Made by a program: the position numbers and the translations under genes | NCBI GenBank assembly: GCA_019637335.1 | Contig: JAHBVV010000004.1 | Span: 1-64,000 of the forward strand | Source: Candidatus Hydrogenedentota bacterium | Lineage (GTDB): Bacteria; Hydrogenedentota; Hydrogenedentia; Hydrogenedentales; JAEUWI01 | Direction: 5' to 3' | DNA: 64,000 nucleotides | Part shown: in pieces, positions 1-64,000 of the stretch | Position numbering within the stretch: position 1 is the stretch's first letter | How the letters are laid out: each line of letters begins with the position of its first letter | The notes under the pieces: generated by a model | Told to the model about the DNA's origin: nothing | The model's database searches: none | Seen by the model: the letters and a program-made list of their open reading frames with translations, nothing else

Positions 1-228
1 GACTGCTGGACGAATAACCCGAAGAAAAACATCCGTCCCGTTCCCGTGGACGTTTGCACCGCGGGTTACTTCAAAGAGATCACCTCTAAAGGTGGCGGCG
101 TGGTTCTGCTCCACGACAAGAACATCAAGACCGTCGAGCTCAGCGCGAAGCTGATCCCGATGCTCCTGAACGCGGGTTACACTTTCGTGAACCTCGACGA
201 CGTTCGTTCGCTCGACAAGTACGAGTAG
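1..228 (+). CDS. Polysaccharide deacetylase (NodB-like), C-terminal fragment
   Basis: The frame is open from the first base and stops at 226-228, so this is the last 75 residues of a longer gene. A segment GGVVLLHD followed about ten residues later by a leucine-rich helix and GYTFVNLDDV matches the end of the NodB/CE4 polysaccharide deacetylase barrel, where a conserved His-Asp near 'LLHD' is followed by a helix and a 'G(Y/F).(F/L)V.L' strand. These enzymes deacetylate peptidoglycan or other N-acetylated polysaccharides. The catalytic N-terminal motifs lie outside the window. Family call is moderate; substrate is unknown. Confidence 0.6.
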   Translation, partial: DCWTNNPKKNIRPVPVDVCTAGYFKEITSKGGGVVLLHDKNIKTVELSAKLIPMLLNAGYTFVNLDDVRSLDKYE

Positions 229-235
229 TTTCTAG

Positions 236-1567
236 TTAGTTACGACCGTTTTCTGATGAAGCCGCGCCGGTCTCCGGGGCGGCTTCGTTCGTTGAGGGCT
301 GCCAGTAGCAGCGGGTGTTCTCGTCGAGCTGGCAGTTCTGCGCCTGACGGAAACCCTTCGAGTTCATGATCGCGAGGAGTCGCGTATTGAAGTTCGGGTA
401 CTGCCAGCCTTGTTCGGGGTGCTGGGGTTGACCTTCGCTCATGCACTGCAGTTTGCGCATCTGGATGAGGGCTTCGCTTGAGCGCGTCTCGGGATTGCGC
501 TGGGCCTCGAGCCATGAGCCGAACACTTCGGAACCGAAGGCGTCGGCGAACTCCTCTTCGGTCGCGCCGAAGCACTGCGCGGGATACTTCTTCGGGTCCG
601 CGAAGCCGCGGATGTGGGGAGCGGCGTTTTTGTCGCGGGTGTTTTTGGCTTTCTTCGAGGATTCCTTCGCGACCATTTTGTCGAAGATCTCGGTGTTCTT
701 ATGCTGCAGGCAGCGCTGGACGTCCGCGAAGACGGGGGCGATCTCGGGGCGCGCGTCGGCGGTCTTCTTCAAGAGTCCGCAGGCTTCGAGTTTTTTGACG
801 ACGGGCGCGGTTTTTCGGTCCAGCACCGCCGTGGGGAAAATCATCGTCGTCGTTCCGGTTTCGGCCAGCAGATAAAAGGCGATCTCTTTTTGCTCGCGGG
901 TGGCGCTGCGGCCCAGGCATTTCTCCATCGCTTCGCCGGTCTGCTGCGGTTCTTGCGCGAGGGCGGCGCCGCCTTTTTGGTAGGTGTCTTTCGCGAGCGT
1001 GCAGGGGCTGACGACGTGACCGAGCTCGTGCGCGAAGATGCTGGCCCAGGCGCCGGGCGTGAGTCGCAGCGAGGTGGCGCAGGCGACGACCGAGTGGGAC
1101 GAGTCGTCGTAGAAGGCGTTCGGCGTTTCCTCGGGATGGGGGCGCGGCGGTTTCAGTGAGGTCGTCATGGGATTACGGGCGTAGGCGCGGACGCCGGGGG
1201 CGATTTTGCGGTTGCTCGGGCCTTGGCAAGAGGGATCGTCCTCGGGCGCCTCACGGAAATTCAGCGAGTCGAGTCGGGCGAGGATCGCTTGGGTGCCGGG
1301 GTCGTCTTTCGAGCCGCGCGCGAGGATGAGGGCGCGGGCGCGTTCTTTGATCTCGGTGACGATGATTTTCGAGTTCACGGGGTTGCCGTTGTCCAGGCGA
1401 CGGAGGGCCGCGCTGTCGCATTGACCGGCGATCCGGTCGGGGCTGCACTGCGCTGCCGCCGTCGCGGTGACTGTTGCGAAACTTGATAACGTGAGCGCGC
1501 CCAGAATCAGGGCAAAACTCCCTTTCGAAAATGTGGTGAACGGCGTTTTTGCTTTCATGACGAGCAT
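236..1567 (-). CDS. Secreted putative zinc metallopeptidase (HELGH)
   Basis: A 443-residue protein with a basic N-terminus, a hydrophobic stretch at about residues 15-38 and a likely signal-peptidase site near ATAAAQ. HELGH at 180-184 is a zinc-binding HExxH motif, and EEEFAD at 337-342 could give the third ligand, as in gluzincins where an E..AD-type motif follows. Many cysteines fit an exported, disulfide-bonded protein. I do not recognise the exact family. The gene is divergent from the secreted protein at 1749 and convergent with the deacetylase. An in-frame ATG at 1558 is an alternative start; neither has a strong ribosome site. Confidence 0.6.
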   Translation of the reverse strand: MLVMKAKTPFTTFSKGSFALILGALTLSSFATVTATAAAQCSPDRIAGQCDSAALRRLDNGNPVNSKIIVTEIKERARALILARGSKDDPGTQAILARLDSLNFREAPEDDPSCQGPSNRKIAPGVRAYARNPMTTSLKPPRPHPEETPNAFYDDSSHSVVACATSLRLTPGAWASIFAHELGHVVSPCTLAKDTYQKGGAALAQEPQQTGEAMEKCLGRSATREQKEIAFYLLAETGTTTMIFPTAVLDRKTAPVVKKLEACGLLKKTADARPEIAPVFADVQRCLQHKNTEIFDKMVAKESSKKAKNTRDKNAAPHIRGFADPKKYPAQCFGATEEEFADAFGSEVFGSWLEAQRNPETRSSEALIQMRKLQCMSEGQPQHPEQGWQYPNFNTRLLAIMNSKGFRQAQNCQLDENTRCYWQPSTNEAAPETGAASSENGRN

Positions 1568-1675
1568 TCAAGATTGCAAGGGTGGGGCTTGCGGCGTTTC
1601 GGCGAGGGGCGCGTGTTTTAGAGGAGAGTTCTCAGAATGAGACAAGTGCACACTCTCTCCACCTTTACCTGAACA

Positions 1676-1699
1676 GGTGTCGATGCGTTGGTAGACACC
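1676..1699. promoter_or_regulatory. Inverted repeat in a divergent intergenic region
   Basis: GGTGTC (1676-1681) and GACACC (1694-1699) face each other across 12 bases, midway between two divergently transcribed genes. The position suits an operator or a small hairpin; no regulator is visible nearby. Confidence 0.25.
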
Positions 1700-1748
1700 C
1701 CTCGCGATAAATCTTGAAATGGCGGCGGGGTTCTAAGAGAAACGCGCC

Positions 1749-2172
1749 ATGAAATTGAAGCGTGTTTTGTTGGGTTGCGTGGTGATGGTTTCGGTTTTCG
1801 CGGGCGGCGGGGCGCGGGCGGCGCTGACCCCGGAGCTGCAGATGTATCTGCGGTCGTCGTCGGGCGCGAACGGCGTCGGGGGCGCGCAGGAGTGCATCAA
1901 CAATCCCGGTGCGTGGGGGAATGAGTTCCGGCTGGGGAACGAGTGCGCGACCTACGGGGAATTCGGTTTCGGCGCGTGGGTGCTGAAGCCCGCGCAGGAC
2001 GGCGATCCCTTCTTCCGCTTCTTCGCGAACTTCGCGGTGGTGTACGACAACCGCACGGACTGGGAGGCGCCCTCGGTGCCGACGGGCGGGGGACTGCGCG
2101 GGGGTAACGTGTGGGTCATGCGGGAGGTCTACTCCGAGGGTGGGTATTACGCGGGGGCCCCCTTCACGGCTT
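1749..2172 (+). CDS. Small secreted protein, 3' end lost at the junction
   Basis: ATG at 1749 with AAGAGA about eight bases upstream. Residues 1-24 form a clear signal peptide ending in GGGARA. The mature part is rich in aromatic residues and glycine and contains two cysteines; no domain is recognised. The frame stays open to 2261, but from about 2173 it reads through a G-homopolymer-rich tract into low-complexity glycine/arginine codons, so only the part to about residue 141 is credible. The true C-terminus is missing. Composition and style match the left-hand genes. Confidence 0.5.
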
Positions 2173-2216
2173 GGGCGGGGGGGGGCGGGGGGGGAGGGCG
2201 GGGGAGGGGGGCTGGA
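2173..2216. other. G-rich junction, probable assembly chimera
   Basis: About 44 bases made almost entirely of runs of G broken by single C or A. On the left an open secreted-protein gene loses its end; on the right a diguanylate cyclase starts in the middle of its sensor domain. Two truncated genes meeting at a homopolymer-rich tract is what a mis-join looks like. A genuine recombination joint or sequencing error in a G-rich spot cannot be excluded from sequence alone. Confidence 0.55.
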
Positions 2217-2218
2217 GC

Positions 2219-2890
2219 GGGGAATGGTCGCTGCGCCGGGATGCGCTCCGGCGCGTGCTGATGTTCGATATGGAGATCGTGTTCCACACGTACGTCGAAA
2301 GCCTGATGGGGGCGGTGGAATCGGCGCGCAGTGAGATCCAGCAGTATGCGGCGGAGCTGGAGCGGAGCGTGGCGGAGTTGAGCGAGCTTTCCCGGCGCGA
2401 CCCGCTGACGAGCCTGCTCAACCACCGGGCCTTTATCGAGGAGCTAAAGCGCGAGATTGCGCGCGCCGAGCGCGAGGGCCGCGCGCTGAGCCTGGCCTAT
2501 ATCGATCTGAACGGCTTCAAGGAGGTCAACGACGCGCGGGGCCACCAGGCGGGGGACCGGATCCTCCGGGCGGTGGCGCGCCTGCTGGTGGAGAACACGC
2601 GCGCGTCGGACATCGCCTGCCGCTATGGCGGGGACGAATTCGCGGTGATTCTGCCGCAATGCACCACGGCGCAGGCCCGGCAGGTGTGTGAGAAGGTTAT
2701 GGCGGAGATCCAGTCGCACAGCCTGGACGGGGTTTCCTTGAGCATTGGCATCGCCGAGAGCGCGCCGGGTTTCCGGCTGAATATGGACGACCTGATCACG
2801 GCGGCGGACACCGCGATGTACCGCGCGAAGGACCTGTCGCGCCGCACGCCGGGCAGCCACCTGCTGCTTGCGCCGCCGCCGGCGCTTTGA
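2219..2890 (+). CDS. Globin-coupled diguanylate cyclase, 5'-truncated
   Basis: The credible part begins inside the last helix of what looks like a protoglobin sensor (LRRVLMFDMEIVFHTY resembles the C-terminal helix of globin-coupled sensors), followed by a short coiled-coil linker and a complete GGDEF domain. The active-site GGDEF is encoded at 2627-2641, and RASD five residues upstream is an intact inhibitory RxxD site, so product feedback by c-di-GMP is expected. It makes c-di-GMP from two GTP. The haem-binding part is absent because of the junction at 2173-2216; no real start codon is visible. A G1P-dehydrogenase-like gene follows 60 bases downstream. Confidence 0.75.
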   Translation, partial: GEWSLRRDALRRVLMFDMEIVFHTYVESLMGAVESARSEIQQYAAELERSVAELSELSRRDPLTSLLNHRAFIEELKREIARAEREGRALSLAYIDLNGFKEVNDARGHQAGDRILRAVARLLVENTRASDIACRYGGDEFAVILPQCTTAQARQVCEKVMAEIQSHSLDGVSLSIGIAESAPGFRLNMDDLITAADTAMYRAKDLSRRTPGSHLLLAPPPAL

Positions 2891-2950
2891 ATAGAGTGGC
2901 GGTGGATCGACCGGACCGAATGACGCCAACGGAAGGAGTTCTGCCGCCCG

Positions 2951-3940
2951 ATGAAACACTGCTGGGGATTGCCCGCCATTCGCTATGCCGCCGTGAGTGG
3001 CCTTTCCGAGGAGCGCACGGCGGATCTCGTGGTCAGCGCCGGAATCCTGGAGGCCATCGGCGATCGCCTGCCGCTGAAAGCCGCCGCCGTGCACACGATC
3101 TCCGAGGCCACCATCGCGCACTGGGAGGCGCTGGTTACCGCGCTGAAGGGCGAGGTGATCTACGCGATCGGCGGCGGGCTGGCCGCCGACGCCGCAAAAT
3201 TTGCGTCGCTCAAGGCGGGAAAGCCGCTCATCTGCATTCCGGCGGCCATCTCGGTGGACGCCTTCCTGACGTGGGCCTCCGGCTACCGCGAGGACGGATG
3301 CGTCCGCTATATTGAGACCCGCCCGCCGGATGAGGTGATTGTCGATTTCGAGCTGATCGCCGCCGGCCCCCTGGGCATCCGGTCCGCGGGCGTCACGGAT
3401 GTCCTGTCCATCGCCACGGGGCGGTGGGACTGGAAGTTCGCGCACGAGGCGGGACGTAATCCGGACCATATGCCCTACGACCCCGCCGTGGACGCCATGG
3501 CCGCGACCATCGAGGACGCCTGCCTCGCCTGCGCCGCCTCGGCGGGGCGCGGGGAGCCGGAGGGGCTCCGCCGCCTGGTGGAATGCCTGGCGATGGAGGT
3601 CCAGCTCTGCAACCTTATCGGACATTCCCGCCCGGAGGAGGGGAGCGAGCACTACTTCGCCTACGCCGCCGAGAGCATCCTCGGGAAGGGCCTGCCGCAC
3701 GGCGATCTCGTCGGCCCGGGCATCCTCGTCATGGCGCACTTCCAGGGCCAGGACATCGCCCCGCTCAAGGACGCCATGCGCGCCGCGAACGTCCCCCTGA
3801 CCAACATCCCGCCGGACGCCATCCGGGAAATCCTCCACATGCTGCCCGCCTACAGCGCGCGACACAACATGCCCTACGGCATCGCGCATACCCTCACGCC
3901 CGACCAGATCGCGGCCTTCGACCCCGGCATCCTGGCCTGA
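2951..3940 (+). CDS. sn-glycerol-1-phosphate dehydrogenase-like enzyme
   Basis: A 329-residue member of the iron-containing alcohol dehydrogenase / dehydroquinate synthase superfamily. GGGLAADAAK at 74-83 is the nucleotide-binding GGG motif. D150 (in SAGVTDVLS), H234 (in GSEHYF) and H250 (in GLPHGD) stand where this superfamily binds its metal. AGVTDVLS followed by DW resembles the EgsA/AraM glycerol-1-phosphate dehydrogenase branch, which reduces dihydroxyacetone phosphate to sn-glycerol-1-phosphate. The ATG has GGAAGGAG about 12 bases upstream. Another polyol-phosphate dehydrogenase of the same fold is possible. Confidence 0.7.
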   Translation: MKHCWGLPAIRYAAVSGLSEERTADLVVSAGILEAIGDRLPLKAAAVHTISEATIAHWEALVTALKGEVIYAIGGGLAADAAKFASLKAGKPLICIPAAISVDAFLTWASGYREDGCVRYIETRPPDEVIVDFELIAAGPLGIRSAGVTDVLSIATGRWDWKFAHEAGRNPDHMPYDPAVDAMAATIEDACLACAASAGRGEPEGLRRLVECLAMEVQLCNLIGHSRPEEGSEHYFAYAAESILGKGLPHGDLVGPGILVMAHFQGQDIAPLKDAMRAANVPLTNIPPDAIREILHMLPAYSARHNMPYGIAHTLTPDQIAAFDPGILA

Positions 3941-4178
3941 GGGGCCCCCTGGGGCCCGGGGCGCCGGGAAGGGAGAGCCGACCGCCGCCGGGAGAGCGCG
4001 GGGGACCGGGCCGCGCGGCCGGCAGCGACCCACGGCCCGCCGGGGCGGACTCCACCCCGTAGCGCGATGCGCGACCCCAACCCGGGTCGCACCGCCGGCA
4101 ATGGCGCGCCTCCGAGACGGCCCGGCTCCATCGCCAGGTTGGGCCCTGGCCGGAGCGGCGTCAGTATCCCAACCTCAG

Positions 4179-4290
4179 CACCGCCAGGGAGCACCCCGGA
4201 ACCCGCGGCCATCCCGCCAATCCACCGGCACACCGCCAGGGGGCACCCCGGAACCCGCGGCCATCCCGCCAATCCACCGGCACACCGCCA
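4179..4290. repeat. 52-bp direct repeat, two copies plus a partial
   Basis: A unit beginning CACCGCCAGGG recurs at 4179 and 4231 and partly at 4283, an exact 52-base period. The two full copies differ at one visible base. It lies in a gene-free GC-rich stretch and reads as proline-rich nonsense when translated. Confidence 0.85.
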
Positions 4291-4350
4291 GCCCCAGAAG
4301 CACCCGGAGCGCTTTCACGACGACCCACACGGGTACGAGGCGCCGGGAAG

Positions 4351-4455
4351 GCCGACAAGGGGAAGGCCGACAAGGGGAAGGCCGACAAGGGGAAGGCCGA
4401 CAAGGGGAAGGCCGACAAGGGGAAGGCCGACAAGGGGAAGGTAGACAACGGGAGG
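4351..4455. repeat. 15-bp tandem repeat, six perfect units plus one decayed
   Basis: GCCGACAAGGGGAAG repeats perfectly at 4351, 4366, 4381, 4396, 4411 and 4426; the unit at 4441 has several changes. The period is a multiple of three, so it would stay in frame, but no convincing gene covers it. Confidence 0.95.
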
Positions 4456-4514
4456 CCCTCACGACCCAGGAAGCACCCACGGGACCCCGGCGCGGCGCCC
4501 CCATCAAGCGCTCC

Positions 4515-4800
4515 CAATAACGTCTGATAATATATATTATGTTTGTATCGGGCATGGTGCGAATTGGGCTCTAAAATAGAGCGTCTATGCCATTCGATCC
4601 CTCATCCAGCCGGATGCGCAAAGTCAGGAGGAATCGCTGTCATATATTGACCTTATATGTAACATAAGAGTGAATGCCATAAGCTTTTTATATGCAATGT
4701 CTAATGCAACTCATATGCTTCGTGAGAATGTGCCGCAAGCTTGGATTTTCAGTAGTTTGATTGAGGTGATTAAAAACAGAACACAAGCCTGCCGATGGTG
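4515..4800. other. AT-rich island with a ~70-codon open segment
   Basis: Base composition drops sharply against GC-rich flanks. It contains a 14-base palindrome ATAATATATATTAT (4527-4540), AGGAGG near 4626, and a rightward frame open from 4580 to about 4800 whose predicted residues (for example SFLYAMSNATHMLR) look protein-like rather than low-complexity. The frame then runs into GC-rich DNA antisense to the next gene. I read it as a remnant of a foreign gene; the family is not recognised. The rest of 3941-5152 (4800-5152 in particular) shows nothing I can call. Confidence 0.4.
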
Positions 4801-5152
4801 CTTTGGCTCCCCACGATACGCCCTCAGCCCCAGGGTCCGCCCGCCCTCGATCCGCTTTCCCCCGGCCTCCCCCTGGAACTACGCCCGGCCCTCCGAGTTC
4901 TCATGTGGTAGCCCCCCGCCGACCCCTCGCGACCCCTTCCGCCCGCGCGCTCGGAGCCAACGGCGCCCGCCATCAACGGCGCGGAACCGCGGACGCCAGC
5001 GGACCAGCGGCAACGCCCAGCCGCGCGTTTGCCACCCCCGAAGTCCAGCCGCCCTTACCGCCGAAGCGGCGCCTCACGCCACCGGATCAACGTCGGGATT
5101 CTCGCCCCGAGTCCCGCGCGGCCTGAACACGCTCGTCTCCGGCGCGCCGCCG

Positions 5153-6571
5153 CTACGCGCGGATGCTGTCGGCGGCGATGTGTTCCCGCTTCCCGGGCCC
5201 CATCCGCTCATCCACGCCCAGGGCCGCCAGCATGGTGTTGTACGCATCGAGGCCTTCCCTGCCCACGTCCAGGATTTCATTGGTCTTGAATCGCCCGCCG
5301 GCGCCCGTGATCGCGTGGAAGACGCCAGAGAGCTCGCGTTTGGCGTCGGAATGCCGCCCGTCGCCGGATTCGGTGGAAATGGTGAAGAGCGAATTCTCCA
5401 GGATGCTCTTGCCATTGGCTTCTTGCGCCTCGGGGCCGTCGAGGCGCTGGAGGAAATAGGCCACCTCCCGCATTTTCATGTGGGCGTGGGCGCGCAGGGC
5501 TTCGTTCCTCTTCTCCGGATTGAACTTGTGCCACCATTCGTGGCTGCACCCGTTCGCGCCGGACGCGTTCAGCTCCGCCGCGTCGTCGAACTGGTAGATC
5601 CGGCGCCCGCCGTATTCGTAGTCCCCTTTTACCCGCAGGCGCTCGCCCGCGGCCAGGAAGGTGATCGATCCAAACCGCGTCCGGTCCATCTGGATGGCCA
5701 TCGCGTACAGATCCGCCAGCAGACGCCATTCCGCCACGAGCTCATCCAGCGCCATGTCGATGCCTTCGCCGCCGGGGTCCGCCTCCCCGCCGTGGGCGAG
5801 GATGGAGCGCGGCGGAAGCGCCGGCCCCCCGCCTTCGGGGGCCTCCGCGGCGTAGGCGCGCTGCTCGAACTCCCGGATGCGATCGAGGTGATCGGCCACG
5901 CGGGATTTCGAGGCGGCGCCGAGGGGCGAGTTCGCGCCCGTGTAGTACTGGTACTGGCCCACGACGGCATCGAGCACGCTGCGCTTGATGCGATCCTCGC
6001 GGGCGTCGCCGCCGCCACCGAGGGTCCCGAATACCCGCTCGAAGACATCGCGCGGGCGCTCCTGCATCGCGGCCGCGGCGGTGCCGTCGTGGTTGAAGCT
6101 GTGTACGAAGCGCCCGAGCCGATCGCGGCGGAAGAAGGTGCCCGCAACCAGCGTCGGAACCATCCCCGGAGGCAGCCCGTCCGGGTAGTGCGCCTTGCGG
6201 ACCATCTGGTCGATCGAGGGGCCGCCCGCCTTGGCGGTGCCGTCGGGCGGCTCCGCCGTGAAGGCGCCGGTCGCCCCGTCATAGTGGGCGTTGATGCCGG
6301 CTTCATCGCAGCGGATCTGGTCGATGTTCCGCATGATGAGGAGCTTTTCCTTCAACGGCGCGAGCGGCTCGAGCACGCCCTCAAAGCCCTCGGTTTGCAG
6401 GGGCGCGGGGATGCCGAGGCCGAAAAAGACGTTAAAGGCGCGCACCGGAATTTCCGGCGCGGTTGTCGCGGAGGCGCGGGAGACCGCCATTTCCTCCAGA
6501 AACGGCAGGCCGACGGCGATGCCGCCTAGGCCCCGTAACATTGTGCGGCGGCTGATGGGCTTGCGTTTCAC
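5153..6571 (-). CDS. DUF1552 secreted protein
   Basis: A 472-residue protein starting at a GTG that overlaps the stop of the upstream gene as GTGA, with GGAGGA just before it, so the two are translationally coupled. The N-terminus has SRRTMLRGLGG and a hydrophobic stretch, a twin-arginine-type signal as in other DUF1552 proteins. The family is expanded in planctomycetes and relatives and is nearly always encoded next to a DUF1592/DUF1588 protein, as here. Its biochemical function is not established; an export-linked role in polymer breakdown is only an inference. An upstream extension of the frame to 6739 lies inside the neighbour and is not used. Confidence 0.85.
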   Translation of the reverse strand: MKRKPISRRTMLRGLGGIAVGLPFLEEMAVSRASATTAPEIPVRAFNVFFGLGIPAPLQTEGFEGVLEPLAPLKEKLLIMRNIDQIRCDEAGINAHYDGATGAFTAEPPDGTAKAGGPSIDQMVRKAHYPDGLPPGMVPTLVAGTFFRRDRLGRFVHSFNHDGTAAAAMQERPRDVFERVFGTLGGGGDAREDRIKRSVLDAVVGQYQYYTGANSPLGAASKSRVADHLDRIREFEQRAYAAEAPEGGGPALPPRSILAHGGEADPGGEGIDMALDELVAEWRLLADLYAMAIQMDRTRFGSITFLAAGERLRVKGDYEYGGRRIYQFDDAAELNASGANGCSHEWWHKFNPEKRNEALRAHAHMKMREVAYFLQRLDGPEAQEANGKSILENSLFTISTESGDGRHSDAKRELSGVFHAITGAGGRFKTNEILDVGREGLDAYNTMLAALGVDERMGPGKREHIAADSIRA

Positions 6572-9192
6572 GGTACTTCCTCCGTACGGGTCATGAGAAC
6601 CAGATCGCTCGATACAATGGCGCGAACAAGGCTGGCGTAGGTCCCTCCCTCGCGCCAGGCTTCCTCGTGAATAGCTTCCACCGCCGGCGCGTCCAGGGCG
6701 GCCAGGGGGCGGCCCATCGCGAACTGGGCCAGTTTCCAAGTGATCGTTTTCTTCACGCGATCGCTCTCCGCCAGCAGGTCCATCATCGCGGCGGTTGACG
6801 CGTAGGGGGCGGGCGCCGCCTCGCCGGGAAAAAGAACCTCGCCATCCTGCCGCAGGGCGTTGCCGTGCTCGTCAATCTCGCTGTAGGCCCCGACGCCGTC
6901 GTAGCGCTCCAGCGCATAGGATAGCGGCTCGAAACGGGCGTGGCACCCGCCGCAGGAGCTGCTGGCCACGCGTTCTTCCGCGATGGCCCGCCGGGGCTGG
7001 CCGGGCGCCGGCGGCACGGGCGCGGTGTCGAGGCCGGGCGGCGGATCGTTGACCGCGCCGCGCAGGATGTGGTGCATCACGAAGAGGCCGCGGGTCACGG
7101 TCGAAGCGCCATCGCCGCCCAGCGCCAGGAGGCTGCCCTGCGTAAGCAGTCCGCCGCGCTCCGGTCGGGCGGCGAGGTCGTAACGCGTCAGGCCGTCGCC
7201 CCGGGGCTCCAGCCCGTAATGGGCCGCCAGCCGGGGCGTGGCGAAAGTGACTTTTGCGTTGAACAGGTCGGCGAGCGGTCTCCCCTGAACCCAGGCCACC
7301 TCATCGAAGAAAGCCAGGGTCTCCGCCCGCATGTCCGCGGCGAGCGCCGGATCCCAGTTCGGAAAGCGCTCCGGGCTGGGACGCAGGTGGTCCAGGTGCC
7401 CCAGGTTCAGCCATTCGGCGGCGAATTCGGACGCGCGCGCGCGCGCCCGCGGGTCCGCCAGCATGCGCTCCACCTGGGCATTGCGCGCGCCGCGATCGTG
7501 CAGCGTGCCCGCATCGGCGGCTGCCAGAAGTTCGGCGTCCGGAGGCGCTCCCCAAACGGTATAGCTCAGGCGCGCCGCCAGCTCGAAGCTATCCGCGGGC
7601 CACGGGTAGCCGTCCCCGCGCTGGTGCTCCATGCGGTAGAGAAAACGGGGGGCCTGGAGCATGGCCTCGACGATGTATCGCGCGGCCTCAGGGTGATCGC
7701 CGCCGGCGTCCAGCACCGTGTCCGCGATGCCCCGGTAGCCGCGGACCTCGTCGCCGGTAAGCGGCCCGCGGAGGAGGATTTCGCCCGCCCCCGTGATGAA
7801 GGCGTCGATGGTGGGTGCGCCGAGATCGGACTCTCCGAGTATCCGCCGTAAAAACTGCGAAAAGTCCATTTTCGATACGGCGGCGGTGGCCAGTTCGCTG
7901 AACGCGCTCACGTGGGCCAGATCGACCCCCAGGTTGTAGGCCGTGTTGCTGAACCCGTCCGCGCGCGAATCCGGCGGGAGCAACTCCCCCGCTTCCGCGG
8001 CAATATCGGCGCCGGTTGCGCTCGCGACCGAGGCAATATACTCGCCGGCGGTCAGCCGCCGGATCCAGTTCTGCTCCGCGCCGCCGCCCCGGGAATAGAC
8101 CACCGGATCGATCAGGTCGAGGCTCCAGGCCGCGCCCTCGCCGATCCAGCGCTGGAGCACGGCTTTTTCCTCCGGCGAAAGGGGCGGGCGCCCGTCGGGC
8201 ATGAAATCCCCTTCCACCTCCTTCCACAGCAGGCTTTCGGCGGCGTTGCCAGGCACAATCGTGCCCGGGTCCGCGAACGCGGTGCCGCGGCGCGACAGAT
8301 CGAGCCCGCCTTTGCGCGCGCTGGTATCGTGGCATTCCAGGCAATGCTTCGCCAGGACGGGGGCCACCCGGGTCGCAAAGAACGAGGATTCCGGCCCGGC
8401 GGCGCCTTCGGGCGGCGGGGGCGCGGCGTAATCCGGTCCGGCCTCGAAATTCGCCGCGATTTCATCCGGCGCCAGCGCGCGGCTGTAGATGGCGACCAGG
8501 TGGTAAACGCCACGCCAGCCGCGATCTTTCGACATCTCGTTGCCGAGCGCCAGGTGGTAGCCGGGATCCCAGCCGTGGATGTCCCCTCCGATAGAGCCGC
8601 TCCCCCGTTCTTCGCCATTGACGTAGATGCGCGCCCGCCCGTCGCGGTCCCGCGTGTACACCACGTGGGACAGGGCCGCTTCCGCCGCGCCATCCTCGGA
8701 ACGGTGCGACGGAATCCCGTTGCCGTTGGTTTCGGAGGTCCGCAGGCGCACATCATAGCGCGCGCCGTCCTGGCCCAGCGTAACATTCCGCGCCGAAGAG
8801 CCGCCGGAGACCGTTACGATGCGCGCGGGGCCTTGCTGGTCAATCGCCGCGGGCTCGACCCAGGCCTCGATGGAAATCTCACCGCCGCGCCGCGCCAGCT
8901 CGACCACCTTGACCGGCAGCTTCTCGGTGCGGATGAGCGTTGCGCCATGGACCTCCAGCGCGCCTCCCGCCCAGCGGACCGCCTCCGGATCCTGAATGCG
9001 CAGGTCCGCCGGGCGTCCGACCCCCGCGCGATCATGGATTTGTTCGCCTCCCCCCTCCTGAAAGTCATAGAGTACGAGCAGGCCGCGCTGCGCGCGCATG
9101 GATTCGGCCGCGGCGCCGGCGGCGGCCAGCCACACGCACAACACGAGCGCGCAACCCCCGTGGCCCGCAAATCGGTACAGAAGCCTGGCCAT
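6568..9192 (-). CDS. Planctomycete-type cytochrome-like protein (LamG, DUF1587-1592-1588-1585)
   Basis: An 874-residue secreted protein. Order: signal peptide (1-30), a concanavalin/LamG-like sugar-binding domain (about 36-250), a PSCyt1-type segment with haem-like CLECH near 284-288, then the DUF1587, DUF1595, DUF1592, DUF1588 and DUF1585 series; a second CxxCH, CGGCH, lies in the DUF1588 part. The architecture is typical of PVC bacteria and relatives. The second gene of the pair, DUF1552, begins inside its stop codon. ATG at 9192 is preferred over TTG at 9195; GAGGT lies about 12 bases upstream. Electron transfer coupled to extracellular carbohydrate oxidation is a guess. Confidence 0.85.
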   Translation of the reverse strand: MARLLYRFAGHGGCALVLCVWLAAAGAAAESMRAQRGLLVLYDFQEGGGEQIHDRAGVGRPADLRIQDPEAVRWAGGALEVHGATLIRTEKLPVKVVELARRGGEISIEAWVEPAAIDQQGPARIVTVSGGSSARNVTLGQDGARYDVRLRTSETNGNGIPSHRSEDGAAEAALSHVVYTRDRDGRARIYVNGEERGSGSIGGDIHGWDPGYHLALGNEMSKDRGWRGVYHLVAIYSRALAPDEIAANFEAGPDYAAPPPPEGAAGPESSFFATRVAPVLAKHCLECHDTSARKGGLDLSRRGTAFADPGTIVPGNAAESLLWKEVEGDFMPDGRPPLSPEEKAVLQRWIGEGAAWSLDLIDPVVYSRGGGAEQNWIRRLTAGEYIASVASATGADIAAEAGELLPPDSRADGFSNTAYNLGVDLAHVSAFSELATAAVSKMDFSQFLRRILGESDLGAPTIDAFITGAGEILLRGPLTGDEVRGYRGIADTVLDAGGDHPEAARYIVEAMLQAPRFLYRMEHQRGDGYPWPADSFELAARLSYTVWGAPPDAELLAAADAGTLHDRGARNAQVERMLADPRARARASEFAAEWLNLGHLDHLRPSPERFPNWDPALAADMRAETLAFFDEVAWVQGRPLADLFNAKVTFATPRLAAHYGLEPRGDGLTRYDLAARPERGGLLTQGSLLALGGDGASTVTRGLFVMHHILRGAVNDPPPGLDTAPVPPAPGQPRRAIAEERVASSSCGGCHARFEPLSYALERYDGVGAYSEIDEHGNALRQDGEVLFPGEAAPAPYASTAAMMDLLAESDRVKKTITWKLAQFAMGRPLAALDAPAVEAIHEEAWREGGTYASLVRAIVSSDLVLMTRTEEVP

Positions 9193-9408
9193 CAATAGGA
9201 GTACCTCGGCGCGGCGCCGAAACGCCTCGCAACACCTGCATAGCCCATGTGACTCGGCCTGCGCCCGTATGGACGGTGGTCGAATTAAATGCCCCCGGAG
9301 GCGGCCATATGCCGGGCCGACCCCGCAGTAACTCTAACCCCGATGATAGAAGGCGAAGCCGCGAAAATCAAGAAACCCTGGAACCGCGCTGCGTGTTCTG
9401 CCGCTGCC

Positions 9409-10191
9409 CTATTTCGCGGTGTAGCCGCCGTCGATGGGGATGTTGGCGCCGGTGAGGTAGGCGGAGGCGTCGCTGGCGAGGTAGACGATGCTGCCCTTGA
9501 GGTCCGTGCTGTTGGCCATGCGTCCGAGACAGGTTTTTTCGCTGTAGCGGCGGACGAAGGACTCGGGGTGATCGGGGGTCTGGAATCCGCCCGGAGAGAG
9601 GCAATTGCAGCGGATGTTGTAGCGGCCGTAGTAGCTGGCGAGGAACATCGTGTAGGTGATCATGCCGCCCTTGTGGAAAAAGTAGTCGGGGTGCCAGCCG
9701 TGCATGTCGGTGCCGGCGTAGTTGGCGGGTTCCGGGCCAACCATGCCTTTCATGGAGCCGATGTTGATGATGGATCCGCGCTGGTTCCGGATCATGACTT
9801 CGCCAACGGCGCGCGTGAGGAGAAAGAGGCCGGTGGCGTTGACGCGCATGCTCAGGTCGAAGTTGGCGCCGGTGTCCTCGTAGTTGGCGACGGGCCGGAG
9901 CACCGCGTTGTTGACGAGGATGTCGATATTGGGGCGCTCGGCGGCGACCGCGTCGCGCAGGGCGAGGATGCTGGCTTCGTCGCCCTGGTCGAACTGGCGG
10001 GGGTGAATGGTGAGGCCCTGGGCCGCGTATTCCCCGGCGAGTTCTTCGAGCGCGGCGATGTTGCGCGCGGCGACGTAGGTGTGGGCGCCCGCCTCGGCGA
10101 GGGCCTGGACGATCTGGCGGCCATAGAGGCCCGCGCCTCCGGTGACGAGGGCGGTCTTTCCGGCGAGGGAGAAGGATTCGAGTACGTTCAT
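9409..10191 (-). CDS. SDR-family NAD(P)-dependent oxidoreductase
   Basis: A 260-residue classical short-chain dehydrogenase. TGGAGLYG at 17-24 is the dinucleotide-binding glycine motif, NNAVL at 94-98 is the structural NNAG variant, and S146, Y170 and K174 (YFFHK) form the catalytic set. The C-terminus PIDGGYTAK is typical. Substrate is unknown; gluconate or similar sugar-acid dehydrogenases are the nearest style. The start chosen is the ATG at 10191; sequence upstream of it in the same frame is translated heptamer repeat and is not protein. No ribosome site is seen because the repeat array ends five bases before the start codon. Confidence 0.85.
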   Translation of the reverse strand: MNVLESFSLAGKTALVTGGAGLYGRQIVQALAEAGAHTYVAARNIAALEELAGEYAAQGLTIHPRQFDQGDEASILALRDAVAAERPNIDILVNNAVLRPVANYEDTGANFDLSMRVNATGLFLLTRAVGEVMIRNQRGSIINIGSMKGMVGPEPANYAGTDMHGWHPDYFFHKGGMITYTMFLASYYGRYNIRCNCLSPGGFQTPDHPESFVRRYSEKTCLGRMANSTDLKGSIVYLASDASAYLTGANIPIDGGYTAK

Positions 10192-10196
10192 GATCT

Positions 10197-10357
10197 CAGT
10201 TGGCAGTTGGCAGTTGGCAGTTGGCAGTTGACAGTTGGCAGTTGGCAGTTGACAGTTGACAGTTGACAGTTGACAGTTGACAGTTGACAGTTGATAGTTG
10301 ATAGTTGATAGTTGATAGTTGATAGTTGATAGTTGGCAGTTGGCAGTTGGTAGTTGA
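10197..10357. repeat. Heptamer tandem array, 23 units of YAGTTGR
   Basis: Units of seven bases (CAGTTGG, CAGTTGA, TAGTTGA) run without interruption or phase change from 10197 to 10357. Variants are grouped in blocks, as expected from slippage and local homogenisation. The array fills the leader immediately before the SDR start codon at 10191. It resembles the short heptameric tandem repeats long known in cyanobacteria. Related arrays are at 18158 and 40856. Confidence 0.97.
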
Positions 10358-10397
10358 TTGGTGGCCTGTTGAATCGTGTGGTCGGGGTCAGGCTGAA

Positions 10398-12941
10398 TTA
10401 GTTCCAGGTGATGCTCCGGGTGATTTTCCAGGCGCCGTCGCGGGGCTGGAGTTCGAGGTTGAGCCAGGCCGTGCCGAAGCTGCCGCGCAGGGTGATGTCG
10501 CTGGTGCGGGCCGTACCGTCCTTCTCGGTGATCGTGCCGTCCCACTCAATGGTAAGGCTGGCCAGCGCGCCGTTGTCCTTGGCGTTGCGCAGGAACTGTT
10601 CGAGGCGGCGCTTATCAATGCCGTCGTTGCCCGAGAAGTCGTCGGCGTAGCAATTCATCAGCGCCTCGATCTGGGCGCCCTGGAGCGCCTCCTTCCATTC
10701 CGCCACGCGGGCCGCGGCGTCACCCCCGCCGCCTCCGGGATACGCAAGTTCCACGCGGGATTCGATGTGCTTCGCGAGATCCTCCGGCAACCACCAGGTG
10801 GGCTTGAGAATGCGCTTGCTGAAGAGCTTCTCGGCCTGATCGGCGTAGTGCGGGGACTCGGGCCGGTCGCTCTGGCCAATGGGCGGCTGGGTCCAGCTCT
10901 GGATCGGCTTGGACAGGTGGATGATCTGCGTGGAGGTCTGGCCGCCGCGGCCCATGCGCATGTGGTTCTCGTCCGGCCCGCCGTAACTCACGTTACGGAG
11001 CGTGGTGATGCCGAGTTCCTCTCCCCCGCCGCCGCCGGACGGCCAGGACTGGCCGTCGCGCCCGACGCGGAAGACCTCGCCCCAGGGCACGTCGATGGTG
11101 TGGAAGTCGCGGCGCATCTGGGCCATGGCGCGCGCGAATGCGTCCACGGCGGCATACCGTTGGTCGCGCGAAAGGGCTGGGGTCTCATAGGCTTCGCCGG
11201 AGACGACCTTATAGTACTGATCGATGATGATCCGGGCCTGGCGAATCGTATCCTCGCCGTAGTCCGCCTCCAGCTGCTTGCGCCAGTAGTAGTACTTCAG
11301 CGCGCCCGTGGAATAACGCGCTTCCTGGAGGTCCCACGCGAGCAGGTCTTCCATGCCGCGCTTGTAGTCCGCGTTGGAGGAAAAGCGTTCGCCGAATTCG
11401 GCATGGGCCACGCGCAGGAGGTTCACCCAGCGGTCCGCGCCGTAGGGCTGCACATCCACCGCGTAGGCGAGGGCTTCCTCGACCGTAACGGAGCCGTCGT
11501 TGTGCAGCAATTCCACGGCGCGCGCGCCGCGCTGATTCGTCCAGCCGCCGAGGGGGCCATAGCCCCGGTCGCTGAAGAGGTAGGGCTTGTACTTCTCCGG
11601 CTGGAACGGGCTGTCCATCATCATGGCGTCCGGCGGGATGTTGCAATTCTGCATGTAGCCCTGGGGCGGATTGAGGACTTGCAGGTGGTCGTCCGCATCG
11701 TGGATGCCCTGCCATTCCGTGGCCGAGGTGGAGCCGTCCACCGGGCGGGACCAGTCGTAGCCATCGGGGCGGACCGGCACCCGGCCGCTGCGCTGGTAGT
11801 AGATGTTGCCGGCGGTATCGGCCACCATGACGTTCTGCGGGAACATGGTCCCGGTTTTCATGGCCGCAACGGCGCCGGTGTAGTCCGTGGCGAAATTCAG
11901 ATGATACCAGGCCTCATTGCCCTTGACAATATCGGCGTAGGACGTTTTCAGCGCGTAGGCCTTGTCCTCGGTCATCGCGACCACCGGGCCATAGTGGGAG
12001 CCGTAAAGCGTCTGGGTGACCGGGCCGGCGTCCTTGACGTCGATAGTGACTTCGCGGGTCGTAATATCTTTCCACGCGCCGTCGTACTGATACTGCATGG
12101 GGTTGTCGGGATTCAGCTTGAGTTCGTAGATATCCGCCGTATCGGGCGCGCCGGTGGTCATGGCCCACGCGAGGTTCGCGTTGTGGCCGAGGCCGATGTA
12201 GGGCGTGCCGGCCAGGTTGAAGCCGCTACCGTGGAGGTCGCCCGCGTGAATGCGGAATTCCCAGAAGCGCGACGGGCCAAACCAGGCGAGGTGCGGGTCG
12301 ATGTAGAGAAGGGCGTTGCCGCTGGCGCTGCGGCTGGGCGCGACGGCGAACTGGTTGGAGCCGCGGCGCGCACGATCGAAGCCGGGTTCGATGCCGGCGC
12401 GCTTGAGGTCGCCAAAGCCGTCGTCAATCGACCACGAATAGAGAAAGAGGCGACCGAACGCGATGACCATCGGGACATCCACCGCGCGATCCCCCCACCA
12501 CGCGGGCCGGTCCTGCGGGTGCGCGGCGTAAAAGGCGTTTACCCCATCCACGTAGGCCTGCATGTGGCTGCGCACTTCGGGAAGAAGCGTGTCCAACTCG
12601 CGCTGAGCGACGCCGTAGTGGTCCCACATGCGTGCGAGCACGTCGCCCTGGACGCCGCCTTCGCCGCTGAACCGCGCGCTTTCGCCCATGCCGCGGGCCA
12701 GGTTCTTGAGAAGCTCTTCGGGGCGATCCTCGGCCTGGGCCCAGCCCATCGCGAACATGCCGGCCTCGACTGTGGGCGCGTAGATGTGCGGTATCCCCCA
12801 CGTGTCGCGGTAGACGACGGTCTTGCCCTCATCGTCCCCGGCGCCCGGCAAATTCTGGGCGGGGGCCACGGTGGTGGCCAGCGCGATGAAGCAACTTGCG
12901 AGGACTATCCGAAAGGTTGCGCCCAACAGAAACCTGATCAC
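10398..12941 (-). CDS. Penicillin acylase-family N-terminal nucleophile hydrolase
   Basis: An 847-residue secreted precursor: signal peptide (about 1-29), alpha chain, then RRGSNQFAV with the likely autocatalytic and catalytic Ser195, and a beta chain of about 650 residues. GSN-type nucleophile context and TWGIPHIYA near the N-terminus are family hallmarks. Members cleave amide bonds of beta-lactams, acyl-homoserine lactones or other N-acyl compounds in the periplasm. The last ~110 residues extend beyond the usual core and look like a SnoaL/NTF2-type domain. GTG at 12941 with GGAGAG eight bases upstream is chosen. A strong promoter and palindromic operator lie upstream. Substrate cannot be told. 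Confidence 0.88.
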   Translation of the reverse strand: MIRFLLGATFRIVLASCFIALATTVAPAQNLPGAGDDEGKTVVYRDTWGIPHIYAPTVEAGMFAMGWAQAEDRPEELLKNLARGMGESARFSGEGGVQGDVLARMWDHYGVAQRELDTLLPEVRSHMQAYVDGVNAFYAAHPQDRPAWWGDRAVDVPMVIAFGRLFLYSWSIDDGFGDLKRAGIEPGFDRARRGSNQFAVAPSRSASGNALLYIDPHLAWFGPSRFWEFRIHAGDLHGSGFNLAGTPYIGLGHNANLAWAMTTGAPDTADIYELKLNPDNPMQYQYDGAWKDITTREVTIDVKDAGPVTQTLYGSHYGPVVAMTEDKAYALKTSYADIVKGNEAWYHLNFATDYTGAVAAMKTGTMFPQNVMVADTAGNIYYQRSGRVPVRPDGYDWSRPVDGSTSATEWQGIHDADDHLQVLNPPQGYMQNCNIPPDAMMMDSPFQPEKYKPYLFSDRGYGPLGGWTNQRGARAVELLHNDGSVTVEEALAYAVDVQPYGADRWVNLLRVAHAEFGERFSSNADYKRGMEDLLAWDLQEARYSTGALKYYYWRKQLEADYGEDTIRQARIIIDQYYKVVSGEAYETPALSRDQRYAAVDAFARAMAQMRRDFHTIDVPWGEVFRVGRDGQSWPSGGGGGEELGITTLRNVSYGGPDENHMRMGRGGQTSTQIIHLSKPIQSWTQPPIGQSDRPESPHYADQAEKLFSKRILKPTWWLPEDLAKHIESRVELAYPGGGGGDAAARVAEWKEALQGAQIEALMNCYADDFSGNDGIDKRRLEQFLRNAKDNGALASLTIEWDGTITEKDGTARTSDITLRGSFGTAWLNLELQPRDGAWKITRSITWN

Positions 12942-13016
12942 GATGCGCTCTCCAGGGGTCACTGCGTCGCCCGGCGCGCCGGAGGTGACCAGCCCCGGGG
13001 CGCGGCGTTCAATACT

Positions 13017-13070
13017 GGGTATACCGACCGGTATACCCGCCAGTTTAGTGAGGGGAATCGCGGAAGTCAA
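13017..13070 (-). promoter_or_regulatory. Promoter and palindromic operator of the acylase gene
   Basis: Leftward promoter TTGACT (13065-13070), 17-base spacer, TAAACT (13042-13047). Just downstream, GGGTATACCG (13017-13026) and CGGTATACCC (13029-13038) form a perfect 10+10 inverted repeat with a two-base centre, covering the expected transcription start. Size and symmetry suit a TetR-type repressor; none is encoded nearby. Confidence 0.7.
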
Positions 13071-13086
13071 TCGCGGGAAACAATAA

Positions 13087-13116
13087 CGGCCCGCCGGACT
13101 GGAATCCGGCGGGCCG
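13087..13116 (-). terminator. Rho-independent terminator after flagellin
   Basis: A perfect 12-bp stem (13087-13098 with 13105-13116) and a 6-base loop, followed in the leftward direction by a T-rich run TTATTGTTT. It begins 24 bases beyond the flagellin stop codon. Confidence 0.85.
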
Positions 13117-13139
13117 ATTGAAGGCAAGGTGCGGCGCGA

Positions 13140-13946
13140 TCAGTTCCCGAGGAGTCGCAGCGCCGATTGAGGGGTGACGTTGGCCTGGGCGAGGGTCCCG
13201 ATGGCGCCCCGCAGGAGCAGCTGATTGCGGGTCTGCTCAATGGAGGCGCGGGCCAGGTCGAGGTCGCGAATACTGGACTCGGCCTCCCGCTGGTTCACGA
13301 CCGCAATTTCGCGCTGGTTGATGGCGCTTTCGAAGCGGTTCTGCTGGGCGCCGATCGTGGCGCGGTTGTTCGTTATGGAGGTCAGGGCGGTGTCGGCGGC
13401 CCCCAGGGCGGCCTGCGCGCCGGCGGCTGTGCTGATGTCCAGCCCGTCGAGGCCCAGGGCCTGCGTGTTGGACTGCTGGATGTTGATCTCGTTGCCGCCT
13501 TCAGTCCCCAGGTTGATGTTGGTGTCCTGGTCGAGCAGGTTCTGGCCGTTGAATTCGGTGTCGGAGGCGACGCTGTTGATCTGTTCCAGCAGCTGCTGGG
13601 CTTCCTGGTTCAGGGCGGCGCGGTTCTCGTCGCTGAGCGTGCCATTCTGGGCCTGGACGGCGAGCTCGCGGATCCGCTGGACGGCGTCCTGCTGCACGGA
13701 AAGCCCGCCCTCGGCGGTCTGGGTCACATTGATGCCGGTCTGGAGATTGTTGATTTCGGCCTGGCCCTGGCGGATCTGGGTATTAAAGCGCTCGGCTATG
13801 GCCAAGCCGGCCGCGTCATCGGCGGCCCGGTTGATGCGGCGCTGCGTGGCCAGTTGCGCGAGAATGTTGGAAAGGGCGCGATCAGCGCGGCGCGCCTGCC
13901 CCGCGCCCTGAATGGCCGGGAGGTTGGTATTGATGTTCAATCCCAT
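13140..13946 (-). CDS. Flagellin, short form
   Basis: A 268-residue flagellin with only the conserved D0/D1 helices: the N-terminal MGLNINTNLPAI and INRAADDAAGLAIAERF and the C-terminal ANVTPQSALRLLGN match the family, and the variable surface domains are nearly absent. It should polymerise into the filament after type III export. GGAGGT lies ten bases before the ATG. Its own promoter (14007-14035) and terminator (13087-13116) make it a single-gene unit; no other flagellar gene is in the window. No sigma-28 promoter is evident. Confidence 0.95.
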   Translation of the reverse strand: MGLNINTNLPAIQGAGQARRADRALSNILAQLATQRRINRAADDAAGLAIAERFNTQIRQGQAEINNLQTGINVTQTAEGGLSVQQDAVQRIRELAVQAQNGTLSDENRAALNQEAQQLLEQINSVASDTEFNGQNLLDQDTNINLGTEGGNEINIQQSNTQALGLDGLDISTAAGAQAALGAADTALTSITNNRATIGAQQNRFESAINQREIAVVNQREAESSIRDLDLARASIEQTRNQLLLRGAIGTLAQANVTPQSALRLLGN

Positions 13947-13967
13947 GTGGCCTTACCTCCTGGGTTT

Positions 13968-13993
13968 CGCGCGCCCTATCCCTGGGGCGCGCG
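13968..13993 (-). promoter_or_regulatory. 5'-leader hairpin just upstream of the flagellin ribosome site
   Basis: A perfect 9-bp GC stem (CGCGCGCCC, 13968-13976, with 13985-13993) and 8-base loop sit between the promoter and the AGGAGG (13956-13961). Such a stem may protect the mRNA or be a site for translational control. Function is inferred from position only. Confidence 0.45.
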
Positions 13994-14006
13994 GCTTCAC
14001 AGGGAA

Positions 14007-14035
14007 ATGATACCACAAGATCGAAACGGGGCCAA
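14007..14035 (-). promoter_or_regulatory. Sigma-70-like promoter of flagellin
   Basis: Leftward TTGGCC (14030-14035), 17-base spacer, TATCAT (14007-14012), about 60 bases ahead of the flagellin start. Confidence 0.5.
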
Positions 14036-14061
14036 GCGCGGCCATATTGAGAAGGGCGCCT

Positions 14062-14129
14062 GTTGGAGCGCTGGCCATTCGCCCGCAGCGAAACCCTGAC
14101 CTTGACGGCAGAGATGCCGGCGCTCCAAC
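14062..14129. repeat. Dispersed element with imperfect terminal inverted repeats, copy 1
   Basis: GTTGGAGCGCTGGC (14062-14075) faces GCCGGCGCTCCAAC (14116-14129), one mismatch in 14. Sequence similar to the copy at 44744 continues on both sides, to about 14222, including TCGACTCA and CGGGTTTAC blocks. The element lies between two gene starts and encodes nothing; it looks like a REP- or MITE-type repeat. Confidence 0.75.
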
Positions 14130-14258
14130 ACGCTCACTTTCATTTGTTCGAGGCTCCAAATCGACTCAGGTTCACGCCCATATACCGCGCTCGGGTTTAC
14201 GTGCGATTCCCCTGTTCGGCGGGGCGGGCTCAGGGAGCGGCGCGTTGACCGGTTCCGC

Positions 14259-15209
14259 CTACATATGGAGCAGGACCTTCATCACATCGGGATCGGCGGC
14301 GCGCTGGAGGGCCTTGTCGGCGTCGCTGAGGGCGAAGGATTCCGAGATGAGGGGCTGCACCCCGACATTTCCGAGGCTGAGGGCTTCGAGCGCGGGGCGG
14401 AAGGGGCCGCAACGGGACCCGAGGATGGTCACCTCGTTGACCACCGGGCTGCTCAGCTCCAGGGCGGTCGGGTGGGCCACGGTGGTTTTCAGGACGACCG
14501 TGCCCTCCGGGCGGACCAGCTCCAACGCTCGGGCGAAGCCGAGGTGCGAGCCGGTCGCCTCGACGACGACATCGGCTCCGCGCACGAGGGGTTCGTCGAC
14601 CAGGGCGGTGCGTATGCCGAGGTTGTTCAGCAGGGCCAGTTTCCAGGCGTGCTTGCCGACACATACGAGGTTCTTGCTGTGCAGCCACAGCACCTGGGCG
14701 ATCAGCTGGCCGAGTTTACCGTCGCCCAGCACGATGATGCGGTCGCCGTCATTCAGCAGGACCTGCTCGGTAATGCGGAATGCGGCCGCCACGGGCTCGG
14801 CGAACACGGCGACATCGTCGCGCACGGAAGCGGGCGCGAGGTGGAGATTTTCTTCGGGGAGGGTGAGGTATTCCGCGAAGGCGCCGTCGCGCCCCTGGAT
14901 GCCGAGGACCGTCCGGTTCAGGCAGTGATGGGGCATTTCCATCTGGCAGTAGTGGCACTGGTGGCAGACGCAGTTGATCTCCCCCACCACGCGCTTCCCG
15001 AGGAGGTGGGGGTTCTCCGCCTGCTGCACGACGCCGACGAACTCGTGGCCCAGTACGCCGGAGAAATTCATGTACCCGCGCGCCAGCTCGAGATCCGTGT
15101 TGCATATTCCCGCCGTAAGCACCTTCACGAGGGCTTCACCCGGCCCGGGCTGCGGGTCGGGGACTTCCTTGACGCGTACGGATCCGTTTGCCAACACGAG
15201 TGCGCGCAT
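14259..15209 (-). CDS. Zinc-dependent medium-chain dehydrogenase
   Basis: A 316-residue MDR-family alcohol/polyol dehydrogenase. C36 and H55-E56 are catalytic-zinc residues; C82, C85, C88 and C96 have the classic C-x2-C-x2-C-x7-C structural-zinc spacing. The cofactor-binding LGDGKLGQ motif lies near residues 160-168. Likely oxidises a sugar alcohol or related substrate with NAD(P). ATG at 15209 has AAGGAG five bases upstream; the longer frame to 15245 lacks such a site. It is divergent from the GH99-like gene. Confidence 0.87.
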   Translation of the reverse strand: MRALVLANGSVRVKEVPDPQPGPGEALVKVLTAGICNTDLELARGYMNFSGVLGHEFVGVVQQAENPHLLGKRVVGEINCVCHQCHYCQMEMPHHCLNRTVLGIQGRDGAFAEYLTLPEENLHLAPASVRDDVAVFAEPVAAAFRITEQVLLNDGDRIIVLGDGKLGQLIAQVLWLHSKNLVCVGKHAWKLALLNNLGIRTALVDEPLVRGADVVVEATGSHLGFARALELVRPEGTVVLKTTVAHPTALELSSPVVNEVTILGSRCGPFRPALEALSLGNVGVQPLISESFALSDADKALQRAADPDVMKVLLHM

Positions 15210-15373
15210 AGATTCTCCTTGTGGGTGACGCTTATTACTTCCCAACGGTTGCCCGTGCTATTCAACACCACAGGCGGTCGAGATTCAAGTTGCACTGGCC
15301 CGAGCCGTCTCCTGTGGCGTATGATCGCGGCGTAAAACTCGCGCGGATTTGTGCGCGAATCGGGAGAACCACC

Positions 15374-17578
15374 GTGATTTTGAAATGCCGTACGGCCTCG
15401 TTCGCCGCATTGATTCTGATGGCCCTGCACCACGCCGCGACCGCGCAGCCTGCGGCGCGCCTGGCCGCCGACAAGTCCGTGATCGGCATGGGCGAAAGCG
15501 TTACGGTCACGACGACCGTTACCGGCGTTGCGGCGGCGGAGCGCGCGGGGATACGGGTTATCCCATTTGTGAACGGGAAACGCTGGGGCGCCATTGAGGA
15601 AACCGATCCGGCGGGGGTCGCGGTGCACCATCTGCCGCTTCCGAATCCCGGTTGCGCGGACATCCAGGTGCTGCTCGAGGAGCCCGCGGTGCGCGGCGCA
15701 CGCGCGGCGTGGATCTGGGGCAAGACCGTTCCGGAGACGGCCGCGCGGTATTTCCAGCACGCGTTTACGTTCGCGGGCGACGCGTCCGAGGCGGTGCTGC
15801 TGGTCGCGGTGGACGACGCGGCGACGGTCTACCTGAACGGCGAGGAACTCGGCGCGGCGGCGGGCTGGCGCAGTGCGACGGCCTTTTCGGGACTCGGCGA
15901 TTTACTCGCGCCGGGGGCAAACGTGTTATCGATCGAGGCGCGATCCGACGGCGGGCTCGCGGGGCTGATCGTTCGGCTGGCGGAGGACGGCGGCGCGGCG
16001 CCGGCGGCGGTGGTGAGCGACGGCGCGTGGCGGGTATTCGAGCAGCCGCCGTACCGGTGGCCCTTCCTGACCGAGGAAGCGGGCGACGCGGTCCAGGTGT
16101 TGGCGGAGGCGGACTGGAGCCCGTGGCGCCGGGCGATGCAGGACTGGCCGGGGTTGCCCTCGCGGGATCTGGATCTGGCCGGGACGCTGGCGCCGGCGGA
16201 TCGGGTGCTGAGCGCGCCGGTGCAGGTGACGGTGCGCCACCGCGCGCTGGAGCGGCCCCGTTCGATTGCGGGCCAGCGGGTGGGCATCCAGTTTGAGCCG
16301 TGGTTTACCCCGCGCAACGCAAGCTGGGCCTCCGCGCACGCGATTCCCCTGACGGGCCTGTACTGGTCGTGGAACGCGGATGTCGCGAGGCAGCAGATGA
16401 TCTGGCTGATGGAGTCGGGGATAGATTTTCTGGTGGTGGATTGGACGAATCACCTGTGGGGCAAGACCCGCTGGGATGAGCGTGGTGAAAACGCGAACGA
16501 AATCATCCACGCGACGACGCAATTGCTGGAAACGCTGGCGCAATTGCGGGATGAGGGCCACCGCCCCCCCACAGCGGTGCTCTATGCGGGGCTGAACAAC
16601 GGCCCGATCACGACGGTGGGCGCGGTTGACGAGGAACTGGCGTGGGTTTACCACACCTATGTCCGCAATCCGCGCTTTGCGGGGCTGTTTGAGGAGTACC
16701 TGGGCAAGCCGCTGTTTCTGGTGCACAACGGCGGCGGGCCCACGTGGGCCGACGAGAACGGCGCCTCGCGCGTGGACGAGACTTATTTCACGATCCGCTA
16801 CCAGTCGTTCCAGCACGAGTATAACGATCACGCGGCGCATGGCTTCTGGTCGTGGATGGACGCGACGCTGGAGCCGGTGGTTACGCTGTTTGAAGGCGAG
16901 CCCGAAGCGCTGACGGTGTCGTCGGCGTTCTTTTCCCGGGGCGGATGGAAGAAGGAGGGCGCGCACGGTCGCCGCGGGGGCTGGACCTTTGTGGAGGGGT
17001 TCAAGCAGGCGATGTTGCACCGCCCGCGCTTCCTGGAGATTCACCAGTTCCAGGAATACGCCGGCCAATGGGAAGGCTTCGGGTATGGCGAGAACAAGGA
17101 CCTGTATGTCGATTCGTATAGTGTCGAATTAAGCGATGACATCGAGCCCGTGAGCCTGACGGCGCGGGCCTATCGGGGAGACGGCGGCTGGGGCTTTTAT
17201 TACCTGAATCTGCTTCGCGCGCTGGTGGATTGCTATGGGCAGGAGGACCCGGAGACGACGGTGCTGGCGCTGGATACGCCGGGGTATGGGAAGCCTGTTT
17301 CGGGAGCGGTGCTGCCGCTGCGCTGGAGCTGGGTGGGGCGCGCGCCGGAGGGATTCCGGTTGCGGGTGAATGGGAAGCCTGTGGAATTGCCTGCGGATGC
17401 GTTGTCGTATGACTTGGATTTGTCGGCACTGGCGGCGGGACCGTTGGAGATTGACATCACCGCACTCGGGACGCAGGCGCGCTATGCATTGGATTGGATG
17501 GAGGCGTCGGCCCCGGCGTCGGAACCGCGCGAGGCGATGGCGTCGGTGGTGTTGCGGTATGTGGGGCCGGAGGGGTAG
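15374..17578 (+). CDS. Secreted glycoside hydrolase-like protein (GH99/GH71 style)
   Basis: A 734-residue protein with a signal peptide (about 1-24), an N-terminal beta-rich region (about 25-280) and a TIM-barrel-like part starting near GIQFEPWFTP, with GIDFLVVDWTNHLWG and FWSWMD. This pattern resembles GH99/GH71-type endo-acting mannosidase or glucanase folds ('wyhtWf', 'gvD.vvldw'), but I cannot place it in a numbered family with confidence. GTG at 15374 with GGGAG seven bases upstream is the chosen start; the frame's earlier start lies in the divergent promoter region. C-terminal ~150 residues look like a beta-sandwich. Confidence 0.6.
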   Translation: MILKCRTASFAALILMALHHAATAQPAARLAADKSVIGMGESVTVTTTVTGVAAAERAGIRVIPFVNGKRWGAIEETDPAGVAVHHLPLPNPGCADIQVLLEEPAVRGARAAWIWGKTVPETAARYFQHAFTFAGDASEAVLLVAVDDAATVYLNGEELGAAAGWRSATAFSGLGDLLAPGANVLSIEARSDGGLAGLIVRLAEDGGAAPAAVVSDGAWRVFEQPPYRWPFLTEEAGDAVQVLAEADWSPWRRAMQDWPGLPSRDLDLAGTLAPADRVLSAPVQVTVRHRALERPRSIAGQRVGIQFEPWFTPRNASWASAHAIPLTGLYWSWNADVARQQMIWLMESGIDFLVVDWTNHLWGKTRWDERGENANEIIHATTQLLETLAQLRDEGHRPPTAVLYAGLNNGPITTVGAVDEELAWVYHTYVRNPRFAGLFEEYLGKPLFLVHNGGGPTWADENGASRVDETYFTIRYQSFQHEYNDHAAHGFWSWMDATLEPVVTLFEGEPEALTVSSAFFSRGGWKKEGAHGRRGGWTFVEGFKQAMLHRPRFLEIHQFQEYAGQWEGFGYGENKDLYVDSYSVELSDDIEPVSLTARAYRGDGGWGFYYLNLLRALVDCYGQEDPETTVLALDTPGYGKPVSGAVLPLRWSWVGRAPEGFRLRVNGKPVELPADALSYDLDLSALAAGPLEIDITALGTQARYALDWMEASAPASEPREAMASVVLRYVGPEG

Positions 17579-18157
17579 GGGTGTGTTGTGGGGGCAGGTA
17601 CCGACGCTCGCGATTTGGGGGCGGTTTTGGGACGCTTTTGCGGCGGGGGTGTCGGGTGTGTGGCCAGCGACGGGACAGCCGCGCCGGTTGGCGGTGTTGT
17701 GGGTTGGTTGGGCTCGCTTTGGGTCGCGTGTGGGCTGTTGGTACCCGAGGTGGCGGGGCGCCGCAGTCCCTGGGGAGGGTGCGCGTGGGACGGGGGGCGT
17801 TTTTCTGCGGGTACAGGCACCCGCGATTCTGGGGTGGTTTGGGACGCTTTCGCGGCTGGGGTGGTTGGCGTCGCGGGAGCCAGTCCCCATGGTTGCAGTT
17901 GTGGTTAATGAAGGTTGTCCGGCGCCGGACTTTTGCGGGTGATTGGCGGTTTTAACCTTGGGTCAGACAATCGACGCGCGGGGGTGTCTGGCAGTATCGT
18001 GGTGCGGAATAGCCGGCATACGCCCAGTGGTAATCCGCCAGTACAGAGCCCGCGTCTGAACGTTGAAAGGGGACGAGGTGGCAAACGCGATCGAAGTTCC
18101 CCGTCAATCACCTATTAATTGGGATGGGGCGTTGCAGTTTTTGGGGAGGCCGGAGGG
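17579..18157. other. Gene-free G-rich stretch with a diverged internal repeat
   Basis: No convincing gene. A segment near 17598-17650 (ending GGGACGCTTTTGCGGCGG) recurs in diverged form near 17815-17870 (GGGACGCTTTCGCGGCTG). Strong G bias on this strand makes long but meaningless frames. Confidence 0.6.
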
Positions 18158-18300
18158 CAGTTGACAGTTGACAGTTGACAGTTGACAGTTGACAGTTGAC
18201 AGCAGGGGCGGCAGGGGCGGCAGGGGCGGCAGGGGCGGCAGGGACTACAGGGACTACAGGGACTGTAGGGGTGGCGGAGACGGTAGGGGTGGTAGGGGCG
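18158..18300. repeat. Heptamer array running into a nonamer array
   Basis: Six CAGTTGA units (18158-18199) are followed from 18202 by 11 units of nine bases: GCAGGGGCG x4, then GCAGGGACT/ACAGGGACT, then GTAGGGGTG and GTAGGGGCG types. The nonamer changes gradually along the array. It lies 56 bases beyond the stop of the pseudopeptidase gene. Confidence 0.95.
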
Positions 18301-18355
18301 GGGGCTTGAGCGGTGGTCTTTCGGGGGGCCAGGGCATGGAGGGACGGGGTTGTGT

Positions 18356-20926
18356 TTATTCGGGCGTGATGGTGGGGATTTCCCTGGCAGCCTGGGCGAA
18401 TTGGGCGGCGTTGTAGGGGAGCTGGATGGCGGTCCAGGTGGAGGCGGGGATTCGCCAGAGGGTGTACTCGGCGTGGAAGCGCATGGGGATGCGCCGGGGC
18501 ACGGTGGCCACGATGGCGATGAGGGCGTCTTCTCCTTCCCAGGCGAAATCGACCACCTCGCCGGGCAGGGAGATGTAGACGGGATCGAGGCCTTGCCGGT
18601 AGGCGCGGAGGAGTCCGGCGGGGTCGACCCAGGCGGCGCATGTACCGCGGGCGCTGAGCCGGGACTGGCGGATTGGGTAGCTTCGCTGGACGAGCACGGA
18701 GCGTGATCCGTTGTCGGCTTCGAGGGCAACGAGGGCTCCGTCGGCCTCGAAATAGATGAGGCTGCGGCTTTCCTCTATCCAGCGGAGGCTGCCGGCGAGA
18801 TTGGCCGAAACCCGAACGGTTTCGATCTGGCCGGCGGCGGCGTTCCAGCGCACTATGGCGCCCGCGTCCGTAACGTAGGCGATATCGCCGCTGCCGGGGT
18901 GGACGGCGGCGGCTCCGGCCCGTGGCGCGGGGGCTTCGCCGGTGGAATCGGATTCCGGGGCGTCTTGGGTTTCGATGTGGCCGCTCTGCCAGTAGACCGG
19001 AGAATCGCCGGACCAGCCGAGCGGGACGACCCCGGCGGGCACAGGGTCCCACTGGTCGCCGCGCAAGATACCGCCGTGGCCGTTGTGGACGAGGAGTTGC
19101 TGGCCGTCGCGGTGCCATTGGAAGCCGGCGGTGTCCCCCCGGGGCGTAGCGAGCGCGAGGGCCGGCGATTTGTCGACCAGCGAGAAGATGTACAGGTATT
19201 GTTCGCCGCTGTTCCCCCACCCGATGTCGGCCAGCATGGCGATACGCCCGTTTCGGGAGACATCGACGGCGACGGGCCACTGGGTTTGGGGCCAGATGTT
19301 ATTGGCGCGGCGGGCGTCGCCCAGGGCGAATTCCGGGTCCAGCACGACCCGGTTCAGGCGTCCTTCGAAGGTAAAACTGAATGTGCCTCCGTGGGCGCCA
19401 GGCTCGATAGCGTGCACCTGGTATTCGGTTTCGCCGAGCACGCCGAGCGCGATGGGTACAAATGCGGGGATATCGCCCGTGTTTTCGATGGTAATGTGTA
19501 CGCGGTTGGTTTCGGTGGCGACCGCGGCGATACCGTAGTCAAAGGTGCCGGGGCGATCGAACCAGACACGGACCAGCTCGTCCAGGGGGCGCTCGGAGGC
19601 GAGGGTCATTTCGTGCAGGAGCGCGGCGTAGGACACGGTGGAGTAGCGGTGCACCGCCATGAAATTCCGGCAGGCCTGGTCGAACGCGTTTTGGCCGATG
19701 TAGCTGGCGATGGCGGCGGCGGCGTAGGCGCCCCGGGTATCCCGCCGGGTGGAGGGCTCGCGCGGATCGGCCTGGAGACGCCGATCCAGGTTCACGGTCT
19801 TGGGCGCGTCGCGGGGGGCGGACGGGGGCTCACGCTGTTCCATGTGGCGCAGGTAGGCGCGGCGCCCCTTCACATTGCGCAGGGCCTGCCAGGCGCCATA
19901 CTCGGAGAGCCCGGAGAGGAGCCACTCCCCCGCTTCCGGGCGCGCGGTGAACCAGCGGCCCGAAATGGTGTCCCCCCACCATGTCCGGGCGACCTGATCG
20001 GCAAGCAGGGCGAAGATCTCGTCTGGATCGTCCAGGGATCCGGGGCGGGCCACGATGGTGGGCCCGCCGACGTGAACGGCGGCTCGCTCCTGTTCGGCGA
20101 GCACCAGGTTGAGTTGCTCGAAGCCATTCGGCCCCCAGACCGTCTGGAAGTAGTTGTAGGCATCCCCGAGCGCGGCGAGTAGCGGGCCCGCGTCGACATT
20201 GGCGCCGGGACGCTGGAAGACGCTGCACCGCACGCCGCCCTGGAGCCGCGCGGTCTTTTCGAAGCGCCCCGCGGCCAGCCCCACCGCCAGGACGGGGCGT
20301 GATTCTTTCCAGGTCACGGTGCGAATGCCGCCCTCCGCCTGGTTTTCGGCGAGGGCGCCGGTCCAGGCGACGTCGAGGGCGGCGGGGATTTGCACGCTGG
20401 CCTCAAACTCGGAAAAGTTTTTGAGGTCGAGCGGGTACCACCACTGGAGGCGGTCGATGAGGACGGTGTCCTGATCCATCTGAAGCACGGAATCATTGGC
20501 GGGCTCCATGACACCGCCGTACCGTATCGCGAGCAGTCCCTCTCCGGATTCCTCGGGCGCCTCCACCAGGATCCGTGCGCCCTGGCGCCGCCACGAAACC
20601 GGGCTTTCATTCCAGGAGATGCGGGAAACTTCAAGCCCGGGGTTGAGGAGCAGCACGACCTGGCCCCCACTCCCGGCCCGGGCCACGGTCAAGGCGGCGT
20701 CCCCGTCGATCCGGCCGGCGGCGGGCTGGATCGCGGCCTGGACGGCGACGCTCGTTATCGTCTGTGATTCGAGCAGCGCTTCCATCTGGCCAGCGGACAA
20801 TGATTGGCGCCAGGGCAGCGCCGAACCGCCCCGGAGCCAGGCGAAGACGCCGAGAGCCGAGAGCCCACAGGCCAGCAGCGCCAGCCCGAGGACGATTGCG
20901 AAGGCGCGGCGCCCCACGGGATTCAC
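18356..20926 (-). CDS. M1-like pseudopeptidase with C-terminal beta-propeller, membrane-anchored
   Basis: An 856-residue protein with one N-terminal membrane helix (about 9-30). The middle looks like a peptidase M1 domain: ADQVARTWWGD stands where HELAHQWWGD is expected, and WLLSGLSEYGAW where W(L)NEGFAEY is expected. Both zinc histidines, the general-base Glu and the third zinc ligand are therefore replaced, so peptidase activity is not expected. Residues about 560-840 contain TolB/WD-like repeats. The GTG start overlaps the stop of the Gfo/Idh/MocA gene as GTGA. It may bind peptides or act as a scaffold; function unknown. Confidence 0.65.
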   Translation of the reverse strand: MNPVGRRAFAIVLGLALLACGLSALGVFAWLRGGSALPWRQSLSAGQMEALLESQTITSVAVQAAIQPAAGRIDGDAALTVARAGSGGQVVLLLNPGLEVSRISWNESPVSWRRQGARILVEAPEESGEGLLAIRYGGVMEPANDSVLQMDQDTVLIDRLQWWYPLDLKNFSEFEASVQIPAALDVAWTGALAENQAEGGIRTVTWKESRPVLAVGLAAGRFEKTARLQGGVRCSVFQRPGANVDAGPLLAALGDAYNYFQTVWGPNGFEQLNLVLAEQERAAVHVGGPTIVARPGSLDDPDEIFALLADQVARTWWGDTISGRWFTARPEAGEWLLSGLSEYGAWQALRNVKGRRAYLRHMEQREPPSAPRDAPKTVNLDRRLQADPREPSTRRDTRGAYAAAAIASYIGQNAFDQACRNFMAVHRYSTVSYAALLHEMTLASERPLDELVRVWFDRPGTFDYGIAAVATETNRVHITIENTGDIPAFVPIALGVLGETEYQVHAIEPGAHGGTFSFTFEGRLNRVVLDPEFALGDARRANNIWPQTQWPVAVDVSRNGRIAMLADIGWGNSGEQYLYIFSLVDKSPALALATPRGDTAGFQWHRDGQQLLVHNGHGGILRGDQWDPVPAGVVPLGWSGDSPVYWQSGHIETQDAPESDSTGEAPAPRAGAAAVHPGSGDIAYVTDAGAIVRWNAAAGQIETVRVSANLAGSLRWIEESRSLIYFEADGALVALEADNGSRSVLVQRSYPIRQSRLSARGTCAAWVDPAGLLRAYRQGLDPVYISLPGEVVDFAWEGEDALIAIVATVPRRIPMRFHAEYTLWRIPASTWTAIQLPYNAAQFAQAAREIPTITPE

Positions 20927-22188
20927 ACGGGGCGGCCGTAGAGCTGTTCTGGACCGGCGTAGGGATCAAACATGGTAATACCCTCCTGATTGAACACGGC
21001 GGTCACGGGCGCGCCCTTGCCGGCTTCGATGTATTGCTGGTTGCGCAGGGCGACGGCGCGGGCGGCGTGCACGATGAGCACGGAGAGGCGCGCCTCGTCC
21101 GCGTTGGGGTATCCATCCTGGACGTCATCGAGCGATTTGCCGAGGAATTTCATTTCGGCGGTTTTTTCGATGCAGACGACGAGGCTGTCGACGCCGTATC
21201 CGACATAGGCCAGGGAGCCATCGTCGCGGCGGACGTCCCGGGTCATGTGGTTGTTCATGGTCTGCGTGCCGTTTTCGGTGGTGCAGAATCGCAAACCTCG
21301 ATACTGGCTGTCGGACTCGACCATGCCGTGGGTGCCGAAGAGCTGACTTTCCTGATTGACGGGGGCCTCGAAGCGATCGGGGGTAATCCAGTTGTTGATG
21401 AAATCGATACTCATGCCGTTGTCGAACTGGACCTTGACCTGGACGGCGTCGAAGGCGTCGAGGTTGTGTTCACGGCGCAGTTTCTTCTTTTGTCCGACGG
21501 CGTGGAGGGACACGGGCTTGACGCCGAAATAGGCGATGAAGAGATCGGTCCAGTGGCAGCCGACGTAGCTGAAGGGGTCGCTTTTCTCCGTCCAGGCCTT
21601 GAAGACCTCGGTGGAGACTTCGAGCGGCTCCTCCAGGACGGCGCGGCCATAGAGGGGCTCGCCGATGCGCTGGGCGATCTTGTCGCGGATGCTAAGGTGA
21701 TCGGGGTCGTATCGCTTGTGCATGTCCACGCCGACGAGGCGACCGGCTTTTCTTGAGGCGGCGATAATGGCGTCGGCCTCGCCGGCATCGAGGGTCATGG
21801 GTTTTTCGGTGATGACGTGTACGCCGCGTTCGAGGGCGGCGAGAATCGGGGCGGCATGGAGGTGGTCCGGGGTTGCGACGGCGAGAATATCGAGATCGGG
21901 GTGCGCGTCCAGGAGGTCGATCCAGGGTGTTTCGCCGTGGTAGGTGGCGAAGTCCATGCCGAGCTTGCCGTATTCTTCGAGCTTTCGGGCGCCGGAGCCG
22001 GGGGTGTGTGTGGCGAGGGCGACGAAATCGATATGGATGTCGCCGAGCGGGCGCGCCATGTTGTCGAGTCCGAGGCGTCCGAGCCAGGGCAGGAGGCCGT
22101 TCTGTTCGAGCTGGCAGTAGGTGCGGAGGTGGACGTCCCCCCCGAACATACCGGCTCCGACAAGTCCGATTTTGAGTGTTCTAGTCAT
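20923..22188 (-). CDS. Gfo/Idh/MocA-family oxidoreductase
   Basis: A 421-residue NAD(P)-dependent sugar dehydrogenase-type protein. KIGLVGAGMFGG is the Rossmann nucleotide-binding motif; VITEKPMTLDAGEAD contains the family EKP signature with the catalytic-type lysine; GCHWTDLFIAYFG fits the C-terminal domain's conserved G..H..D pattern. Likely oxidises or reduces a cyclic sugar or inositol. The downstream pseudopeptidase gene is coupled through a four-base overlap. No signal peptide, so cytoplasmic. Confidence 0.9.
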   Translation of the reverse strand: MTRTLKIGLVGAGMFGGDVHLRTYCQLEQNGLLPWLGRLGLDNMARPLGDIHIDFVALATHTPGSGARKLEEYGKLGMDFATYHGETPWIDLLDAHPDLDILAVATPDHLHAAPILAALERGVHVITEKPMTLDAGEADAIIAASRKAGRLVGVDMHKRYDPDHLSIRDKIAQRIGEPLYGRAVLEEPLEVSTEVFKAWTEKSDPFSYVGCHWTDLFIAYFGVKPVSLHAVGQKKKLRREHNLDAFDAVQVKVQFDNGMSIDFINNWITPDRFEAPVNQESQLFGTHGMVESDSQYRGLRFCTTENGTQTMNNHMTRDVRRDDGSLAYVGYGVDSLVVCIEKTAEMKFLGKSLDDVQDGYPNADEARLSVLIVHAARAVALRNQQYIEAGKGAPVTAVFNQEGITMFDPYAGPEQLYGRPV

Positions 22189-22224
22189 GCGATCCTTTCG
22201 GGATGTTGTGTTTGCCCGGCCTTT

Positions 22225-23235
22225 TCACTCGGCCTCGGGCGCGCCGCCTTGCGCTCCGGGCGCCTCCACCAGTTCGATGCGGATGAGGTTCTGATGGTCC
22301 TTGACAATCTCATCGCGCACTTCCTTGCGCTTGCGCTGGACGATCTCGCGCTCGAGCCCTTCGCGGACGGACTCCAGCGGGATTGTGCCGGGTTCGTTTA
22401 CCCTGACGAGGGTTACGAGGTACCATCCCATGAGGTTGCGCACGGGTTCCGATACGGCCCCGGGCTCGAGGGCGTCGAGGGCCTCTTCGAGTTCGGGGTA
22501 GAAGCTCCCGAACTTCATTTCGCGCAGCATGCCGCCGCGCTCGGCGCTGGCGGACTCGTCGGAGACTTCGCGGGCGACCACCTCGAAGGATTCACCGCCG
22601 CGAATACGCTCCAGGGCGGCTTTTGCCCGATCTTCCGCCTCGCGCCAGTCCTCGTCGGCGTCGCCTTCGGGGCGGACAAGGATTGCGCCGATGTCGCGGG
22701 TCTTCTCGATGCGCAACATGGAGCCCTGGTCGAGCAGGCGCGCATAGGCCTCCTCGATTTCCTCTTCGGTGGCGACGAGTTCTCCCGCCTTCCCATCGAG
22801 GTAGCGCGTTGCCGCGAGGCCGTTGCGCATGTGATCGCGGAGGTCGGCCTCGGACATATTGAGCTGCCGGAGATAGCTTTCGTAGGCCGCGTCGCTTCTG
22901 AAAGCCTTGCGGCGCTCCTGAAACTCGGCTTCGAGTTCTTCGTCGGTGATCTTGACGCCGGCGTTGCGCGCGGCGATACGCACGATACGCTCGCTGATGA
23001 GCTCCTGCATGACGATATTGCGCAGGCGCGGGTCCGGCTGGGGTGTCTGGCCGGTCGTGGCCTGGAACTGCCGGAGCCGGAATTGCAGTTCGCGCGCGAA
23101 ATCGCCGGCGGTAATCACTTCGTCGCCAACCCGGGCGATCACGTCGCCGGGCTGGACTTGCGGGGTGTCTTCCTGCGCGCGCGCGCCGCCGGCGGCCAGC
23201 AGCAGCAGCGCGACACAGGCCATAGTGCGTTTCAT
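22225..23235 (-). CDS. SurA-like periplasmic peptidyl-prolyl isomerase
   Basis: A 336-residue exported protein with signal peptide (about 1-21), a SurA N-terminal chaperone-like region (about 30-150, VGDEVITAGDFA) and one parvulin domain (about 165-270, with a SAERGGMLREMKFG loop and ALEPGAVSEPV). It should assist folding of outer-membrane or secreted proteins. It lies between two Gfo/Idh/MocA genes and may be co-transcribed with them. The C-terminal helix is long and charged. Confidence 0.85.
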   Translation of the reverse strand: MKRTMACVALLLLAAGGARAQEDTPQVQPGDVIARVGDEVITAGDFARELQFRLRQFQATTGQTPQPDPRLRNIVMQELISERIVRIAARNAGVKITDEELEAEFQERRKAFRSDAAYESYLRQLNMSEADLRDHMRNGLAATRYLDGKAGELVATEEEIEEAYARLLDQGSMLRIEKTRDIGAILVRPEGDADEDWREAEDRAKAALERIRGGESFEVVAREVSDESASAERGGMLREMKFGSFYPELEEALDALEPGAVSEPVRNLMGWYLVTLVRVNEPGTIPLESVREGLEREIVQRKRKEVRDEIVKDHQNLIRIELVEAPGAQGGAPEAE

Positions 23236-23289
23236 GTGAGGATCCCTTGCAGGCGCGGGCGGGCGCGCGGCCCGCCCGCTGGATAATGG

Positions 23290-24336
23290 TTAGAGTTTGA
23301 CGGCCTTGCCGGTCTTCGCGGACTTGTAGATCGCTTCGATCAAGGCGACGGCGAGGCGCCCTTCGCGGCCTTCGATGGCGGGCTTGACGCCTTTCTGGAT
23401 CGCCTTCGTGAAGTCGGCGATCTGGCGGCGGTGGCCTTCTATCTTCAGGCTGCTGAGCGGATCGGAAGCGCCGGAGCCGAGTGCGGAATCGCCGGCCATG
23501 GCGGCCTCGATCTTTTTGTCGGCGGGCTTGGACTTGTTGAAATCCCAGGATACGACCTTGCCGTCCTCCATGGCGGCGCTTCCTTCGGTCCCGTGAATTT
23601 CGATGCGGGCGGGGTGGCCGGGCCAAATGGCGGTGCTGGCTTCGATGACGCCCTGGGCGCCGCTTTCAAATTCGATGATGGCGGTGGCCAGGTCCTCGAC
23701 TTCGAGGCGTTCGTGGGCGACGAGAGCGGTGCGCGCGTAGACCGATTTCACGGGCCCCATCAGCCACTGCAACAGGTCGACATAGTGGATGCCCTGGTTC
23801 ATGAGGGCGCCGCCGCCGTCGAGCTTCCAGGTGCCTCGCCACGCGCCGCTGTCATAGTATTCCTGCGAGCGGTACCACTTGATGTAGGCGTCGCCCAGGA
23901 CGACCTTTCCGAAGCGACCCTGATCCAGGGCGGCGCGAATGGCTTCGGCCCCTTCGGAGAAGCGGCTCTGAAAGATGCAGCCGAGGTTAACGCCGGCGTC
24001 GTCCGCGGCTTTGATAATCCTGTCGATGCGCTTCGTGGTGACGTCGAGCGGCTTCTCCGAAAGAATGTGCTTGCCGGCCTTCGCGCAGTCCACGGCGATC
24101 TCGGCGCGCAAACCGCTGGGGACGCAAAGCGAAATCGCGTGGATGTCATCGCGCTTGAGCATTTCTTTGTAATCGTCAAAGGCGTCGGCGCCGTACTGGC
24201 CCGCCAGTTTTTGCGCGGTTTCCAGGCGCACGTCCGCCACGCCGGCGAGTTTGGCTCCGCGCACCTCGGCGATGGCCGCCGCGTGCACCGGGCCGATATT
24301 TCCGCATCCGATGATGCCGTAACCTACCGTAGCCAT
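23290..24336 (-). CDS. Gfo/Idh/MocA-family oxidoreductase
   Basis: A 348-residue protein with Rossmann motif GIIGCGNIGPVHA at about 7-19, LSEKPLDV (EKP signature) near 92-99, and MNQGIHYVDLLQWLMG matching the conserved G.H..D of the C-terminal domain. AAGGAG precedes the ATG at good spacing. Acts on a sugar or polyol with NAD(P). Only loosely similar to the one at 20923, so the two are probably different enzymes in related sugar pathways. Confidence 0.92.
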   Translation of the reverse strand: MATVGYGIIGCGNIGPVHAAAIAEVRGAKLAGVADVRLETAQKLAGQYGADAFDDYKEMLKRDDIHAISLCVPSGLRAEIAVDCAKAGKHILSEKPLDVTTKRIDRIIKAADDAGVNLGCIFQSRFSEGAEAIRAALDQGRFGKVVLGDAYIKWYRSQEYYDSGAWRGTWKLDGGGALMNQGIHYVDLLQWLMGPVKSVYARTALVAHERLEVEDLATAIIEFESGAQGVIEASTAIWPGHPARIEIHGTEGSAAMEDGKVVSWDFNKSKPADKKIEAAMAGDSALGSGASDPLSSLKIEGHRRQIADFTKAIQKGVKPAIEGREGRLAVALIEAIYKSAKTGKAVKL

Positions 24337-24615
24337 GATTTCTCCTTATTCGGGTGGGTTGAGGGCGCAGTATAACATACGCGGGAAAGGGTGAATAAAG
24401 GGCGCTCGGATGGCTGTGGCGTAACGGGGCCGCCGGGCGTTTGGAAGGGCGGCTGGACTCGTTCATGCTCGCCGCGCGCTCCGCCTCAGGCAGGAAGCCC
24501 AGTCCCCATTGGCATTCGCCGGTGGCCTGGGGTGGATGGCGCGCCGGGTTGATTCCGGGCGCACGCTTGGCGTACAACCAAGGCGCGATCTCAACACCAT
24601 CCGGAGAGGCTTGAA

Positions 24616-25422
24616 ATGAACCGTCTATTCGCCCGCACGCTGACTTCCCTGGCCGCGACACTGGCCCTTGCCGCCGCGCTCCCCTGCTCGGCCGCGCCCG
24701 GTGAATCCACGACGGAGGAGGGGTGGGTCAGCCTTTTCAACGGCAAGGATCTCGACGGCTGGACGCCGAAAATCCGCTACCACGAGCTCGGCGAGAACTG
24801 GAAGGACACCTTCCGCGTCGAGGATGGCGTCATGAAGGTGGCCTACGACGGCTACGACGGGTTTAATGAAACGTTCGGCCACATTTTCTACAAACACCCC
24901 TACTCGCACTACCGTTTCCGCATGGAGTACCGCTTTACCGGTGAACAGGTTCCCGGCGGTCCGGGCTGGGCTTTTCGCAACAGCGGCATTATGGTGCACG
25001 GCCAGGATCCCGCCACGATGGACATCGACCAGGACTTCCCGGTGTCTATCGAGGTGCAGTTGCTCGGCGGCGACGGCGAGAAAGAACGCACCACCGCGAA
25101 TCTCTGCACCCCGGGGACGAACGTGGTCCTCAACGGCGAGCTTTTCACCCCCCACTGCGTGAACTCGCGCTCCGAGACCTACCATGGCGACCAGTGGGTT
25201 CAGGTCGAGGTCGAGGTGCACGGGAACGACTTCATCCAGCACAAGATCAACGGCGAGGTGGTCTTTGAATACGAGACGCCGCAGCTCGATCCGACGGACG
25301 AATACGCCCAAAAACTGATTAAGGACGGCGACCTCATGCTTTCCGGCGGGACGATCTCCCTCCAGAGCGAGAGCCACCCCATCGAGTTCCGGAACATCGA
25401 GATCCTGGAGTTGAAGAAATAG
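24616..25422 (+). CDS. DUF1080 (3-keto-disaccharide hydrolase) domain protein
   Basis: A 268-residue secreted protein: signal peptide (about 1-27) then WVSLFNGKDLDGW, the entry motif of DUF1080, a LamG-like jelly roll typically ending in IEFRNIEILEL. Members with tested activity act on 3-keto sugars. Neighbouring Gfo/Idh/MocA dehydrogenases could make keto-sugars, so a shared 3-keto-glycoside route is reasonable but inferred. GGAGAGG precedes the ATG. Confidence 0.9.
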   Translation: MNRLFARTLTSLAATLALAAALPCSAAPGESTTEEGWVSLFNGKDLDGWTPKIRYHELGENWKDTFRVEDGVMKVAYDGYDGFNETFGHIFYKHPYSHYRFRMEYRFTGEQVPGGPGWAFRNSGIMVHGQDPATMDIDQDFPVSIEVQLLGGDGEKERTTANLCTPGTNVVLNGELFTPHCVNSRSETYHGDQWVQVEVEVHGNDFIQHKINGEVVFEYETPQLDPTDEYAQKLIKDGDLMLSGGTISLQSESHPIEFRNIEILELKK

Positions 25423-25539
25423 GCGGTTCCGAACGCGGCGAGGGCCCGCCCGCGGGCGCCGGGAAATGAATAGCGCGCACGATGGCGCGTCTAATGGGTG
25501 TACGAAGGCTTAACTGGAACGATCAAGGAGGATTTTCCC

Positions 25540-25665
25540 ATGAAGCACATCCGCCCCATTTCCCTCGGCAAGGCTCAGGACGCATTCGGATACATCTTTT
25601 TGCAGCTTTGGCTGACGACGTTTTTCGCGCTGCTGACGGGCGCATTCAGCCGCAAGGACAAGTAA
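25540..25665 (+). CDS. 41-residue single-pass membrane peptide
   Basis: ATG at 25540 with an excellent AAGGAGG (25525-25531). The peptide has a basic N-terminus (MKHIRPISLGKAQDAFGY), a hydrophobic helix of about 18 residues (IFLQLWLTTFFALLTG) and a charged tail ending SRKDK. The strong ribosome site, sensible membrane topology and a clean intergenic position make it a likely real small protein. No known family is recognised. It converges on the terminator at 25676. Confidence 0.6.
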   Translation: MKHIRPISLGKAQDAFGYIFLQLWLTTFFALLTGAFSRKDK

Positions 25666-25675
25666 TCGAAAAGAA

Positions 25676-25714
25676 CGCCCGCAACCGGACCATGGATGGC
25701 GTCGGTTGCGGGCG
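25676..25714 (-). terminator. Terminator of the ceramidase-like gene
   Basis: Perfect 12-bp stem (25676-25687 with 25703-25714), 15-base loop, then leftward TTCTTTTCGATTACTT. It may also stop the small-peptide transcript in the other direction, though no T run follows on that side. Confidence 0.75.
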
Positions 25715-25731
25715 CAATGCGTTGATGGAGT

Positions 25732-27138
25732 TTATTGCAGCAGGGCGCGCATGGCGTCGGTGAGCACGGCTTCGACGGCGGGGCCGCAGCGCGCGGTGTT
25801 TACCTGCGTTTCGTAGCCGCCTTCTTCGTAGGCGACGCAGGTACCGATGTAGCCGGGGCCGTAGTCGCCGTAGGCCGCCACGCACACGAGGCTTTCCGGG
25901 GCCATGTCCTGTGCGGCGATCTGGTACTCCACGAAGAGTTCGCCGGGCAGGTGAATCAGCTGGAGGTCACCGATGCGCAGGCGGCTGAGCTCGATGGGGG
26001 TATCGGCATTGTTGCGGTTGATCCAGGCGAGCTCTCGCGCGGCGCGCACGCGCTGGCCGGCGGGCGTGTCGGGGGAATCCAGGCGCGCCGCTTCGTGTTC
26101 GGGCGAGACTTCGTCGCGGGCGGGCATCACGACGCGCTCGACGGCCCATTCCAGGGCGTGATCACCGGCGGGCTCCTTGCGGGAGGTTTCGAAGGCCTTT
26201 CGCATGCCTTCCTCCAGCCGCGCGGCGAGCACGGGGCGGTTCTCCGGCGATCCGTCGTTCCACTTGCCCGCGCCGAGGTTGCCGCCGGCGCCGTTGAAGT
26301 GGATGTGGGGCACGCCCGGGAGAGCGTTTTCGCGCGCGGCACGCGCCATGCCGGGGAAATCCGCCGTGACGTAGCCCTTGCCGTAGTGGCTCTGGGGGTG
26401 GGTCGCGTAGTAGGTCAACACGGCGAGCGCGGTGTCTTCGTTCCAGAAGGTCACGGATTTGAGGAAGGGGTCAACCGTGCCCACGGGTTCCGCGCGCACT
26501 TCCGGGTCGCCGGTGGCCGTGAAGCGCATGACCCGCACCTTGCCATTTTCATCAAGAATGCGACGATTGGAGGCGACATGCTGTACAACCGCCTCGCCGG
26601 CGCCGATATGGGTCACGGGCTGTCGGTTGGGCAGGGATTCCTTGAGGGCGGCGGCCGTGCGGGCGATCGTTTCGCGCGCCGAATCGACGTCCATGGTGAC
26701 GCCGCCGAGCCCGTGCGGCGCGATCATCTCTTCGACGGTGAAATCACACATGGGGGCATCGTGTTGGTGCAAGACGTGGACCGAAACCCGCGTGACGGGC
26801 GTTCCGGCGGCTTCGGCGAGGGCTTCCCGCCAGGCGCGGTGTCCGCCGTTGCCAATACCCACCCAGTCCACCGCGCAGAGCACGATGGGCGCTTCGCCGT
26901 CCGGAATGAACACGATGCCACGGGCGGTCAGCGGGTCGGTGATCTCCTTCGCCGGCTCCACGCCGCCGCCGCAGAGCGGGGCGCCGATGGGCGGGGTGGC
27001 GTCGGCCTCGAAGGTGGCGATGGTGAACTCGGCCTGGGCGCCCTGTGTGGCAAGAACGGCCACGGCGGCGACGGCCAGTACGAACGCGGTGCGTATTCTC
27101 CGGGGGTTGGCGGCCCGGGCAGGTTGATGGCGTGTCAC
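25732..27138 (-). CDS. Secreted neutral ceramidase-like protein, paralog 1
   Basis: A 468-residue exported protein (signal region about 14-36). FEADATPPIGAP near the N-terminus, VHVLHQHDAP and LTYYATHPQSHYG correspond to histidine-rich parts of the neutral/alkaline ceramidase N-terminal fold, which binds zinc. The long block from ASNRRIL to SPENRPVLAARLE is strongly similar to the protein at 62400. Such proteins are numerous in planctomycetes and related bacteria; actual lipid amidase activity is unproven. GTG start at 27138, 12 bases after the CopD-like gene, so an operon is likely. Confidence 0.7.
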   Translation of the reverse strand: MTRHQPARAANPRRIRTAFVLAVAAVAVLATQGAQAEFTIATFEADATPPIGAPLCGGGVEPAKEITDPLTARGIVFIPDGEAPIVLCAVDWVGIGNGGHRAWREALAEAAGTPVTRVSVHVLHQHDAPMCDFTVEEMIAPHGLGGVTMDVDSARETIARTAAALKESLPNRQPVTHIGAGEAVVQHVASNRRILDENGKVRVMRFTATGDPEVRAEPVGTVDPFLKSVTFWNEDTALAVLTYYATHPQSHYGKGYVTADFPGMARAARENALPGVPHIHFNGAGGNLGAGKWNDGSPENRPVLAARLEEGMRKAFETSRKEPAGDHALEWAVERVVMPARDEVSPEHEAARLDSPDTPAGQRVRAARELAWINRNNADTPIELSRLRIGDLQLIHLPGELFVEYQIAAQDMAPESLVCVAAYGDYGPGYIGTCVAYEEGGYETQVNTARCGPAVEAVLTDAMRALLQ

Positions 27139-27150
27139 AGCAAGAATTTC

Positions 27151-27693
27151 CTACATCATTTTCATGTAGCCGGCGATCATCACGGTGGCGGCGCCGAGGA
27201 CAATGGTGACGCCCACCCAGAGGGCGGCCTTTTCCTGCAATTTCTGGGAAATGGCTTTCTTTCCGGCCAGCATGGAGGCGAGCCCGAAGATGGCGATCGC
27301 CAGCAGGAATTTGATGCCGAAGAGCATGTGGTACGCCGACTGGCCATCGTGCTGGAAGCGGGTTACGGCCATGAAGTTGTAGAGGCCGGTGATCAGCAGG
27401 GCGGCGATGAGGATGTGGACGTACTTGCGCCAGCGCGCGGTGATGCCGGCGCGCAGTTTGGCGTGTGTATCGGCATCCAGCACTTCCGCGGCGGCGGGCA
27501 TGACGGCGGCGCGCAGGTAGAATGCGCCGCCGAGCAGGAAGATCGCGCCGAAAACGTGCAGCCACCGGCTCACGAGGGGGAGCATGCCGGTCGCGGGTTC
27601 ACCGGTCGCCATTTCCTGGGCGGCCGCGCCGAAGGCAAGCACAAGATAGGCAACGAGGGCGGGGAGAATGCGTCGTGCGGGGGAACTTAGCAT
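27151..27693 (-). CDS. CopD-like / DUF integral membrane protein
   Basis: A 180-residue protein with an N-terminal hydrophobic signal or helix and four further membrane helices (about 40-62, 92-110, 125-143, 155-177). RWLHVFGAIFLLGGAFY, with a histidine in the first helix, resembles CopD/YcnJ-type or DUF4149-type membrane proteins that may bind haem or copper. It precedes the ceramidase-like gene by 12 bases. Function is not established. Confidence 0.55.
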   Translation of the reverse strand: MLSSPARRILPALVAYLVLAFGAAAQEMATGEPATGMLPLVSRWLHVFGAIFLLGGAFYLRAAVMPAAAEVLDADTHAKLRAGITARWRKYVHILIAALLITGLYNFMAVTRFQHDGQSAYHMLFGIKFLLAIAIFGLASMLAGKKAISQKLQEKAALWVGVTIVLGAATVMIAGYMKMM

Positions 27694-27820
27694 GGATGAA
27701 TTCCTGTTCTTTCGGTTGTTGGGGAGGCAAATCTACCGTAAACGTAGCATAACCGCGCTTGACGCGCGCCTGCAACCCTTCGCGCCCGCGGTGCGGCCAT
27801 GTTTCGCCGCTCGGGGCCGT

Positions 27821-29731
27821 TCAGGGCGGTGTCGCGGATCGGCGTCGCGTGACCCGTTCCAAGTTGCGCCGGGCGGCGGCATGATCGGGGTCCGTCGCAA
27901 GAATTTCCTCGAAATATCCGGCGGCGGCGTCCCAGTCGTCGTACCTGGCGCAGAGTGTACCTATGTTATTCAGGATGGCGGGCTCCCGGTGTCCGAAATT
28001 CGCGGCGTTCGCCACATGATCGAGGGCCTCGGCATTTTGCCCCTCCGTGAAGGCGTGGCGCGCGCGCGCGACGGCCACGTCGTATTGGAAGAGGGACAGG
28101 CTGTATTCGTCGACCGGTGCATTGGGGAGCGGCGTGCGCCACGCGATATCGTCCGGTCCCGGGGCTTGCGCGGGCTCTTCTCCGGGGCGGAGCGCCTGCA
28201 CGAAGAGCCCGAGGGGATGGAAGCGAACGCTGGCGCCGGCAATGGCGGTTTCCCGCGCGAGCACGAGGGGGCGGCTGGTGTGGTTGAGGAGCCACCCGAG
28301 AATCTCGGGCTCGTAGCGCATTTTTGGGTAGGGCAGCCACGCGTCCTGGATCGCGCCGGCGAGTTCCGGGATGGCGTGGAGGTCGAGGTAGCCGTATTTT
28401 CGCAGGAGCGTGACGTCGGGCCGCTCGCCCTCGACGGCCTGCAGGTAGAGCGTTGGAAAGGCCTGGTGGTCGGGCCCCGCGACGAAGATGGCGTTTTCCG
28501 GGAGGCCCGCGAGGACGGCGCGCCCGTAGTCTTCGGCGTAGAAGTAGGCGCGCTTGCTCTGGGCGCTGTGGATGAGAAGGGCGCCGAGAATACCGGCCAT
28601 GGCGAGCCCGGTCAGAAATGAGCGGATGCGCCGCCCGCCGCCCCAGGCCAGCGCGCAGGCGATGCCGATGGCGGTGATGAACTCGGCGGGCAACATGAAG
28701 ACGCGCATGACCCAGAGCCATTCGCGGTTCTGCTCGAAATTCTGCATCCACGTGATGGCGACGACCGTGCTCACGGCCATGAGGGAGAGGAACCCGGCCA
28801 GGAAACGATCGCGCCGCCAGAGCGCCACGGCGCCCGCTGCCCCCAGAAACGCGCCGATGGTGAGGTAGTCCTTGATCCAGAAGCTCCCCATGGTCGAGAG
28901 CTGGGCGGAGAAGCGTCCGATACCGCGGGGGTACTGGTCCACCATGAAGGCGAACTGCTCGCGGCGGACGACGTCCCACCAGCGCGCGAGGGTCTCGGGG
29001 TCGCCCCAATCGACGGCGGGGTCGAGGCGCGAGGCGAGGGGCAGGTAGACCCAGACGACGAGGCCGAGAAGGAACAGGCCGCCGTTTTTCGCGTGGAACG
29101 CGGCATCGCGGCGGAGCGGAGCGGGAAGTTGGAGCCAGGCGAAGATCGCCCAGAATGGCAGCAGCAGGAACATGGTGTTGTGGACGCCGGTGCTGACGCC
29201 GGCGAGGAGGGCGAGGGCAGAACAGGCGCCGGAGTTTCCCGCCCGGACACCGCGCAAGGCGATGAGGAGCATCGTGGCGAGAAACAGGGTATTGAGCGTG
29301 TAGACTTCCGCGATCAGCGCCTGCTCCCAGAAGACGCGTGAAAAGGCAAAGAGGAGCGCGGCCAACACGGCGGGCGTTCGCCGCCCGGTGAGGGTGATGC
29401 CGATGAGGACGAGGAGGGCGACGGTCGCTGCGCCGCAGACGGCTGAGAACAAGTTGACCCGCCACGCCGGATTCTCCAGCGGTATCCACGTGAAGAGGTG
29501 GGCGAGCATCGTCCAGACGGGGTAGCCGGGCGGGTGGGGAACGCCGAGGGTGTACGCCGCGCCAATAAACTCGCCGCTGTCTTCGCCGGTCACGGTGGGG
29601 GCGAGGGTGAAGACGTATACGGCGAGCGCGGCGAGTCCTGTGGCAAAGGCGGCGCGGCGATCCAGCCGGGAGAGCGGCGGGTGCGGCGCGCGCGCGTGTC
29701 TCTTTCGCGGTTCGTCGACTGTACCCGTCAT
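27821..29731 (-). CDS. DUF2723 membrane glycosyltransferase-like protein
   Basis: A 636-residue multipass protein. TLAPTVTGEDSGEFIGAAY and GVPHPPGYPVWT are hallmarks of DUF2723, a GT-C superfamily branch related to protein O-mannosyltransferases, with the expected acidic ED pair in the first outer loop. About ten membrane helices precede a soluble region, and the last ~70 residues form one or two TPR-like repeats (EPAILNNIGTLCARYDDWDAA). It starts nine bases after the plsY stop. Probably glycosylates proteins or lipids at the membrane. Confidence 0.85.
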   Translation of the reverse strand: MTGTVDEPRKRHARAPHPPLSRLDRRAAFATGLAALAVYVFTLAPTVTGEDSGEFIGAAYTLGVPHPPGYPVWTMLAHLFTWIPLENPAWRVNLFSAVCGAATVALLVLIGITLTGRRTPAVLAALLFAFSRVFWEQALIAEVYTLNTLFLATMLLIALRGVRAGNSGACSALALLAGVSTGVHNTMFLLLPFWAIFAWLQLPAPLRRDAAFHAKNGGLFLLGLVVWVYLPLASRLDPAVDWGDPETLARWWDVVRREQFAFMVDQYPRGIGRFSAQLSTMGSFWIKDYLTIGAFLGAAGAVALWRRDRFLAGFLSLMAVSTVVAITWMQNFEQNREWLWVMRVFMLPAEFITAIGIACALAWGGGRRIRSFLTGLAMAGILGALLIHSAQSKRAYFYAEDYGRAVLAGLPENAIFVAGPDHQAFPTLYLQAVEGERPDVTLLRKYGYLDLHAIPELAGAIQDAWLPYPKMRYEPEILGWLLNHTSRPLVLARETAIAGASVRFHPLGLFVQALRPGEEPAQAPGPDDIAWRTPLPNAPVDEYSLSLFQYDVAVARARHAFTEGQNAEALDHVANAANFGHREPAILNNIGTLCARYDDWDAAAGYFEEILATDPDHAAARRNLERVTRRRSATPP

Positions 29732-29740
29732 TTCAACCCT

Positions 29741-30334
29741 TCAGATCTTGTTTTCTTCGCCTCGCAGGATGCGCCGGATGTTGGCGCGGTGCTTGAGGAT
29801 GACCAGGATGGCCACCACGGCCACCACTACCCGTATAACGGTTGAGAGGGGAAAAAACCAAACGGAGACCGCGAGCGCGGCGGCGGCGCAAACCGACGCG
29901 GCGCTGACCATGCGCGTGGCGGCGACGACGGCGGCGAAGACGGCGATCGCGATGGCCATGGGCCCGGGCGCCAGGCCCAGGAAGACGCCGGCGCTCGTGG
30001 CGACGCCCTTTCCGCCGCGAAACCGGAGGAATATGGAGAAGGAATGGCCCAGGATGGCGGCCACGCCGCAGAAGAGGGGCAGGTGGGGCTGTGCGGGGTC
30101 GAGGCGCGCGATCAGGAGGACCGCTGTCAGGCCCTTGGCGATATCCGCCGCCAGTGCGGCCGCGCCAAGCTTTTTGCCGAGCACGCGCATGGTGTTCGTT
30201 GCGCCGATGTTTCGGCTGCCGGCTTCGCGGATGTCCACGCCGCGCAGGCGCAGGCCGAGCCAGAGGCCGGTGGGAACGGAGCCGAGCAGGTAACCCGCGG
30301 CGAGCGCGAGGAGCGCCAGGTAGGAGAAGGTCAT
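29741..30334 (-). CDS. plsY: Glycerol-3-phosphate acyltransferase PlsY
   Basis: A 197-residue membrane enzyme that transfers acyl from acyl-phosphate to glycerol-3-phosphate, the first step of phospholipid synthesis. Family motifs are present: GSVPTGLW near 19-26, GSRNIGATN at 39-47, GHSFSIFLRFRGGKGVATS at about 96-114. Several hydrophobic helices fit the inner membrane. Its ATG overlaps the der stop codon as ATGA, so both are translated together. This partner of pgsA two genes upstream places phospholipid synthesis in one run. Confidence 0.95.
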   Translation of the reverse strand: MTFSYLALLALAAGYLLGSVPTGLWLGLRLRGVDIREAGSRNIGATNTMRVLGKKLGAAALAADIAKGLTAVLLIARLDPAQPHLPLFCGVAAILGHSFSIFLRFRGGKGVATSAGVFLGLAPGPMAIAIAVFAAVVAATRMVSAASVCAAAALAVSVWFFPLSTVIRVVVAVVAILVILKHRANIRRILRGEENKI

Positions 30335-31734
30335 GCGCGCGGCTTTCCTTCGCGCAGCTCGAGGTGGATGGGCACGCCTTCGAAGCCGAAGCGCTGGCGC
30401 AGCTGGTTTTCGACGAAGCGCAGGTAGCTGAAGTGGAAGAGGCGGGCCTGGTTGACAAAGAGCACGACGGTGGTCGGTTTCACGCTGGCCTGGGTGCCGT
30501 AGAGGATTTTGGCGTGCTTGCCTTTCTGGCTCGGGGGCTTGTGCAGGACCTTGAGCTCATCGATGAAGCGGTTCATCTCGGCGGTCGGGATGCGCTTGCG
30601 CGATTCGGCGTAGATCCGGTCGATGTGCTCGAACACCGAGAAAAGGCGCTGGCGCGTGACGTTGGAGATGGTGATGTAGGGCACGTAGTGGATCTGCGCC
30701 ATCTTCAGGTTCAGCTCCTCGCCGATGGCCTTGAACCGGCGGGCCTTGTCCTCTATGAGGTCCCACTTGGTCCATACGAGGATCATCGCCGTGCCGTTTT
30801 CACGGCAGTAGCCGATGATGCGCTTGTCCTGTTCCGACATGCCTTCGGTGGCGTCGATCATGATGAGACACACATCGGCGCGGCGGACGGCGCGCAGGGA
30901 GCGGCTTACGCTGAACTGTTCGACTTTCCGGGTGATGCCCGCCTTCTTGCGGAGGCCGGCGGTGTCGATCAGGACGTATTCCTGGTCGTTCCAGGTGAAG
31001 TCCACGTCGATGGCGTCCCGCGTGGTACCCGGGACGGAATCGACGATGTTGCGCTGCTCGTTGAGGATGGCGTTGACGAATGAGGACTTGCCGACGTTCG
31101 GCTTGCCGACAATGGCCACTTTGATGCGCGGGTCGGTCTCCGGCGTTTCACCGGCCTCGCTGTCCTCGTCGCCGTCGCTATCGGCGGTCTCGTCGCCGTC
31201 CTCGCGCGCTTCGGCCGCGGGCGGGGGCAGGTGCGAGACAATCGCCTCGCGCAGCGCGTCGATACCCAGCCCGTGCCCGGACGAAATGGGAAAGGGATCG
31301 CCGAGGCCGAGCTCGAAGAAGTCGTACTGGTGCTGCTCCACGAGGTTGTCGTTGTCGAGCTTGTTCACGGCCAGCAGGACGGGCTTGCTGTACTTGTAGA
31401 GCCGATCGCGGACTTCGCGGTCGACACGGGTCAGGGGCTGCTGGCCGTCCACGACGAAAATGATGACGCGGGCCTCGTTCAGGGCGGCGTCCACCTGCGC
31501 CTGCATTTGCAGTGTGACGTTGTCCTCGGGATTCTCGACGATCCCGCCGGTGTCCACGATGCGGAACTGGTGGTCGCCCCATCGCGCGTTTCCAAAGAAG
31601 CGATCGCGCGTGATGCCCTCCTCGTCGTGGACGATGGCGCGGGATTTTCCGATCAGGCGGTTGAAGAGGGTGGATTTACCGACGTTCGGACGCCCGCAGA
31701 TGGCCACCAGGGGGAGTTTTTTTGCTTTAGGCAA
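30331..31734 (-). CDS. der: Ribosome assembly GTPase Der (EngA)
   Basis: A 467-residue double GTPase needed for 50S subunit maturation. Two G1 motifs (GRPNVGKS at 14-21 and GKPNVGKS at 210-217), DTGG and DTAG switch motifs, NKLD and TKWD specificity motifs and a C-terminal KH-like domain (about 375-467) are all present. An acidic linker (about 176-200) separates the G domains. The start is a TTG at 31734 overlapping the pgsA stop by eight bases; no better start fits the usual N-terminal length. Confidence 0.95.
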   Translation of the reverse strand: MPKAKKLPLVAICGRPNVGKSTLFNRLIGKSRAIVHDEEGITRDRFFGNARWGDHQFRIVDTGGIVENPEDNVTLQMQAQVDAALNEARVIIFVVDGQQPLTRVDREVRDRLYKYSKPVLLAVNKLDNDNLVEQHQYDFFELGLGDPFPISSGHGLGIDALREAIVSHLPPPAAEAREDGDETADSDGDEDSEAGETPETDPRIKVAIVGKPNVGKSSFVNAILNEQRNIVDSVPGTTRDAIDVDFTWNDQEYVLIDTAGLRKKAGITRKVEQFSVSRSLRAVRRADVCLIMIDATEGMSEQDKRIIGYCRENGTAMILVWTKWDLIEDKARRFKAIGEELNLKMAQIHYVPYITISNVTRQRLFSVFEHIDRIYAESRKRIPTAEMNRFIDELKVLHKPPSQKGKHAKILYGTQASVKPTTVVLFVNQARLFHFSYLRFVENQLRQRFGFEGVPIHLELREGKPRA

Positions 31735-32287
31735 GGTTTTGCCCTCCGGCGGTCTTTACTTGTTGAATGCCGTCGTAAATATAGGCGGCGCAGGAGGCCA
31801 CGACCAGGAGTGTGGTCGCGCCGATGAGCCACGGCAGCTGGGAAAGCCCGAGCAGGGCGGCCACCAGGGTGATATTCTGAAATAGGGTCGTCAATTTGCC
31901 TGTTACTCTTACGTTGATGATAACGGGGGCCACAAAGGCATTCAGGAGCAGGGCTCCAAGCACGATGATGCTGTCGCGCAGCAGCAGGGGCACGGGAAAC
32001 CACATTGGAACGCCCGGATCCAGGTGGGGGTTCGCCGCCAGGAAGACAAAGCCGAGATTAATCAGTAGTTTGTCCGCCAGGGGGTCCAGCCGCTTCCCCA
32101 GCGGGGTCGGCCGTTCCCAGCGCCGCGCGACGTAGCCATCCAGTGCGTCCGACAGCGCGGCGAGGGCGTAGACCGCCAGCGCCGCGTGGCGCGCCCAGGG
32201 CATAGCCGGGGCGTACACGAAAACGAGGCCACAGAACACGGGGACGAGCAACAGGCGGAAGACGGTGATCCGGTTTGCACAGGTCAC
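31727..32287 (-). CDS. pgsA: CDP-diacylglycerol-glycerol-3-phosphate phosphatidyltransferase
   Basis: A 186-residue membrane protein with the full CDP-alcohol phosphotransferase signature: D47-x2-D50-G51-x2-A54-R55-x8-G64-x3-D68-x3-D72. N-terminal NRITVFRLLLVP is typical for PgsA, which makes phosphatidylglycerol-phosphate. GTG at 32287 is preferred because it gives the standard length, with AGGG upstream; the frame extends to 32569 but that part is antisense to the receiver gene. It overlaps der. Confidence 0.92.
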   Translation of the reverse strand: MTCANRITVFRLLLVPVFCGLVFVYAPAMPWARHAALAVYALAALSDALDGYVARRWERPTPLGKRLDPLADKLLINLGFVFLAANPHLDPGVPMWFPVPLLLRDSIIVLGALLLNAFVAPVIINVRVTGKLTTLFQNITLVAALLGLSQLPWLIGATTLLVVASCAAYIYDGIQQVKTAGGQNLA

Positions 32288-32367
32288 GACCGCACCCTTA
32301 TCGACATGGCGAGGCCCGTTTGCGCGCCAAACCCGGTATGGTACGCGTTCGGGACCGAACCGGTCAA

Positions 32368-32763
32368 CTACGCGCCCGCACTTTCCGCGGGCTGGCCGGG
32401 CAGATGACGCCGGATCTGGGCCACCAGCTCGTTGGGAAAGAACGGCTTGGTGATGAGTTCCACCGCGCCCGCCTTGAGGCTGTGCGCCCGGGCGTCCGGC
32501 GTGTGCGCCGAGGAGAGGCACACCACCGGGATTTCGGCGGTCTGGGGGTTGGACTTGATTTGCTGGCACACTTCATAGCCGCTCATGATCGGCATCATCA
32601 GGTCCAACAGGACGAGGTCGGGTTTTTCCGTGCCGACCAGGTCCAGCGCACTGACCCCATCGTAGGCCTTGACCACGTCAAAGCCATTGCCGGCGAGTGT
32701 GCGTTCAATGAGCGCCACGACATCCGGTTCATCATCGACGACCAAAACTTTGTGATCCGCCAC
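32368..32763 (-). CDS. Single-domain response regulator (CheY-like)
   Basis: A 131-residue receiver domain: acidic pair D10-D11, phospho-acceptor D54 in LVLLDLMMP, the conserved Thr/Ser-type position in CLSSAH and K in TKPFFP. No output domain. The GTG start at 32763 lies one base after the PilZ stop, so the two are co-translated. It probably relays a histidine kinase signal; no kinase is in the window. Confidence 0.9.
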   Translation of the reverse strand: MADHKVLVVDDEPDVVALIERTLAGNGFDVVKAYDGVSALDLVGTEKPDLVLLDLMMPIMSGYEVCQQIKSNPQTAEIPVVCLSSAHTPDARAHSLKAGAVELITKPFFPNELVAQIRRHLPGQPAESAGA

Positions 32764-32764
32764 G

Positions 32765-33256
32765 TTATTTCCCCGTCCCTCTCTGGTTCCGCAGGAGCGC
32801 GGTAAACATACGATTTGCCTTGGACAACTCAACATTCGGGCGCGCCACGCGCACGGGGCGCACGGTTTCCGCCCGTTTGATGCGCGCCACTTCCAGCCGG
32901 GCGCCGTGATCGACGAAGCCGTCCTTCGTTTTCGATACGCGGACCACACGGATGTTCAATGGCTGCGAAAGCGGCACCTGGAAGTTTTCGTCCCGCATCA
33001 GCTGCGCCTTGAGGAGCGCGCCTTCCGGGAAGGATTGGAGCATTCGAATGCGCATGCCGCGCGGATTCAGATCGAGGACGACCCCTTCGATCGGTTCCTC
33101 CGGGGACTCTGGACGCCAGACGATGCAGGGGCGGCAGACTTCGGTGCGCCTGGCGCGGCGGCGTCCGCGCTGGAGGGAGCGGTTGTCGGAGGAGATCACC
33201 ATCCCGCCATCGTCATCGCGGTCATTCCAGGGGAGTTTGGGCCGATTGGACTGCAT
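32765..33256 (-). CDS. PilZ-like protein with an altered c-di-GMP motif
   Basis: A 163-residue protein with an arginine-rich start (RGRRRARR near 30-37) and DLNPRGMRIRM near 62-72, matching PilZ's RxxxR and (D/N)xSxxG elements, except that the serine is asparagine. c-di-GMP binding is therefore plausible but weakened. It heads the run with the receiver gene and may control surface behaviour; a diguanylate cyclase lies at 2219, although linkage across 30 kb means little. Confidence 0.65.
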   Translation of the reverse strand: MQSNRPKLPWNDRDDDGGMVISSDNRSLQRGRRRARRTEVCRPCIVWRPESPEEPIEGVVLDLNPRGMRIRMLQSFPEGALLKAQLMRDENFQVPLSQPLNIRVVRVSKTKDGFVDHGARLEVARIKRAETVRPVRVARPNVELSKANRMFTALLRNQRGTGK

Positions 33257-33436
33257 ACGACTCCATGGTGTTTATGGCTCGCCGTTTCAAGGGAGCGCGA
33301 TCGGTGTGCAATGTAAACGCTGAAAACCGCGCGCCGCCGGCATGAGACTTGCCAACAGTTCGCAAAGTAAGAATACCGCAATTGTGCGCGGTTGTCCAGA
33401 TCGGGGATCGGTTGTCGCGGGTTGCGTGGGGCCGCC

Positions 33437-33925
33437 TCAGTCACCCAGCCACTTGTACATGATCAGCGCGTCGACATAGCCGTGGCGCGGGTGGTGAAAT
33501 CCCTTCGGCAGGCGCCCGACGATTTCCAGGCCTAGTTTCTGCCAGAGGCGGACCGCTTGATCGTTGGTGGAGACGACGAGGTTGTACTGCATGGCCTTGA
33601 ACCCCAGCTGGACGGCGGTTTCCTGGGAGTGCATGCAGAGTGCGGAGGCGACGCCCCTGCCGCGCGCCGCGGGCGCGACCATGTAGCCGCAGTTGCAGAC
33701 GTGGCCTCCCAGGCCCGGCGCGTTCGGCTTAATCGCGTACGTACCAAGGATTTCGCTGTTTTCCTCGAAGACGAAGACTTTCTGCGACTCGCCAAACCAC
33801 TTCTGGCATCCCTCTTCGCGGGTCATGTCTTGCGGGTAGGGATACGACTCCCCCGCAGCGACGATTTCGTGGAAAAAGGGCCAGATGGCGTCGAATTCGT
33901 CGCGGTGGGCTTCGCGTATCGGCAT
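33437..33925 (-). CDS. GNAT-family N-acetyltransferase
   Basis: A 162-residue acetyltransferase. The acetyl-CoA binding loop reads APAARGRGVAS near 90-100, followed by the helix carrying HSQETAVQLG and the VVSTNDQAVRLWQKLGLEIVGR beta-bulge region typical of L-amino-acid acetyltransferases. The ATG at 33925 is preferred over the TTG at 33931. Substrate unknown. It begins the accessory islet of leftward genes. Confidence 0.88.
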   Translation of the reverse strand: MPIREAHRDEFDAIWPFFHEIVAAGESYPYPQDMTREEGCQKWFGESQKVFVFEENSEILGTYAIKPNAPGLGGHVCNCGYMVAPAARGRGVASALCMHSQETAVQLGFKAMQYNLVVSTNDQAVRLWQKLGLEIVGRLPKGFHHPRHGYVDALIMYKWLGD

Positions 33926-34006
33926 GGACAATCTCGTCTATGTTGCAGTCTGAATGCTCAAGTGCCGGGCAATCGTCCACTACCGCTGGGCCGGCCGGAT
34001 CCGATC

Positions 34007-34417
34007 TCAATCCGCATGCGCTTGAGAACGCAAATACGCCACCCGTGGCGTTTCCCCAGATTGCATGGCCCCCTTGCAGAAGTTCTGATCGAAGGTGTGC
34101 ATCACGGCATTTCCACTGGCGGCCAGGTGCATGGCGTCTGCGAAATCCGCGCCCATCTCGTACCACGCGATAGCCCGCTCGAAACCCTCCGAATCCTCCA
34201 GCACAACATTGTCGAGTTGAGATAACAATTGGAAGAAGGGCAGTAGTTCATCCCGGCGCTTGCCGTAGCGCGAACGCAAGACCCATTCAGTCTCAAGAAG
34301 AACCGTGCGTGGAAGAAAGACGACATTGTCCCGCATCAAGGACTCGGCCATATCGGCCTGCGCCGGATCGTCGTCGGCAAGAAAGCGCACCAGCACGCAC
34401 GTGTCAAAAGCAATCAT
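34007..34417 (-). CDS. PIN-domain toxin (VapC-like)
   Basis: A 136-residue PIN nuclease. The acidic cluster is D5, E42, D91/D94 and D110, as expected for a metal-dependent RNase. ATG overlaps the antitoxin stop codon (ATGA), the usual antitoxin-first arrangement. In such pairs the toxin cuts tRNA or rRNA when free of its partner. The C-terminal tail after D110 is of normal length, so the gene seems intact. Confidence 0.85.
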   Translation of the reverse strand: MIAFDTCVLVRFLADDDPAQADMAESLMRDNVVFLPRTVLLETEWVLRSRYGKRRDELLPFFQLLSQLDNVVLEDSEGFERAIAWYEMGADFADAMHLAASGNAVMHTFDQNFCKGAMQSGETPRVAYLRSQAHAD

Positions 34418-34671
34418 GCTTCTTCCACGCAGTCCACGGGCGCGCACAACCGCTCATCCGACAACGCTTCGCCATGGTGCTTGAGTAAGCCGCGAAGCTC
34501 CTCAAGCCTGCGTCCTCCCACCGGGTGTTGCCGCGGTTGGATAAGGAGGCCCGATCCCGTTAGCCGTATACTCAGGTCCATGGCCCCCTGCCAGTGCAAC
34601 GTTTCCCGCACGTCGGCAGGTATGAGCACTTGTCCCGATTCCGACATGTGCACGGTATTCGTCTCTTCCAT
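34414..34671 (-). CDS. AbrB/MazE-type antitoxin
   Basis: An 85-residue protein with an N-terminal swapped-hairpin DNA-binding part, SESGQVLIPADVRETLHW at about 10-27, typical of SpoVT-AbrB antitoxins. The charged C-terminal half should wrap the PIN toxin encoded immediately downstream. A small palindrome (34681-34696) ten bases upstream suggests autoregulation. Confidence 0.87.
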   Translation of the reverse strand: MEETNTVHMSESGQVLIPADVRETLHWQGAMDLSIRLTGSGLLIQPRQHPVGGRRLEELRGLLKHHGEALSDERLCAPVDCVEEA

Positions 34672-34680
34672 CGCAATTGA

Positions 34681-34696
34681 CCTTCACTGTTGAAGG
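34681..34696. promoter_or_regulatory. Operator-like palindrome of the toxin-antitoxin pair
   Basis: CCTTCA-CTGT-TGAAGG, arms of six bases with a four-base centre, directly ahead of the antitoxin start. AbrB-type antitoxins commonly bind such sites to repress their own operon; this one is unproven. Confidence 0.4.
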
Positions 34697-34805
34697 GCAA
34701 GCATTCGCCCAGTCCAGTTGACTGCTTTCCATTATCCGCTTTCATGCGCAATCGGTCAAGACGCCGGCGCTAAAGCGAATAGCCAGGTTGAGTCGGCCGA
34801 TGGCC

Positions 34806-34883
34806 CGCCGGCCTGCGGCGCGCCCAGGACGCCGTTGACGCCCACGGAGAATTCACGCCATTGTTCGCGCCGCGACTCCAGCA
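34806..34883 (-). pseudogene. Duplicated remnant of the PadR regulator gene
   Basis: These 78 bases match 37046-37123, which encodes the ARREQWREFSVGVNGVLGAP-type segment of the PadR gene at 36900-37376, with only two differences. Homology stops abruptly on both sides. It is a recent partial duplication or what is left of a second PadR gene. The rest of 34697-35070 holds no gene. Confidence 0.8.
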
Positions 34884-34930
34884 GGGGAATTCGAGTGCCC
34901 GTGGCCACGTGCGCTTATTGCTGCATACGT

Positions 34931-35030
34931 GAAACCAAGAGTTTCGAACCACGAATGCACACGAATTGACACGAATAAGGAGAATCCGTGTCATCGGTGT
35001 AATCCGTGGGTAAAAAATACTGACCGCGGA
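34931..35030. repeat. ACACGAAT-type intergenic repeat
   Basis: A stretch with ACCACGAATGCACACGAATTGACACGAAT-like periodicity (written here only as its 8-base core ACACGAAT repeated at 10-base steps), followed by GTGTCATCGGTGTAATCCG. Similar 'ATTCGTG' phrases occur between genes in many unrelated environmental genomes. No coding potential. Confidence 0.5.
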
Positions 35031-35070
35031 ATTCACGGAGGTTCACGTCCTCCTTCATCCGACCGGGCAG

Positions 35071-36903
35071 TCAGTTCGCCGCGCCCGCCTCCTCCTTCGG
35101 CCCCAACACGAGCCAGAGGGGACGCCGATGTTCATTTTCGATCGTCTTCGCTTCGGCGGACACGACACCAATAGTGTTTTTGTAGTCCTTGCCAGCGTAC
35201 TTCCACTTCAGCAGTATCGCCTTTGGAAGGGCGTTTGTATTCCGCAGTGATTCCGTAATGTCAATGAACTGCCACCTCCCTCCTTCCTGTAAGATTTCAC
35301 GCCCAAGTACATCGATGGGCTCATCCTGGAGTAAGAGGTTCTCGCCCCCCTCGCCGTAGACTTTCGACAGTTCGTCGAATCGCGGCCATATCATGTCGAA
35401 TACATCGTTCTGAACAGGCCACGCTTCCAGTGGATTGTTGAACTCACTCAGACGCCCACCGCTCACGTAAAATGCCAACACAACACGCTTGGCCCCGTCC
35501 GCAACGGTAGGTACGGGCGCGGGAAGAGCAAACAGGGGACTCCAGACGAAATTGATCGCTGTCTGTTCACCTTGAATTTCAATGTAGCGGAGTTGATCGT
35601 TACTGGCAGAGAGTTCCTCAAAAACCTGTGACCGGTCCACGTCCGATGTAAAATATCCGCGCGGGTCGATATGGCCCGTCGTCGATTCGGGCACGGGCGT
35701 GGTCGAGGTAACTCGGCGCTCCGGAAACGCTCGCCGGATCGCCGAAGCGAGTTCCTTCGTGACACTCAACCCCTGCGCGGTCATCTGGTCGAGGAGTGCC
35801 CAGTCCTGCAACTCGTCCTTAAGCTCGGCGGCCAACATAGCGCGGTAACGCCGCCCCGCGCCGTTGCCGAGCAGCTCGAACGAGATCTTGTAGCGTTCGT
35901 CCGCGCTCCAGCGGCCGCCGGTATTGCGAATGAGCACGGCCGTGTGGCTATTGGCGGGCGCGCCGGAGATGCGCACCGGATACTTCGCCAGGGACACGTA
36001 GTCGCTGACCACCAACGGCACCTCTCTCCGCGGGGGCAATGCCGAATGGCTTCGGGGCGACACCAGGTATTCCTGGAGAGCTTTACCGGAATCTGGACCC
36101 CAAAAGGACTCCTGGGCGCCTTGCCAAACATCGTCGCCATGTTGCCATTCGGACTCAAGCCGCACACCGAGCACTTGCTTCTCGGCGTCGCGGCTCACAG
36201 GCGACTCGAATTCGATCTGTACTTCTTCGGGGACAACATCGGGGGTGACAATCAACGTTTTTACTGGCGCCACACCCGCGAATATCGTGGCTTCTCTATA
36301 CAGGGTCAAGCCAGACTGAGGGTCTTTACATTCGACCTTGTACACCCCGGGCTGCATGGGGCCAAAGCGTAGGATCCCGGAATCGTCTGCCCGGCGGTCA
36401 ACCCGGCCGCCTCGTTCGTCGCCAAACATCTGACCGTAACACGTCACCTCGACCCCGCTCGCCAACGGCCCGTCCTCGCTGCCGCGCCGGAACTCCAGTT
36501 CCAGCGTGGCCAAGCGCGCTTCGCCCGCGTTCTGCTGCGACAATGCCACCAGCACCGCCTCGTTCGTCGCGCCGAATTGCCGGAGCATGAGCCCCATGAA
36601 CGCCACCCCCGCGATCCCCGCCACCGCCAGCACAACCATGACCCCCGTTTGTATCCACTCGCGCATGATAATCTCCCTCATATGATCCCACCACAGCTTC
36701 CGCGCTATGGCATCGGGATCGCCGAATTGTTCCAGGACGCGGCGTCGCACCGATTCCTCATCGTCGTTGCCCCGCTCCAACTCCCGTTCCGCCGCGCACG
36801 CGAGGTGGTCCGCGATCTCGTCCAGAATGTCCTGCCGCAGCCCGCCCGGCTCGCGCGGATGGCGCGCGGGGAAGGCTTTGTCGGGGTCCTTGTTCCAGTT
36901 CAT
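35071..36903 (-). CDS. Permease-prefix-domain membrane protein, PadR partner
   Basis: A 610-residue protein. Residues 1-75 form a charged helical 'permease prefix' domain (LRQDILDEIADHLACAAERE, then RVLEQFGDPDAIARKLWWDHM), usually found ahead of ABC permeases and next to PadR regulators. One membrane helix follows (about 86-108), then a ~500-residue outer region without a recognised domain. No permease helices follow, unlike the usual MacB-like fusion. Its ATG overlaps the PadR stop as ATGA, so PadR probably controls it. Function unknown. Confidence 0.7.
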   Translation of the reverse strand: MNWNKDPDKAFPARHPREPGGLRQDILDEIADHLACAAERELERGNDDEESVRRRVLEQFGDPDAIARKLWWDHMREIIMREWIQTGVMVVLAVAGIAGVAFMGLMLRQFGATNEAVLVALSQQNAGEARLATLELEFRRGSEDGPLASGVEVTCYGQMFGDERGGRVDRRADDSGILRFGPMQPGVYKVECKDPQSGLTLYREATIFAGVAPVKTLIVTPDVVPEEVQIEFESPVSRDAEKQVLGVRLESEWQHGDDVWQGAQESFWGPDSGKALQEYLVSPRSHSALPPRREVPLVVSDYVSLAKYPVRISGAPANSHTAVLIRNTGGRWSADERYKISFELLGNGAGRRYRAMLAAELKDELQDWALLDQMTAQGLSVTKELASAIRRAFPERRVTSTTPVPESTTGHIDPRGYFTSDVDRSQVFEELSASNDQLRYIEIQGEQTAINFVWSPLFALPAPVPTVADGAKRVVLAFYVSGGRLSEFNNPLEAWPVQNDVFDMIWPRFDELSKVYGEGGENLLLQDEPIDVLGREILQEGGRWQFIDITESLRNTNALPKAILLKWKYAGKDYKNTIGVVSAEAKTIENEHRRPLWLVLGPKEEAGAAN

Positions 36904-37376
36904 AGCCGCGTACCTGTCGCTGTGGACGGGGTGGACGGGGTGGACGGGGTGGACGGGGTGGACAGGGTGGACAGGGTGGACAGGGTGGACAGGGTGGACA
37001 GGGTGGACAGGGTGGACAAAAGAGCGCCGTGGGCGCTCATGAGTCCGCCGGCCAGCGGCGCGCCCAGGACACCGTTGACGCCCACGGAGAATTCACGCCA
37101 TTGTTCGCGCCGCGACTCCAGCAGCATCTGGCCCTCGGGCGTGATGCGGTAGAACTTCCGGCGGCAACCCGGCCGGTGCAGCACCCAATACGACGCGAGC
37201 AGTCCCTCCCGCTCCATGCGGTGGAGCACGGGGTACAGCGCGCCTTCCAGCAGTTCGAATTGACCGCGAGACCGCTCGATCACCTGCTGTGAGACGTCGT
37301 AGCCCGTGGCATCGCCCGGGCTGATGGCGTGGAGAATCAACATCTCCGTCATGTCGCTTTCAAACGTATTTTTCAT
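36900..37376 (-). CDS. PadR-family transcriptional regulator with a repeat-encoded tail
   Basis: A 158-residue protein. Residues about 8-95 are a PadR winged helix (ILHAISPGDATGYDVSQQV, then ELLEGALYPVLHRMEREGLL, and YRITPEGQMLLESRREQW). From about residue 117 the chain becomes eleven (L/P)ST triplets encoded by the nonamer array 36922-37020, then TATGTRL. The core is intact, so DNA binding should persist; the tail is probably a tolerated expansion. It likely represses itself and the downstream gene. Confidence 0.88.
   Translation of the reverse strand: MKNTFESDMTEMLILHAISPGDATGYDVSQQVIERSRGQFELLEGALYPVLHRMEREGLLASYWVLHRPGCRRKFYRITPEGQMLLESRREQWREFSVGVNGVLGAPLAGGLMSAHGALLSTLSTLSTLSTLSTLSTLSTPSTPSTPSTPSTATGTRL
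36922..37020. repeat. Nonamer tandem array inside PadR
   Basis: GTGGACGGG x4 (from 36922), GTGGACAGG x6 (from 36958) and a last GTGGACAAA (37012-37020): eleven units with no phase slip. The same nonamer core makes up the intergenic array at 40903-41055. Confidence 0.97.
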
Positions 37377-37432
37377 GGGGCGCGCACCTCGATGGGTTCG
37401 GAAAAAGCACGATACCTTGCAGTTCTTAGTAC

Positions 37433-37461
37433 AGGCTACAGGATCGCGCGCGGCTTGTCAA
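37433..37461 (-). promoter_or_regulatory. Promoter of the PadR operon
   Basis: Leftward TTGACA (37456-37461), 17-base spacer, TAGCCT (37433-37438), about 55 bases before the PadR ATG. The -35 is perfect; the -10 is weak, as expected for a regulated promoter. Confidence 0.55.
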
Positions 37462-37603
37462 CCGGAAACATTCCAAGGGACTCCGCATGCCGTCGAGGCT
37501 TGACCGGCGTTCAAAGGAAGTTGGGCATTTCCGTCACGCCGCGCATCTGCTATTATTTATTGGGCTTTATACGCAACGTTATCAACACGAGGCGAGAATC
37601 AAC

Positions 37604-37921
37604 ATGTACAAAGTGATAGAAGTCATGCCGCAGGATGGATACAAACTCTTGTTGGCCTTTGATAATGGCGATAGCGGCACCGTCGATCTCGCACCCCTGG
37701 CGGGAAAGGGCGTTTTCGCCGCCTGGAACGATCCCGAGGTATTCCGCGCGGTCCAGATCGGCCCCTTGGGCGAACTCGCGTGGGCCGATGAGATCGACTT
37801 ATGTCCCGATGCGCTCTATCTGGAAGCCACTGGGAAGCGTCCGGAAGATGTCTTTCCCGCAGCCCAATTTCATGCGGACCTACGTATTGGGATGCCGGTA
37901 GCCCGTCAGATGCTGGTCTAA
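37604..37921 (+). CDS. DUF2442 domain protein
   Basis: A 105-residue protein with YKLLLAFDNGDSGTVDLAPL and a central 'DPE.F..V.I...G.L.W...IDLCPDALY' pattern typical of DUF2442. These small proteins often pair with DUF4160 proteins in toxin-antitoxin-like loci, but no such partner is next to it. It is convergent with, and overlaps by 42 bases, the end of the PIN gene at 37880. ATG at 37604 is preferred; GGCGAG lies upstream. Confidence 0.8.
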   Translation: MYKVIEVMPQDGYKLLLAFDNGDSGTVDLAPLAGKGVFAAWNDPEVFRAVQIGPLGELAWADEIDLCPDALYLEATGKRPEDVFPAAQFHADLRIGMPVARQMLV

Positions 37922-38335
37922 AGACCAAATGTAAACAGGCCTGCGAGGATGACGGCGGCACATTCGTTCAAAGTCCTGGATGATCGAGAGATCGGCGAAA
38001 GCAACGCCCTGCATCGCAAAGTCGGGAAAATTCGCCAACCAGTCGCCCATGGCCGCATACGAATCGTAACTGATGGGGTTGAAGGGCGATTCGCCGGAAA
38101 TTGCGAGGCCGACCTGCTTCACAAAACGCTCCGCGCACGTTCTCCGCTGTCGCCCGTCGCTGCTCTGTGCGATATGATTGCCCGTTTCAACTATCGTCGC
38201 GACGGGCAAGAATAGTTTTTCGCTGGCCTCGATCTTCCCCTTGAGTGCGGCGACAATCTCCCCGTGGCGCGAGCATTTTCCTGGAACTTTCAGGATTTCC
38301 ACAAATATCGAGGTGTCTATCAGGCATATGCTCAA
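37880..38335 (-). CDS. PIN-domain nuclease coupled to an ATPase
   Basis: A 151-residue PIN protein with D7 (LIDTSIF), E50 (TIVETGNH), D115 (FADLSII) and D140 (WSLDQHL) in the positions of the PIN active site. The TTG start directly follows the stop of the ATPase gene, with GGAGGGGG as ribosome site, so expression depends on the ATPase transcript. It has no AbrB- or RHH-type antitoxin beside it, unlike an ordinary VapC. The C-terminus overlaps a convergent DUF2442 gene. Probably the effector nuclease of a two-gene module. Confidence 0.8.
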   Translation of the reverse strand: MSICLIDTSIFVEILKVPGKCSRHGEIVAALKGKIEASEKLFLPVATIVETGNHIAQSSDGRQRRTCAERFVKQVGLAISGESPFNPISYDSYAAMGDWLANFPDFAMQGVAFADLSIIQDFERMCRRHPRRPVYIWSLDQHLTGYRHPNT

Positions 38336-39640
38336 TCAACCCCCTCCCAGGGCCTCCACCCATTCGAGTGCTTTTTCCTTGCGCTCCTTCGCCGTCGTAG
38401 GATCTTTAACAAAACTCTCCAGGATCCGGTCTGTCATGAGCCGGCCGATCGGCCCCCTTGCCACGAGCTCGGGAAATCGCTGGAGATCGTGGAGCTTCTT
38501 GATGCTGCTGAATCCCGTCTCCGGGTCGCGATAACAGAAAAGCACGTCTCCCAGCGCATCGTCCGGAAGGGCATCGAGCAGAGCAGGATTGTGCGTCGTC
38601 AACAGCACCTTCAGCCCCCTCTTCTGGGACACGCCTCGAATCTGATCGATCAACATTGACGCGCGGCTGGGATGCACGCCGTTATCGAGTTCCTCGATGA
38701 CCACCAAGGAGCCCCGTTCCGCGGTCAGCAACGTCGCCGCCACCGCCAACACGCGGAGTGTCCCGTCGGAGAGCGATGCCGCATCGTGCGCGAGTTCCTT
38801 ACCCCCGAAAGTCTCCACGAGCTTCACCATAACGTCGTTTCGTTCAGTCTTGATGAAGTCGATGCGGGCAATGTCCTGCTCGGGCAGGGAGCGGACGAAT
38901 CCCAGTAGATCTTCTTTTTCCTGAGCCGTGTCGATGTTGCAGATCTGGAAAAGAACTGCGGAAAGATTCCTGGCATCCTCCTCCATCACGTTCGCCGAGA
39001 TTTCGGCATAACCCCGCATACGGGCAGGGTTTGGATCGAGAAAGACAATCTTTTGAAGCGCCTCACGCAAATCGTTGGTCACTTCGGGGATCAATTCCCG
39101 CGATTTCTTGTCCGAATACCCAAAGCGGGCCGGCGTTTGAAGCTGATAAAATATAGCCTGCTTGTCCGTGCACGGAATGCGTGGTTTGTTGCCGCCGGTC
39201 TTGAAATTATTGTAGGCAACAGACACTTCATCCGTGTAGTCATTTGCCGTTTGCTTCAACTCATACAACGGCAGATTCGCATCGACGTTGTACAATCGCT
39301 CCGATACAAGCGTCAAATGCTGGCTGACAATGCCTATTCCCAGTGACAGAAGGGTCCAATTGTTGTTCCGATCATAGATTATGCATTCCAAAGCCATTTT
39401 CGCGGTTCCATGACGAAAAATGCCTTCGGCTTTGCCGCGAAACACGGAACCCGCCCCATTGATATCACGCTCAATATCATCCAATCGGCTTCCCTTGGCG
39501 AGGGACGAGAGAAGGCGAATCGCTTCGAGAGCATTGCTCTTACCCGAAGCGTTCGCGCCGATAAATAGCGTCAACGGCGAAAAGGACAGGGTGGCACTGC
39601 CGTAGCTCTTGAAGTCCTCCAGTCTGATTTCGCTGATCAC
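38336..39640 (-). CDS. ABC/SMC-type AAA ATPase of a two-gene module
   Basis: A 434-residue protein starting at GTG 39640 (GGGAG six bases upstream), with all ABC-ATPase parts: Walker A GANASGKS at 28-35, signature LSDGTLR at 290-296, Walker B VVIEELD at 313-319 and switch His350 in TTHNPALLD. This is the AAA_21 / OLD-like 'predicted ATPase' group in which the ATPase partners an effector such as a Toprim, HNH or RloB-type nuclease. Here the partner is a PIN protein. The gene is visibly more AT-rich than its surroundings, suggesting transfer. Confidence 0.87.
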   Translation of the reverse strand: MISEIRLEDFKSYGSATLSFSPLTLFIGANASGKSNALEAIRLLSSLAKGSRLDDIERDINGAGSVFRGKAEGIFRHGTAKMALECIIYDRNNNWTLLSLGIGIVSQHLTLVSERLYNVDANLPLYELKQTANDYTDEVSVAYNNFKTGGNKPRIPCTDKQAIFYQLQTPARFGYSDKKSRELIPEVTNDLREALQKIVFLDPNPARMRGYAEISANVMEEDARNLSAVLFQICNIDTAQEKEDLLGFVRSLPEQDIARIDFIKTERNDVMVKLVETFGGKELAHDAASLSDGTLRVLAVAATLLTAERGSLVVIEELDNGVHPSRASMLIDQIRGVSQKRGLKVLLTTHNPALLDALPDDALGDVLFCYRDPETGFSSIKKLHDLQRFPELVARGPIGRLMTDRILESFVKDPTTAKERKEKALEWVEALGGG

Positions 39641-39684
39641 AATCAACTCCCGAAGTTGCCGAAATGAACTCTGATTTACTCCAA

Positions 39685-39693
39685 ATTATAGCA
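39685..39693 (-). promoter_or_regulatory. Extended -10 promoter of the ATPase-PIN operon
   Basis: Leftward TGCTATAAT, a perfect -10 with the TGn extension, about 45 bases ahead of the ATPase start. No good -35 is seen, which the extended -10 can offset. Confidence 0.6.
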
Positions 39694-39724
39694 CCATTGG
39701 GATTGCATGCGTTCATTCTAATGC

Positions 39725-40840
39725 CTACCCCACCTTCAGCGTAAACCACCGCAGCACGGACACGCAGTCTTCGTAGCACCAGAACGCGCCGTAGACCACG
39801 CGATCGTCCAGCTTCACCAGGCAGGGGGCGCCGAAGCGGAGTACGGCGAAGTTGTCGGCCATGTTGCCCGTGTTTGCGGTGAGTCCGGCGGCGCGCTGTC
39901 CCCAGATAGGCGTTGCCGTCTCGTTGACCCATTCGTCGCCGTCGAAGCGGCTGAGGTTGGCCCAGAGGCCGGGTTCGTCGGTGCGGCGGTAGACGCTGAG
40001 GACGCGGCCGTCGTCGAGGGCGATGGGGGTCATGGTCTGGCCCTGGAGGCCGGTGGATAGGGGCGGGGTCCAGGTGGCGCCGCCGTCGCTGCTGAGGGCG
40101 TACTGGTTGGGTCGGTCCGCCTTCGCGATGTCGTCGTATACCCAGGCATTGGCGAGGAGGCGACCGTCGGGCAGCGCGATGATCTTGGATTCCCAGAAGA
40201 AGGTACGGTTGCCGTCCTCGCGCATCACGTCCATGTAGCTGGACCAGGTCTGGCCCTCGTCTTCCGAGACCCAGCCCACGAGGCGCAGGCCGTTGGGGCA
40301 ATTCCCGGCCCAATCAAACCACGTCGAGGTGCTCCACACCCAGCGGCCATCTGGCAGGACGTTGATGGGCGCGCACAGCTCAAATTCCGGCCCCTCCAGC
40401 GGCGGCGTCTGGCGCACGGGCGCGCTCCAGGTCTTGCCGTAGTCCGCCGAGCGCAGCAGCAGCACCTCGCCCGGCGCGAAACCCATGGTCTCCGGATTGG
40501 CCAAGCCATCATTGGGCAGGTGGCGCCGATCCTGGCGCACCATCATGGCCACGACCTTGCCGCCGCCCAGGGCGGTGATACGCGAGAAGTCCGACATCAG
40601 CGGGTGCGGCGGCCCGGGGTAGATGGGGCCTTCGTGGGTCCACGTTGCGCCGCGATCCGTGGAGCGGAAGACGTGCGTGCGGCAGTTGTGCGCCTCGAAG
40701 GCCTCGCCGAGCACCCCCGTGCAGAGGAGATCGCCGTTGTCCAGGGCGGCGAGGGACGGGAAATAAGCGTGGGCACTGCGGACGTGGGGCCGGGGGTTGC
40801 GGTAGATTAGGCTGGTGTCTTGCAGGGTGATGGACGGCAT
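39725..40840 (-). CDS. Sialidase-like BNR/Asp-box protein
   Basis: A 371-residue six-bladed propeller-type protein. Four Asp-boxes are visible: STDRGATW, SADYGKTW, SEDEGQTW and SSDGGATW. No signal peptide. The arginine triad of true sialidases is not obvious, so the substrate may be another glycan. GGAG precedes the ATG. A heptamer-nonamer array begins 16 bases upstream of the start. Confidence 0.85.
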   Translation of the reverse strand: MPSITLQDTSLIYRNPRPHVRSAHAYFPSLAALDNGDLLCTGVLGEAFEAHNCRTHVFRSTDRGATWTHEGPIYPGPPHPLMSDFSRITALGGGKVVAMMVRQDRRHLPNDGLANPETMGFAPGEVLLLRSADYGKTWSAPVRQTPPLEGPEFELCAPINVLPDGRWVWSTSTWFDWAGNCPNGLRLVGWVSEDEGQTWSSYMDVMREDGNRTFFWESKIIALPDGRLLANAWVYDDIAKADRPNQYALSSDGGATWTPPLSTGLQGQTMTPIALDDGRVLSVYRRTDEPGLWANLSRFDGDEWVNETATPIWGQRAAGLTANTGNMADNFAVLRFGAPCLVKLDDRVVYGAFWCYEDCVSVLRWFTLKVG

Positions 40841-40855
40841 GGCGAGGCTCCGTGG

Positions 40856-41055
40856 CAGTTGACAGTTGGCTTTAGGCTTTAGGCTTTAGGCTGTAGGCTG
40901 TAGTGGACGTGGTGGACGCAGTGGACAGAGTGGACAGAGTGGACAGAGTGGACAGAGTGGACAAAGTGGACAGAGTGGACAAAGTGGACATAGTAGACAT
41001 AGTAGACATAGTGTACATAGTGTACATAGTGTACATAGTGTACATAGTGGACGGT
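40856..41055. repeat. Heptamer array running into a drifting nonamer array
   Basis: CAGTTGA and CAGTTGG, then CTTTAGG x3 and CTGTAGG with a partial unit (40856-40902, all in one seven-base phase), then 17 nonamers (40903-41055). The nonamer drifts stepwise: GTGGACAGA and GTGGACAAA, GTGGACATA, GTAGACATA, then GTGTACATA x4, ending GTGGACGGT. It lies between the sialidase start and the fabI end. Confidence 0.97.
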
Positions 41056-41096
41056 TTCCACCTCGTGCAACCTGTCCACTTCGTCCACAAAAGGCA

Positions 41097-41121
41097 CACG
41101 CCCGGCTTGCTGCCGGGCGTG
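41097..41121 (-). terminator. Rho-independent terminator of fabI
   Basis: Perfect 10-bp stem CACGCCCGGC with its complement (41097-41106 / 41112-41121), five-base loop, followed leftward by TGCCTTTTGT. It ends just before the repeat array. Confidence 0.85.
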
Positions 41122-41150
41122 GGGGTAGTTTGTTCCAGGGCCTCTGCCGC

Positions 41151-41948
41151 CTACTCGGCGTCTTCTTCTCCGCTGAGCGTCAAGCCCATGATGTTGTAGC
41201 CGCAGTCGACGTGGTGGGTCTCGCCGGTGACGCCGGAGGCCATGTCCGAGAGCAGGTACACCGTGCTCTTGGCGACGTCTTCCTGGGTCGTGTTGCGGCG
41301 AAGCGGTGCGGTGTCGGCATTGGCCTTGAGCATCTTGCGCATGCCGGCGATGGCGCTGGCGGAAAGCGTGCGGATAGGGCCGGCGCTGACCACGTTGACC
41401 CGGATGCCCTGGGGTCCCAGGTCGTGGGCGAGGTAGCGGCAGCTTGCTTCCAGGGCGGCCTTGGCGACGCCCATGACGTTGTAGTTCGGGAGCACTTTTT
41501 CCGCGCCGTAGTAGGTCATGCCGACGATGCTGCCGCCGTTGGGCATGAGCGGGGCGGCTTCGCGGGCGAGGGCGACCAGGGAATAGGCCGAAACGTCCAG
41601 CGCCAGCGCGAAGTTCTTTCGCGGCGTCTGGACAAAGGGGTTCTTCAGGTCGTCGCGCTCGGCGAAAGCGACGGAGTGGATTAGGAAGTCGATCGCGCCC
41701 CACTTTTCCTTGATTTGCGCGAAAAACGACGCGATTTCCTCGTCTTTTGTGACATCGCATTCGAGCACATCGGCGCCGGGGATGGTCTCCGCCAGGGCGC
41801 GCACGCGCTTCTCCAGCGGGCCGAGGTAATTGAAGACCAGTTCCGCGCCGTGCGCGGCGCACTCCTGGGCGCAGGCCCAGGCGATTGATTTGTCGTTGGC
41901 CACGCCAAACACCAGGCCGCGCTTGCCGGCCAGCAGTCCTTCCGCCAT
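41151..41948 (-). CDS. fabI: Enoyl-[acyl-carrier-protein] reductase (NADH)
   Basis: A 265-residue FabI, the last reduction of each fatty-acid elongation round. GKRGLVFGVANDKSIAW at the N-terminus is the FabI nucleotide-binding form, HSVAFA and the catalytic pair Y156-x6-K163 (YNVMGVAK) are present, and Y146 is the second conserved tyrosine. AAGGAGG lies close to ATG 41948. The terminator at 41097 ends the transcript. Confidence 0.95.
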   Translation of the reverse strand: MAEGLLAGKRGLVFGVANDKSIAWACAQECAAHGAELVFNYLGPLEKRVRALAETIPGADVLECDVTKDEEIASFFAQIKEKWGAIDFLIHSVAFAERDDLKNPFVQTPRKNFALALDVSAYSLVALAREAAPLMPNGGSIVGMTYYGAEKVLPNYNVMGVAKAALEASCRYLAHDLGPQGIRVNVVSAGPIRTLSASAIAGMRKMLKANADTAPLRRNTTQEDVAKSTVYLLSDMASGVTGETHHVDCGYNIMGLTLSGEEDAE

Positions 41949-42219
41949 GATTCCTCCTTGTATTTCGGTCATGCGCCCCCGGGATTGGACGCGGGGCCGC
42001 GATTTTTCGGGCAAAGGCGCGACCACCGGAGGGCCGGGGCGCGCGGGAATGCCGGAATCATAGCATTCCGGCGAATTCGGATCCCAACCGGCCCGGCGCC
42101 ATGCGCGGGAGGATGATCCACTACGGAACGCGCGGCGCTTGTGCCGCCACGAAAAACGTGCGATACTGAATTCAGGATCGGCGCGTGACCGGTTTGATTT
42201 CCTCTGGAGGCAGCGCACT

Positions 42220-42627
42220 ATGGAAAACGACAAGCTTATTCTCGCGATCATCCTGATTGTGATCGTGGTGGCGGCATTTCCGGTGGTCTACCCCATGCTG
42301 GTGGACAACACGGCGAAGCACGCCGCGACCGACGCCCAGAACCTGCAACGGATTCAGGACGCCGTCCGGAATTATGCAACACTGAAGGGGCATTACCCCG
42401 CCAGCCTGGCGGATCTTTCACCGGAGTTCATGGCGCAGGTGCCAAACACGACCGCGCGGAAGCCCTTCAACTACAACCCGCGGACCGGGCAGGTAAGCAA
42501 CCCCGCGCCGTCGGAGGCGGACGGCGGCTCCGGGCAGAACGTGCGGGCGCGCGGCGGCGGTTCGGGCGTGCCCGCCTCCACGGACGCGTTCACGGGGCTT
42601 GGCGTGTCGCAGGAATTGAACTACTAA
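42220..42627 (+). CDS. Pilin-like membrane-anchored protein
   Basis: A 135-residue protein with one N-terminal membrane helix (about 6-27), a helical stalk (DAQNLQRIQDAVRNYATLKG) and HYPASLADLSPEFMAQVP, the pattern of type II secretion pseudopilins of the GspG kind. The usual prepilin cleavage motif (G followed by FTLIE) is absent, so processing by prepilin peptidase is doubtful. The C-terminus is Gly/Ser-rich. GGAGG lies nine bases upstream. It converges on the ABC exporter gene with a four-base overlap. Confidence 0.6.
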   Translation: MENDKLILAIILIVIVVAAFPVVYPMLVDNTAKHAATDAQNLQRIQDAVRNYATLKGHYPASLADLSPEFMAQVPNTTARKPFNYNPRTGQVSNPAPSEADGGSGQNVRARGGGSGVPASTDAFTGLGVSQELNY

Positions 42628-44468
42628 CGGGCGCCTTCCGCCAGCGCGTCCGGGGTGAAATCCTCGCCCGGATTAATGAACTGGTTGCTCTCGAACTGGT
42701 ACTGCCGGTCGTGTAGATCGCGGTAGCGCCCGTTGAGCGCCATGAGTTCCGCGTGGCTCCCCCGCTCCACAATCTCGCCATGCTCCAGCACCAGGATCTG
42801 GTCCGCGCTGCGGATGGTGGAGAGCCGGTGCGCGATCACGAAGCTCGTCCGGCCAGCGCGCAGGGATCGGAGGCCGTCCTGGATGTAGGCTTCACTCTCG
42901 CTGTCCAGGCTGGAGGTGGCCTCGTCCAGAATCAGAATGCGCGGGTCCGCCAGGATAGCCCGCGCGATTGCGATGCGCTGGCGCTGGCCGCCGGACAGCT
43001 TGACGCCACGCTCGCCCACGATCGTGTCGTAGCCCTTCTCAAACCCCATGATGAATTCGTCGCAGTGGGCCAGTTTGCTCACCCGCTTGATCTCTTCCAG
43101 AGGCGCGTTGGGCCTGGAGAAGGCGATGTTCTCGGCGATGGTCCCGTCAAAAAGGAAGTTTTCCTGAAGAACCAACCCCAGGTGCTCCCGGTAATCCCGC
43201 AGTTTGATGGAGGCCAGATCGCGGCCGTCTACGGTGACGCGGCCCGCCTTGGGCCGGTGAAAGGCCATCACCAGGCCGATGAGCGTGCTTTTGCCCGATC
43301 CGCTGGATCCGACGAGCGCGGTGGTGCTGCCGGCGGACGCCTCGAAGGAGACGCCCTTGAGTACGGGGACGTCCGCTGTATATTCGAAGGCCACGTTGTC
43401 GAAGCCGATATCGCCCCGGAGGTCGCCGGCGGGCTCGCGGGAGGCATCCTCATCGTCTTCGGTGGCCATGCTCCGGATCTCGCGGATACGATCGAGGCCG
43501 GCGAAGGCTTCGCTGAACTGCGTGGAGATATTCGCGATTTGCACCAGCGGCATGACCACCATGGCGACGAAGGCCAGGAACATGAACAGGTCGCCGGGGG
43601 TCATGGCGCCGGAAAGGACAAAACGTCCGCCGAGCATGATCATGACCGTGGCGATAATGCCGATGAGCGCGGTGGATACCGAGGAGATGGCGGAAACGCC
43701 GGTCACCGCGCCGGCGACATTCCGGAACAGGCGGTGGACGCCGCGGGCGAAGATCAGGTCTTCCCGCCGTTCCGCCGTGTAGCCCTTTACGACGCGCACA
43801 CCGCCCAGCGATTCGGTCAGGCGTCCGGTCACCTGCGCGTTGAGTTCGCCGCGCTCCCGGAACAAAGGCCGCAGGCGGGCGAAAGCGTAGGCCATGCTGA
43901 ACGCGAACGCCCCCAGCACCACCACGATTACCAGCGTCAGGATCCAGTTCAGCCAGAGCAGGACCGCGAGGGCAATAGCGGCGCCAAAAACGCCGCCGCT
44001 CACCTGCACCAGCCCGGTCCCGATCAGGTTCCGGATGCCTTCGGCGTCGGTCATGATGCGCGAAATGAGCACGCCGGTTTTGGTGGAGTCAAAGTAATGG
44101 ACGGGCAGCCGGATCACGTGCTGCTGGACCCGCTTGCGCATGTCGGTGATCGCCTTCTGCGCCGCCACCCCGAGCACCTGGGACAGGGCGAACGTCGTGG
44201 CGGCCTGAATCAGGCAGGCGGCGGCCACGGCGGCGCCCAGCAGGAGCAGGAGGGAACCCGGCTCCGAAATGCCGAACAGCGGCTCCGTATGGGCGCCCGG
44301 GGCCAGGATGTTATCGACCAGGAACTTGGTGCTGCCCGGCGCCACCAGACCGCTCAGGCGATTGACTACGACCAGCGCCAGGCCGATCGCGATCCGCCTG
44401 CGGTGCGACCAGATAATGCCCCGGGCCTCCGCCCAGGAACTGGTGGTTAGGATGCCGCGCCTGGCCAT
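42624..44468 (-). CDS. MsbA-like ABC exporter (fused permease and ATPase)
   Basis: A 614-residue half-transporter: six-helix ABC membrane domain (about 20-320) and ATPase domain with Walker A GSSGSGKST, signature LSGGQRQRIAIARA, Walker B ILILDEATSSLD and switch IAHRLSTI. Such proteins work as homodimers to flip lipids or export drugs. AAGGAC precedes the ATG. Nothing beside it points to a specific substrate; a lipid A or lipid flippase role is the common one. Confidence 0.92.
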   Translation of the reverse strand: MARRGILTTSSWAEARGIIWSHRRRIAIGLALVVVNRLSGLVAPGSTKFLVDNILAPGAHTEPLFGISEPGSLLLLLGAAVAAACLIQAATTFALSQVLGVAAQKAITDMRKRVQQHVIRLPVHYFDSTKTGVLISRIMTDAEGIRNLIGTGLVQVSGGVFGAAIALAVLLWLNWILTLVIVVVLGAFAFSMAYAFARLRPLFRERGELNAQVTGRLTESLGGVRVVKGYTAERREDLIFARGVHRLFRNVAGAVTGVSAISSVSTALIGIIATVMIMLGGRFVLSGAMTPGDLFMFLAFVAMVVMPLVQIANISTQFSEAFAGLDRIREIRSMATEDDEDASREPAGDLRGDIGFDNVAFEYTADVPVLKGVSFEASAGSTTALVGSSGSGKSTLIGLVMAFHRPKAGRVTVDGRDLASIKLRDYREHLGLVLQENFLFDGTIAENIAFSRPNAPLEEIKRVSKLAHCDEFIMGFEKGYDTIVGERGVKLSGGQRQRIAIARAILADPRILILDEATSSLDSESEAYIQDGLRSLRAGRTSFVIAHRLSTIRSADQILVLEHGEIVERGSHAELMALNGRYRDLHDRQYQFESNQFINPGEDFTPDALAEGAR

Positions 44469-44743
44469 GGGAACGTCCTTTCAATGGGATGATGTTGGGG
44501 ATCGCGCGGGAAGTCGCCCGGCAATGCCCGCGCCGCTGCACGGGCCCTAGTATACGGGATGGACGCGCCAATTCGGAAAACGCCGAAGCGGAAGCTTGCG
44601 GCGCGCGAGGCATGCAATTCCTTTCGACCCCGCCACGGCGGTACAATAAGGCGGTCCGGAACGGCCCGCAGGGCAATCGCATTTAGACTTCCTTTACGGG
44701 CCGAGCGCCATTCGAACCACCTGCAATGTTAAGAAGGGCGCGT

Positions 44744-44811
44744 GTTGGAGCGCTGGCATTTCGCCCACGGCGAATCCCTGACCTTGCCGGCAGAGATGCC
44801 GGCGCTCCCAC
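44744..44811. repeat. Dispersed element with imperfect terminal inverted repeats, copy 2
   Basis: Matches the element at 14062-14129: GTTGGAGCGCTGGC (44744-44757) faces GCCGGCGCTCCCAC (44798-44811). Similarity continues to about 44905 and also begins upstream at AAGAAGGGCGC. The rest of 44469-44933 contains no gene. Confidence 0.75.
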
Positions 44812-44933
44812 ACGCTCACTTTCATTGATTCAAGGTTACGAATCGACTCAATTTTATACCCATATTCCGTGGTCGGGTTTACATGCGATTGCCCTGGAAC
44901 GTCCCGGAATCCCCCCCTTGAAGGAGTTCTCCG

Positions 44934-45263
44934 ATGAAAAACATCCCCCACCTCCTGGCGGCGTGCCTTGTGTTTCTGGCGCTCGCCGCCGCCATGTGCC
45001 CTCCCCGGTATGCGCATGCCGCGCCGCCCACCGGCAGCTTTCAGCTCGCCCAGGCCGACACCGCCCCGGCGGAAGAGGGCGCCGCCGAAAGCGCCTCGCA
45101 ACCCGTGGAGGAGCTTCCGCGCATGACCAACAAACGCGCGGCCTACTGGGGCGTCGCGGTCATGCTGGCCACCAGCGCGATATTCGCCGGCTTCGGGCTG
45201 TACGCCATCTACCTTTCGCCACGCTCCCCCCGGAATCGCGCAAAGCCCGGCGGCGACGCGTAA
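44934..45263 (+). CDS. Small exported protein with a C-terminal membrane helix
   Basis: A 109-residue protein with a signal peptide (about 1-29, ending AHA), an acidic low-complexity middle and one membrane helix (about 70-92, WGVAVMLATSAIFAGFGLY), then a basic tail. AAGGAG lies nine bases before the ATG. No family recognised. A PQQ-propeller gene follows 102 bases downstream on the same strand. Confidence 0.65.
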   Translation: MKNIPHLLAACLVFLALAAAMCPPRYAHAAPPTGSFQLAQADTAPAEEGAAESASQPVEELPRMTNKRAAYWGVAVMLATSAIFAGFGLYAIYLSPRSPRNRAKPGGDA

Positions 45264-45365
45264 GTCGGGGATGGTCCCGCACCCCGCCGATCCCGTACAA
45301 TCGGGAATGATTGGGTAGCCGCGCGTTGGTATTGCGCACGCGCATAATTCCGGGAGTCGTCGGTT

Positions 45366-46658
45366 ATGAGGTTGTGTTTGATACTTTTTCTGCTGGGCCT
45401 GCTTGTTTTCTGTCTCAGCCCGGTTGGAGCCGCCGATTCCTGGCCGGAGTTTCGCGGCCCGGAAGCCAACGGCCACGCCCCCCACGCCGCCGCGATCCCC
45501 ACGCGCTGGAGCGAGACGGAAAACGTCGCCTGGAAGACGCCGATCCCGCTGAAGGGCTGGTCCACGCCGGTGATCATGAGCGGCCAGGTGTGGCTGACGA
45601 CGGCGACGGAAGACGGCACGGACTACTACGCGATCAGCCTCGACGCGGCGACTGGTAAAATTCTTCATAACAAGCACCTGTTTCACGCCGACGATCCGGA
45701 GCCGCTCGGGAACAATGTGAATTGCTACGCTTCGCCGTCGCCGGTTATCGAGCCGGGCCGGGTGTATGTGCACTTTGGCGTGTATGGGACGGCCTGTCTC
45801 GATACGGAGACGGCGGAAGTGATCTGGCAGCGGACGGACCTGCCCTGCCGCCATTACCGGGGTCCGGGCTCCTCGCCGATCCTCTATGAAGACCTGCTTA
45901 TCCTCACGTTCGACGGCATCGACCAGCAGTATGTGACGGCGCTGGACAAGCGCACCGGCGAGACCCGCTGGCGCACGGATCGCACGCGTACCTGGGACGA
46001 TTACGACGAGAATGGCCTTCCGAAGCGCGGCGGCGACATGCGCAAGGCCTACAGCACGCCGGTGGTCGTCGAGCAGGATGGGAAGCCGCTCCTGCTCAGC
46101 GTCGGATCGTCGGCGGCGTATGGGTACGACCCGCGTTCGGGTGAGGAATTGTGGAAAGTCGAAATGGCGGGCTTTACCCCCTCCACGCGCCCGGTGTGGG
46201 ATGGGGCGCGGCTTTTCACGGCGACGGGCTACGGCGCTTCGGAGCTGTGGGCGATCCGCACCGATGGCGCGGGCGACGCCACCGCCACGCATGTCGCCTG
46301 GACGCACGCGGGGCGCGACGTGCCGGAGACGCCCTCGCCGATTCTCGTGGATGGCCTGCTGTATACCGTCAGCAACCGGGGCGAAGTGTCCTGCCGCGAG
46401 CCGGAAACGGGTGAACTCCTCTGGACGGAGCGTATTGGCGGCAATCATATCGCGTCGCCCGTGTATGCGGGCGGCCTGCTTTGCTTCACCAGCACACAGG
46501 GCGTCACTACCCTGATGCGCCCCGGGCGTACGCCGGAAGTCGTGGGGACCAACACGCTCGACGAGGGCCCGATGGCGTCTCCCGCCATGGCCAGCGGGGC
46601 GCTGTATCTGCGGACGCCGGGCTATCTCTACCGGATAGGAAACACTTTAGCGGAATGA
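45366..46658 (+). CDS. PQQ-like beta-propeller exported protein
   Basis: A 430-residue protein with signal peptide (1-22), WPEFRGPEANG at the mature start and repeated 'D..TG...W' blades (SLDAATGKILH, ALDKRTGETRW, YDPRSGEELWK, REPETGELLWT). This is the PQQ-like propeller common in planctomycete outrBAMB-type proteins; true PQQ binding or enzyme activity is not evident, and it may serve as a scaffold or binding protein. Confidence 0.87.
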   Translation: MRLCLILFLLGLLVFCLSPVGAADSWPEFRGPEANGHAPHAAAIPTRWSETENVAWKTPIPLKGWSTPVIMSGQVWLTTATEDGTDYYAISLDAATGKILHNKHLFHADDPEPLGNNVNCYASPSPVIEPGRVYVHFGVYGTACLDTETAEVIWQRTDLPCRHYRGPGSSPILYEDLLILTFDGIDQQYVTALDKRTGETRWRTDRTRTWDDYDENGLPKRGGDMRKAYSTPVVVEQDGKPLLLSVGSSAAYGYDPRSGEELWKVEMAGFTPSTRPVWDGARLFTATGYGASELWAIRTDGAGDATATHVAWTHAGRDVPETPSPILVDGLLYTVSNRGEVSCREPETGELLWTERIGGNHIASPVYAGGLLCFTSTQGVTTLMRPGRTPEVVGTNTLDEGPMASPAMASGALYLRTPGYLYRIGNTLAE

Positions 46659-46714
46659 TTCACGCACCGGTGTGAAAGCGTGTTTCGGTCAAGTCGGGCG
46701 TGAATCGAAGGATC

Positions 46715-47210
46715 GCGCCTTTCGGCGCTGAACACAGCCGGGACGGCTGTGCCACTTTCTTTTCGAGGTGATTTTGGTGGGGTCGGGGGATCTCGTAGGG
46801 GTGGGCTCGATTTGCCGCGGACTTGCTGAAGGTCCGCCGTGGCGGAATTGGCCGGGATCCTGTCGCGCCTTTCGGCGCGTTGGACAGCCGGGACGGCTAT
46901 CCTACATTTGCGCCTTTCGGCGCCTGGACAGCCGGGACGGCTATCCTACATTTGCGCCTTCGGCGCCCGGACAGCCGGGACGGCTATCCTACATTTGCGC
47001 CTTTGGCGCCCGGACAGCCGGGACGGCTATCCTACATTTGCGCCTTCGGCGCCTGGACAGCCGGGACGGCTATCCTACATTTGCGCCTTTCGGCGCGTTG
47101 GACAGCCGGGACGGCTATCCTACATTTGCGCCTTCGGCGCCTGGACAGCCGGGACGGCTATCCTACATTTGCGCCTTTCGGCGCGTTGGACAGCCGGAAC
47201 GGGAATCCGG
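46715..47210. repeat. Double-hairpin repeat: one solo copy and an eight-copy array
   Basis: Each unit carries hairpin GCGCC-TTTC-GGCGC (loop TTTC, TTC or TTT) followed by GGACAGCCGGGACGGCT, a second small hairpin, and ATCCTACATTT. Array units start at 46865, 46910, 46954, 46997, 47040, 47083, 47128 and 47171 (43-45 base spacing); the last is decayed. A solo relative lies at 46715-46760. It fills the space between two convergent genes. Further copies are at 60925 and 61009. Confidence 0.93.
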
Positions 47211-47237
47211 CAGGTTGAGCGATTGAGTTACGGCGCA

Positions 47238-48668
47238 TTAGCGGGCGCGGACTTCGGAAATCAGGCGTTTGGTGGTCTCCAGCATGACGCGCTCGACGTC
47301 TTCGGAGAAGAAGCCCGCCCGCGTGTCGAGATCGCGGCCCCAGAGGTAGGTGGTCACGCCGATGGTCTCGTGCCCGCCCTCCCGGACAATTTGCGCGGTG
47401 GGGACGTAGCCGAAGAAGTCATTGGCGTAGGCCGAGACCCACAACGGCAAGTCGGGCAGGTCGCGGTACAGCATCAGCGCGTAGTCCGCGACGACTTCGC
47501 TCGGCAGGCCGACCAGGATGAGGTCGTCCCCGAATCCCCAGGCGGCGATTGGCGCGCTGTAGTGCGCCGGGAGCGACTTTCCCGCCGCCAAAAGCCCGAT
47601 CATGTGCTCGGCCATGAGGCGCTCCGTAGTCTTGCGGTTCGCATAGACCGCCAGGGTTTCAGCGTCCAGCGGCATCAGGGGGAGATCGGTCGTTTCATAC
47701 GCCAGCCGCAGGGGGCCCTGGATCGGCCGCATTTCTCCGCCCAGCACGCGCAGGGCCGCATCGGCCAGGGCCCTCCCGTGTTTACGCACGCCCGGGATAT
47801 CCGCGCGCGGCTCGGGGTTCGCATCCGCGCCGCACCCGCTCAGGAAAAGCACGGTCGCGCCCGTCTCGGCTTCCAGGAACTCGCGCGCATAGCCCGCGTA
47901 ATCGCCGCTGATGACGTTGTGATCCGCCGTGAGGCCGGTGTTGTGGCAAGCGCAGCCCAGCGCAATCGCGAGGAGCTTGCCGCCGGCATCCAGCACGCGC
48001 AGCACCGGGACACGCCGGTCGGCCGGGCCATCGGGGTTGGGCTGCATCCAGACGTGGCCCTCGGGCGAGATAACGCGGCGGTTCATCGGGAAATCCACCG
48101 CGTCGCTCCCCCACGCCAACGTAGCCGGGGCGAGCTTTGACAGCGCGTCCAGCGCCACGGAAACGACCTCATCCTGCAGGCGCTTCGTATAGCGCACCAC
48201 GTTCTCGGCGGGCATATCGTCAGGAAACGCGGCGTACGCCAGGTTGCCGTCCGGATCGGGGTTCAGGCTCATCAGCGGGCCGGTGTGGTTGTGCGAGGCG
48301 TTGAGCATGATCTGCCCGCGCGTCAGGCCGGTTTGCTGCATGATGCGCCGGCACGATTCCTCGAAGAACACCGCCTGAAAGCCCACCAGGTCGCCCGTGA
48401 TCAACACGGCGCGCTTGCCGGCGTGATCTTCCAGGGCCAGCGCCTTCAGGTGGATCGGGGTATCGACCGCTTCGAAGGGTTTGTCGCGCCCGCCGTAGCC
48501 AACCAGGGGCACCGGAATGTCGGGTGTGATGTCGATGGTGGCGGCGCCGGCGCGCCATTCCGGGGATTCGGCGAAGCTCCACGACGCCAGCGCCAGTACG
48601 GCGGAAAGAAGCAGGAAACAAGGAATCAGGGGTCGATGTCTGGCGATGGGTTTCATGCCGCGCAGCAT
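47238..48668 (-). CDS. Secreted neutral ceramidase-family protein
   Basis: A ~476-residue exported protein. WRAGAATIDITPDIPVPLVG and ASHNHTGPL are hallmarks of the neutral/alkaline non-lysosomal ceramidase N-terminal domain, with histidines for zinc; GCACHNT and GDYAGYAREFLE continue it. It is closer to the classical family than the two paralogs at 25732 and 62400. Whether it cleaves ceramide or another N-acyl lipid is unknown. ATG at 48668 or 48656 could start it; both give the same signal peptide and neither has a good ribosome site. Confidence 0.82.
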   Translation of the reverse strand: MLRGMKPIARHRPLIPCFLLLSAVLALASWSFAESPEWRAGAATIDITPDIPVPLVGYGGRDKPFEAVDTPIHLKALALEDHAGKRAVLITGDLVGFQAVFFEESCRRIMQQTGLTRGQIMLNASHNHTGPLMSLNPDPDGNLAYAAFPDDMPAENVVRYTKRLQDEVVSVALDALSKLAPATLAWGSDAVDFPMNRRVISPEGHVWMQPNPDGPADRRVPVLRVLDAGGKLLAIALGCACHNTGLTADHNVISGDYAGYAREFLEAETGATVLFLSGCGADANPEPRADIPGVRKHGRALADAALRVLGGEMRPIQGPLRLAYETTDLPLMPLDAETLAVYANRKTTERLMAEHMIGLLAAGKSLPAHYSAPIAAWGFGDDLILVGLPSEVVADYALMLYRDLPDLPLWVSAYANDFFGYVPTAQIVREGGHETIGVTTYLWGRDLDTRAGFFSEDVERVMLETTKRLISEVRAR

Positions 48669-49053
48669 ATCCCATAGCGGGGTGGTGGAAAAAGGTTGAG
48701 GATTGCATGCCGCTCCCCGCGTCAGGCATATTCCTCCAGGCATGAAGCGGGGGGGCATCCCGACCGACCTGGTTTCATTGCGCCGCGCCATCCGGCTTTC
48801 GTGTTCGACCTCGACCGGGACAGGCGCGCGCATTGCCGCCACCCGGGAGGGCTCGCGCCTCACTTGTTGGACGGCGGGTCACTCCGCGAAATCACCTTCT
48901 TCAGCGCGCACCCGTCCCTTCTCGGGCGTGGGGACCTACCGGCGCGCGGACGTCACGCGCATGCATCTCGATCCGGTTTGACTTCCCCGGGAGGGTTGCG
49001 CGAATGTATGGGAGCGCCGGAGGCGCGGCGCCAACCCCCGAGGAGTTTTTCCG
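48669..49053. other. Intergenic region without recognisable features
   Basis: Between the divergent ceramidase-like and DinB genes. I see no gene, repeat or clear promoter here apart from GAGGAG (49037-49044 area), the ribosome site of the DinB gene. Confidence 0.5.
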
Positions 49054-49557
49054 ATGAATAACACCCGCATGAGCGTCTACCTGGACTTGCTCGAGAGTGC
49101 GCGCAAGCAGACGCTTCAGACCCTGTCCGGCGTTCCCGAAACGCACCGCTTCAAGCAACTGCAGGAGGGTAAAGCCACGCCGCTCTGGCTGGCGGGCCAT
49201 CTGGCGAATACGGTAAACACCGTTCTGCTGGTGTACACGCTCCAGCAGGATTCCCTGCTCAAGCGCGAGCAGGCGAGGCTCTTTGCGCCCGATTTTGTGG
49301 GTGGCGCGCCGCCGACCTCGAACCCCGAGGAGTACCCCGCGTGGGACGAGGTGATCGGCCTGTACAACAAAGCCTTTGACGCCGCGATTGCGGGTTTGCG
49401 GTCGCTGGACGACAGCATGCTGGATCAGCCGCTCCCGGGGAAGATGCGCGACGAGCTGCGGTCTTTTTTCAGCAGCGTCGGGGTTACGCTCGGGATCATG
49501 ATCAGCCACGATGCGTACCACCGCGGCCAGATTGGGCTGCTCTCCAAGCTGCATTAA
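49054..49557 (+). CDS. DinB-family metal-binding protein
   Basis: A 167-residue four-helix protein. H49 (LAGHLANT), H152 and H156 (SHDAYHRGQ) make the DinB three-histidine metal site, and RGQIGLL is the typical end. Members are thiol transferases or hydrolases of unknown substrates. GAGGAG precedes the ATG. It converges on the symporter operon with a 14-base gap. Confidence 0.88.
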   Translation: MNNTRMSVYLDLLESARKQTLQTLSGVPETHRFKQLQEGKATPLWLAGHLANTVNTVLLVYTLQQDSLLKREQARLFAPDFVGGAPPTSNPEEYPAWDEVIGLYNKAFDAAIAGLRSLDDSMLDQPLPGKMRDELRSFFSSVGVTLGIMISHDAYHRGQIGLLSKLH

Positions 49558-49571
49558 CTCCGGGGGCGCGT

Positions 49572-50156
49572 TCAGGACGGCGTTGCCGGGGTGCGGGCCG
49601 CGCGCTGGGCGATGAAGGCCTCCACGATGGACCGCCGCACCAGCCCGCCCATGGCGTCGCCGCTGTAGGCGTCGAGGACGGCGAGATCCAGTTTGCCGCC
49701 CAGGCGCCGGAAGTAGTAGACCCACACCGGCGCGTGGTAGGTGAAACGCTCGACGATGTCCTCGGGATTTGGCTTGGCTCCGCGCGTCCGCAGGATGTAA
49801 CGGACGATCCCCTCGCGCGCAAGTTCCTCCGCGCGCGCCTCGCCGATGGTCGGCGGGAGCCCTTCGGCGTCCGCCGGGGCGTCCTCGAGTTCACCCCTTC
49901 GCCCGAAGAGCGAAAAACCGCCAAAACTCGCGTCCACCGAGACCAGGGAGTACACCTGCTTCCCCTTGTGGAACATGGCGAAGCGGTAGGCGTAGGCCGG
50001 CATCCAGACGATTTCAAGCGACGCCGGATTGCCCGCGGCGTCCACCTTCGCGGGCGGATGCGGCCAGAAGCCGAACAGGTTGACGAAGCGCCGCCGCCGG
50101 AAGCGCCGGAGGGCGTGCGCCGCGTCTATGCGTACGGGAAGTACCTGGCCGGTCAC
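49572..50156 (-). CDS. Uncharacterised soluble protein, last gene of the symporter operon
   Basis: A 194-residue protein starting at GTG 50156, which overlaps the previous stop as GTGA. It has a basic start (RRFRRRRFVNLFGFWP), IVWMPAYAYRF and ERFTYHAPVWVYYFRR; no domain is recognised and no signal peptide is clear. Tight coupling to the two small membrane proteins and the transporter suggests a shared task. Confidence 0.6.
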   Translation of the reverse strand: MTGQVLPVRIDAAHALRRFRRRRFVNLFGFWPHPPAKVDAAGNPASLEIVWMPAYAYRFAMFHKGKQVYSLVSVDASFGGFSLFGRRGELEDAPADAEGLPPTIGEARAEELAREGIVRYILRTRGAKPNPEDIVERFTYHAPVWVYYFRRLGGKLDLAVLDAYSGDAMGGLVRRSIVEAFIAQRAARTPATPS

Positions 50157-50416
50157 GCCTCGTCGTTCTTCCGCGCGCGGGAGAACATGGTCCAGCCGTA
50201 ATACGTGGCGGCTCCGCCAATCAGAATGAGCACCGCGCCGCACACGACGTTCACGAAGGCCGCCCGGGGGTTGTCGAGGCTCCACAGGGTGCCGATCAGG
50301 ACCGGGACGCCCAGCGCGAACACGAACAGGCCGACGGCCATGCTCGTTTCACCGTCGCGCTTGAGCAGCTCGTTTTTCGTGTGCCGCTCTTCTACTTTAT
50401 CAATCGTCTTGCTCAT
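50153..50416 (-). CDS. Small two-helix membrane protein
   Basis: An 87-residue protein with a charged N-terminus (KTIDKVEERHTKNELLKRDG) and two membrane helices (about 26-44 and 52-77). Third gene of the symporter operon, 10 bases after the previous gene and overlapping the next by four. No family recognised; it could be an accessory subunit. Confidence 0.65.
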   Translation of the reverse strand: MSKTIDKVEERHTKNELLKRDGETSMAVGLFVFALGVPVLIGTLWSLDNPRAAFVNVVCGAVLILIGGAATYYGWTMFSRARKNDEA

Positions 50417-50426
50417 GATGAAATCC

Positions 50427-50768
50427 TCAATAGAAGTACAGGTACACGAACAGGTGGGGCAGCATCGAGCCCACGGTCCAGATGCGCAGGTCGGAATACC
50501 AGGCCTGGTTCGGCCGGCCCAGATTGACGTAGGACTCCTTCAGGATCGCGCCCACCCAGATCATGGCGCCGATGAAGAAGGCGATGGCCATGATCGTGGC
50601 CCAGGGCTGGTAAATGGGCGCCAGAATCCTGTTAATCGGGCCGAAGAAAAGGACTAGCACCGGCCGGAAGACGGTTTCGCAGAGGCTGATGAAGGCGCCG
50701 CCCAGGCTGGCGAACATCGCGACGAACCCGTCGTTAATGGCCGTGAAAAAATTGCTGAGTGCTTGCAT
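50427..50768 (-). CDS. Small membrane protein next to the symporter
   Basis: A 113-residue protein with an N-terminal amphipathic part, a hydrophobic segment around 20-55 with a proline-rich break, a clear helix at about 57-76 and a C-terminal hydrophobic end (LPHLFVYLYFY). Its ATG overlaps the symporter stop as TGATG. Conserved placement would suggest a transporter subunit; family not recognised. Confidence 0.65.
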   Translation of the reverse strand: MQALSNFFTAINDGFVAMFASLGGAFISLCETVFRPVLVLFFGPINRILAPIYQPWATIMAIAFFIGAMIWVGAILKESYVNLGRPNQAWYSDLRIWTVGSMLPHLFVYLYFY

Positions 50769-52330
50769 CAGGAATTCCTTTCTTCCAGCGCCGCCTGCGC
50801 CGCGTCACTCTTGACCACGTAGCTCCAGGTGACGCCACGCAGCTTCTCCTCGGATTCGGGCGGGGTCAGCAGGCTGACCACGACCGTCACCACCATCGAG
50901 AACACGAAGGACCACCAGGCGACGAACAGGAACGGGTTCTCCGAGGTGAATAGGCCGGGGGTGTAGTTGAGCACGAAGCAGAAGGGTACGCCCAGGCCGA
51001 GGCCCGCCAGCCCGCCCCACTGCGTGGCGCGCGGCCACACGATGCCGAGCAGCAGAATGGCCAGGGTCGGCCCCTGGAACATGCTCAGGATGGTCTGCGT
51101 GAAGACGTATATACTTTCGCGGTCCGCGATGGCCTTACAGAAGGTTGCGGAGATGATGATCAGGACGGCGGTGAAGGCGCGGCCCATGTTCAGGGCCTGG
51201 CGTTCGGTGTAGTTGGGCTGGCCGAGCCACTTGCGGATCTGGCCCCAGATATCGGTGATGAAGATGGTCGTGGCCGAGTTCAGCGTGCCGGATATGCTGG
51301 ACATCAGCGCGGCGAAGAGCGCGGCGAACATCAGCCCGCGCAGGCCCGCCGGCAGCAGCAGCCGGATCATTTCGGGAACGGCGCGGTCCGCGTCCTTCAT
51401 TTCGAGGCTGGGCACGAGAATCAGCGCGCAAAGCCCGGGCACGGCGACCATGAGCGGGATGAAGGCCTTGAGAAAGCCGCCCGTGAGCATGCCCGCCTTC
51501 GCGTCCCACTCGGTGCGGGCGCCGAGCGTGCGCTGCACGATGACCTGGTTGCCGCTCATATAGGCCACGGCGAGCACGATGCCCAGCCCGAATATGATAC
51601 CCGTCCACGGGAAGGGCCCGGTGGTGTCGTGCGGCAAGAGGATGGTGAAGTGGTTCTGGAATTCGGGGCCCTTCGCCAGGATCTGCTCTTGCAGGGAGCC
51701 CCAGCCGCCCACTTCCCAGAGCGCCAGGGCGAGCAGGCCCAGGCCGCCGACGTACATCACGATAAGCTGGACCACGTCGGTGAATACCACCGCGGTCATG
51801 CCGCCGGAAAACACGTACATGCCGGTGACCGTGGCCATCAGGATGACGCAGAACCACGGATCCCAGCCCAGGATGGTGTACATCAGCTTGTCCGCCGTGA
51901 CCCAGAGCATGATGGCCAGGCCCAGGAACAGCACGACGGCCCAAATCAGGGCGTTGATGAACTGCACGGCCGTGTTGTAGCGCCGGCCGAGGAACTCCGG
52001 AATCGTGAAGACGCCTGTGCGCCAGAAATACGGCACAAACACAAAGGCCGCGATGACCATGGCGGGCATCGACCCCATCCAGTCGAAATTCGCCGCCGAA
52101 ACGCCGTGCTGGAAGGTCGCCCCCGCCACCGCCACGAAATCCGTCGCGCCGATATCGCTCACAACAATCGAGAAACCGATCGCCCAGAAGGGCAGCGATT
52201 TGCCCGAAACAAAGAAATCCTCGGCGTTTCCGATGTACTTGGTCGTGAAGAAGCCGAGCAACAGCGTGCCAGCCATATAGACCGCGATAATCACGAGGTC
52301 TATAGGGTGGAGTCCGATTACACTTTCCAT
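50768..52330 (-). CDS. Sodium:solute symporter (SSS family)
   Basis: A 520-residue transporter with about 13 membrane helices. MAGTLLLGFFTTKYIGNAEDFFVSGKSLPFW is the expected region (cut here to its idea: tyrosine-glycine, then an F.SG..L..W motif) and GATDFVAVAG fits the first broken helix that binds sodium. A sugar or related solute is likely, given sugar-related neighbours in the window. ATG at 52330 with AAAGGGA upstream is chosen; the earlier frame is not convincing. Heads a four-gene operon. Confidence 0.9.
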   Translation of the reverse strand: MESVIGLHPIDLVIIAVYMAGTLLLGFFTTKYIGNAEDFFVSGKSLPFWAIGFSIVVSDIGATDFVAVAGATFQHGVSAANFDWMGSMPAMVIAAFVFVPYFWRTGVFTIPEFLGRRYNTAVQFINALIWAVVLFLGLAIMLWVTADKLMYTILGWDPWFCVILMATVTGMYVFSGGMTAVVFTDVVQLIVMYVGGLGLLALALWEVGGWGSLQEQILAKGPEFQNHFTILLPHDTTGPFPWTGIIFGLGIVLAVAYMSGNQVIVQRTLGARTEWDAKAGMLTGGFLKAFIPLMVAVPGLCALILVPSLEMKDADRAVPEMIRLLLPAGLRGLMFAALFAALMSSISGTLNSATTIFITDIWGQIRKWLGQPNYTERQALNMGRAFTAVLIIISATFCKAIADRESIYVFTQTILSMFQGPTLAILLLGIVWPRATQWGGLAGLGLGVPFCFVLNYTPGLFTSENPFLFVAWWSFVFSMVVTVVVSLLTPPESEEKLRGVTWSYVVKSDAAQAALEERNS

Positions 52331-52453
52331 GATTCCCTTTCCGCGATAAGGACGGGCCGTCCCGGGACAAAAAAATACTCGTGACCCGATGGCCGTGGGG
52401 ATTATGGCATACCGGGACGGAGGCTTCAACCCGGGGGACGCGCGGAAAGAGAA

Positions 52454-52477
52454 CCGCCGGCCTCGGGAGACCGGCGG
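52454..52477 (-). terminator. Terminator of the pirin gene
   Basis: CCGCCGG (52454-52460) with CCGGCGG (52471-52477), ten-base loop, followed leftward by TTCTCTTTCC, sixteen bases past the pirin stop. Confidence 0.7.
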
Positions 52478-52493
52478 CGGAGTGTGCTATGCA

Positions 52494-53192
52494 TTACGCG
52501 AGGTCGAACAACAGCACCTCGGCGTCTTCCGTTGCCGAAAGCGACAGCGGGCCGGGATCGTTTGTAGAGGCCCCGTCTCCAGTGGAAAGGCGCGCTCCAT
52601 TCAGCGCCACGGCGCCCGAGAGCACCTGCAGCCAGGCATGCCGCCCGGGCGCGAGCTCGTGCGTCTCCCCCACGCCCGCCGCCAGGCGGCCCGCGTAAAT
52701 CGTGGCGTCCTGCCGGATGACGAGCGAGCCGTCGCGGCCGTCCGCCGATACCACCACCCGCAGTCGATCGGCCAGATCGGCGTCCTCGAAGCGGCGTTCC
52801 TGATAGTTCGGCGTCTGCCCCCGTTCCGACGGGCGAATCCAGATCTGGAAGAGGTGCGTCGGCGCGTCGGCCTGCGGGTTGAACTCCGAATGCAACACCC
52901 CGGTCCCGGCGGACATCAACTGGACGTCGCCCCGGCGCAGCACCGAGCCGTTCCCCATGCTGTCGCGGTGCTCCAGCGCGCCCTCGGTGACGTAGGAGAA
53001 GATCTCCATGTTTTCGTGGGGATGGAACGGAAACCCGCCCCCGCCCTGGATAACGTCGTCGTTCAGCACGCGCAACGAGCGAAAGCCCATGTGCGCCGGA
53101 TCGTGGTAGTCGGCAAAGGAGAAGGTATGGTGCGAGTCAAGCCAGCCGTGGTTGGCGTGGCCACGTTCATGGGCGCGGCGGATGGTGATCAT
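52494..53192 (-). CDS. Pirin-family protein (quercetin dioxygenase-like)
   Basis: A 232-residue bicupin. Metal ligands H57, H59, H101 and E103 (FHPHENMEI and LHSEFN) are all present, as in YhhW-type pirins with quercetin 2,3-dioxygenase activity. AGGAGG precedes the ATG. It has its own promoter with an operator-like palindrome (53295-53324) and a terminator, so it is a single-gene unit that may answer to a specific effector. Confidence 0.93.
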   Translation of the reverse strand: MITIRRAHERGHANHGWLDSHHTFSFADYHDPAHMGFRSLRVLNDDVIQGGGGFPFHPHENMEIFSYVTEGALEHRDSMGNGSVLRRGDVQLMSAGTGVLHSEFNPQADAPTHLFQIWIRPSERGQTPNYQERRFEDADLADRLRVVVSADGRDGSLVIRQDATIYAGRLAAGVGETHELAPGRHAWLQVLSGAVALNGARLSTGDGASTNDPGPLSLSATEDAEVLLFDLA

Positions 53193-53294
53193 GGCGAACC
53201 TCCTGTCATTGTTTTTGTGTATATAGTTGATATGTCGCGCAATTGGGCGCGCAACCGTCTGCTGTGTGTACTAACGGGCTGCCCGAACTCCCCA

Positions 53295-53324
53295 AGTGTA
53301 CCACAGAATACTTGATATGTCAAG
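53295..53324 (-). promoter_or_regulatory. Promoter and operator of the pirin gene
   Basis: Leftward TTGACA (53318-53323), 17-base spacer, TACACT (53295-53300). CTTGA-TATG-TCAAG (53311-53324) is a perfect palindrome over the -35, a likely repressor site. The rest of 53193-53725 holds no credible gene. Confidence 0.7.
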
Positions 53325-53660
53325 TAACTGCCCGTCCTGCACTGGCCGACAACGCTCGTCCGGGCAGCGCGTCGCCGGCTACCCGTGCGCGCGCCGCCAG
53401 GGGACGTACCCCGCGCGCATGCGCTGTCCGTTGGCAAGTAAACCACTCTGTCAGGAAGCACCGACTCCGTCATCATCGCGTGCCGGGGGTTTGTCTGCCG
53501 CCATGACCAGGGGTTGCTGCTCCCGCCTGTGTTTGGCTTGCCTGACGTAGTATAGCCCGAAGGGGCGCATCTGGCAAGTGAAAAATCGTGCGTCACCGCG
53601 TTCGGGGAGGCCGGTCGGGGAGAAGACGCGCACGGCGGAGAATTGGGGAGAGGATTATCA

Positions 53661-53719
53661 ACCGCAAAGAGCGCAAAGAACGCAAAAGGGCTTCCTTTGC
53701 AAACTTTGCGTTCTGCGGT
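53661..53719. repeat. Palindromic GCAAAG-type intergenic repeat
   Basis: ACCGCAAAGAGCGCAAAGA (53661 on) and, facing it, ACTTTGCGTTCTGCGGT (to 53719) form a long imperfect inverted repeat. Similar elements are widespread between genes of unrelated environmental bacteria. Confidence 0.6.
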
Positions 53720-53725
53720 CAAAAT

Positions 53726-54355
53726 CTATTTGTCGCCAACCTCAAGAAGATAGATATAGAGCGATAGAGATACCGATGATCGAGAGCAGAAAAGTAGCCA
53801 GAGGAGGTCTAGCACAAGGCTTAGGGCTGTGCCTCCAATAAGTAGAATCAGTGGCACAGCCCAGACTGCCCGGCCATCTACGTCAATCAAACTCACCGGA
53901 TTATTCACCACATACGCATACATATTCGGGCCGTCGACCATGCCGAGGGGGTCTCGGGTGAGCCAGCGGTTGGCGTCGGGGCTGTAGTACCGGTAGGCAG
54001 TATAGTACAGCCGGGCCTCGCTGTCCCAGGCGTGGCCGGTGGATTTTTCCTCCTGCGGCGGATCTTCGACCGGTGATGTCTTCGCCGTGGTCGGCGTATT
54101 TGCCGCCGAAAGGGGTGTATTCGTATTTACCGATGCGGTCGCCATCCTGGTCCCACAGGTCCGCCTGCGGCGGATCTTCGACGGGATGTGCCGCAGGTCC
54201 GCCGTAGGCGGATAGTTCCAAGTCCCCGTGGCCGCGCTGGTCCCTTCGGAGGTGGCCAGGACGGCGCCGATTTGCTTGCCGGGGTATTTCGTCGTGTCGC
54301 CGCCGGTCTTGCGGGTCATGCGCCCGAACTGGCCGTAGGTGTAGGTCGGCTTTTT
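53726..54355 (-). pseudogene. RHS-repeat core domain relic, frame-broken
   Basis: Three blocks of an RHS-associated core are recognisable: YTYGQFGRMTRKTGG..., then DGDRIGKYEYTPFGGKYA in another frame, then LYYTAYRYYSPDANRWLTRDPLG and NMYAYVVNNPVSLIDVDGRA back in the first frame, followed by a hydrophobic tail ending near 53726. At both frame changes lies a short CCGCCGCAGG-type repeat with GTCGAAGATCC. The gene is also cut at its upstream end near 54355, where the repeat region begins. It is a dead fragment of a large polymorphic-toxin or cell-surface protein. Confidence 0.8.
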
Positions 54356-54639
54356 TGGGGTACAGCCTCGCACGTTGCCTGGATGGGGCCGGGGCGCGGT
54401 ATGTGGTTGGAGGCGGGCGCGCGTGCGGGGATTGGGGTTGCGGGTGCGCGGCAGTCCCCCCGGCCGCGCTTCGAGGTTGGCGGCGCGCGGCGCGCGGGTG
54501 TCCCCGGTGGCGCGGGTGTGCCTGATTTGGTGTGCTGCCGCCGCCATTGTTTCCGATGTCCTCCTGCCCAGAGGGATGCGCCGGGGCCGACCCCGACTGC
54601 GGGGTCAGTATAGCCCGGTATGGGTGTTTTGGCAAGGGG

Positions 54640-55790
54640 GTGGTTTTGCCGCTCGTGTGGGGTGGTGTTGGTGGTGTTGGGCTGGTGTTGCTCCTGGCAC
54701 ACGAACGCGCTGGGGCGCGATCGCGTGGCACGGGTTGACGCCCGGGGCCGGGATGGGTGGCGACGGGACTGGCACGGGCAAGCCCTTGCGGGCTTGTCCG
54801 TGGCGCGCCGGGAGGGGCGCTTGGTGTGTGGGGTGTGTGGGTGTGTGGAGCCGCTCGTGTGGGGTGGTGTTGGTGGTGGTGGGCTGGTGTTGCTCCTGGC
54901 ACACGAACGCGTTGGGGCGCGATCGCGTGGCACGGGCAAGCCCTTGCGGGCTTGACCGTGGCACGCCGGGAGGGTGGAGGGCTGGTGTGTGGGGTGTGTG
55001 GGGTGTGTGGGGTGTGTGGAGCCGCTCGTGTGGGGTGGTTTCGCCGCTCGTGTGGGGTGGTGTTGGTGGTGTTGGGCTGGTGTTGCTCCTGGCACACGAA
55101 CGCGCTGGGGCGCGATCGCGTGGCACGGGTTGACGGGCGGGGCTGGGATGGGTGGCGACGGGACTGGCACGGGCAAGCCCTTGCGGGCTTGTCCGTGGCA
55201 CGCCGGGAGGGTGGAAGGCTGGAGTGTGGGGTGTGGGGTGTATGGAGCCGCTCGTGTGGGGTGGTGTTGGTGGTGGTGGGCTGGTGTTGCTCCTGGCACA
55301 CGAACGCGCTGGGGCGCGATCGCGTGGCACGGGTTGACGGGCGGGCTTGTCCGTGGCGCGCCGGGAGGGAGACGTGGGCTGGAGCGTGGGGTGTGTGGGT
55401 GTGTGGAGCCGCTCGTGTGGGGTGGTGTTGGCGGTGGTGGGTGTGCGTTGCTCCTGGCACACGAACGCGCTGGGGCGCGATCGCGTGGCACGGGTTGACG
55501 GGCGGGGCTGGGGTGGGTGGCGACGGGACTGGCACGGGCAAGCCCTTGCGGGCTTGTCCGTGGCGCGCCGGGAGGGAGACGTGGGCTGGAGCGTGGGGTG
55601 TGTGGGTGTGTGGAGCCGCTCGTGTGGGGTGGTGTTGGTGGTGGTGGGCTGGTGTTGCTCCTGGCACACGAACGCGCTGGGGCGCGATCGCGTGGCACGT
55701 AGGTTGACGGGTGGCGGTGGGATTGGCACGGGCAAGCCCTTGTGGGCTTGTCCGTGGCACGCCGGAGGGGGATTGGGGTGTGGAGCGTTT
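54640..55790. repeat. Array of ~200-bp composite repeat units with two hairpins
   Basis: Six copies of CACACGA-A-CGCGC-TGGG-GCGCG-A-TCGCGTG start at 54698, 54900, 55093, 55297, 55458 and 55665. Between most of them lies a second hairpin, CAAGCCC-TTGC-GGGCTTG, and a G/T-rich segment beginning CCGCTCGTGTGGGGTGG. Spacing is 161-207 bases. Long frames on both strands here are translated repeats (His/Pro/Thr- or Gly/Val/Trp-rich) and not genes. 54356-54640 has G-rich DNA with no gene. Confidence 0.9.
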
Positions 55791-55840
55791 GGAACCGCTG
55801 TTGTGAGGTGGTTTCGCCGAGCGTGGGTGGAAGTTTGGTC

Positions 55841-55888
55841 TTGACAGGCGTTGGGGCTCGTGGTATTGTATGGATACAACAATACAAT
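55841..55888 (+). promoter_or_regulatory. Promoter and operator of the GntR-ABC operon
   Basis: TTGACA (55841-55846), 17-base spacer, TATTGT (55864-55869). TTGTAT-GG-ATACAA (55866-55879) overlaps the -10, and a second ATACAAT follows at 55882-55888. Such symmetric sites over the -10 are usual for YtrA-type GntR repressors that control their own operon. Confidence 0.8.
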
Positions 55889-55961
55889 TTAAAGGGCCGG
55901 GTTGGTCCGCGCGAATTGTATTGCGTATATGGAACATCGATACAACCTGGGAGGCTGGACG

Positions 55962-56363
55962 GTGCTGCACTTTAATCTCAGCCAGGGCGAGGGGGTGCCC
56001 CTCTATCTCCAGTTGGTGCAACAGATCAAGCACTTCATCGCGACGGGTCGCCTGACGGCGGAGGATGAGCTTCCGCCGGTTCGGGTGCTGGCGCAGCAAC
56101 TGCTGGTGAATCCGCAGACGGTGGTGCGTGCGTATCGTGAGCTGGAGACGCAGGGCTTGATCTACAAGCGGCGGGGCGCGGGAACGTACGTATCCGCACG
56201 TGGAACGCCGTATACCGATGAGGAATGCCGCCGGATTCTTTCGGATCGCGCGCGGTCATTGCTGGTGGAGGCGCGGAGTCTGGGGTTTGATCTGGAAACA
56301 ACGCTTGATCTGGTACGCGCGTGCAGCGCGGCGCTGGATCGCCTGAAGGAGGGCGCCCAATGA
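55962..56363 (+). CDS. GntR-family regulator, YtrA type
   Basis: A 133-residue regulator: winged helix (VPLYLQLVQQIKHFI, LPPVRVLAQQLLVNPQTVVRAY, GTYVSARG) with only a short two-helix C-terminus, as in the YtrA subfamily that goes with ABC transporters. GTG at 55962 has GGGAGG seven bases upstream. The next gene starts within its stop codon. It should repress the operon by binding the site at 55866-55888 until an effector appears. Confidence 0.9.
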   Translation: MLHFNLSQGEGVPLYLQLVQQIKHFIATGRLTAEDELPPVRVLAQQLLVNPQTVVRAYRELETQGLIYKRRGAGTYVSARGTPYTDEECRRILSDRARSLLVEARSLGFDLETTLDLVRACSAALDRLKEGAQ

Positions 56364-57286
56364 GCAGCATGAACCACGAAGCGATTGTCGACGTCAGCGG
56401 GCTCACCCGGGCCTTTGGCGCGAAGGTGGCCCTGCAGAACGTGTCCCTGCGCGTGCGACCGGGGCAGGTTTTTGGCCTGGTGGGCGAAAACGGGGCCGGG
56501 AAGACGACGTTAATCCGGCACCTGCTGGGGGCCTTCGAGGCGGAATCCGGCGCGGTGCGGGTGTTTGGCCTGGATCCGGTGCGTCATCCGGTGGCGGTGC
56601 TGGGGCGGATCGGGTACCTCTCCGAGGATCGGGATTTGCCGCTTTGGATGCGGGTGCGGGAGTATATGGCGTATACGGCGGCTTTTTATCCCGATTGGGA
56701 CGCGGGCTACGCGGAGGAACTCCGCCGGCGCTTTGATTTGCCGCCGGAGGCGAAGCTGAAGCAGCTATCGCGCGGCGAAAAGGCGAAGGCGGGGCTGCTG
56801 GCGGCGCTGGCGCACCGGCCCGACCTGCTGCTGCTCGACGAGCCCTCCTCCGGGCTGGACGCGGTGGCGCGGCGGGACATCCTGGGCGAGGTGATCCGTT
56901 CGGTGGCCGAAGAAGGGCGCACGGTGATTTTCTCGTCGCACCTGCTGGACGAGGTGGAGCGGGTTTCCGACCACGTGGCGATGATTCACGAGGGCGTGGT
57001 GGCGCTGGACCTGCCGATGGATACGTTGAAGGAGACACATCACCGGGCGGTGGTGCGGCTTGCCGAGGGGCGGTCGGATTTTCCGCCTGTCGGCGGTTTG
57101 CTGCACGCGGAAGGGGCCGAGCGGGACTGGAGTTTGCTGCTGGAAGGCGCGCGCGAGCCGCTTGAAGGCGCGCTGCGGGCGGCGGGCGCGCAGGTGCTGG
57201 AATGGAGCGTGCCGACGCTGGACGCGATCTTTGTGGGTCGCGTTACGGGGCGTCCGGCGGCGGGCGCGACCGGGGACGAGCCATGA
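56360..57286 (+). CDS. ABC transporter ATP-binding protein
   Basis: A 308-residue ATPase: Walker A GENGAGKT at 42-49, signature LSRGEKAKAG, Walker B LLLLDEPSSGLD and switch H in FSSHLLDE. The YtrB/BcrA-like sequence and a ~70-residue C-terminal extension fit ABC-2-type exporters for antibiotics or membrane stress. ATGA overlaps on both sides couple it to the regulator and the permease. Confidence 0.92.
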   Translation: MSSMNHEAIVDVSGLTRAFGAKVALQNVSLRVRPGQVFGLVGENGAGKTTLIRHLLGAFEAESGAVRVFGLDPVRHPVAVLGRIGYLSEDRDLPLWMRVREYMAYTAAFYPDWDAGYAEELRRRFDLPPEAKLKQLSRGEKAKAGLLAALAHRPDLLLLDEPSSGLDAVARRDILGEVIRSVAEEGRTVIFSSHLLDEVERVSDHVAMIHEGVVALDLPMDTLKETHHRAVVRLAEGRSDFPPVGGLLHAEGAERDWSLLLEGAREPLEGALRAAGAQVLEWSVPTLDAIFVGRVTGRPAAGATGDEP

Positions 57287-60200
57287 ACACGAAGTATCGG
57301 GCATTAATCTGGGAAGAAATGCGGACGGGCGGCGCAATTGCGGGGTGGAGCGTGCTGGTGGGCGTGCTTTGCCTGGTTGCGGCGCGGATTATGGACGCGC
57401 CGACGGTACTGGACTGGCGCTACAGCGCGCCGGTGGCGCTGGCGCTGAGCGTGCTGCCGCTGGCGTTGCTGGGGCTTCTGCTGCTGTTCCGAACGGGCAA
57501 CAGCGGGGCGCTCTCCGGGGGGATGTCGGGGCGCGTGTTGCTGCTGCCGCTGGAGGTGCGGGAGATTGTGGCGGTGACGCTGAGCCTGCGCGCGCTGTTG
57601 CTGCTGGCGGCGACCTTCGCCATGACGGTCGCGTGCCGGGCACTGTACGAGGGCAACGGTCCCGCGTGGGTGCTGTTGTTGCTGATTCCGGGGCTCTACG
57701 TGTGCATCCAGGCGATCGACTGGTTGCGGCGGCCGAATCCCCTGCTGGCGGCGGGTGGTTTTCTCGCCGTGCTGCTGGCCGGCGCGGTGTTGTTTGCGCC
57801 GGCGGCGGCCCCGCACGGCGGATTCGACACGCCGTTCCGTTCGATCACGGCGGGGGTGGCGTTTCTGGCGATCGCTTGCGCCGCCGGGTATGGCGTGGCG
57901 CTGTATGCGGCGCACCGTTGCCGCCGCGGCGCGCGCGCGGGGCTGTTGCTGCGGCTTTCGTTGCCCGAGGCGATGCCGCTGCCCGGCGTGCATGCCGAGC
58001 GCGGGCTCCGGACGCCGCGCCACGCGCTGTTGTGGCAGTTTCTACGCCGCGACGGGCTGCTGTTTCCCGTGATCTTCGCGTCGATTGGGATTTCGGTGGC
58101 GGTCGCGTATCTGCTGTTCGGGCTTTACAAAGAAGACGCGACCGAATACGGCTGGGCGGTGCTCGACTGGGCGGTGTGGCCGGTTCTTTCGCTCACGGCG
58201 ATGATCTGGGGCGGGTTGCGCGGCGGCGCGGGCTTGCAGCGGGGGATCCGATCGTCGCTGACAGACTACCTCCACCCCATCAGCAGCGCGGAGATGGCGT
58301 CGGCGCGGCTCTGGGGACACGCGCTGGTGATTGTCGTCACTTGGTGCGCCGCGCTGCTGCTGAGCCAGGCGGGGTATTTCCTCGGGGACAGCGGTCTTCT
58401 GTGGCGAATCTGGCGGGATTCGATTGCGGCGGGCGAGAGCAGCGTGCGCGAGCTGATCGGCGGGCGGCTGTTGCTGCCATTGACGATTCTGATGGGGGCG
58501 TGGGTGTTGAGCGCGATCCGGACCCGGCTGGTGGCGTGGATAATCGGCATGGCGGCGTTGCTTGCGACCGTGGCGGGCCAAGGCTATGCCGTGGCGCATG
58601 AGGACCCTCCGGTCGTGTGGATGATCGTGCCGGGGGCCTTCACGCTGGCGGCGGTAATCGGGCTGATGGTCTGGGGCGCGCGCACGCGACGGTCGCGGCG
58701 GTGGATCGCGGGGCTGTGGATCGCGCCGGTGGCGCTGGCGGTATGGCTGGGCGCGATGTCGCCGCACGTGGAACAGCGTCTGCCGTGGCTGGGCGTTTTT
58801 GTGGTGATCGTCGGCGCCTTCGCGGCGCTGGTCTGGTGCGGCTGGCGCGGCCTGATTCCGCGGCGTCACGCCATCGGGTGCGCGGCGGTCTGGATTGGGG
58901 TGGCGGCGCTGGCGTATCCCTATGGCGCGTGGCCACTTTCCGGAATCTTTCGCGAGGGACTGTTGGTCGCGTTGCTGGCGGGGGCGCTGGCCGTGCTCCC
59001 CTACCCCGCGCTGCTGCTGGATCTGCACCGGCGCCGGCACGAAACCGACAGTGGCATCGCAGCCGAGGATCACGCGGCGCCGGGCGGGTGGGGATTGGAC
59101 GCGCGGGGGCGCGCGGCGGCGTTGGCGCTGGTTGCGGTGGTGATCGTTGCCGCCGCGTGGTTGCGCTGGCCGGCGGCGCCCGCTTACCTGGCGACGCTCC
59201 GCGCACAGGGCCTGCCGGCGACATTTGCGGATCTGGCGGCGCTATATGGCCCGCTGCCGCCGGAAGAGAACGCGGCGCCGCACTACCTGGCGGCGGTGCG
59301 CGAGAAAGAGAAGCTCAACGCCGCGTGGAACCGGTGGAGGGCGGATCAGCTAAATCAGCTATCGGGCGCCGCGGGCGCCGAAGTCTCGCTGCTGTATGGT
59401 AAAGACAGTCCCGTTATTGATGGTGTCGTCGGCGTTAAGCCCGACGAACCGGTCTGGACGCGCCACTGGGAAATTGCGCTGGAGCACCAGGCGATGGTGA
59501 GCGGCCCGATCTCCGAACGGCTGCGTGCTGTTGCGGAGGCCGGGTATCCCCGCAGCCACTATCCAGTCGATATTGGCACGGGGCCGGCGATCGGGCTGCA
59601 CCATCTGGCGCGCATTCGCGATCTGGCGCGTGCGCTGAGTTTCGAGATCTGGATGGCGTCGGTGGAGGATCGGCCGGCGGATGTATTGCCGGATCTATAC
59701 GCGCTGGGCGCGCTGGCGGAGAGCCTGCGGGAGGAGCCTATACTGATATCGCAGCTCGTGCGCATTGCCATCCACGGGATCCTGACGGCGAGCGTGGAGC
59801 AGGCGCTGAACCGGACGGCATTCACCGAGGATCAGTTGGCGGAGATGCAGGCCTGGCTGGCGGGCGTCGTGCCGCCGGCGGAAAAGGAAAGTATGTTCGC
59901 GCGGGCGATGGTGGGCGAGCGCGTGTTCGCGACGAGTGCAATGGATTCCGAATTGTGGCAAGAGATGGGTGAAAATCCGATCGCGGTTCGGACGCAACAG
60001 CAGTTCTGGACAATGTCGCGCGTGGTGAGTCTGCGCGCTTTCGCGTCGATGCTGGCGAATTCCGGCAACACGACCAGTCCGTTGCTTGCGGAGATTGAGA
60101 CGGCCAGCAACCCGATTTTCATTATGCCGAAGATACTGCTGCCCGCGCTGGATCGTTCGCACGATGCCGAATGGCGGTGCCGGGTGACGCTGGACCTGGC

Positions 60201-60585
60201 GTCGCTGGCCTGCGCGGTGGAGCGGCATCGTCTGGCGCATGGGACGCTGCCCGCGTCGCTGGATGCGCTGGTACCGGGGTTTGTGGCGTCCGTGCCGCGC
60301 GATCCGTTCCGGCCGGATGGCGGTCCGTTGTCCTACCGGGTGACGGACGCGGGCGGCTATGTGCTGTATACGTGGGCGCAAAACCGGAAGGATGACGGCG
60401 GCGTGCCGCGCGATCGGAAGAAGAAGGAGGGTAATGACTGGATGAACGGCGACTGGATGTTTCGGGTGGCGCCAGTGTCGTTTCGGGATGGGGCGCAATT
60501 GACGGAGGTGGCGCCGGTGGAGGAAGAGGAGGAGGAAGCGGAGGTAAGCAGTGCGAGGGGGCTGAGGGTGCTGGGTGGACGATAA
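57283..60585 (+). CDS. ABC-2-like permease fused to a large extra domain
   Basis: An 1100-residue protein. Residues about 1-590 hold some 14 hydrophobic helices in the style of an ABC-2 permease, perhaps two six-helix halves. After one more helix (about 608-628) comes a ~470-residue soluble part with ALYGPLPPEENAAPHYLAA and, near the end, LPASLDALVPGFVASVPRDPF and PLSYRVTDAGGYVLYTWAQN, a pseudopilin-like C-terminal pattern seen in planctomycete proteins. Normal YtrC/D permeases lack this. ATGA-coupled to the ATPase. Confidence 0.7.
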   Translation: MNTKYRALIWEEMRTGGAIAGWSVLVGVLCLVAARIMDAPTVLDWRYSAPVALALSVLPLALLGLLLLFRTGNSGALSGGMSGRVLLLPLEVREIVAVTLSLRALLLLAATFAMTVACRALYEGNGPAWVLLLLIPGLYVCIQAIDWLRRPNPLLAAGGFLAVLLAGAVLFAPAAAPHGGFDTPFRSITAGVAFLAIACAAGYGVALYAAHRCRRGARAGLLLRLSLPEAMPLPGVHAERGLRTPRHALLWQFLRRDGLLFPVIFASIGISVAVAYLLFGLYKEDATEYGWAVLDWAVWPVLSLTAMIWGGLRGGAGLQRGIRSSLTDYLHPISSAEMASARLWGHALVIVVTWCAALLLSQAGYFLGDSGLLWRIWRDSIAAGESSVRELIGGRLLLPLTILMGAWVLSAIRTRLVAWIIGMAALLATVAGQGYAVAHEDPPVVWMIVPGAFTLAAVIGLMVWGARTRRSRRWIAGLWIAPVALAVWLGAMSPHVEQRLPWLGVFVVIVGAFAALVWCGWRGLIPRRHAIGCAAVWIGVAALAYPYGAWPLSGIFREGLLVALLAGALAVLPYPALLLDLHRRRHETDSGIAAEDHAAPGGWGLDARGRAAALALVAVVIVAAAWLRWPAAPAYLATLRAQGLPATFADLAALYGPLPPEENAAPHYLAAVREKEKLNAAWNRWRADQLNQLSGAAGAEVSLLYGKDSPVIDGVVGVKPDEPVWTRHWEIALEHQAMVSGPISERLRAVAEAGYPRSHYPVDIGTGPAIGLHHLARIRDLARALSFEIWMASVEDRPADVLPDLYALGALAESLREEPILISQLVRIAIHGILTASVEQALNRTAFTEDQLAEMQAWLAGVVPPAEKESMFARAMVGERVFATSAMDSELWQEMGENPIAVRTQQQFWTMSRVVSLRAFASMLANSGNTTSPLLAEIETASNPIFIMPKILLPALDRSHDAEWRCRVTLDLASLACAVERHRLAHGTLPASLDALVPGFVASVPRDPFRPDGGPLSYRVTDAGGYVLYTWAQNRKDDGGVPRDRKKKEGNDWMNGDWMFRVAPVSFRDGAQLTEVAPVEEEEEEAEVSSARGLRVLGGR

Positions 60586-60600
60586 AGGCGGCGCCCAGAG

Positions 60601-60859
60601 GCGGGCAATGTGCCGGGATTGGTCTCGCTGGTGCGGCGGATCCATTGTGGCGCGGCGGCTTCGGAACGACGGGCACACGAATCCGCCTGTGGCGGAATCG
60701 CGTGGCACGGGGCGTGGCCGGACGGGGAAGTTTGTCGCGGGCTGCGGAGCGGGCAATGTGCGGGGATTGGTCTCGCTGGTGCGGCGGATCGATTGTGGCG
60801 CGGCGGCTTCGGGACGACGGGCACACGAATCCGCCTGTGGCGGAATCGCGTGGCACGGG
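60601..60859. repeat. 111-bp direct repeat with a hairpin, two copies
   Basis: Copies at 60601-60711 and 60749-60859 are nearly identical. Each holds CACACGA-A-TCCGCC-TGT-GGCGGA-A-TCGCGTG (from 60674 and 60822), the same outer stem as the array at 54698-55694 but with a different, still perfectly paired, inner stem. Confidence 0.92.
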
Positions 60860-60894
60860 GATTGAGGTAAATGTTGGAGGATTGGGCTTGTGCT

Positions 60895-61060
60895 GTCGCG
60901 GGCAGGAATGCCCGCGATCCTAGTGCGCCTTTCGGCGCGGTGGACAGCCGGGACGGCTATCCTACATTGGCTGCAGACGGGAATGCCCGCGATCCTAGTG
61001 CGCCTTTCGGCGCGGTGGACAGCCGGGACGGCTATCCTACATTTGCCGCGGGAATGCTCG
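60895..61060. repeat. Double-hairpin repeat, two copies with longer spacer
   Basis: Two copies of the 46865-type unit (GCGCCTTTCGGCGC at 60925 and 61009, then GGACAGCCGGGACGGCT and ATCCTACATT), here inside an 84-base unit that adds GGAATGCCCGCGATCCTAG. Confidence 0.9.
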
Positions 61061-61108
61061 CGATCCTGATTTGGCGGTCCGGGGCGCGACGGCGGGGGTG
61101 TGTTCCGC

Positions 61109-61142
61109 GTCTCCAGCCGGCGTTGGTCGCGCGGCTGGAGAC
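61109..61142 (-). terminator. Strong hairpin downstream of the lactonase gene
   Basis: Perfect 11-bp stem GTCTCCAGCCG (61109-61119) with 61132-61142, twelve-base loop, twenty bases past the lactonase stop. No T run follows leftward, so it may stabilise the mRNA end rather than terminate. Confidence 0.45.
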
Positions 61143-61161
61143 TGCGGAAGGATGTGTGGGG

Positions 61162-62289
61162 CTATGGTTTGGTGAAGACGAGGCAGACGGGCGAGGGCAC
61201 GCGGACGATTTCGCCGGTGGAGCCGAGGGCGCCGGAATCGGGGTTGATCTTCATGACGTGGATGTCGTGGGTGTCCTGGTTGGCGGCGAGGAGCCAGGCG
61301 CCGGACGGGTCCTGGGTGAAGTTTCTCGGGCGGACGCCGCCGGACTTTTTCTGGCCGCGCGCGGCGATGCGCCCGGTTTCCTGATCGACGGCGAAGATGG
61401 CGATGCTGTCGTGGCCGCGGTTTGAGGCGTAAACGTAGCCGCCGCCGGGGTGGACTTCGATGTGGGCGGTGGTGTTATTGCCGTGGAAGTTGGTGGGCAG
61501 GGTGCCGGCGGTCTGAAGGGGATCAAGCGCGCCGGTTTCGGCGTCCCAGGCGTAGGCGGTGACGGTATTGCCCATTTCGTTGACGACGTAGGCGTAGGGC
61601 TGGGACGGGTGGAAGGCGAAGTGGCGCGGCCCGCCGCCGGGCGGGGTTTCGCCGAAGGCGGGGTCGTTCGGGACCATTGTATTGCCGTCGCGCTTGTAGA
61701 TCATGAGCTTGTCGATGCCGAGATCGGCCACGACGAGATATTGGCCGGTGGGGTCGAAGTTTACGGAGTGCGCGTGGGGCCCCTGCTGGCGGCGTTCGTC
61801 GGGGCCGGAGCCCTCGTGCTTGAAGTTCGCGGTGGACTCGCCGAGGGCGCCGTCCTCGCCGACGGGATAGACGGAGACGCTGCCATCGCCGTAGTTCGCG
61901 ACGGCGGCCAGCTTGCCGTCGGGCGTGACGGCGACGTGGCACGGGCCGCTTCCGCCGGCGGGCTGCTCGTTGAGGAGGGTGAGGGCGCCGGTTTCGCGGT
62001 TGATGGAGAAGGCGGTGACGACATCCTTGTCCTGAGCGCGCCCGGCGGCGTAGAGCACGGGCAATTCGGGATGCAGGGCGAGAAAATTGGGGTTCTCGGT
62101 TTGGACGGCCAAGAGGGGTTCGCCGGCCTTGCCGGTTTCCGCGTCAAAGGTGAAGTGGTAGATGCCTTCGCTTTCGCCGCTGGTGTAGGTGCCGACGTAG
62201 ACGCGCCAGGATTCGGCTTGTGCGAAGGTAGCGCTTGCAAACAGGGCGCCGGCCAGGGCCAGCGCCGATACGAGGTTTCGACCGGTCAT
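61162..62289 (-). CDS. Lactonase-family seven-bladed propeller protein
   Basis: A 375-residue exported protein with signal peptide (about 1-25), WRVYVGTYTSGESEGIYHF and repeated 'hp.g...yv.n' blades (HPELPVLYAAG, DPTGQYLVVADLG, HPGGGYVYASNRG), and the H-rich QQGPHAHSV. This is the Pgl/YbhE type of 6-phosphogluconolactonase; exported members probably open sugar lactones from periplasmic oxidation. GAAGGAGAT precedes the ATG at 62289, which is preferred over 62340. Confidence 0.9.
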   Translation of the reverse strand: MTGRNLVSALALAGALFASATFAQAESWRVYVGTYTSGESEGIYHFTFDAETGKAGEPLLAVQTENPNFLALHPELPVLYAAGRAQDKDVVTAFSINRETGALTLLNEQPAGGSGPCHVAVTPDGKLAAVANYGDGSVSVYPVGEDGALGESTANFKHEGSGPDERRQQGPHAHSVNFDPTGQYLVVADLGIDKLMIYKRDGNTMVPNDPAFGETPPGGGPRHFAFHPSQPYAYVVNEMGNTVTAYAWDAETGALDPLQTAGTLPTNFHGNNTTAHIEVHPGGGYVYASNRGHDSIAIFAVDQETGRIAARGQKKSGGVRPRNFTQDPSGAWLLAANQDTHDIHVMKINPDSGALGSTGEIVRVPSPVCLVFTKP

Positions 62290-62399
62290 CGGGATCTCCT
62301 TCGTGAACTTGGTTTTTGTGACTGCCCGGGCGCCGGGCATGCCCGCCAGGGTGGTATCGTGTCACATGGCGGCGCGGCGATCAATCCCGCGCCCGGCGG

Positions 62400-63764
62400 C
62401 TATTCGAGCAGGCGCCGGATGCCTTCCAGGAGCACGCCCTCCACTTCCGGGGCAACCGAAGACGCGTTCTTCCCTGTTTCGTAGCCGCCCTGGGTGTAGG
62501 CGATCTCCGTGCCGATGTAGCCGGGGCCGTAGTCCGCGTACGCGGCGGTGCATACGCGATCGCCCGGCCTCATATCTTGCGCGGCAAGCTGGTACTCGAC
62601 AAAGGATTCTCCCGGGAGCCCGAGAAGCCAGATAGCACCGAGCCGCAACGCGGTAAGGTCAATTCCGGCGGCGGCATTCGTGCGCCCGATCCAGGCAAGC
62701 TTCAAAGCGGCGGAGAAGCGCGCCTTGTCTTCGGCGTCCGGATTGGCCAGGGTCGCGCGGAGGCTTCCCTCGTCAAGGTGGGGCGCGATGGGGAGTTGAA
62801 TATTTCGGGAGCGCCACTCGATGTCACCGGCGCGGATGGGCGTTTTCTCGGTCGCTTGCCAGGCGGCCTCCATGCCGGCCTCCATGCGGGCGGCCAGCAC
62901 GGGTCGGTTTTCCGGGGAGCCGTCGTTGTACTTCCCGGCGGCGATATTTCCCGCGGCTCCCGTGAAATGTATATGCGGCACGCCGGTCCGGGCTTCCCTG
63001 GCGTTGCGGGCGAGCCCGGGAAATTCGCACGTCACATCGCCCTTACCATAGTAACTCTGTGGATGGGTGGCATAATACGTAAGCACGGCGACTGGATCCT
63101 CCCCATCCCAGAGGCTGACCGATTTGAGCCAGGGGTCCACAAGCCCCTCCGGCGCGGCAATGGCCTCGGGATCGGAGGTGCGGCTGAAGCGGACAATCTT
63201 CACTTTTCCGTCCTCGCCGAGAATTCGCCGGTTCGACGCCACTTTCTCGACTTTCCCCCGCCCGAAACCAGCGTGGGTGACGGGGCGCGCGCCGGCGGCG
63301 GCCTCACGCACGGCCGCCGCCGTCCGGGCAATGGCGTCGCGGAGAAACGGCTCGTCGAACCACCTGCCCCCCAGACCGTGCTCGGCCAGCAATCGCTCGG
63401 CGCCGAAATCGCACCGGCACCCATCGTGCTGGTGGAGGGCATGGAGAGCGACCCGCCCCGGGGAGGTTCCCGCCGCCTCGGCGAGCGCGCGCCGCCAGGC
63501 GTCATAGCCCTCGTTGCCGATGCCGATGAAGTCCACGGCGCAGAGCACAATGGGATCGCCCGCACCGAGGAGGACGATGCCGCGGGCGCTCAGGGGGTCA
63601 ACAATTTCGCGCGCGGGCGCGTAGGCGACGGGGCTGCCGATGGGCGGGGAAACATCCACATTGTAGACGCCGGCGCGAATGGTGGGCTCCGGAGAATCTC
63701 CGGCGGCGCGGCTGCCGCCGGTCAATAGGAACAACGTGGCCAAAAGAAATGAAAAGCGATGCAT
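62400..63764 (-). CDS. Secreted neutral ceramidase-like protein, paralog 2
   Basis: A 454-residue exported protein (signal about 1-21). It follows the paralog at 25732 almost block by block: DVSPPIGSPVAY, IVLCAVDFIGIGNEG, ALHQHDG, ASNRRILGEDGKV, LTYYATHPQSYYGKG, HIHFTGAAGN, SPENRPVLAAR. Conserved histidines suggest a metal-dependent hydrolase. The two share much more with each other than with the protein at 47238. Its substrate is not known. Confidence 0.72.
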   Translation of the reverse strand: MHRFSFLLATLFLLTGGSRAAGDSPEPTIRAGVYNVDVSPPIGSPVAYAPAREIVDPLSARGIVLLGAGDPIVLCAVDFIGIGNEGYDAWRRALAEAAGTSPGRVALHALHQHDGCRCDFGAERLLAEHGLGGRWFDEPFLRDAIARTAAAVREAAAGARPVTHAGFGRGKVEKVASNRRILGEDGKVKIVRFSRTSDPEAIAAPEGLVDPWLKSVSLWDGEDPVAVLTYYATHPQSYYGKGDVTCEFPGLARNAREARTGVPHIHFTGAAGNIAAGKYNDGSPENRPVLAARMEAGMEAAWQATEKTPIRAGDIEWRSRNIQLPIAPHLDEGSLRATLANPDAEDKARFSAALKLAWIGRTNAAAGIDLTALRLGAIWLLGLPGESFVEYQLAAQDMRPGDRVCTAAYADYGPGYIGTEIAYTQGGYETGKNASSVAPEVEGVLLEGIRRLLE

Positions 63765-63859
63765 GCTGGAGCCCTCTGCGTTTGGAATTGCCCAGTATGA
63801 AGGAGCGCCTCAATGGGTTGCAAGGGGAGGCCGGGAGTCGCCTGCCCGTGAACGCGGCG

Positions 63860-64000
63860 CTACTTTCCCGGGGCGGGCAATTCGTGGCTCAGGCAGTGGA
63901 CTGTGCCGAATCCCCAGACGAGGTCGACGGCGTGTATGCCCACGACGCGGCGCTCTGGAAAGAGCTCCGCGAGGATTCCCAGCGCGATGCGATCGTTGGG
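63860..64000 (-). CDS. Agmatine deiminase-family protein, C-terminal fragment
   Basis: The last 46 residues of a gene that continues past the window. RVVGIHAVDLVWGFGTVHCL is the conserved end of the agmatine deiminase / PAD-like family, including the catalytic cysteine in TVHCLSHELPAP. Such enzymes turn agmatine into N-carbamoylputrescine. A possible operon with the gene at 62400, which starts 95 bases downstream. Confidence 0.8.
   Translation of the reverse strand, partial: PNDRIALGILAELFPERRVVGIHAVDLVWGFGTVHCLSHELPAPGK

Follow-up and report, generated by a model that had tools for sequence, protein, structure and literature searches.

Bacterial minisatellites and VNTRs consist of head-to-tail units arranged in runs, the unit being a multiple of three bases in genes. 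The REP/RAYT systems (PMC2817692) comprise dispersed palindromes and a protein whose gene has copies of the repeat on its flanks; the two appear to have coevolved, the number of repeat copies is tied to the matching gene, and the RAYTs are tyrosine transposases related to IS200/IS605. The intervening sequence (IVS) of 23S rRNA genes carries an S23 open reading frame within an inverted-repeat stem-loop, with mobility proposed and not shown (PMC4990558). A likeness between Avd, the accessory protein of DGRs, and the family PF05635 has been noted (PMC10053308).

The repeats found in the window (the whole 64,000-nucleotide stretch of DNA analysed here) and in related genomes resemble REP/RAYT (PMC2817692) in that they flank the gene of a TIGR04258 protein, the protein subfamily goes with the motif and copy number goes with the gene. 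They differ from it in that the protein is an S23/Avd-like four-helix bundle in which no transposase model was found, and in the row of hexamers at exact 9-bp steps. They share an S23-fold protein and an inverted-repeat stem with the IVS, a four-helix open reading frame at one locus (L262) having a GTGGAC arm on one side and a GTCCAC arm on the other, but unlike the IVS, which sits in 23S rRNA genes (PMC4990558), the elements are genome-wide and have nonamer arms and a protein with a suffix helix; insertion in a 23S rRNA gene was not found, no rRNA family scoring over threshold in the 27 loci searched with Rfam. The likeness to Avd is one of fold, in a comparison where such Z scores can arise by chance for helical bundles, and, unlike in DGRs, the changes between spacers are not limited to a single base. 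The 9-bp units in head-to-tail runs are shared with minisatellites and VNTRs, whereas a hexamer common to unrelated loci and phyla, a two-armed form in relatives and a partner gene family are not. No description of the nonamer palindrome or of a TIGR04258 partner was found in the open-access literature, broader matches being judged by title and start of abstract among those listed, and the repeat-plus-protein system looks undescribed.

The array in the padR gene of the window is probably a translated, one-armed and expanded copy of this dispersed, REP/RAYT-like family of nonamer palindromes with a TIGR04258 partner. The features concerned are as follows.

18202 to 18301, plus strand: array of AGGGAC/AGGGGC nonamers, a second type, which also flanks the genome's other TIGR04258 gene (TRF, sequence).
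34805 to 34884, minus strand: 80-bp direct repeat of 3' coding sequence of padR, located past the HAAS gene (sequence comparison).
35071 to 36903, minus strand: gene downstream of padR, 610 aa, HAAS domain at 26.9 bits against a cut-off of 27 (open reading frame, domain search).
36900 to 36903, minus strand: ATGA, overlap of the padR stop and the start of the next gene, the array keeping the frame (open reading frame, sequence).
36900 to 37376, minus strand: padR-family regulator gene with an array-encoded C-terminal tail, 158 aa (open reading frame; PF03551, E 1.1e-18).
36922 to 37020, plus strand (the GTGGAC strand): 11 nonamers GTGGAC-NNN, of which padR reads the GTCCAC strand as S-T-L/P (TRF, hexamer count).
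37022 to 37038, minus strand: perfect hairpin GAGCGCC-CAC-GGCGCTC, then TTTTGTCCAC in padR sense, directly before the array (sequence, by eye).
37045 to 37124, minus strand: 3' part of the padR body, duplicated at 34805 to 34884 with 97.5% identity (sequence comparison).
40903 to 41052, plus strand: 17-unit non-coding array of the same GTGGAC family, the left arm (TRF, hexamer count).
41074 to 41088, minus strand: short opposing two-unit arm, GTCCACttcGTCCAC, a remnant of the palindromic layout (sequence).

The padR open reading frame, which matches PF03551 over residues 14-87 and so belongs to the PadR family, encloses the array in frame and translates it as ALLSTLSTLSTLSTLSTLSTLSTPSTPSTPSTPSTATGTRL. 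TRF placed 10.8 copies of a 9-base period at 36922-37018, with 98% matches and a score of 166, and a count at 9-bp steps gave 11 GTGGAC hexamers at 36922-37017, with the spacers GGG four times, AGG six times and AAA in that order. The frame remains open through all units to the TGA, which overlaps the ATG of the next gene. The original prediction had held that eleven nonamers encode an (L/P)ST tail on PadR, which TRF, hexamer count and translation confirm, and that its length could vary between cells without frameshift, which is right as regards the frame, a 9-bp unit being unable to shift it. It had also placed the padR nonamer in a non-coding array, and this was recovered at 40903-41052 between called genes, six of the 17 units being GTAGAC or GTGTAC variants. 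An array copy arriving between padR and the HAAS gene may have stayed open in frame, because its unit is nine bases long and its S-T-L/P frame is free of stops, so that PadR would have gained its tail with the ATGA overlap kept. The hairpin at 37022-37038, inside the padR frame, is terminator-like to judge from its bases.

The window holds both array types, GTGGAC and AGGGAC/AGGGGC, together with several other repeats. Heptamer arrays of (CAGTTGA)n lie at 10197-10357 and 18158-18202, the second adjoining the array of AGGGAC-type nonamers. A further heptamer array, of GGCTTTA at 40868-40903, adjoins the nonamer array that starts at 40903. Repeats of about 43 bp with two hairpin-like parts, GCGCCTTTCGGCGC and GGACAGCCGGGACGGCT, are common to 46865-47202 and 60905-61067, and a long tandem repeat at 54637-55711 has a period of 395 and nested periods, with GGTGTGTGG units inside.

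The comparison of PadR orthologues proposed with the original prediction found a tail of 11 units here, seven degenerate units in the 72% identical orthologue of a congener (G001) and none in eight further homologues. Tandem 9-bp units whose number differs between relatives at an orthologous site are what is expected of a minisatellite or VNTR. Past the conserved V(N/D)G(V/I)LG there are 53 residues in the present PadR and 40 in that of G001, in which the same place reads, at 9-bp steps, GTCTAT, GTCCAT, GTCCAC, GTCCAT, GTCCAT, a hairpin unit, ATCCAC and CTCCAC; the eight others (from G002, G003, G005, G009, G028, G035, G049 and G055) end 6-9 residues past that motif. Since G001 has a degenerate array at the corresponding position, entry of the array into padR probably predates the split of G001 and the present species, its length having changed since. 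The 80-bp padR duplicate was not found in a 19-kb stretch of G001. A functional tail, whose S-T-L/P length tunes the regulator, would fit a frame kept open through 11 units with the ATGA overlap retained, and an open array-derived tail in the congener as well. It is nonetheless very unlikely, as the eight shorter homologues do without it, and array-encoded stretches in four unrelated proteins of the same genome point to tolerance and not to a role specific to padR. The tail is probably flexible, and would be tolerated as a flexible linker.

The pattern (GTGGACNNN)4, allowing at most one mismatch, matched 246 + 157 = 403 times in the 7.16-Mb genome, and the arrays are therefore not due to chance, since the reversed control pattern matched 0 times. 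Reading of the window and 20 further genome stretches, 15 of them chosen for arrays, yielded 21 arrays of at least three units. Five fall within genes whose products have recognised domains: one is the padR tail, one lies in the N-terminal part of a DUF4153 protein, and the other three are in interdomain linkers, namely those of a GH43/AXE1/pectate-lyase fusion, of a PSCyt/PSD1 protein and of a PfaC-like synthase. Four of the five read S-T-x and one G-P-S. The remaining arrays are outside called genes, begin at a stop codon (L071) or are in an open reading frame without support (L080), those in L074 and L075 lying ahead of the apparent true start. The original prediction was right that the nonamer sits in coding and non-coding DNA alike; its local minisatellite expansion stands as regards the array and the in-frame tail, but the repeat is neither private to padR nor a plain slippage tract, and the account was incomplete in that the padR array is probably one copy of a palindromic family that crosses phyla and is linked to TIGR04258. 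Two further coding sites were considered as carrying orthologous arrays and dropped, the G001 matches in C61 and C45 having other flanks and not being orthologues. Direct duplications flanking arrays were likewise dropped as a general feature, being confined among 22 array entries to padR and the array-gene-array unit formed on contig C28 by a class A TIGR04258 gene and its arrays; five other entries had only local tandem or diverged repeats and the remainder nothing. The C28 duplication (L270, about 4034-4119 and 5264-5349) is about 71-86 bp long, 91-94% identical, corresponds to the 3' end of the neighbouring gene and resembles the 80-bp duplication at padR.

In the congener G002, matches pair as a GTGGAC arm, a short loop and a GTCCAC arm, and this two-armed element was present in 20/20 loci, which were picked mostly for matches on both strands. 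Of 79 distinct elements from G002 and named genomes, chosen by exact hexamers, 28 have exactly four units per arm, and the loops are most often 10-12 bases long. Their spacers are near random (1.93, 1.95 and 1.84 bits of 2) and hardly complementary between arms (195/636 or 30.7%, against 27.5% in shuffles), with 25/500 shuffles as high, a weak trend at best; neighbouring spacers of one arm match in 397/1044 cases (38%), against 27.8% expected from composition. The basic unit reads (GTGGAC-NNN)3-5, short loop, (GTCCAC-NNN)3-5. A DnaA-box reading, suggested by the likeness of TGTCCACA to that box, was dropped, the bases after the hexamer being free.

Four-unit matches with at most one mismatch occur in 33/118 other genomes, and an exact palindrome of 2+2 units in 10/68 genomes of the phylum; the present genome has none, though the array at 40903 keeps its two-unit opposing arm behind variant units. 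Searches of named genomes gave 89 stretches with an exact 3+3 palindrome, distributed over many phyla and 80 of them available as loci. Record titles name Hydrogenedentota, Lentisphaerae, Planctomycetota, Chlorobaculum, Desulfobacterales, Chlamydiia, Caldilineaceae, Anaerolineae, Acidobacteriales, Verrucomicrobia and others; the viral contigs searched had no such palindrome. The named strains Chlorobaculum thiosulfatiphilum DSM 249, Chlorobaculum sp. 24CR and Oligosphaera ethanolica DSM 24202 carry the element, so that bench tests are possible. Target-site duplications at 82 palindromes did not exceed chance, and Rfam gave no family match at an element in 27 loci. Away from the elements, Rfam matched Acido-Lenti-1 over its gathering score at 4164-4208 on the minus strand of L114 in G002, RNase P in L125 and L134, and tRNA in L157.

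Dispersed palindromic repeats, as in REP/RAYT, are found in the relatives, and in this lineage the arms would have lost the two-armed form and grown by unit duplication into minisatellites. In Oligosphaera ethanolica (L185, 6327 onward) an exact run of 34 GTCCAC units faces a six-unit GTGGAC arm beside a TIGR04258 gene of suffix class A, like the expansion in the present genome. An ordinary minisatellite, in which replication slippage enlarged a GTGGAC seed at padR and other loci without a partner protein, would account for that run, for the likeness of adjacent spacers and for the runs of identical units seen here (GGG four times and then AGG six times; GTGTAC four times), as local duplication gives. 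It leaves unexplained the two-armed form with unlike spacers, the occurrence across phyla and the subfamily-specific motifs at TIGR04258 genes, and is unlikely as a full explanation; slippage is probably right for the last step, the growth of arms in this lineage.

The constraint on the hexamers was also considered at sites with shared neighbours. Downstream of lysA in Chlorobaculum thiosulfatiphilum and a Chlorobiaceae MAG (L322 and L328), hexamers are alike at 42/42 positions, spacers at 5/15 and the loop at 6/13 (Fisher 2.7e-9), a comparison in which hexamer identity is largely built in, both loci having been found via the exact hexamer pattern. In 30 loci from the family of Chlorobaculum taken at this site without a hexamer filter and read by eye, the element was intact in two, and the remainder held a shorter, decayed, ATGGAC-type or AAGGAC/AGGGAC-type form, a plain hairpin, another insert or nothing. 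The lysA sites may be read as showing hexamers that are maintained or restored at some places as the spacers drift. The loci L114 of G002 and L182 of G003 have alike neighbours on both sides and two-armed elements whose spacers and loops differ. A different insert, mutually similar in three genomes of the family (L339, L340 and L342), also occurs downstream of lysA.

Such sites bear on the idea that the palindromes are terminator or RNA-processing hairpins, bound by TIGR04258 in a regulatory role only and without mobility. Palindrome and plain hairpin alternate between genomes after lysA, the folding of six elements is much more stable than that of shuffled sequences (z -6.1 to -13.4), and both GTGGAC arrays of the window adjoin a hairpin with a T run, as judged by eye. 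A terminator needs pairing, however, and not one hexamer at 9-bp steps with spacers that hardly pair, and coding sequence also contains arrays and two-armed elements, which leaves this explanation unlikely. A repeat family with a protein partner remains the preferred reading.

The proposed partner is the TIGR04258 four-helix-bundle protein, of the S23, 23S-rRNA-intervening-sequence and Avd kind, which would recognise the hexamers as DNA or as a hairpin, repeat and protein perhaps spreading or being maintained together by analogy with REPs and RAYTs. Some palindromes sit in the linker of a gene whose N-terminus matches TIGR02436 and whose C-terminus matches TIGR04258. Of the 80 palindrome loci, 12 hold a suffix gene, in every case of class A, and 68 are without a suffix within the fetched DNA. 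TIGR04258 was detected in 30/32 palindrome-bearing genomes searched (29 over cut-off) and in 0/14 controls; it was not found in the other two, and a third had only a sub-cut-off match. Within the phylum it is present in 42/68 genomes (41 over cut-off), comprising 10/10 palindrome-bearing genomes against 32/58 others (Fisher p 0.010). Class A goes with at least ten array matches (15/29 against 5/39, p 0.00095) and with any array match (20/29 against 12/39, p 0.003), and all these tests take the genomes as independent and so ignore their relatedness. The association is imperfect: 9/29 class A genomes have no four-unit array, and 12/32 array genomes, including G022 (97 matches), G050 (36), G059 (20), G031 (19) and G013 (13), are off the class A list, which was made by hand, left out G022 (borderline) and G013 (truncated class A-like suffix) and counted in the borderline G029 and G054.

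The present genome has two TIGR04258 genes, on contigs C28 (78.1 bits) and C23 (69.1 bits, cut-off 40). The class A gene at C28:44462-45049 is flanked on both sides by GTCCAC arrays, and the C23 gene, weakly of class B (score 98 against 94 for class C), stands between GTCCCT arrays whose lengths reach 14 and 27 units.

The class A protein was modelled with a pLDDT of 93 as a helical bundle, the suffix comprising the last long helix (141-174) and a further helix (177-191). TIGR02436 matched with E 2.5e-7, and Pfam 23S_rRNA_IVP (PF05635) gave 25.6-33.7 bits in the five members scanned (cut-off 33.8). Foldseek gave no match at E <= 0.001, and the fold assignment rests on VIA-align of Foldseek candidates, with Z of 16.1 to 2gsc and 14.1 to 2rld (S23 family), followed by the DGR Avd chains 8ub8 (12.3) and 4dwl (11.5); of these, 2gsc and by a small margin 2rld lie above what helical bundles can reach by chance, and the rest do not. 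The sole sequence-profile match was 2gsc (E 0.05). The IS200/IS605-like transposase domain of RAYTs was not found, no transposase model matching the five TIGR04258 proteins scanned with Pfam, and the nearest solved folds were those of S23.

Hexamers at 9-bp steps around TIGR04258 genes, collected without a preset motif, differ by suffix subfamily, the suffix being located in 58/60 loci. Five motif families were grouped after these hexamers had been seen, and one of the families was near 52 of the 79 TIGR04258 genes, matching the subfamily but for one, with none near the remaining 27.

Class A suffix genes: 26 with TGGAC, 0 with another motif, 10 with none.
Class B suffix genes: 6 with AGGAC, 9 with GGGAC, 14 with none.
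Divergent class B suffix genes: 4 with CGGAC, 1 with none.
Class C suffix genes: 6 with CGGATC, 1 with GGGAC, 2 with none.

The commonest hexamer of L263, GACGTA, falls outside the five families. On a quick protein tree from which the linker was left out, and in which 8/64 inner branches are strongly supported, the motif label changes four times over 48 labelled rows, and 200 shuffles never gave fewer than 18 changes. The TAGGAC palindrome occurs in 6/68 genomes, five of which have TIGR04258 (the exception being G043), and its reversed control matched alone in two other genomes. As in REP/RAYT, the gene is mostly flanked by the same repeats, or carries them in its linker, and the motif matches the subfamily; this agreement could have come about through arrays riding along with their gene.

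More tentatively, TIGR04258 proteins of many phyla, which are S23/Avd-like, may each recognise a nonamer palindrome of their own (GTGGAC, ATGGAC, TAGGAC, TGGGAC, TCGGAC or CGGATC) and spread or maintain it, perhaps with a borrowed host enzyme, as a counterpart of REP/RAYT without a transposase. The linker that precedes the last long helix would then consist of copies in the protein's own gene, and arms growing unchecked would turn into minisatellites entering other genes in frame, as in padR. If true, this would assign both a function and a target to TIGR04258, which is known here by model name only, tie the S23/IVS/Avd fold to genome-wide repeats and illustrate how non-coding repeats can end up in proteins as in-frame, S/T-rich linkers.

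A C-terminal CPxCG-type segment was also observed in the suffix proteins of L224, L225, L231, L232, L235, L238, L256 and L267, as well as L261 and L263, that of the class C member L224 matching Zn_ribbon_Top1 just under the cut-off.

Follow-up and report, generated by a model that had tools for sequence, protein, structure and literature searches.

The 64,000-nt window, which is the whole stretch of Candidatus Hydrogenedentota DNA analyzed here, carries eight copies of a hairpin that we call family A, all of them on the minus strand and, for these window copies, situated in intergenic stretches. The eight copies of the preliminary description are confirmed: six lie at 54.7–55.7 kb and have the inner stem CGCGC/GCGCG, and two lie at 60.67–60.86 kb with the inner stem TCCGCC/GGCGGA. 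The first of the six (54696..54731), which has a GGAGC-type inner flank, and the copies at 55091..55126, 55295..55330, 55456..55491 and 55663..55698 each score 61.5 bits with a covariance model; the copy at 54898..54933 reaches 52.8 bits. The latter had been singled out for a wobble in its inner stem, and the change is present (T·G on the plus strand, A·C on the minus strand), but being one-sided and found in a single copy it is weak evidence alone. Further downstream, the hairpin at 60672..60708 has a CGTCGT-type inner flank and its GTGC tag at the 60708 side, scores 59.4 bits, and folds as minus-strand DNA with −12.6 kcal/mol (z −4.5). A tandem duplication of 148 bp, seen as a 112-nt direct repeat at 60601/60749 (97%), contains its neighbor at 60820..60856 (also 59.4 bits) as the second copy.

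The copies around 55 kb are part of a mosaic array at 54637..55783 (six-copy repeat family D1), whose ~160–207-bp units mostly consist of one family A hairpin and one hairpin of a sibling family, C, with a stem of CACGG, a mismatch and CAAGCCC. Minus-strand pattern matches of family C are found at 54931..54964 (where it overlaps the A copy of 54898 at its GTGGCACGGG end), 55168..55201 (DNA fold z −4.2) and 55727..55760 with 0 mismatches, and at 54773..54806 and 55533..55566 with 1 mismatch each, the last two bearing a GCGC variant of the tag. Long minus-strand ORFs across the array (53901–56099 and 54316–55887) look spurious and seem to come from the G+C-rich repeats. Two other repeats are present in the window: palindromic CCGCCTGCGGCGGATCTTCGAC repeats at 54039–54210, which lie inside an apparent RHS-type coding remnant, and a separate dispersed repeat around GGACAGCCGGGACGGCTATCC without the GTGC tag, which forms 75-bp tandem copies at 60898–61047 as well as a 7-copy array at 46882–47163 and has 151 pattern matches in the genome.

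On the minus strand, all family A copies share the order GTGC, CACGCGA, T, inner stem, T, TCGTGTG, CC, i.e., a GTGC tag that is directly followed by a covarying stem-loop of 12 bp with one mismatch. The lower stem comprises 7 bp including one G·T pair, and a T·T mismatch separates it from the inner stem. This T·T corresponds to the A·A mismatch reported from the plus strand, which is indeed a constant part of the family. The outer stem CACACGA/TCGCGTG is kept as well but is not fully complementary: the plus strand has an A·C mismatch, absent from the preliminary description, where the minus strand has the G·T pair. DNA folds of single hairpins are 4.2–4.8 standard deviations better than those of shuffled sequences, and the 7.16-Mb genome has 122 occurrences of the arms GGCACACGA...TCGCGTGGCAC, compared to 0 for a reversed-pattern control; together, these results exclude chance. 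The strict copies are distributed over both orientations (66 plus, 56 minus), every one of them carries GTGC, and 96% of 97 family A contexts have a pyrimidine in front of the tag. The covariance-model search of genome and relatives that had been proposed as a check returned 147 matches in the same genome, 57, 20 and 29 in three congeners and 17 in another genus of the same family, and 0 family A copies in the other 55 relatives. At L099:4814–4870 (contig C13), a family A hairpin has a loop enlarged by TTCTCCTGCGGCGAATCTTCGACC, which resembles the CCGCCTGCGGCGGATCTTCGAC palindrome.

The window copies represent two amplified blocks, the ~200-bp array and the 148-bp tandem duplication, and thus supply only some two independent cases of inner stems; it is the copies across the genome that give the covariation argument its force. 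When inner sequences were chosen by nothing but their arms, 32 of 38 distinct ones paired perfectly over 5 bp, compared to a mean of 6.0 and a maximum of 17 in 10,000 shuffles, so that the covariation described from the window is real. Inner stems seen with their own complement are CGCGC, GGCGC, TCCGCC, CCGGC, CGGGC, TCGGC, CAGGC, GTGGC and TGCCGCC, and in the series NNGGC-GTT-GCCNN (CC, CG, TC, CA) both basal pairs undergo double changes while the loop stays constant. The wider alignment, on which the idea had been staked beforehand, brought much more covariation: in its 65 distinct rows, both sides are altered in 91 cells, compared to a shuffle mean of 25.4, 99.1% of the cells are paired, and slid controls collapse. 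This preservation of pairing over many different inner stems indicates that the folded form matters. The inner parts also did not turn out to come from unrelated insertions; a CCGCCTGCGGCGGATCTTCGAC palindrome, considered as the origin of the TCCGCC stem, has only 6 copies in the genome and was rejected as a general source of inner stems.

Matched arms could also arise by mutation, with no function needed, if template switching within quasi-palindromes copies one arm onto the other. Such a process, which may help to generate new matched inner stems, agrees with their nearly always perfect pairing and with the presence of hybrid copies with mixed arms (ATCCGCC...GGCGCCA). It should, however, have wiped out two irregularities located a few bases off, the T·T mismatch and the G·T pair, and both are kept in 20/20 of the A1 rows (strict copies) and the G·T pair in 64 of the 65 distinct rows. 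Since it would also leave the association with RAYT genes described below unexplained, we regard template switching as an unlikely explanation of the pairing.

Neighboring hairpins of opposite orientation are arranged as plus, ~154 bp, minus, with their GTGC tags facing outward. At three loci, on contigs C4, C44 and C47, they form alternating arrays, +(154)−(69)+(154)−(69), and many single inverted pairs are found in the congener G001; two inverted REPs that are repeated in arrays are the hallmark of REPINs or BIMEs. The view of the two hairpin versions as drifted copies of one hairpin has to be given up, as stem type goes with flank type: in the window's genome, CGCGC, GGCGC and CAGGC stems have a GGAGC inner flank in 24 of 25 cases, and TCCGC, TCGGC and GTGGC stems have a CGTCGT inner flank in 23 of 24. 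Thus, the two versions mostly represent the two distinct ends of a single type of element, as Y and Z REPs do. The rule has exceptions, as GTGGC is paired with TCCGC in the arrays on C44 and C47. The A-type array on C44 (28648–30132, L087) reaches the contig edge, has the same two hairpin types as the array beside the RAYT gene on C47, and may be the other side of that gene; a short putative toxin-antitoxin-like gene pair is located between its elements. Whole hairpin pairs are missing at two syntenic sites (spacers) in relatives, where the intergenic DNA is too diverged to fix the exact insertion ends and blurs the junction, and element ends were inferred from where conservation stops. The region of G001 orthologous to the window (contig C77) has no family A hairpin in two inspected spacers.

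The preliminary description had proposed selection of the folded form as RNA or as extruded DNA. Selection of the folded form is borne out by the preserved pairing; the RNA part is not. In favor of RNA elements such as terminators, mRNA stabilizers or small RNAs are the stable, covarying fold and the secondary effects that REPs elsewhere can have on mRNA (reviewed in PMC3733652). An Rfam scan of the window, however, gave 0 matches at gathering score, the pair at 60.6 kb has no T tract or terminator match, and inverted pairs and alternating arrays are unlike a single transcribed element. Together with the tight association with a clade of single-strand DNA transposases, this makes selection for an RNA fold very improbable, and the folded form is most likely selected as single-stranded DNA rather than RNA.

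REPs are DNA hairpin substrates of RAYT transposases (TnpA-REP), which are Y1/HuH enzymes. In the window's genome, a family A array of seven hairpins at C47:22002–22714 directly adjoins a RAYT gene at C47:22798–23346, which was missed by a Pfam Y1_Tnp search and recovered by a search with a RAYT-class alignment (306.7 bits). Together with four congeneric RAYTs it forms the alpha clade (support 100/99). A-type REPs lie alongside all five alpha RAYTs, on both sides in three of them and limited by contig ends in the other two; as is typical for RAYT genes, those of the alpha clade are thus flanked by their own REPs. The REPs of two alpha RAYTs have the second lower-stem pair changed from A-T to G-C (CGCGCGA/TCGTGCG), a compensatory replacement that leaves the G·T and T·T positions unchanged. 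Proteins of the RAYT class contain H-x-H and YIHxNPV, the signature of a Y1_Tnp/HuH domain with Y---NP, and six of seven scanned class proteins pass the 80-bit cutoff of the NCBIfam model REP_Tyr_transpos (NF047646) with 80.4–87.1 bits. The alpha RAYT of the window's genome scores 74.4 bits, below this cutoff, and has H-A-H and NPVC in place of HVH and NPVR, which suggests that it may be decaying. The best PDB match of the class is E. coli TnpA-REP (4er8), a weak one (E 0.023).

Two sibling families share the tag of family A and are associated with other RAYTs. Family B (CACCC-T-CAAGC) adjoins beta RAYTs, and family C (CACGG-N-CAAGCCC), which has ~57 pattern matches in the window's genome, is found on both sides of a gamma RAYT on contig C24. 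Since the 55-kb array has family C as its second hairpin, this array is a mosaic of REPs of two RAYTs; BIMEs that are mosaics of REPs belonging to two RAYTs have been reported in Stenotrophomonas (PMC2817692). A hairpin of the family B type (GTGCCACCCTCAAGC...GCTTGTGGGTGCC) also adjoins an IS200-like Y1 gene (L022, C4:122–124 kb). That family A is a transposon-independent palindromic repeat (a MITE, an integron attC-like element or a gyrase/IHF-binding BIME) merely located near RAYT genes is the least probable reading and hardly credible: family A is also found near another Y1 gene (L025, C1:181 kb), and it is retained in G001 (57 copies) and G005 (17), in whose draft assemblies no alpha-clade RAYT was found, but this is outweighed by the A-type REPs at 5/5 alpha RAYTs, the B and C hairpins at beta and gamma RAYTs of the same genomes, and the concentration of GTGC hairpins around RAYTs (within 700 bp) in different phyla.

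By published definitions, the REP tag is GT[AG]G (PMC3686654, PMC6006769), and CGTC is another published repeat tag (PMC3733652). The GTGC tag of family A departs from GT[AG]G, with which it agrees in the first three bases, GTG. An unbiased tally of hairpin tags within 700 bp of 80 related RAYTs (most from Planctomycetota, the others from Hydrogenedentota, Zixibacteria and Armatimonadota) showed GTGC to be the most enriched tag, with 82 hairpins in 33 loci versus 1.4 expected; overlapping and tandem hairpins are counted separately here, and loci are therefore the safer unit. GTGG was second (44 versus 3.2 expected), and GTAG was seen twice. The GTGC/GTGG label needs 9 changes on a tree of 84 RAYTs. 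A search for residues that track the two tags revealed no determinant, the best column reaching only 0.46 bit and being confounded by phylogeny. GTGC is not among the tags in the main texts that we searched for REP definitions, and our literature search found no paper combining Hydrogenedentes and REPs; GTGC in place of GTAG/GTGG is thus a tag variant for which no description was found.

Family A combines a high copy number, both orientations and a palindromic stem-loop after a tag, all of which characterize REPs. Together with the inverted pairs and arrays, the presence or absence between species and the associated RAYT clade, this makes it very likely that the hairpins are GTGC-tagged REP elements, DNA repeats that are not autonomous and that serve, when single-stranded and folded, as the substrate of a RAYT. 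Their closest counterpart is the E. coli REP (Y, Z1, Z2)/TnpA-REP system of REPtron group 2 (PMC8266576, PMC6006769), with which they share a tag at the 5′ foot, a conserved lower stem, a bulge or mismatch and a variable upper stem, and likewise two hairpin types at the two ends, BIME arrays and a RAYT gene adjoining an array. In contrast, E. coli has GTAG instead of GTGC and an AA/GC mismatch instead of a single T·T, and a W/Q/E/H/R set is reported to contact GTAG there, whereas the RAYTs described here, from another phylum, have the motif FW-x-x-G-[GN]-G-Y-D-x-N. GTGG-tagged REPs (Pseudomonas, Stenotrophomonas, O. terrae GTAG-20; PMC2817692, PMC3733652) resemble family A in the GTG start of the tag and in their inverted pairs, and some RAYTs in our tree have GTGG hairpins; the fourth base is G there and C here. 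CGTC-tagged repeats (PMC3733652) and the CnGA-footed hairpins of class 3, which occur in Planctomycetes (PMC6006769), are short tagged palindromes of high copy number too, but both have other tags, the former are without a known transposase (PMC3733652), and the latter go with Y----Q proteins (PMC6006769), whereas the Y---NP of our RAYTs is the class 2 signature. The ends of IS200/IS605 elements (IS608, ISDra2) also combine a single-strand hairpin, a guide tetranucleotide and a HuH/Y1 enzyme; in contrast to these, there is no autonomous element here, and the class proteins have 15.9–27 bits or no match with the IS200 NCBIfam model, short of its cutoff of 55.

For E. coli TnpA-REP, the tag, an unpaired bulge and certain bases of the lower stem are essential, whereas exchanging the upper stem for its complement is tolerated (PMC8266576). 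This rule, in which tag, lower stem and bulge are read and the upper stem is only structural (PMC8266576), would explain the inner-stem covariation of family A. By analogy with the E. coli enzyme, the alpha RAYT would bind the minus-strand hairpin in single-stranded DNA such as that of the lagging strand. It would read the GTGC tag and the CACGCGA/TCGTGTG lower stem and need the unpaired T·T mismatch, and the upper stem would serve as a structural prop only; a mere prop would tolerate any inner stem that still pairs. Once cut, hairpin pairs would be dispersed over the genome through strand transfer close to the tag. Several points speak against the REP reading: the departure of GTGC from the published tag, the loss of cleavage in E. 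coli or S. maltophilia when the last tag base is changed (PMC8266576), the possible decay of the alpha RAYT in the window's genome, the copies in G001 and G005 where no alpha RAYT was found, and the divergence of the empty sites. It is somewhat more likely than not that GTGC serves as the guide tetranucleotide in a large lineage of RAYTs from Hydrogenedentota, Planctomycetota and their neighbors, so that its target and cleavage dinucleotide would not be the CT/CA known from other REPtrons, and that paralogous alpha, beta and gamma RAYTs within one genome stay apart because each reads a lower stem of its own (CACGCGA, CACCC and CACGG, respectively) behind the same tag.

These findings extend REP/RAYT biology to the Hydrogenedentota, for which no description was found. 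The invariant lower stem and mismatch of family A, set against a freely covarying upper stem, represent an evolutionary readout of the rules determined in vitro for E. coli. Moreover, three REP families and three RAYT clades within one genus form a natural orthogonality set, and the changes between GTGG and GTGC at the fourth base on one RAYT tree provide a natural series for whether the tag is the guide that sets the cleavage site, a question left unanswered by mutagenesis of the E. coli and S. maltophilia RAYTs.
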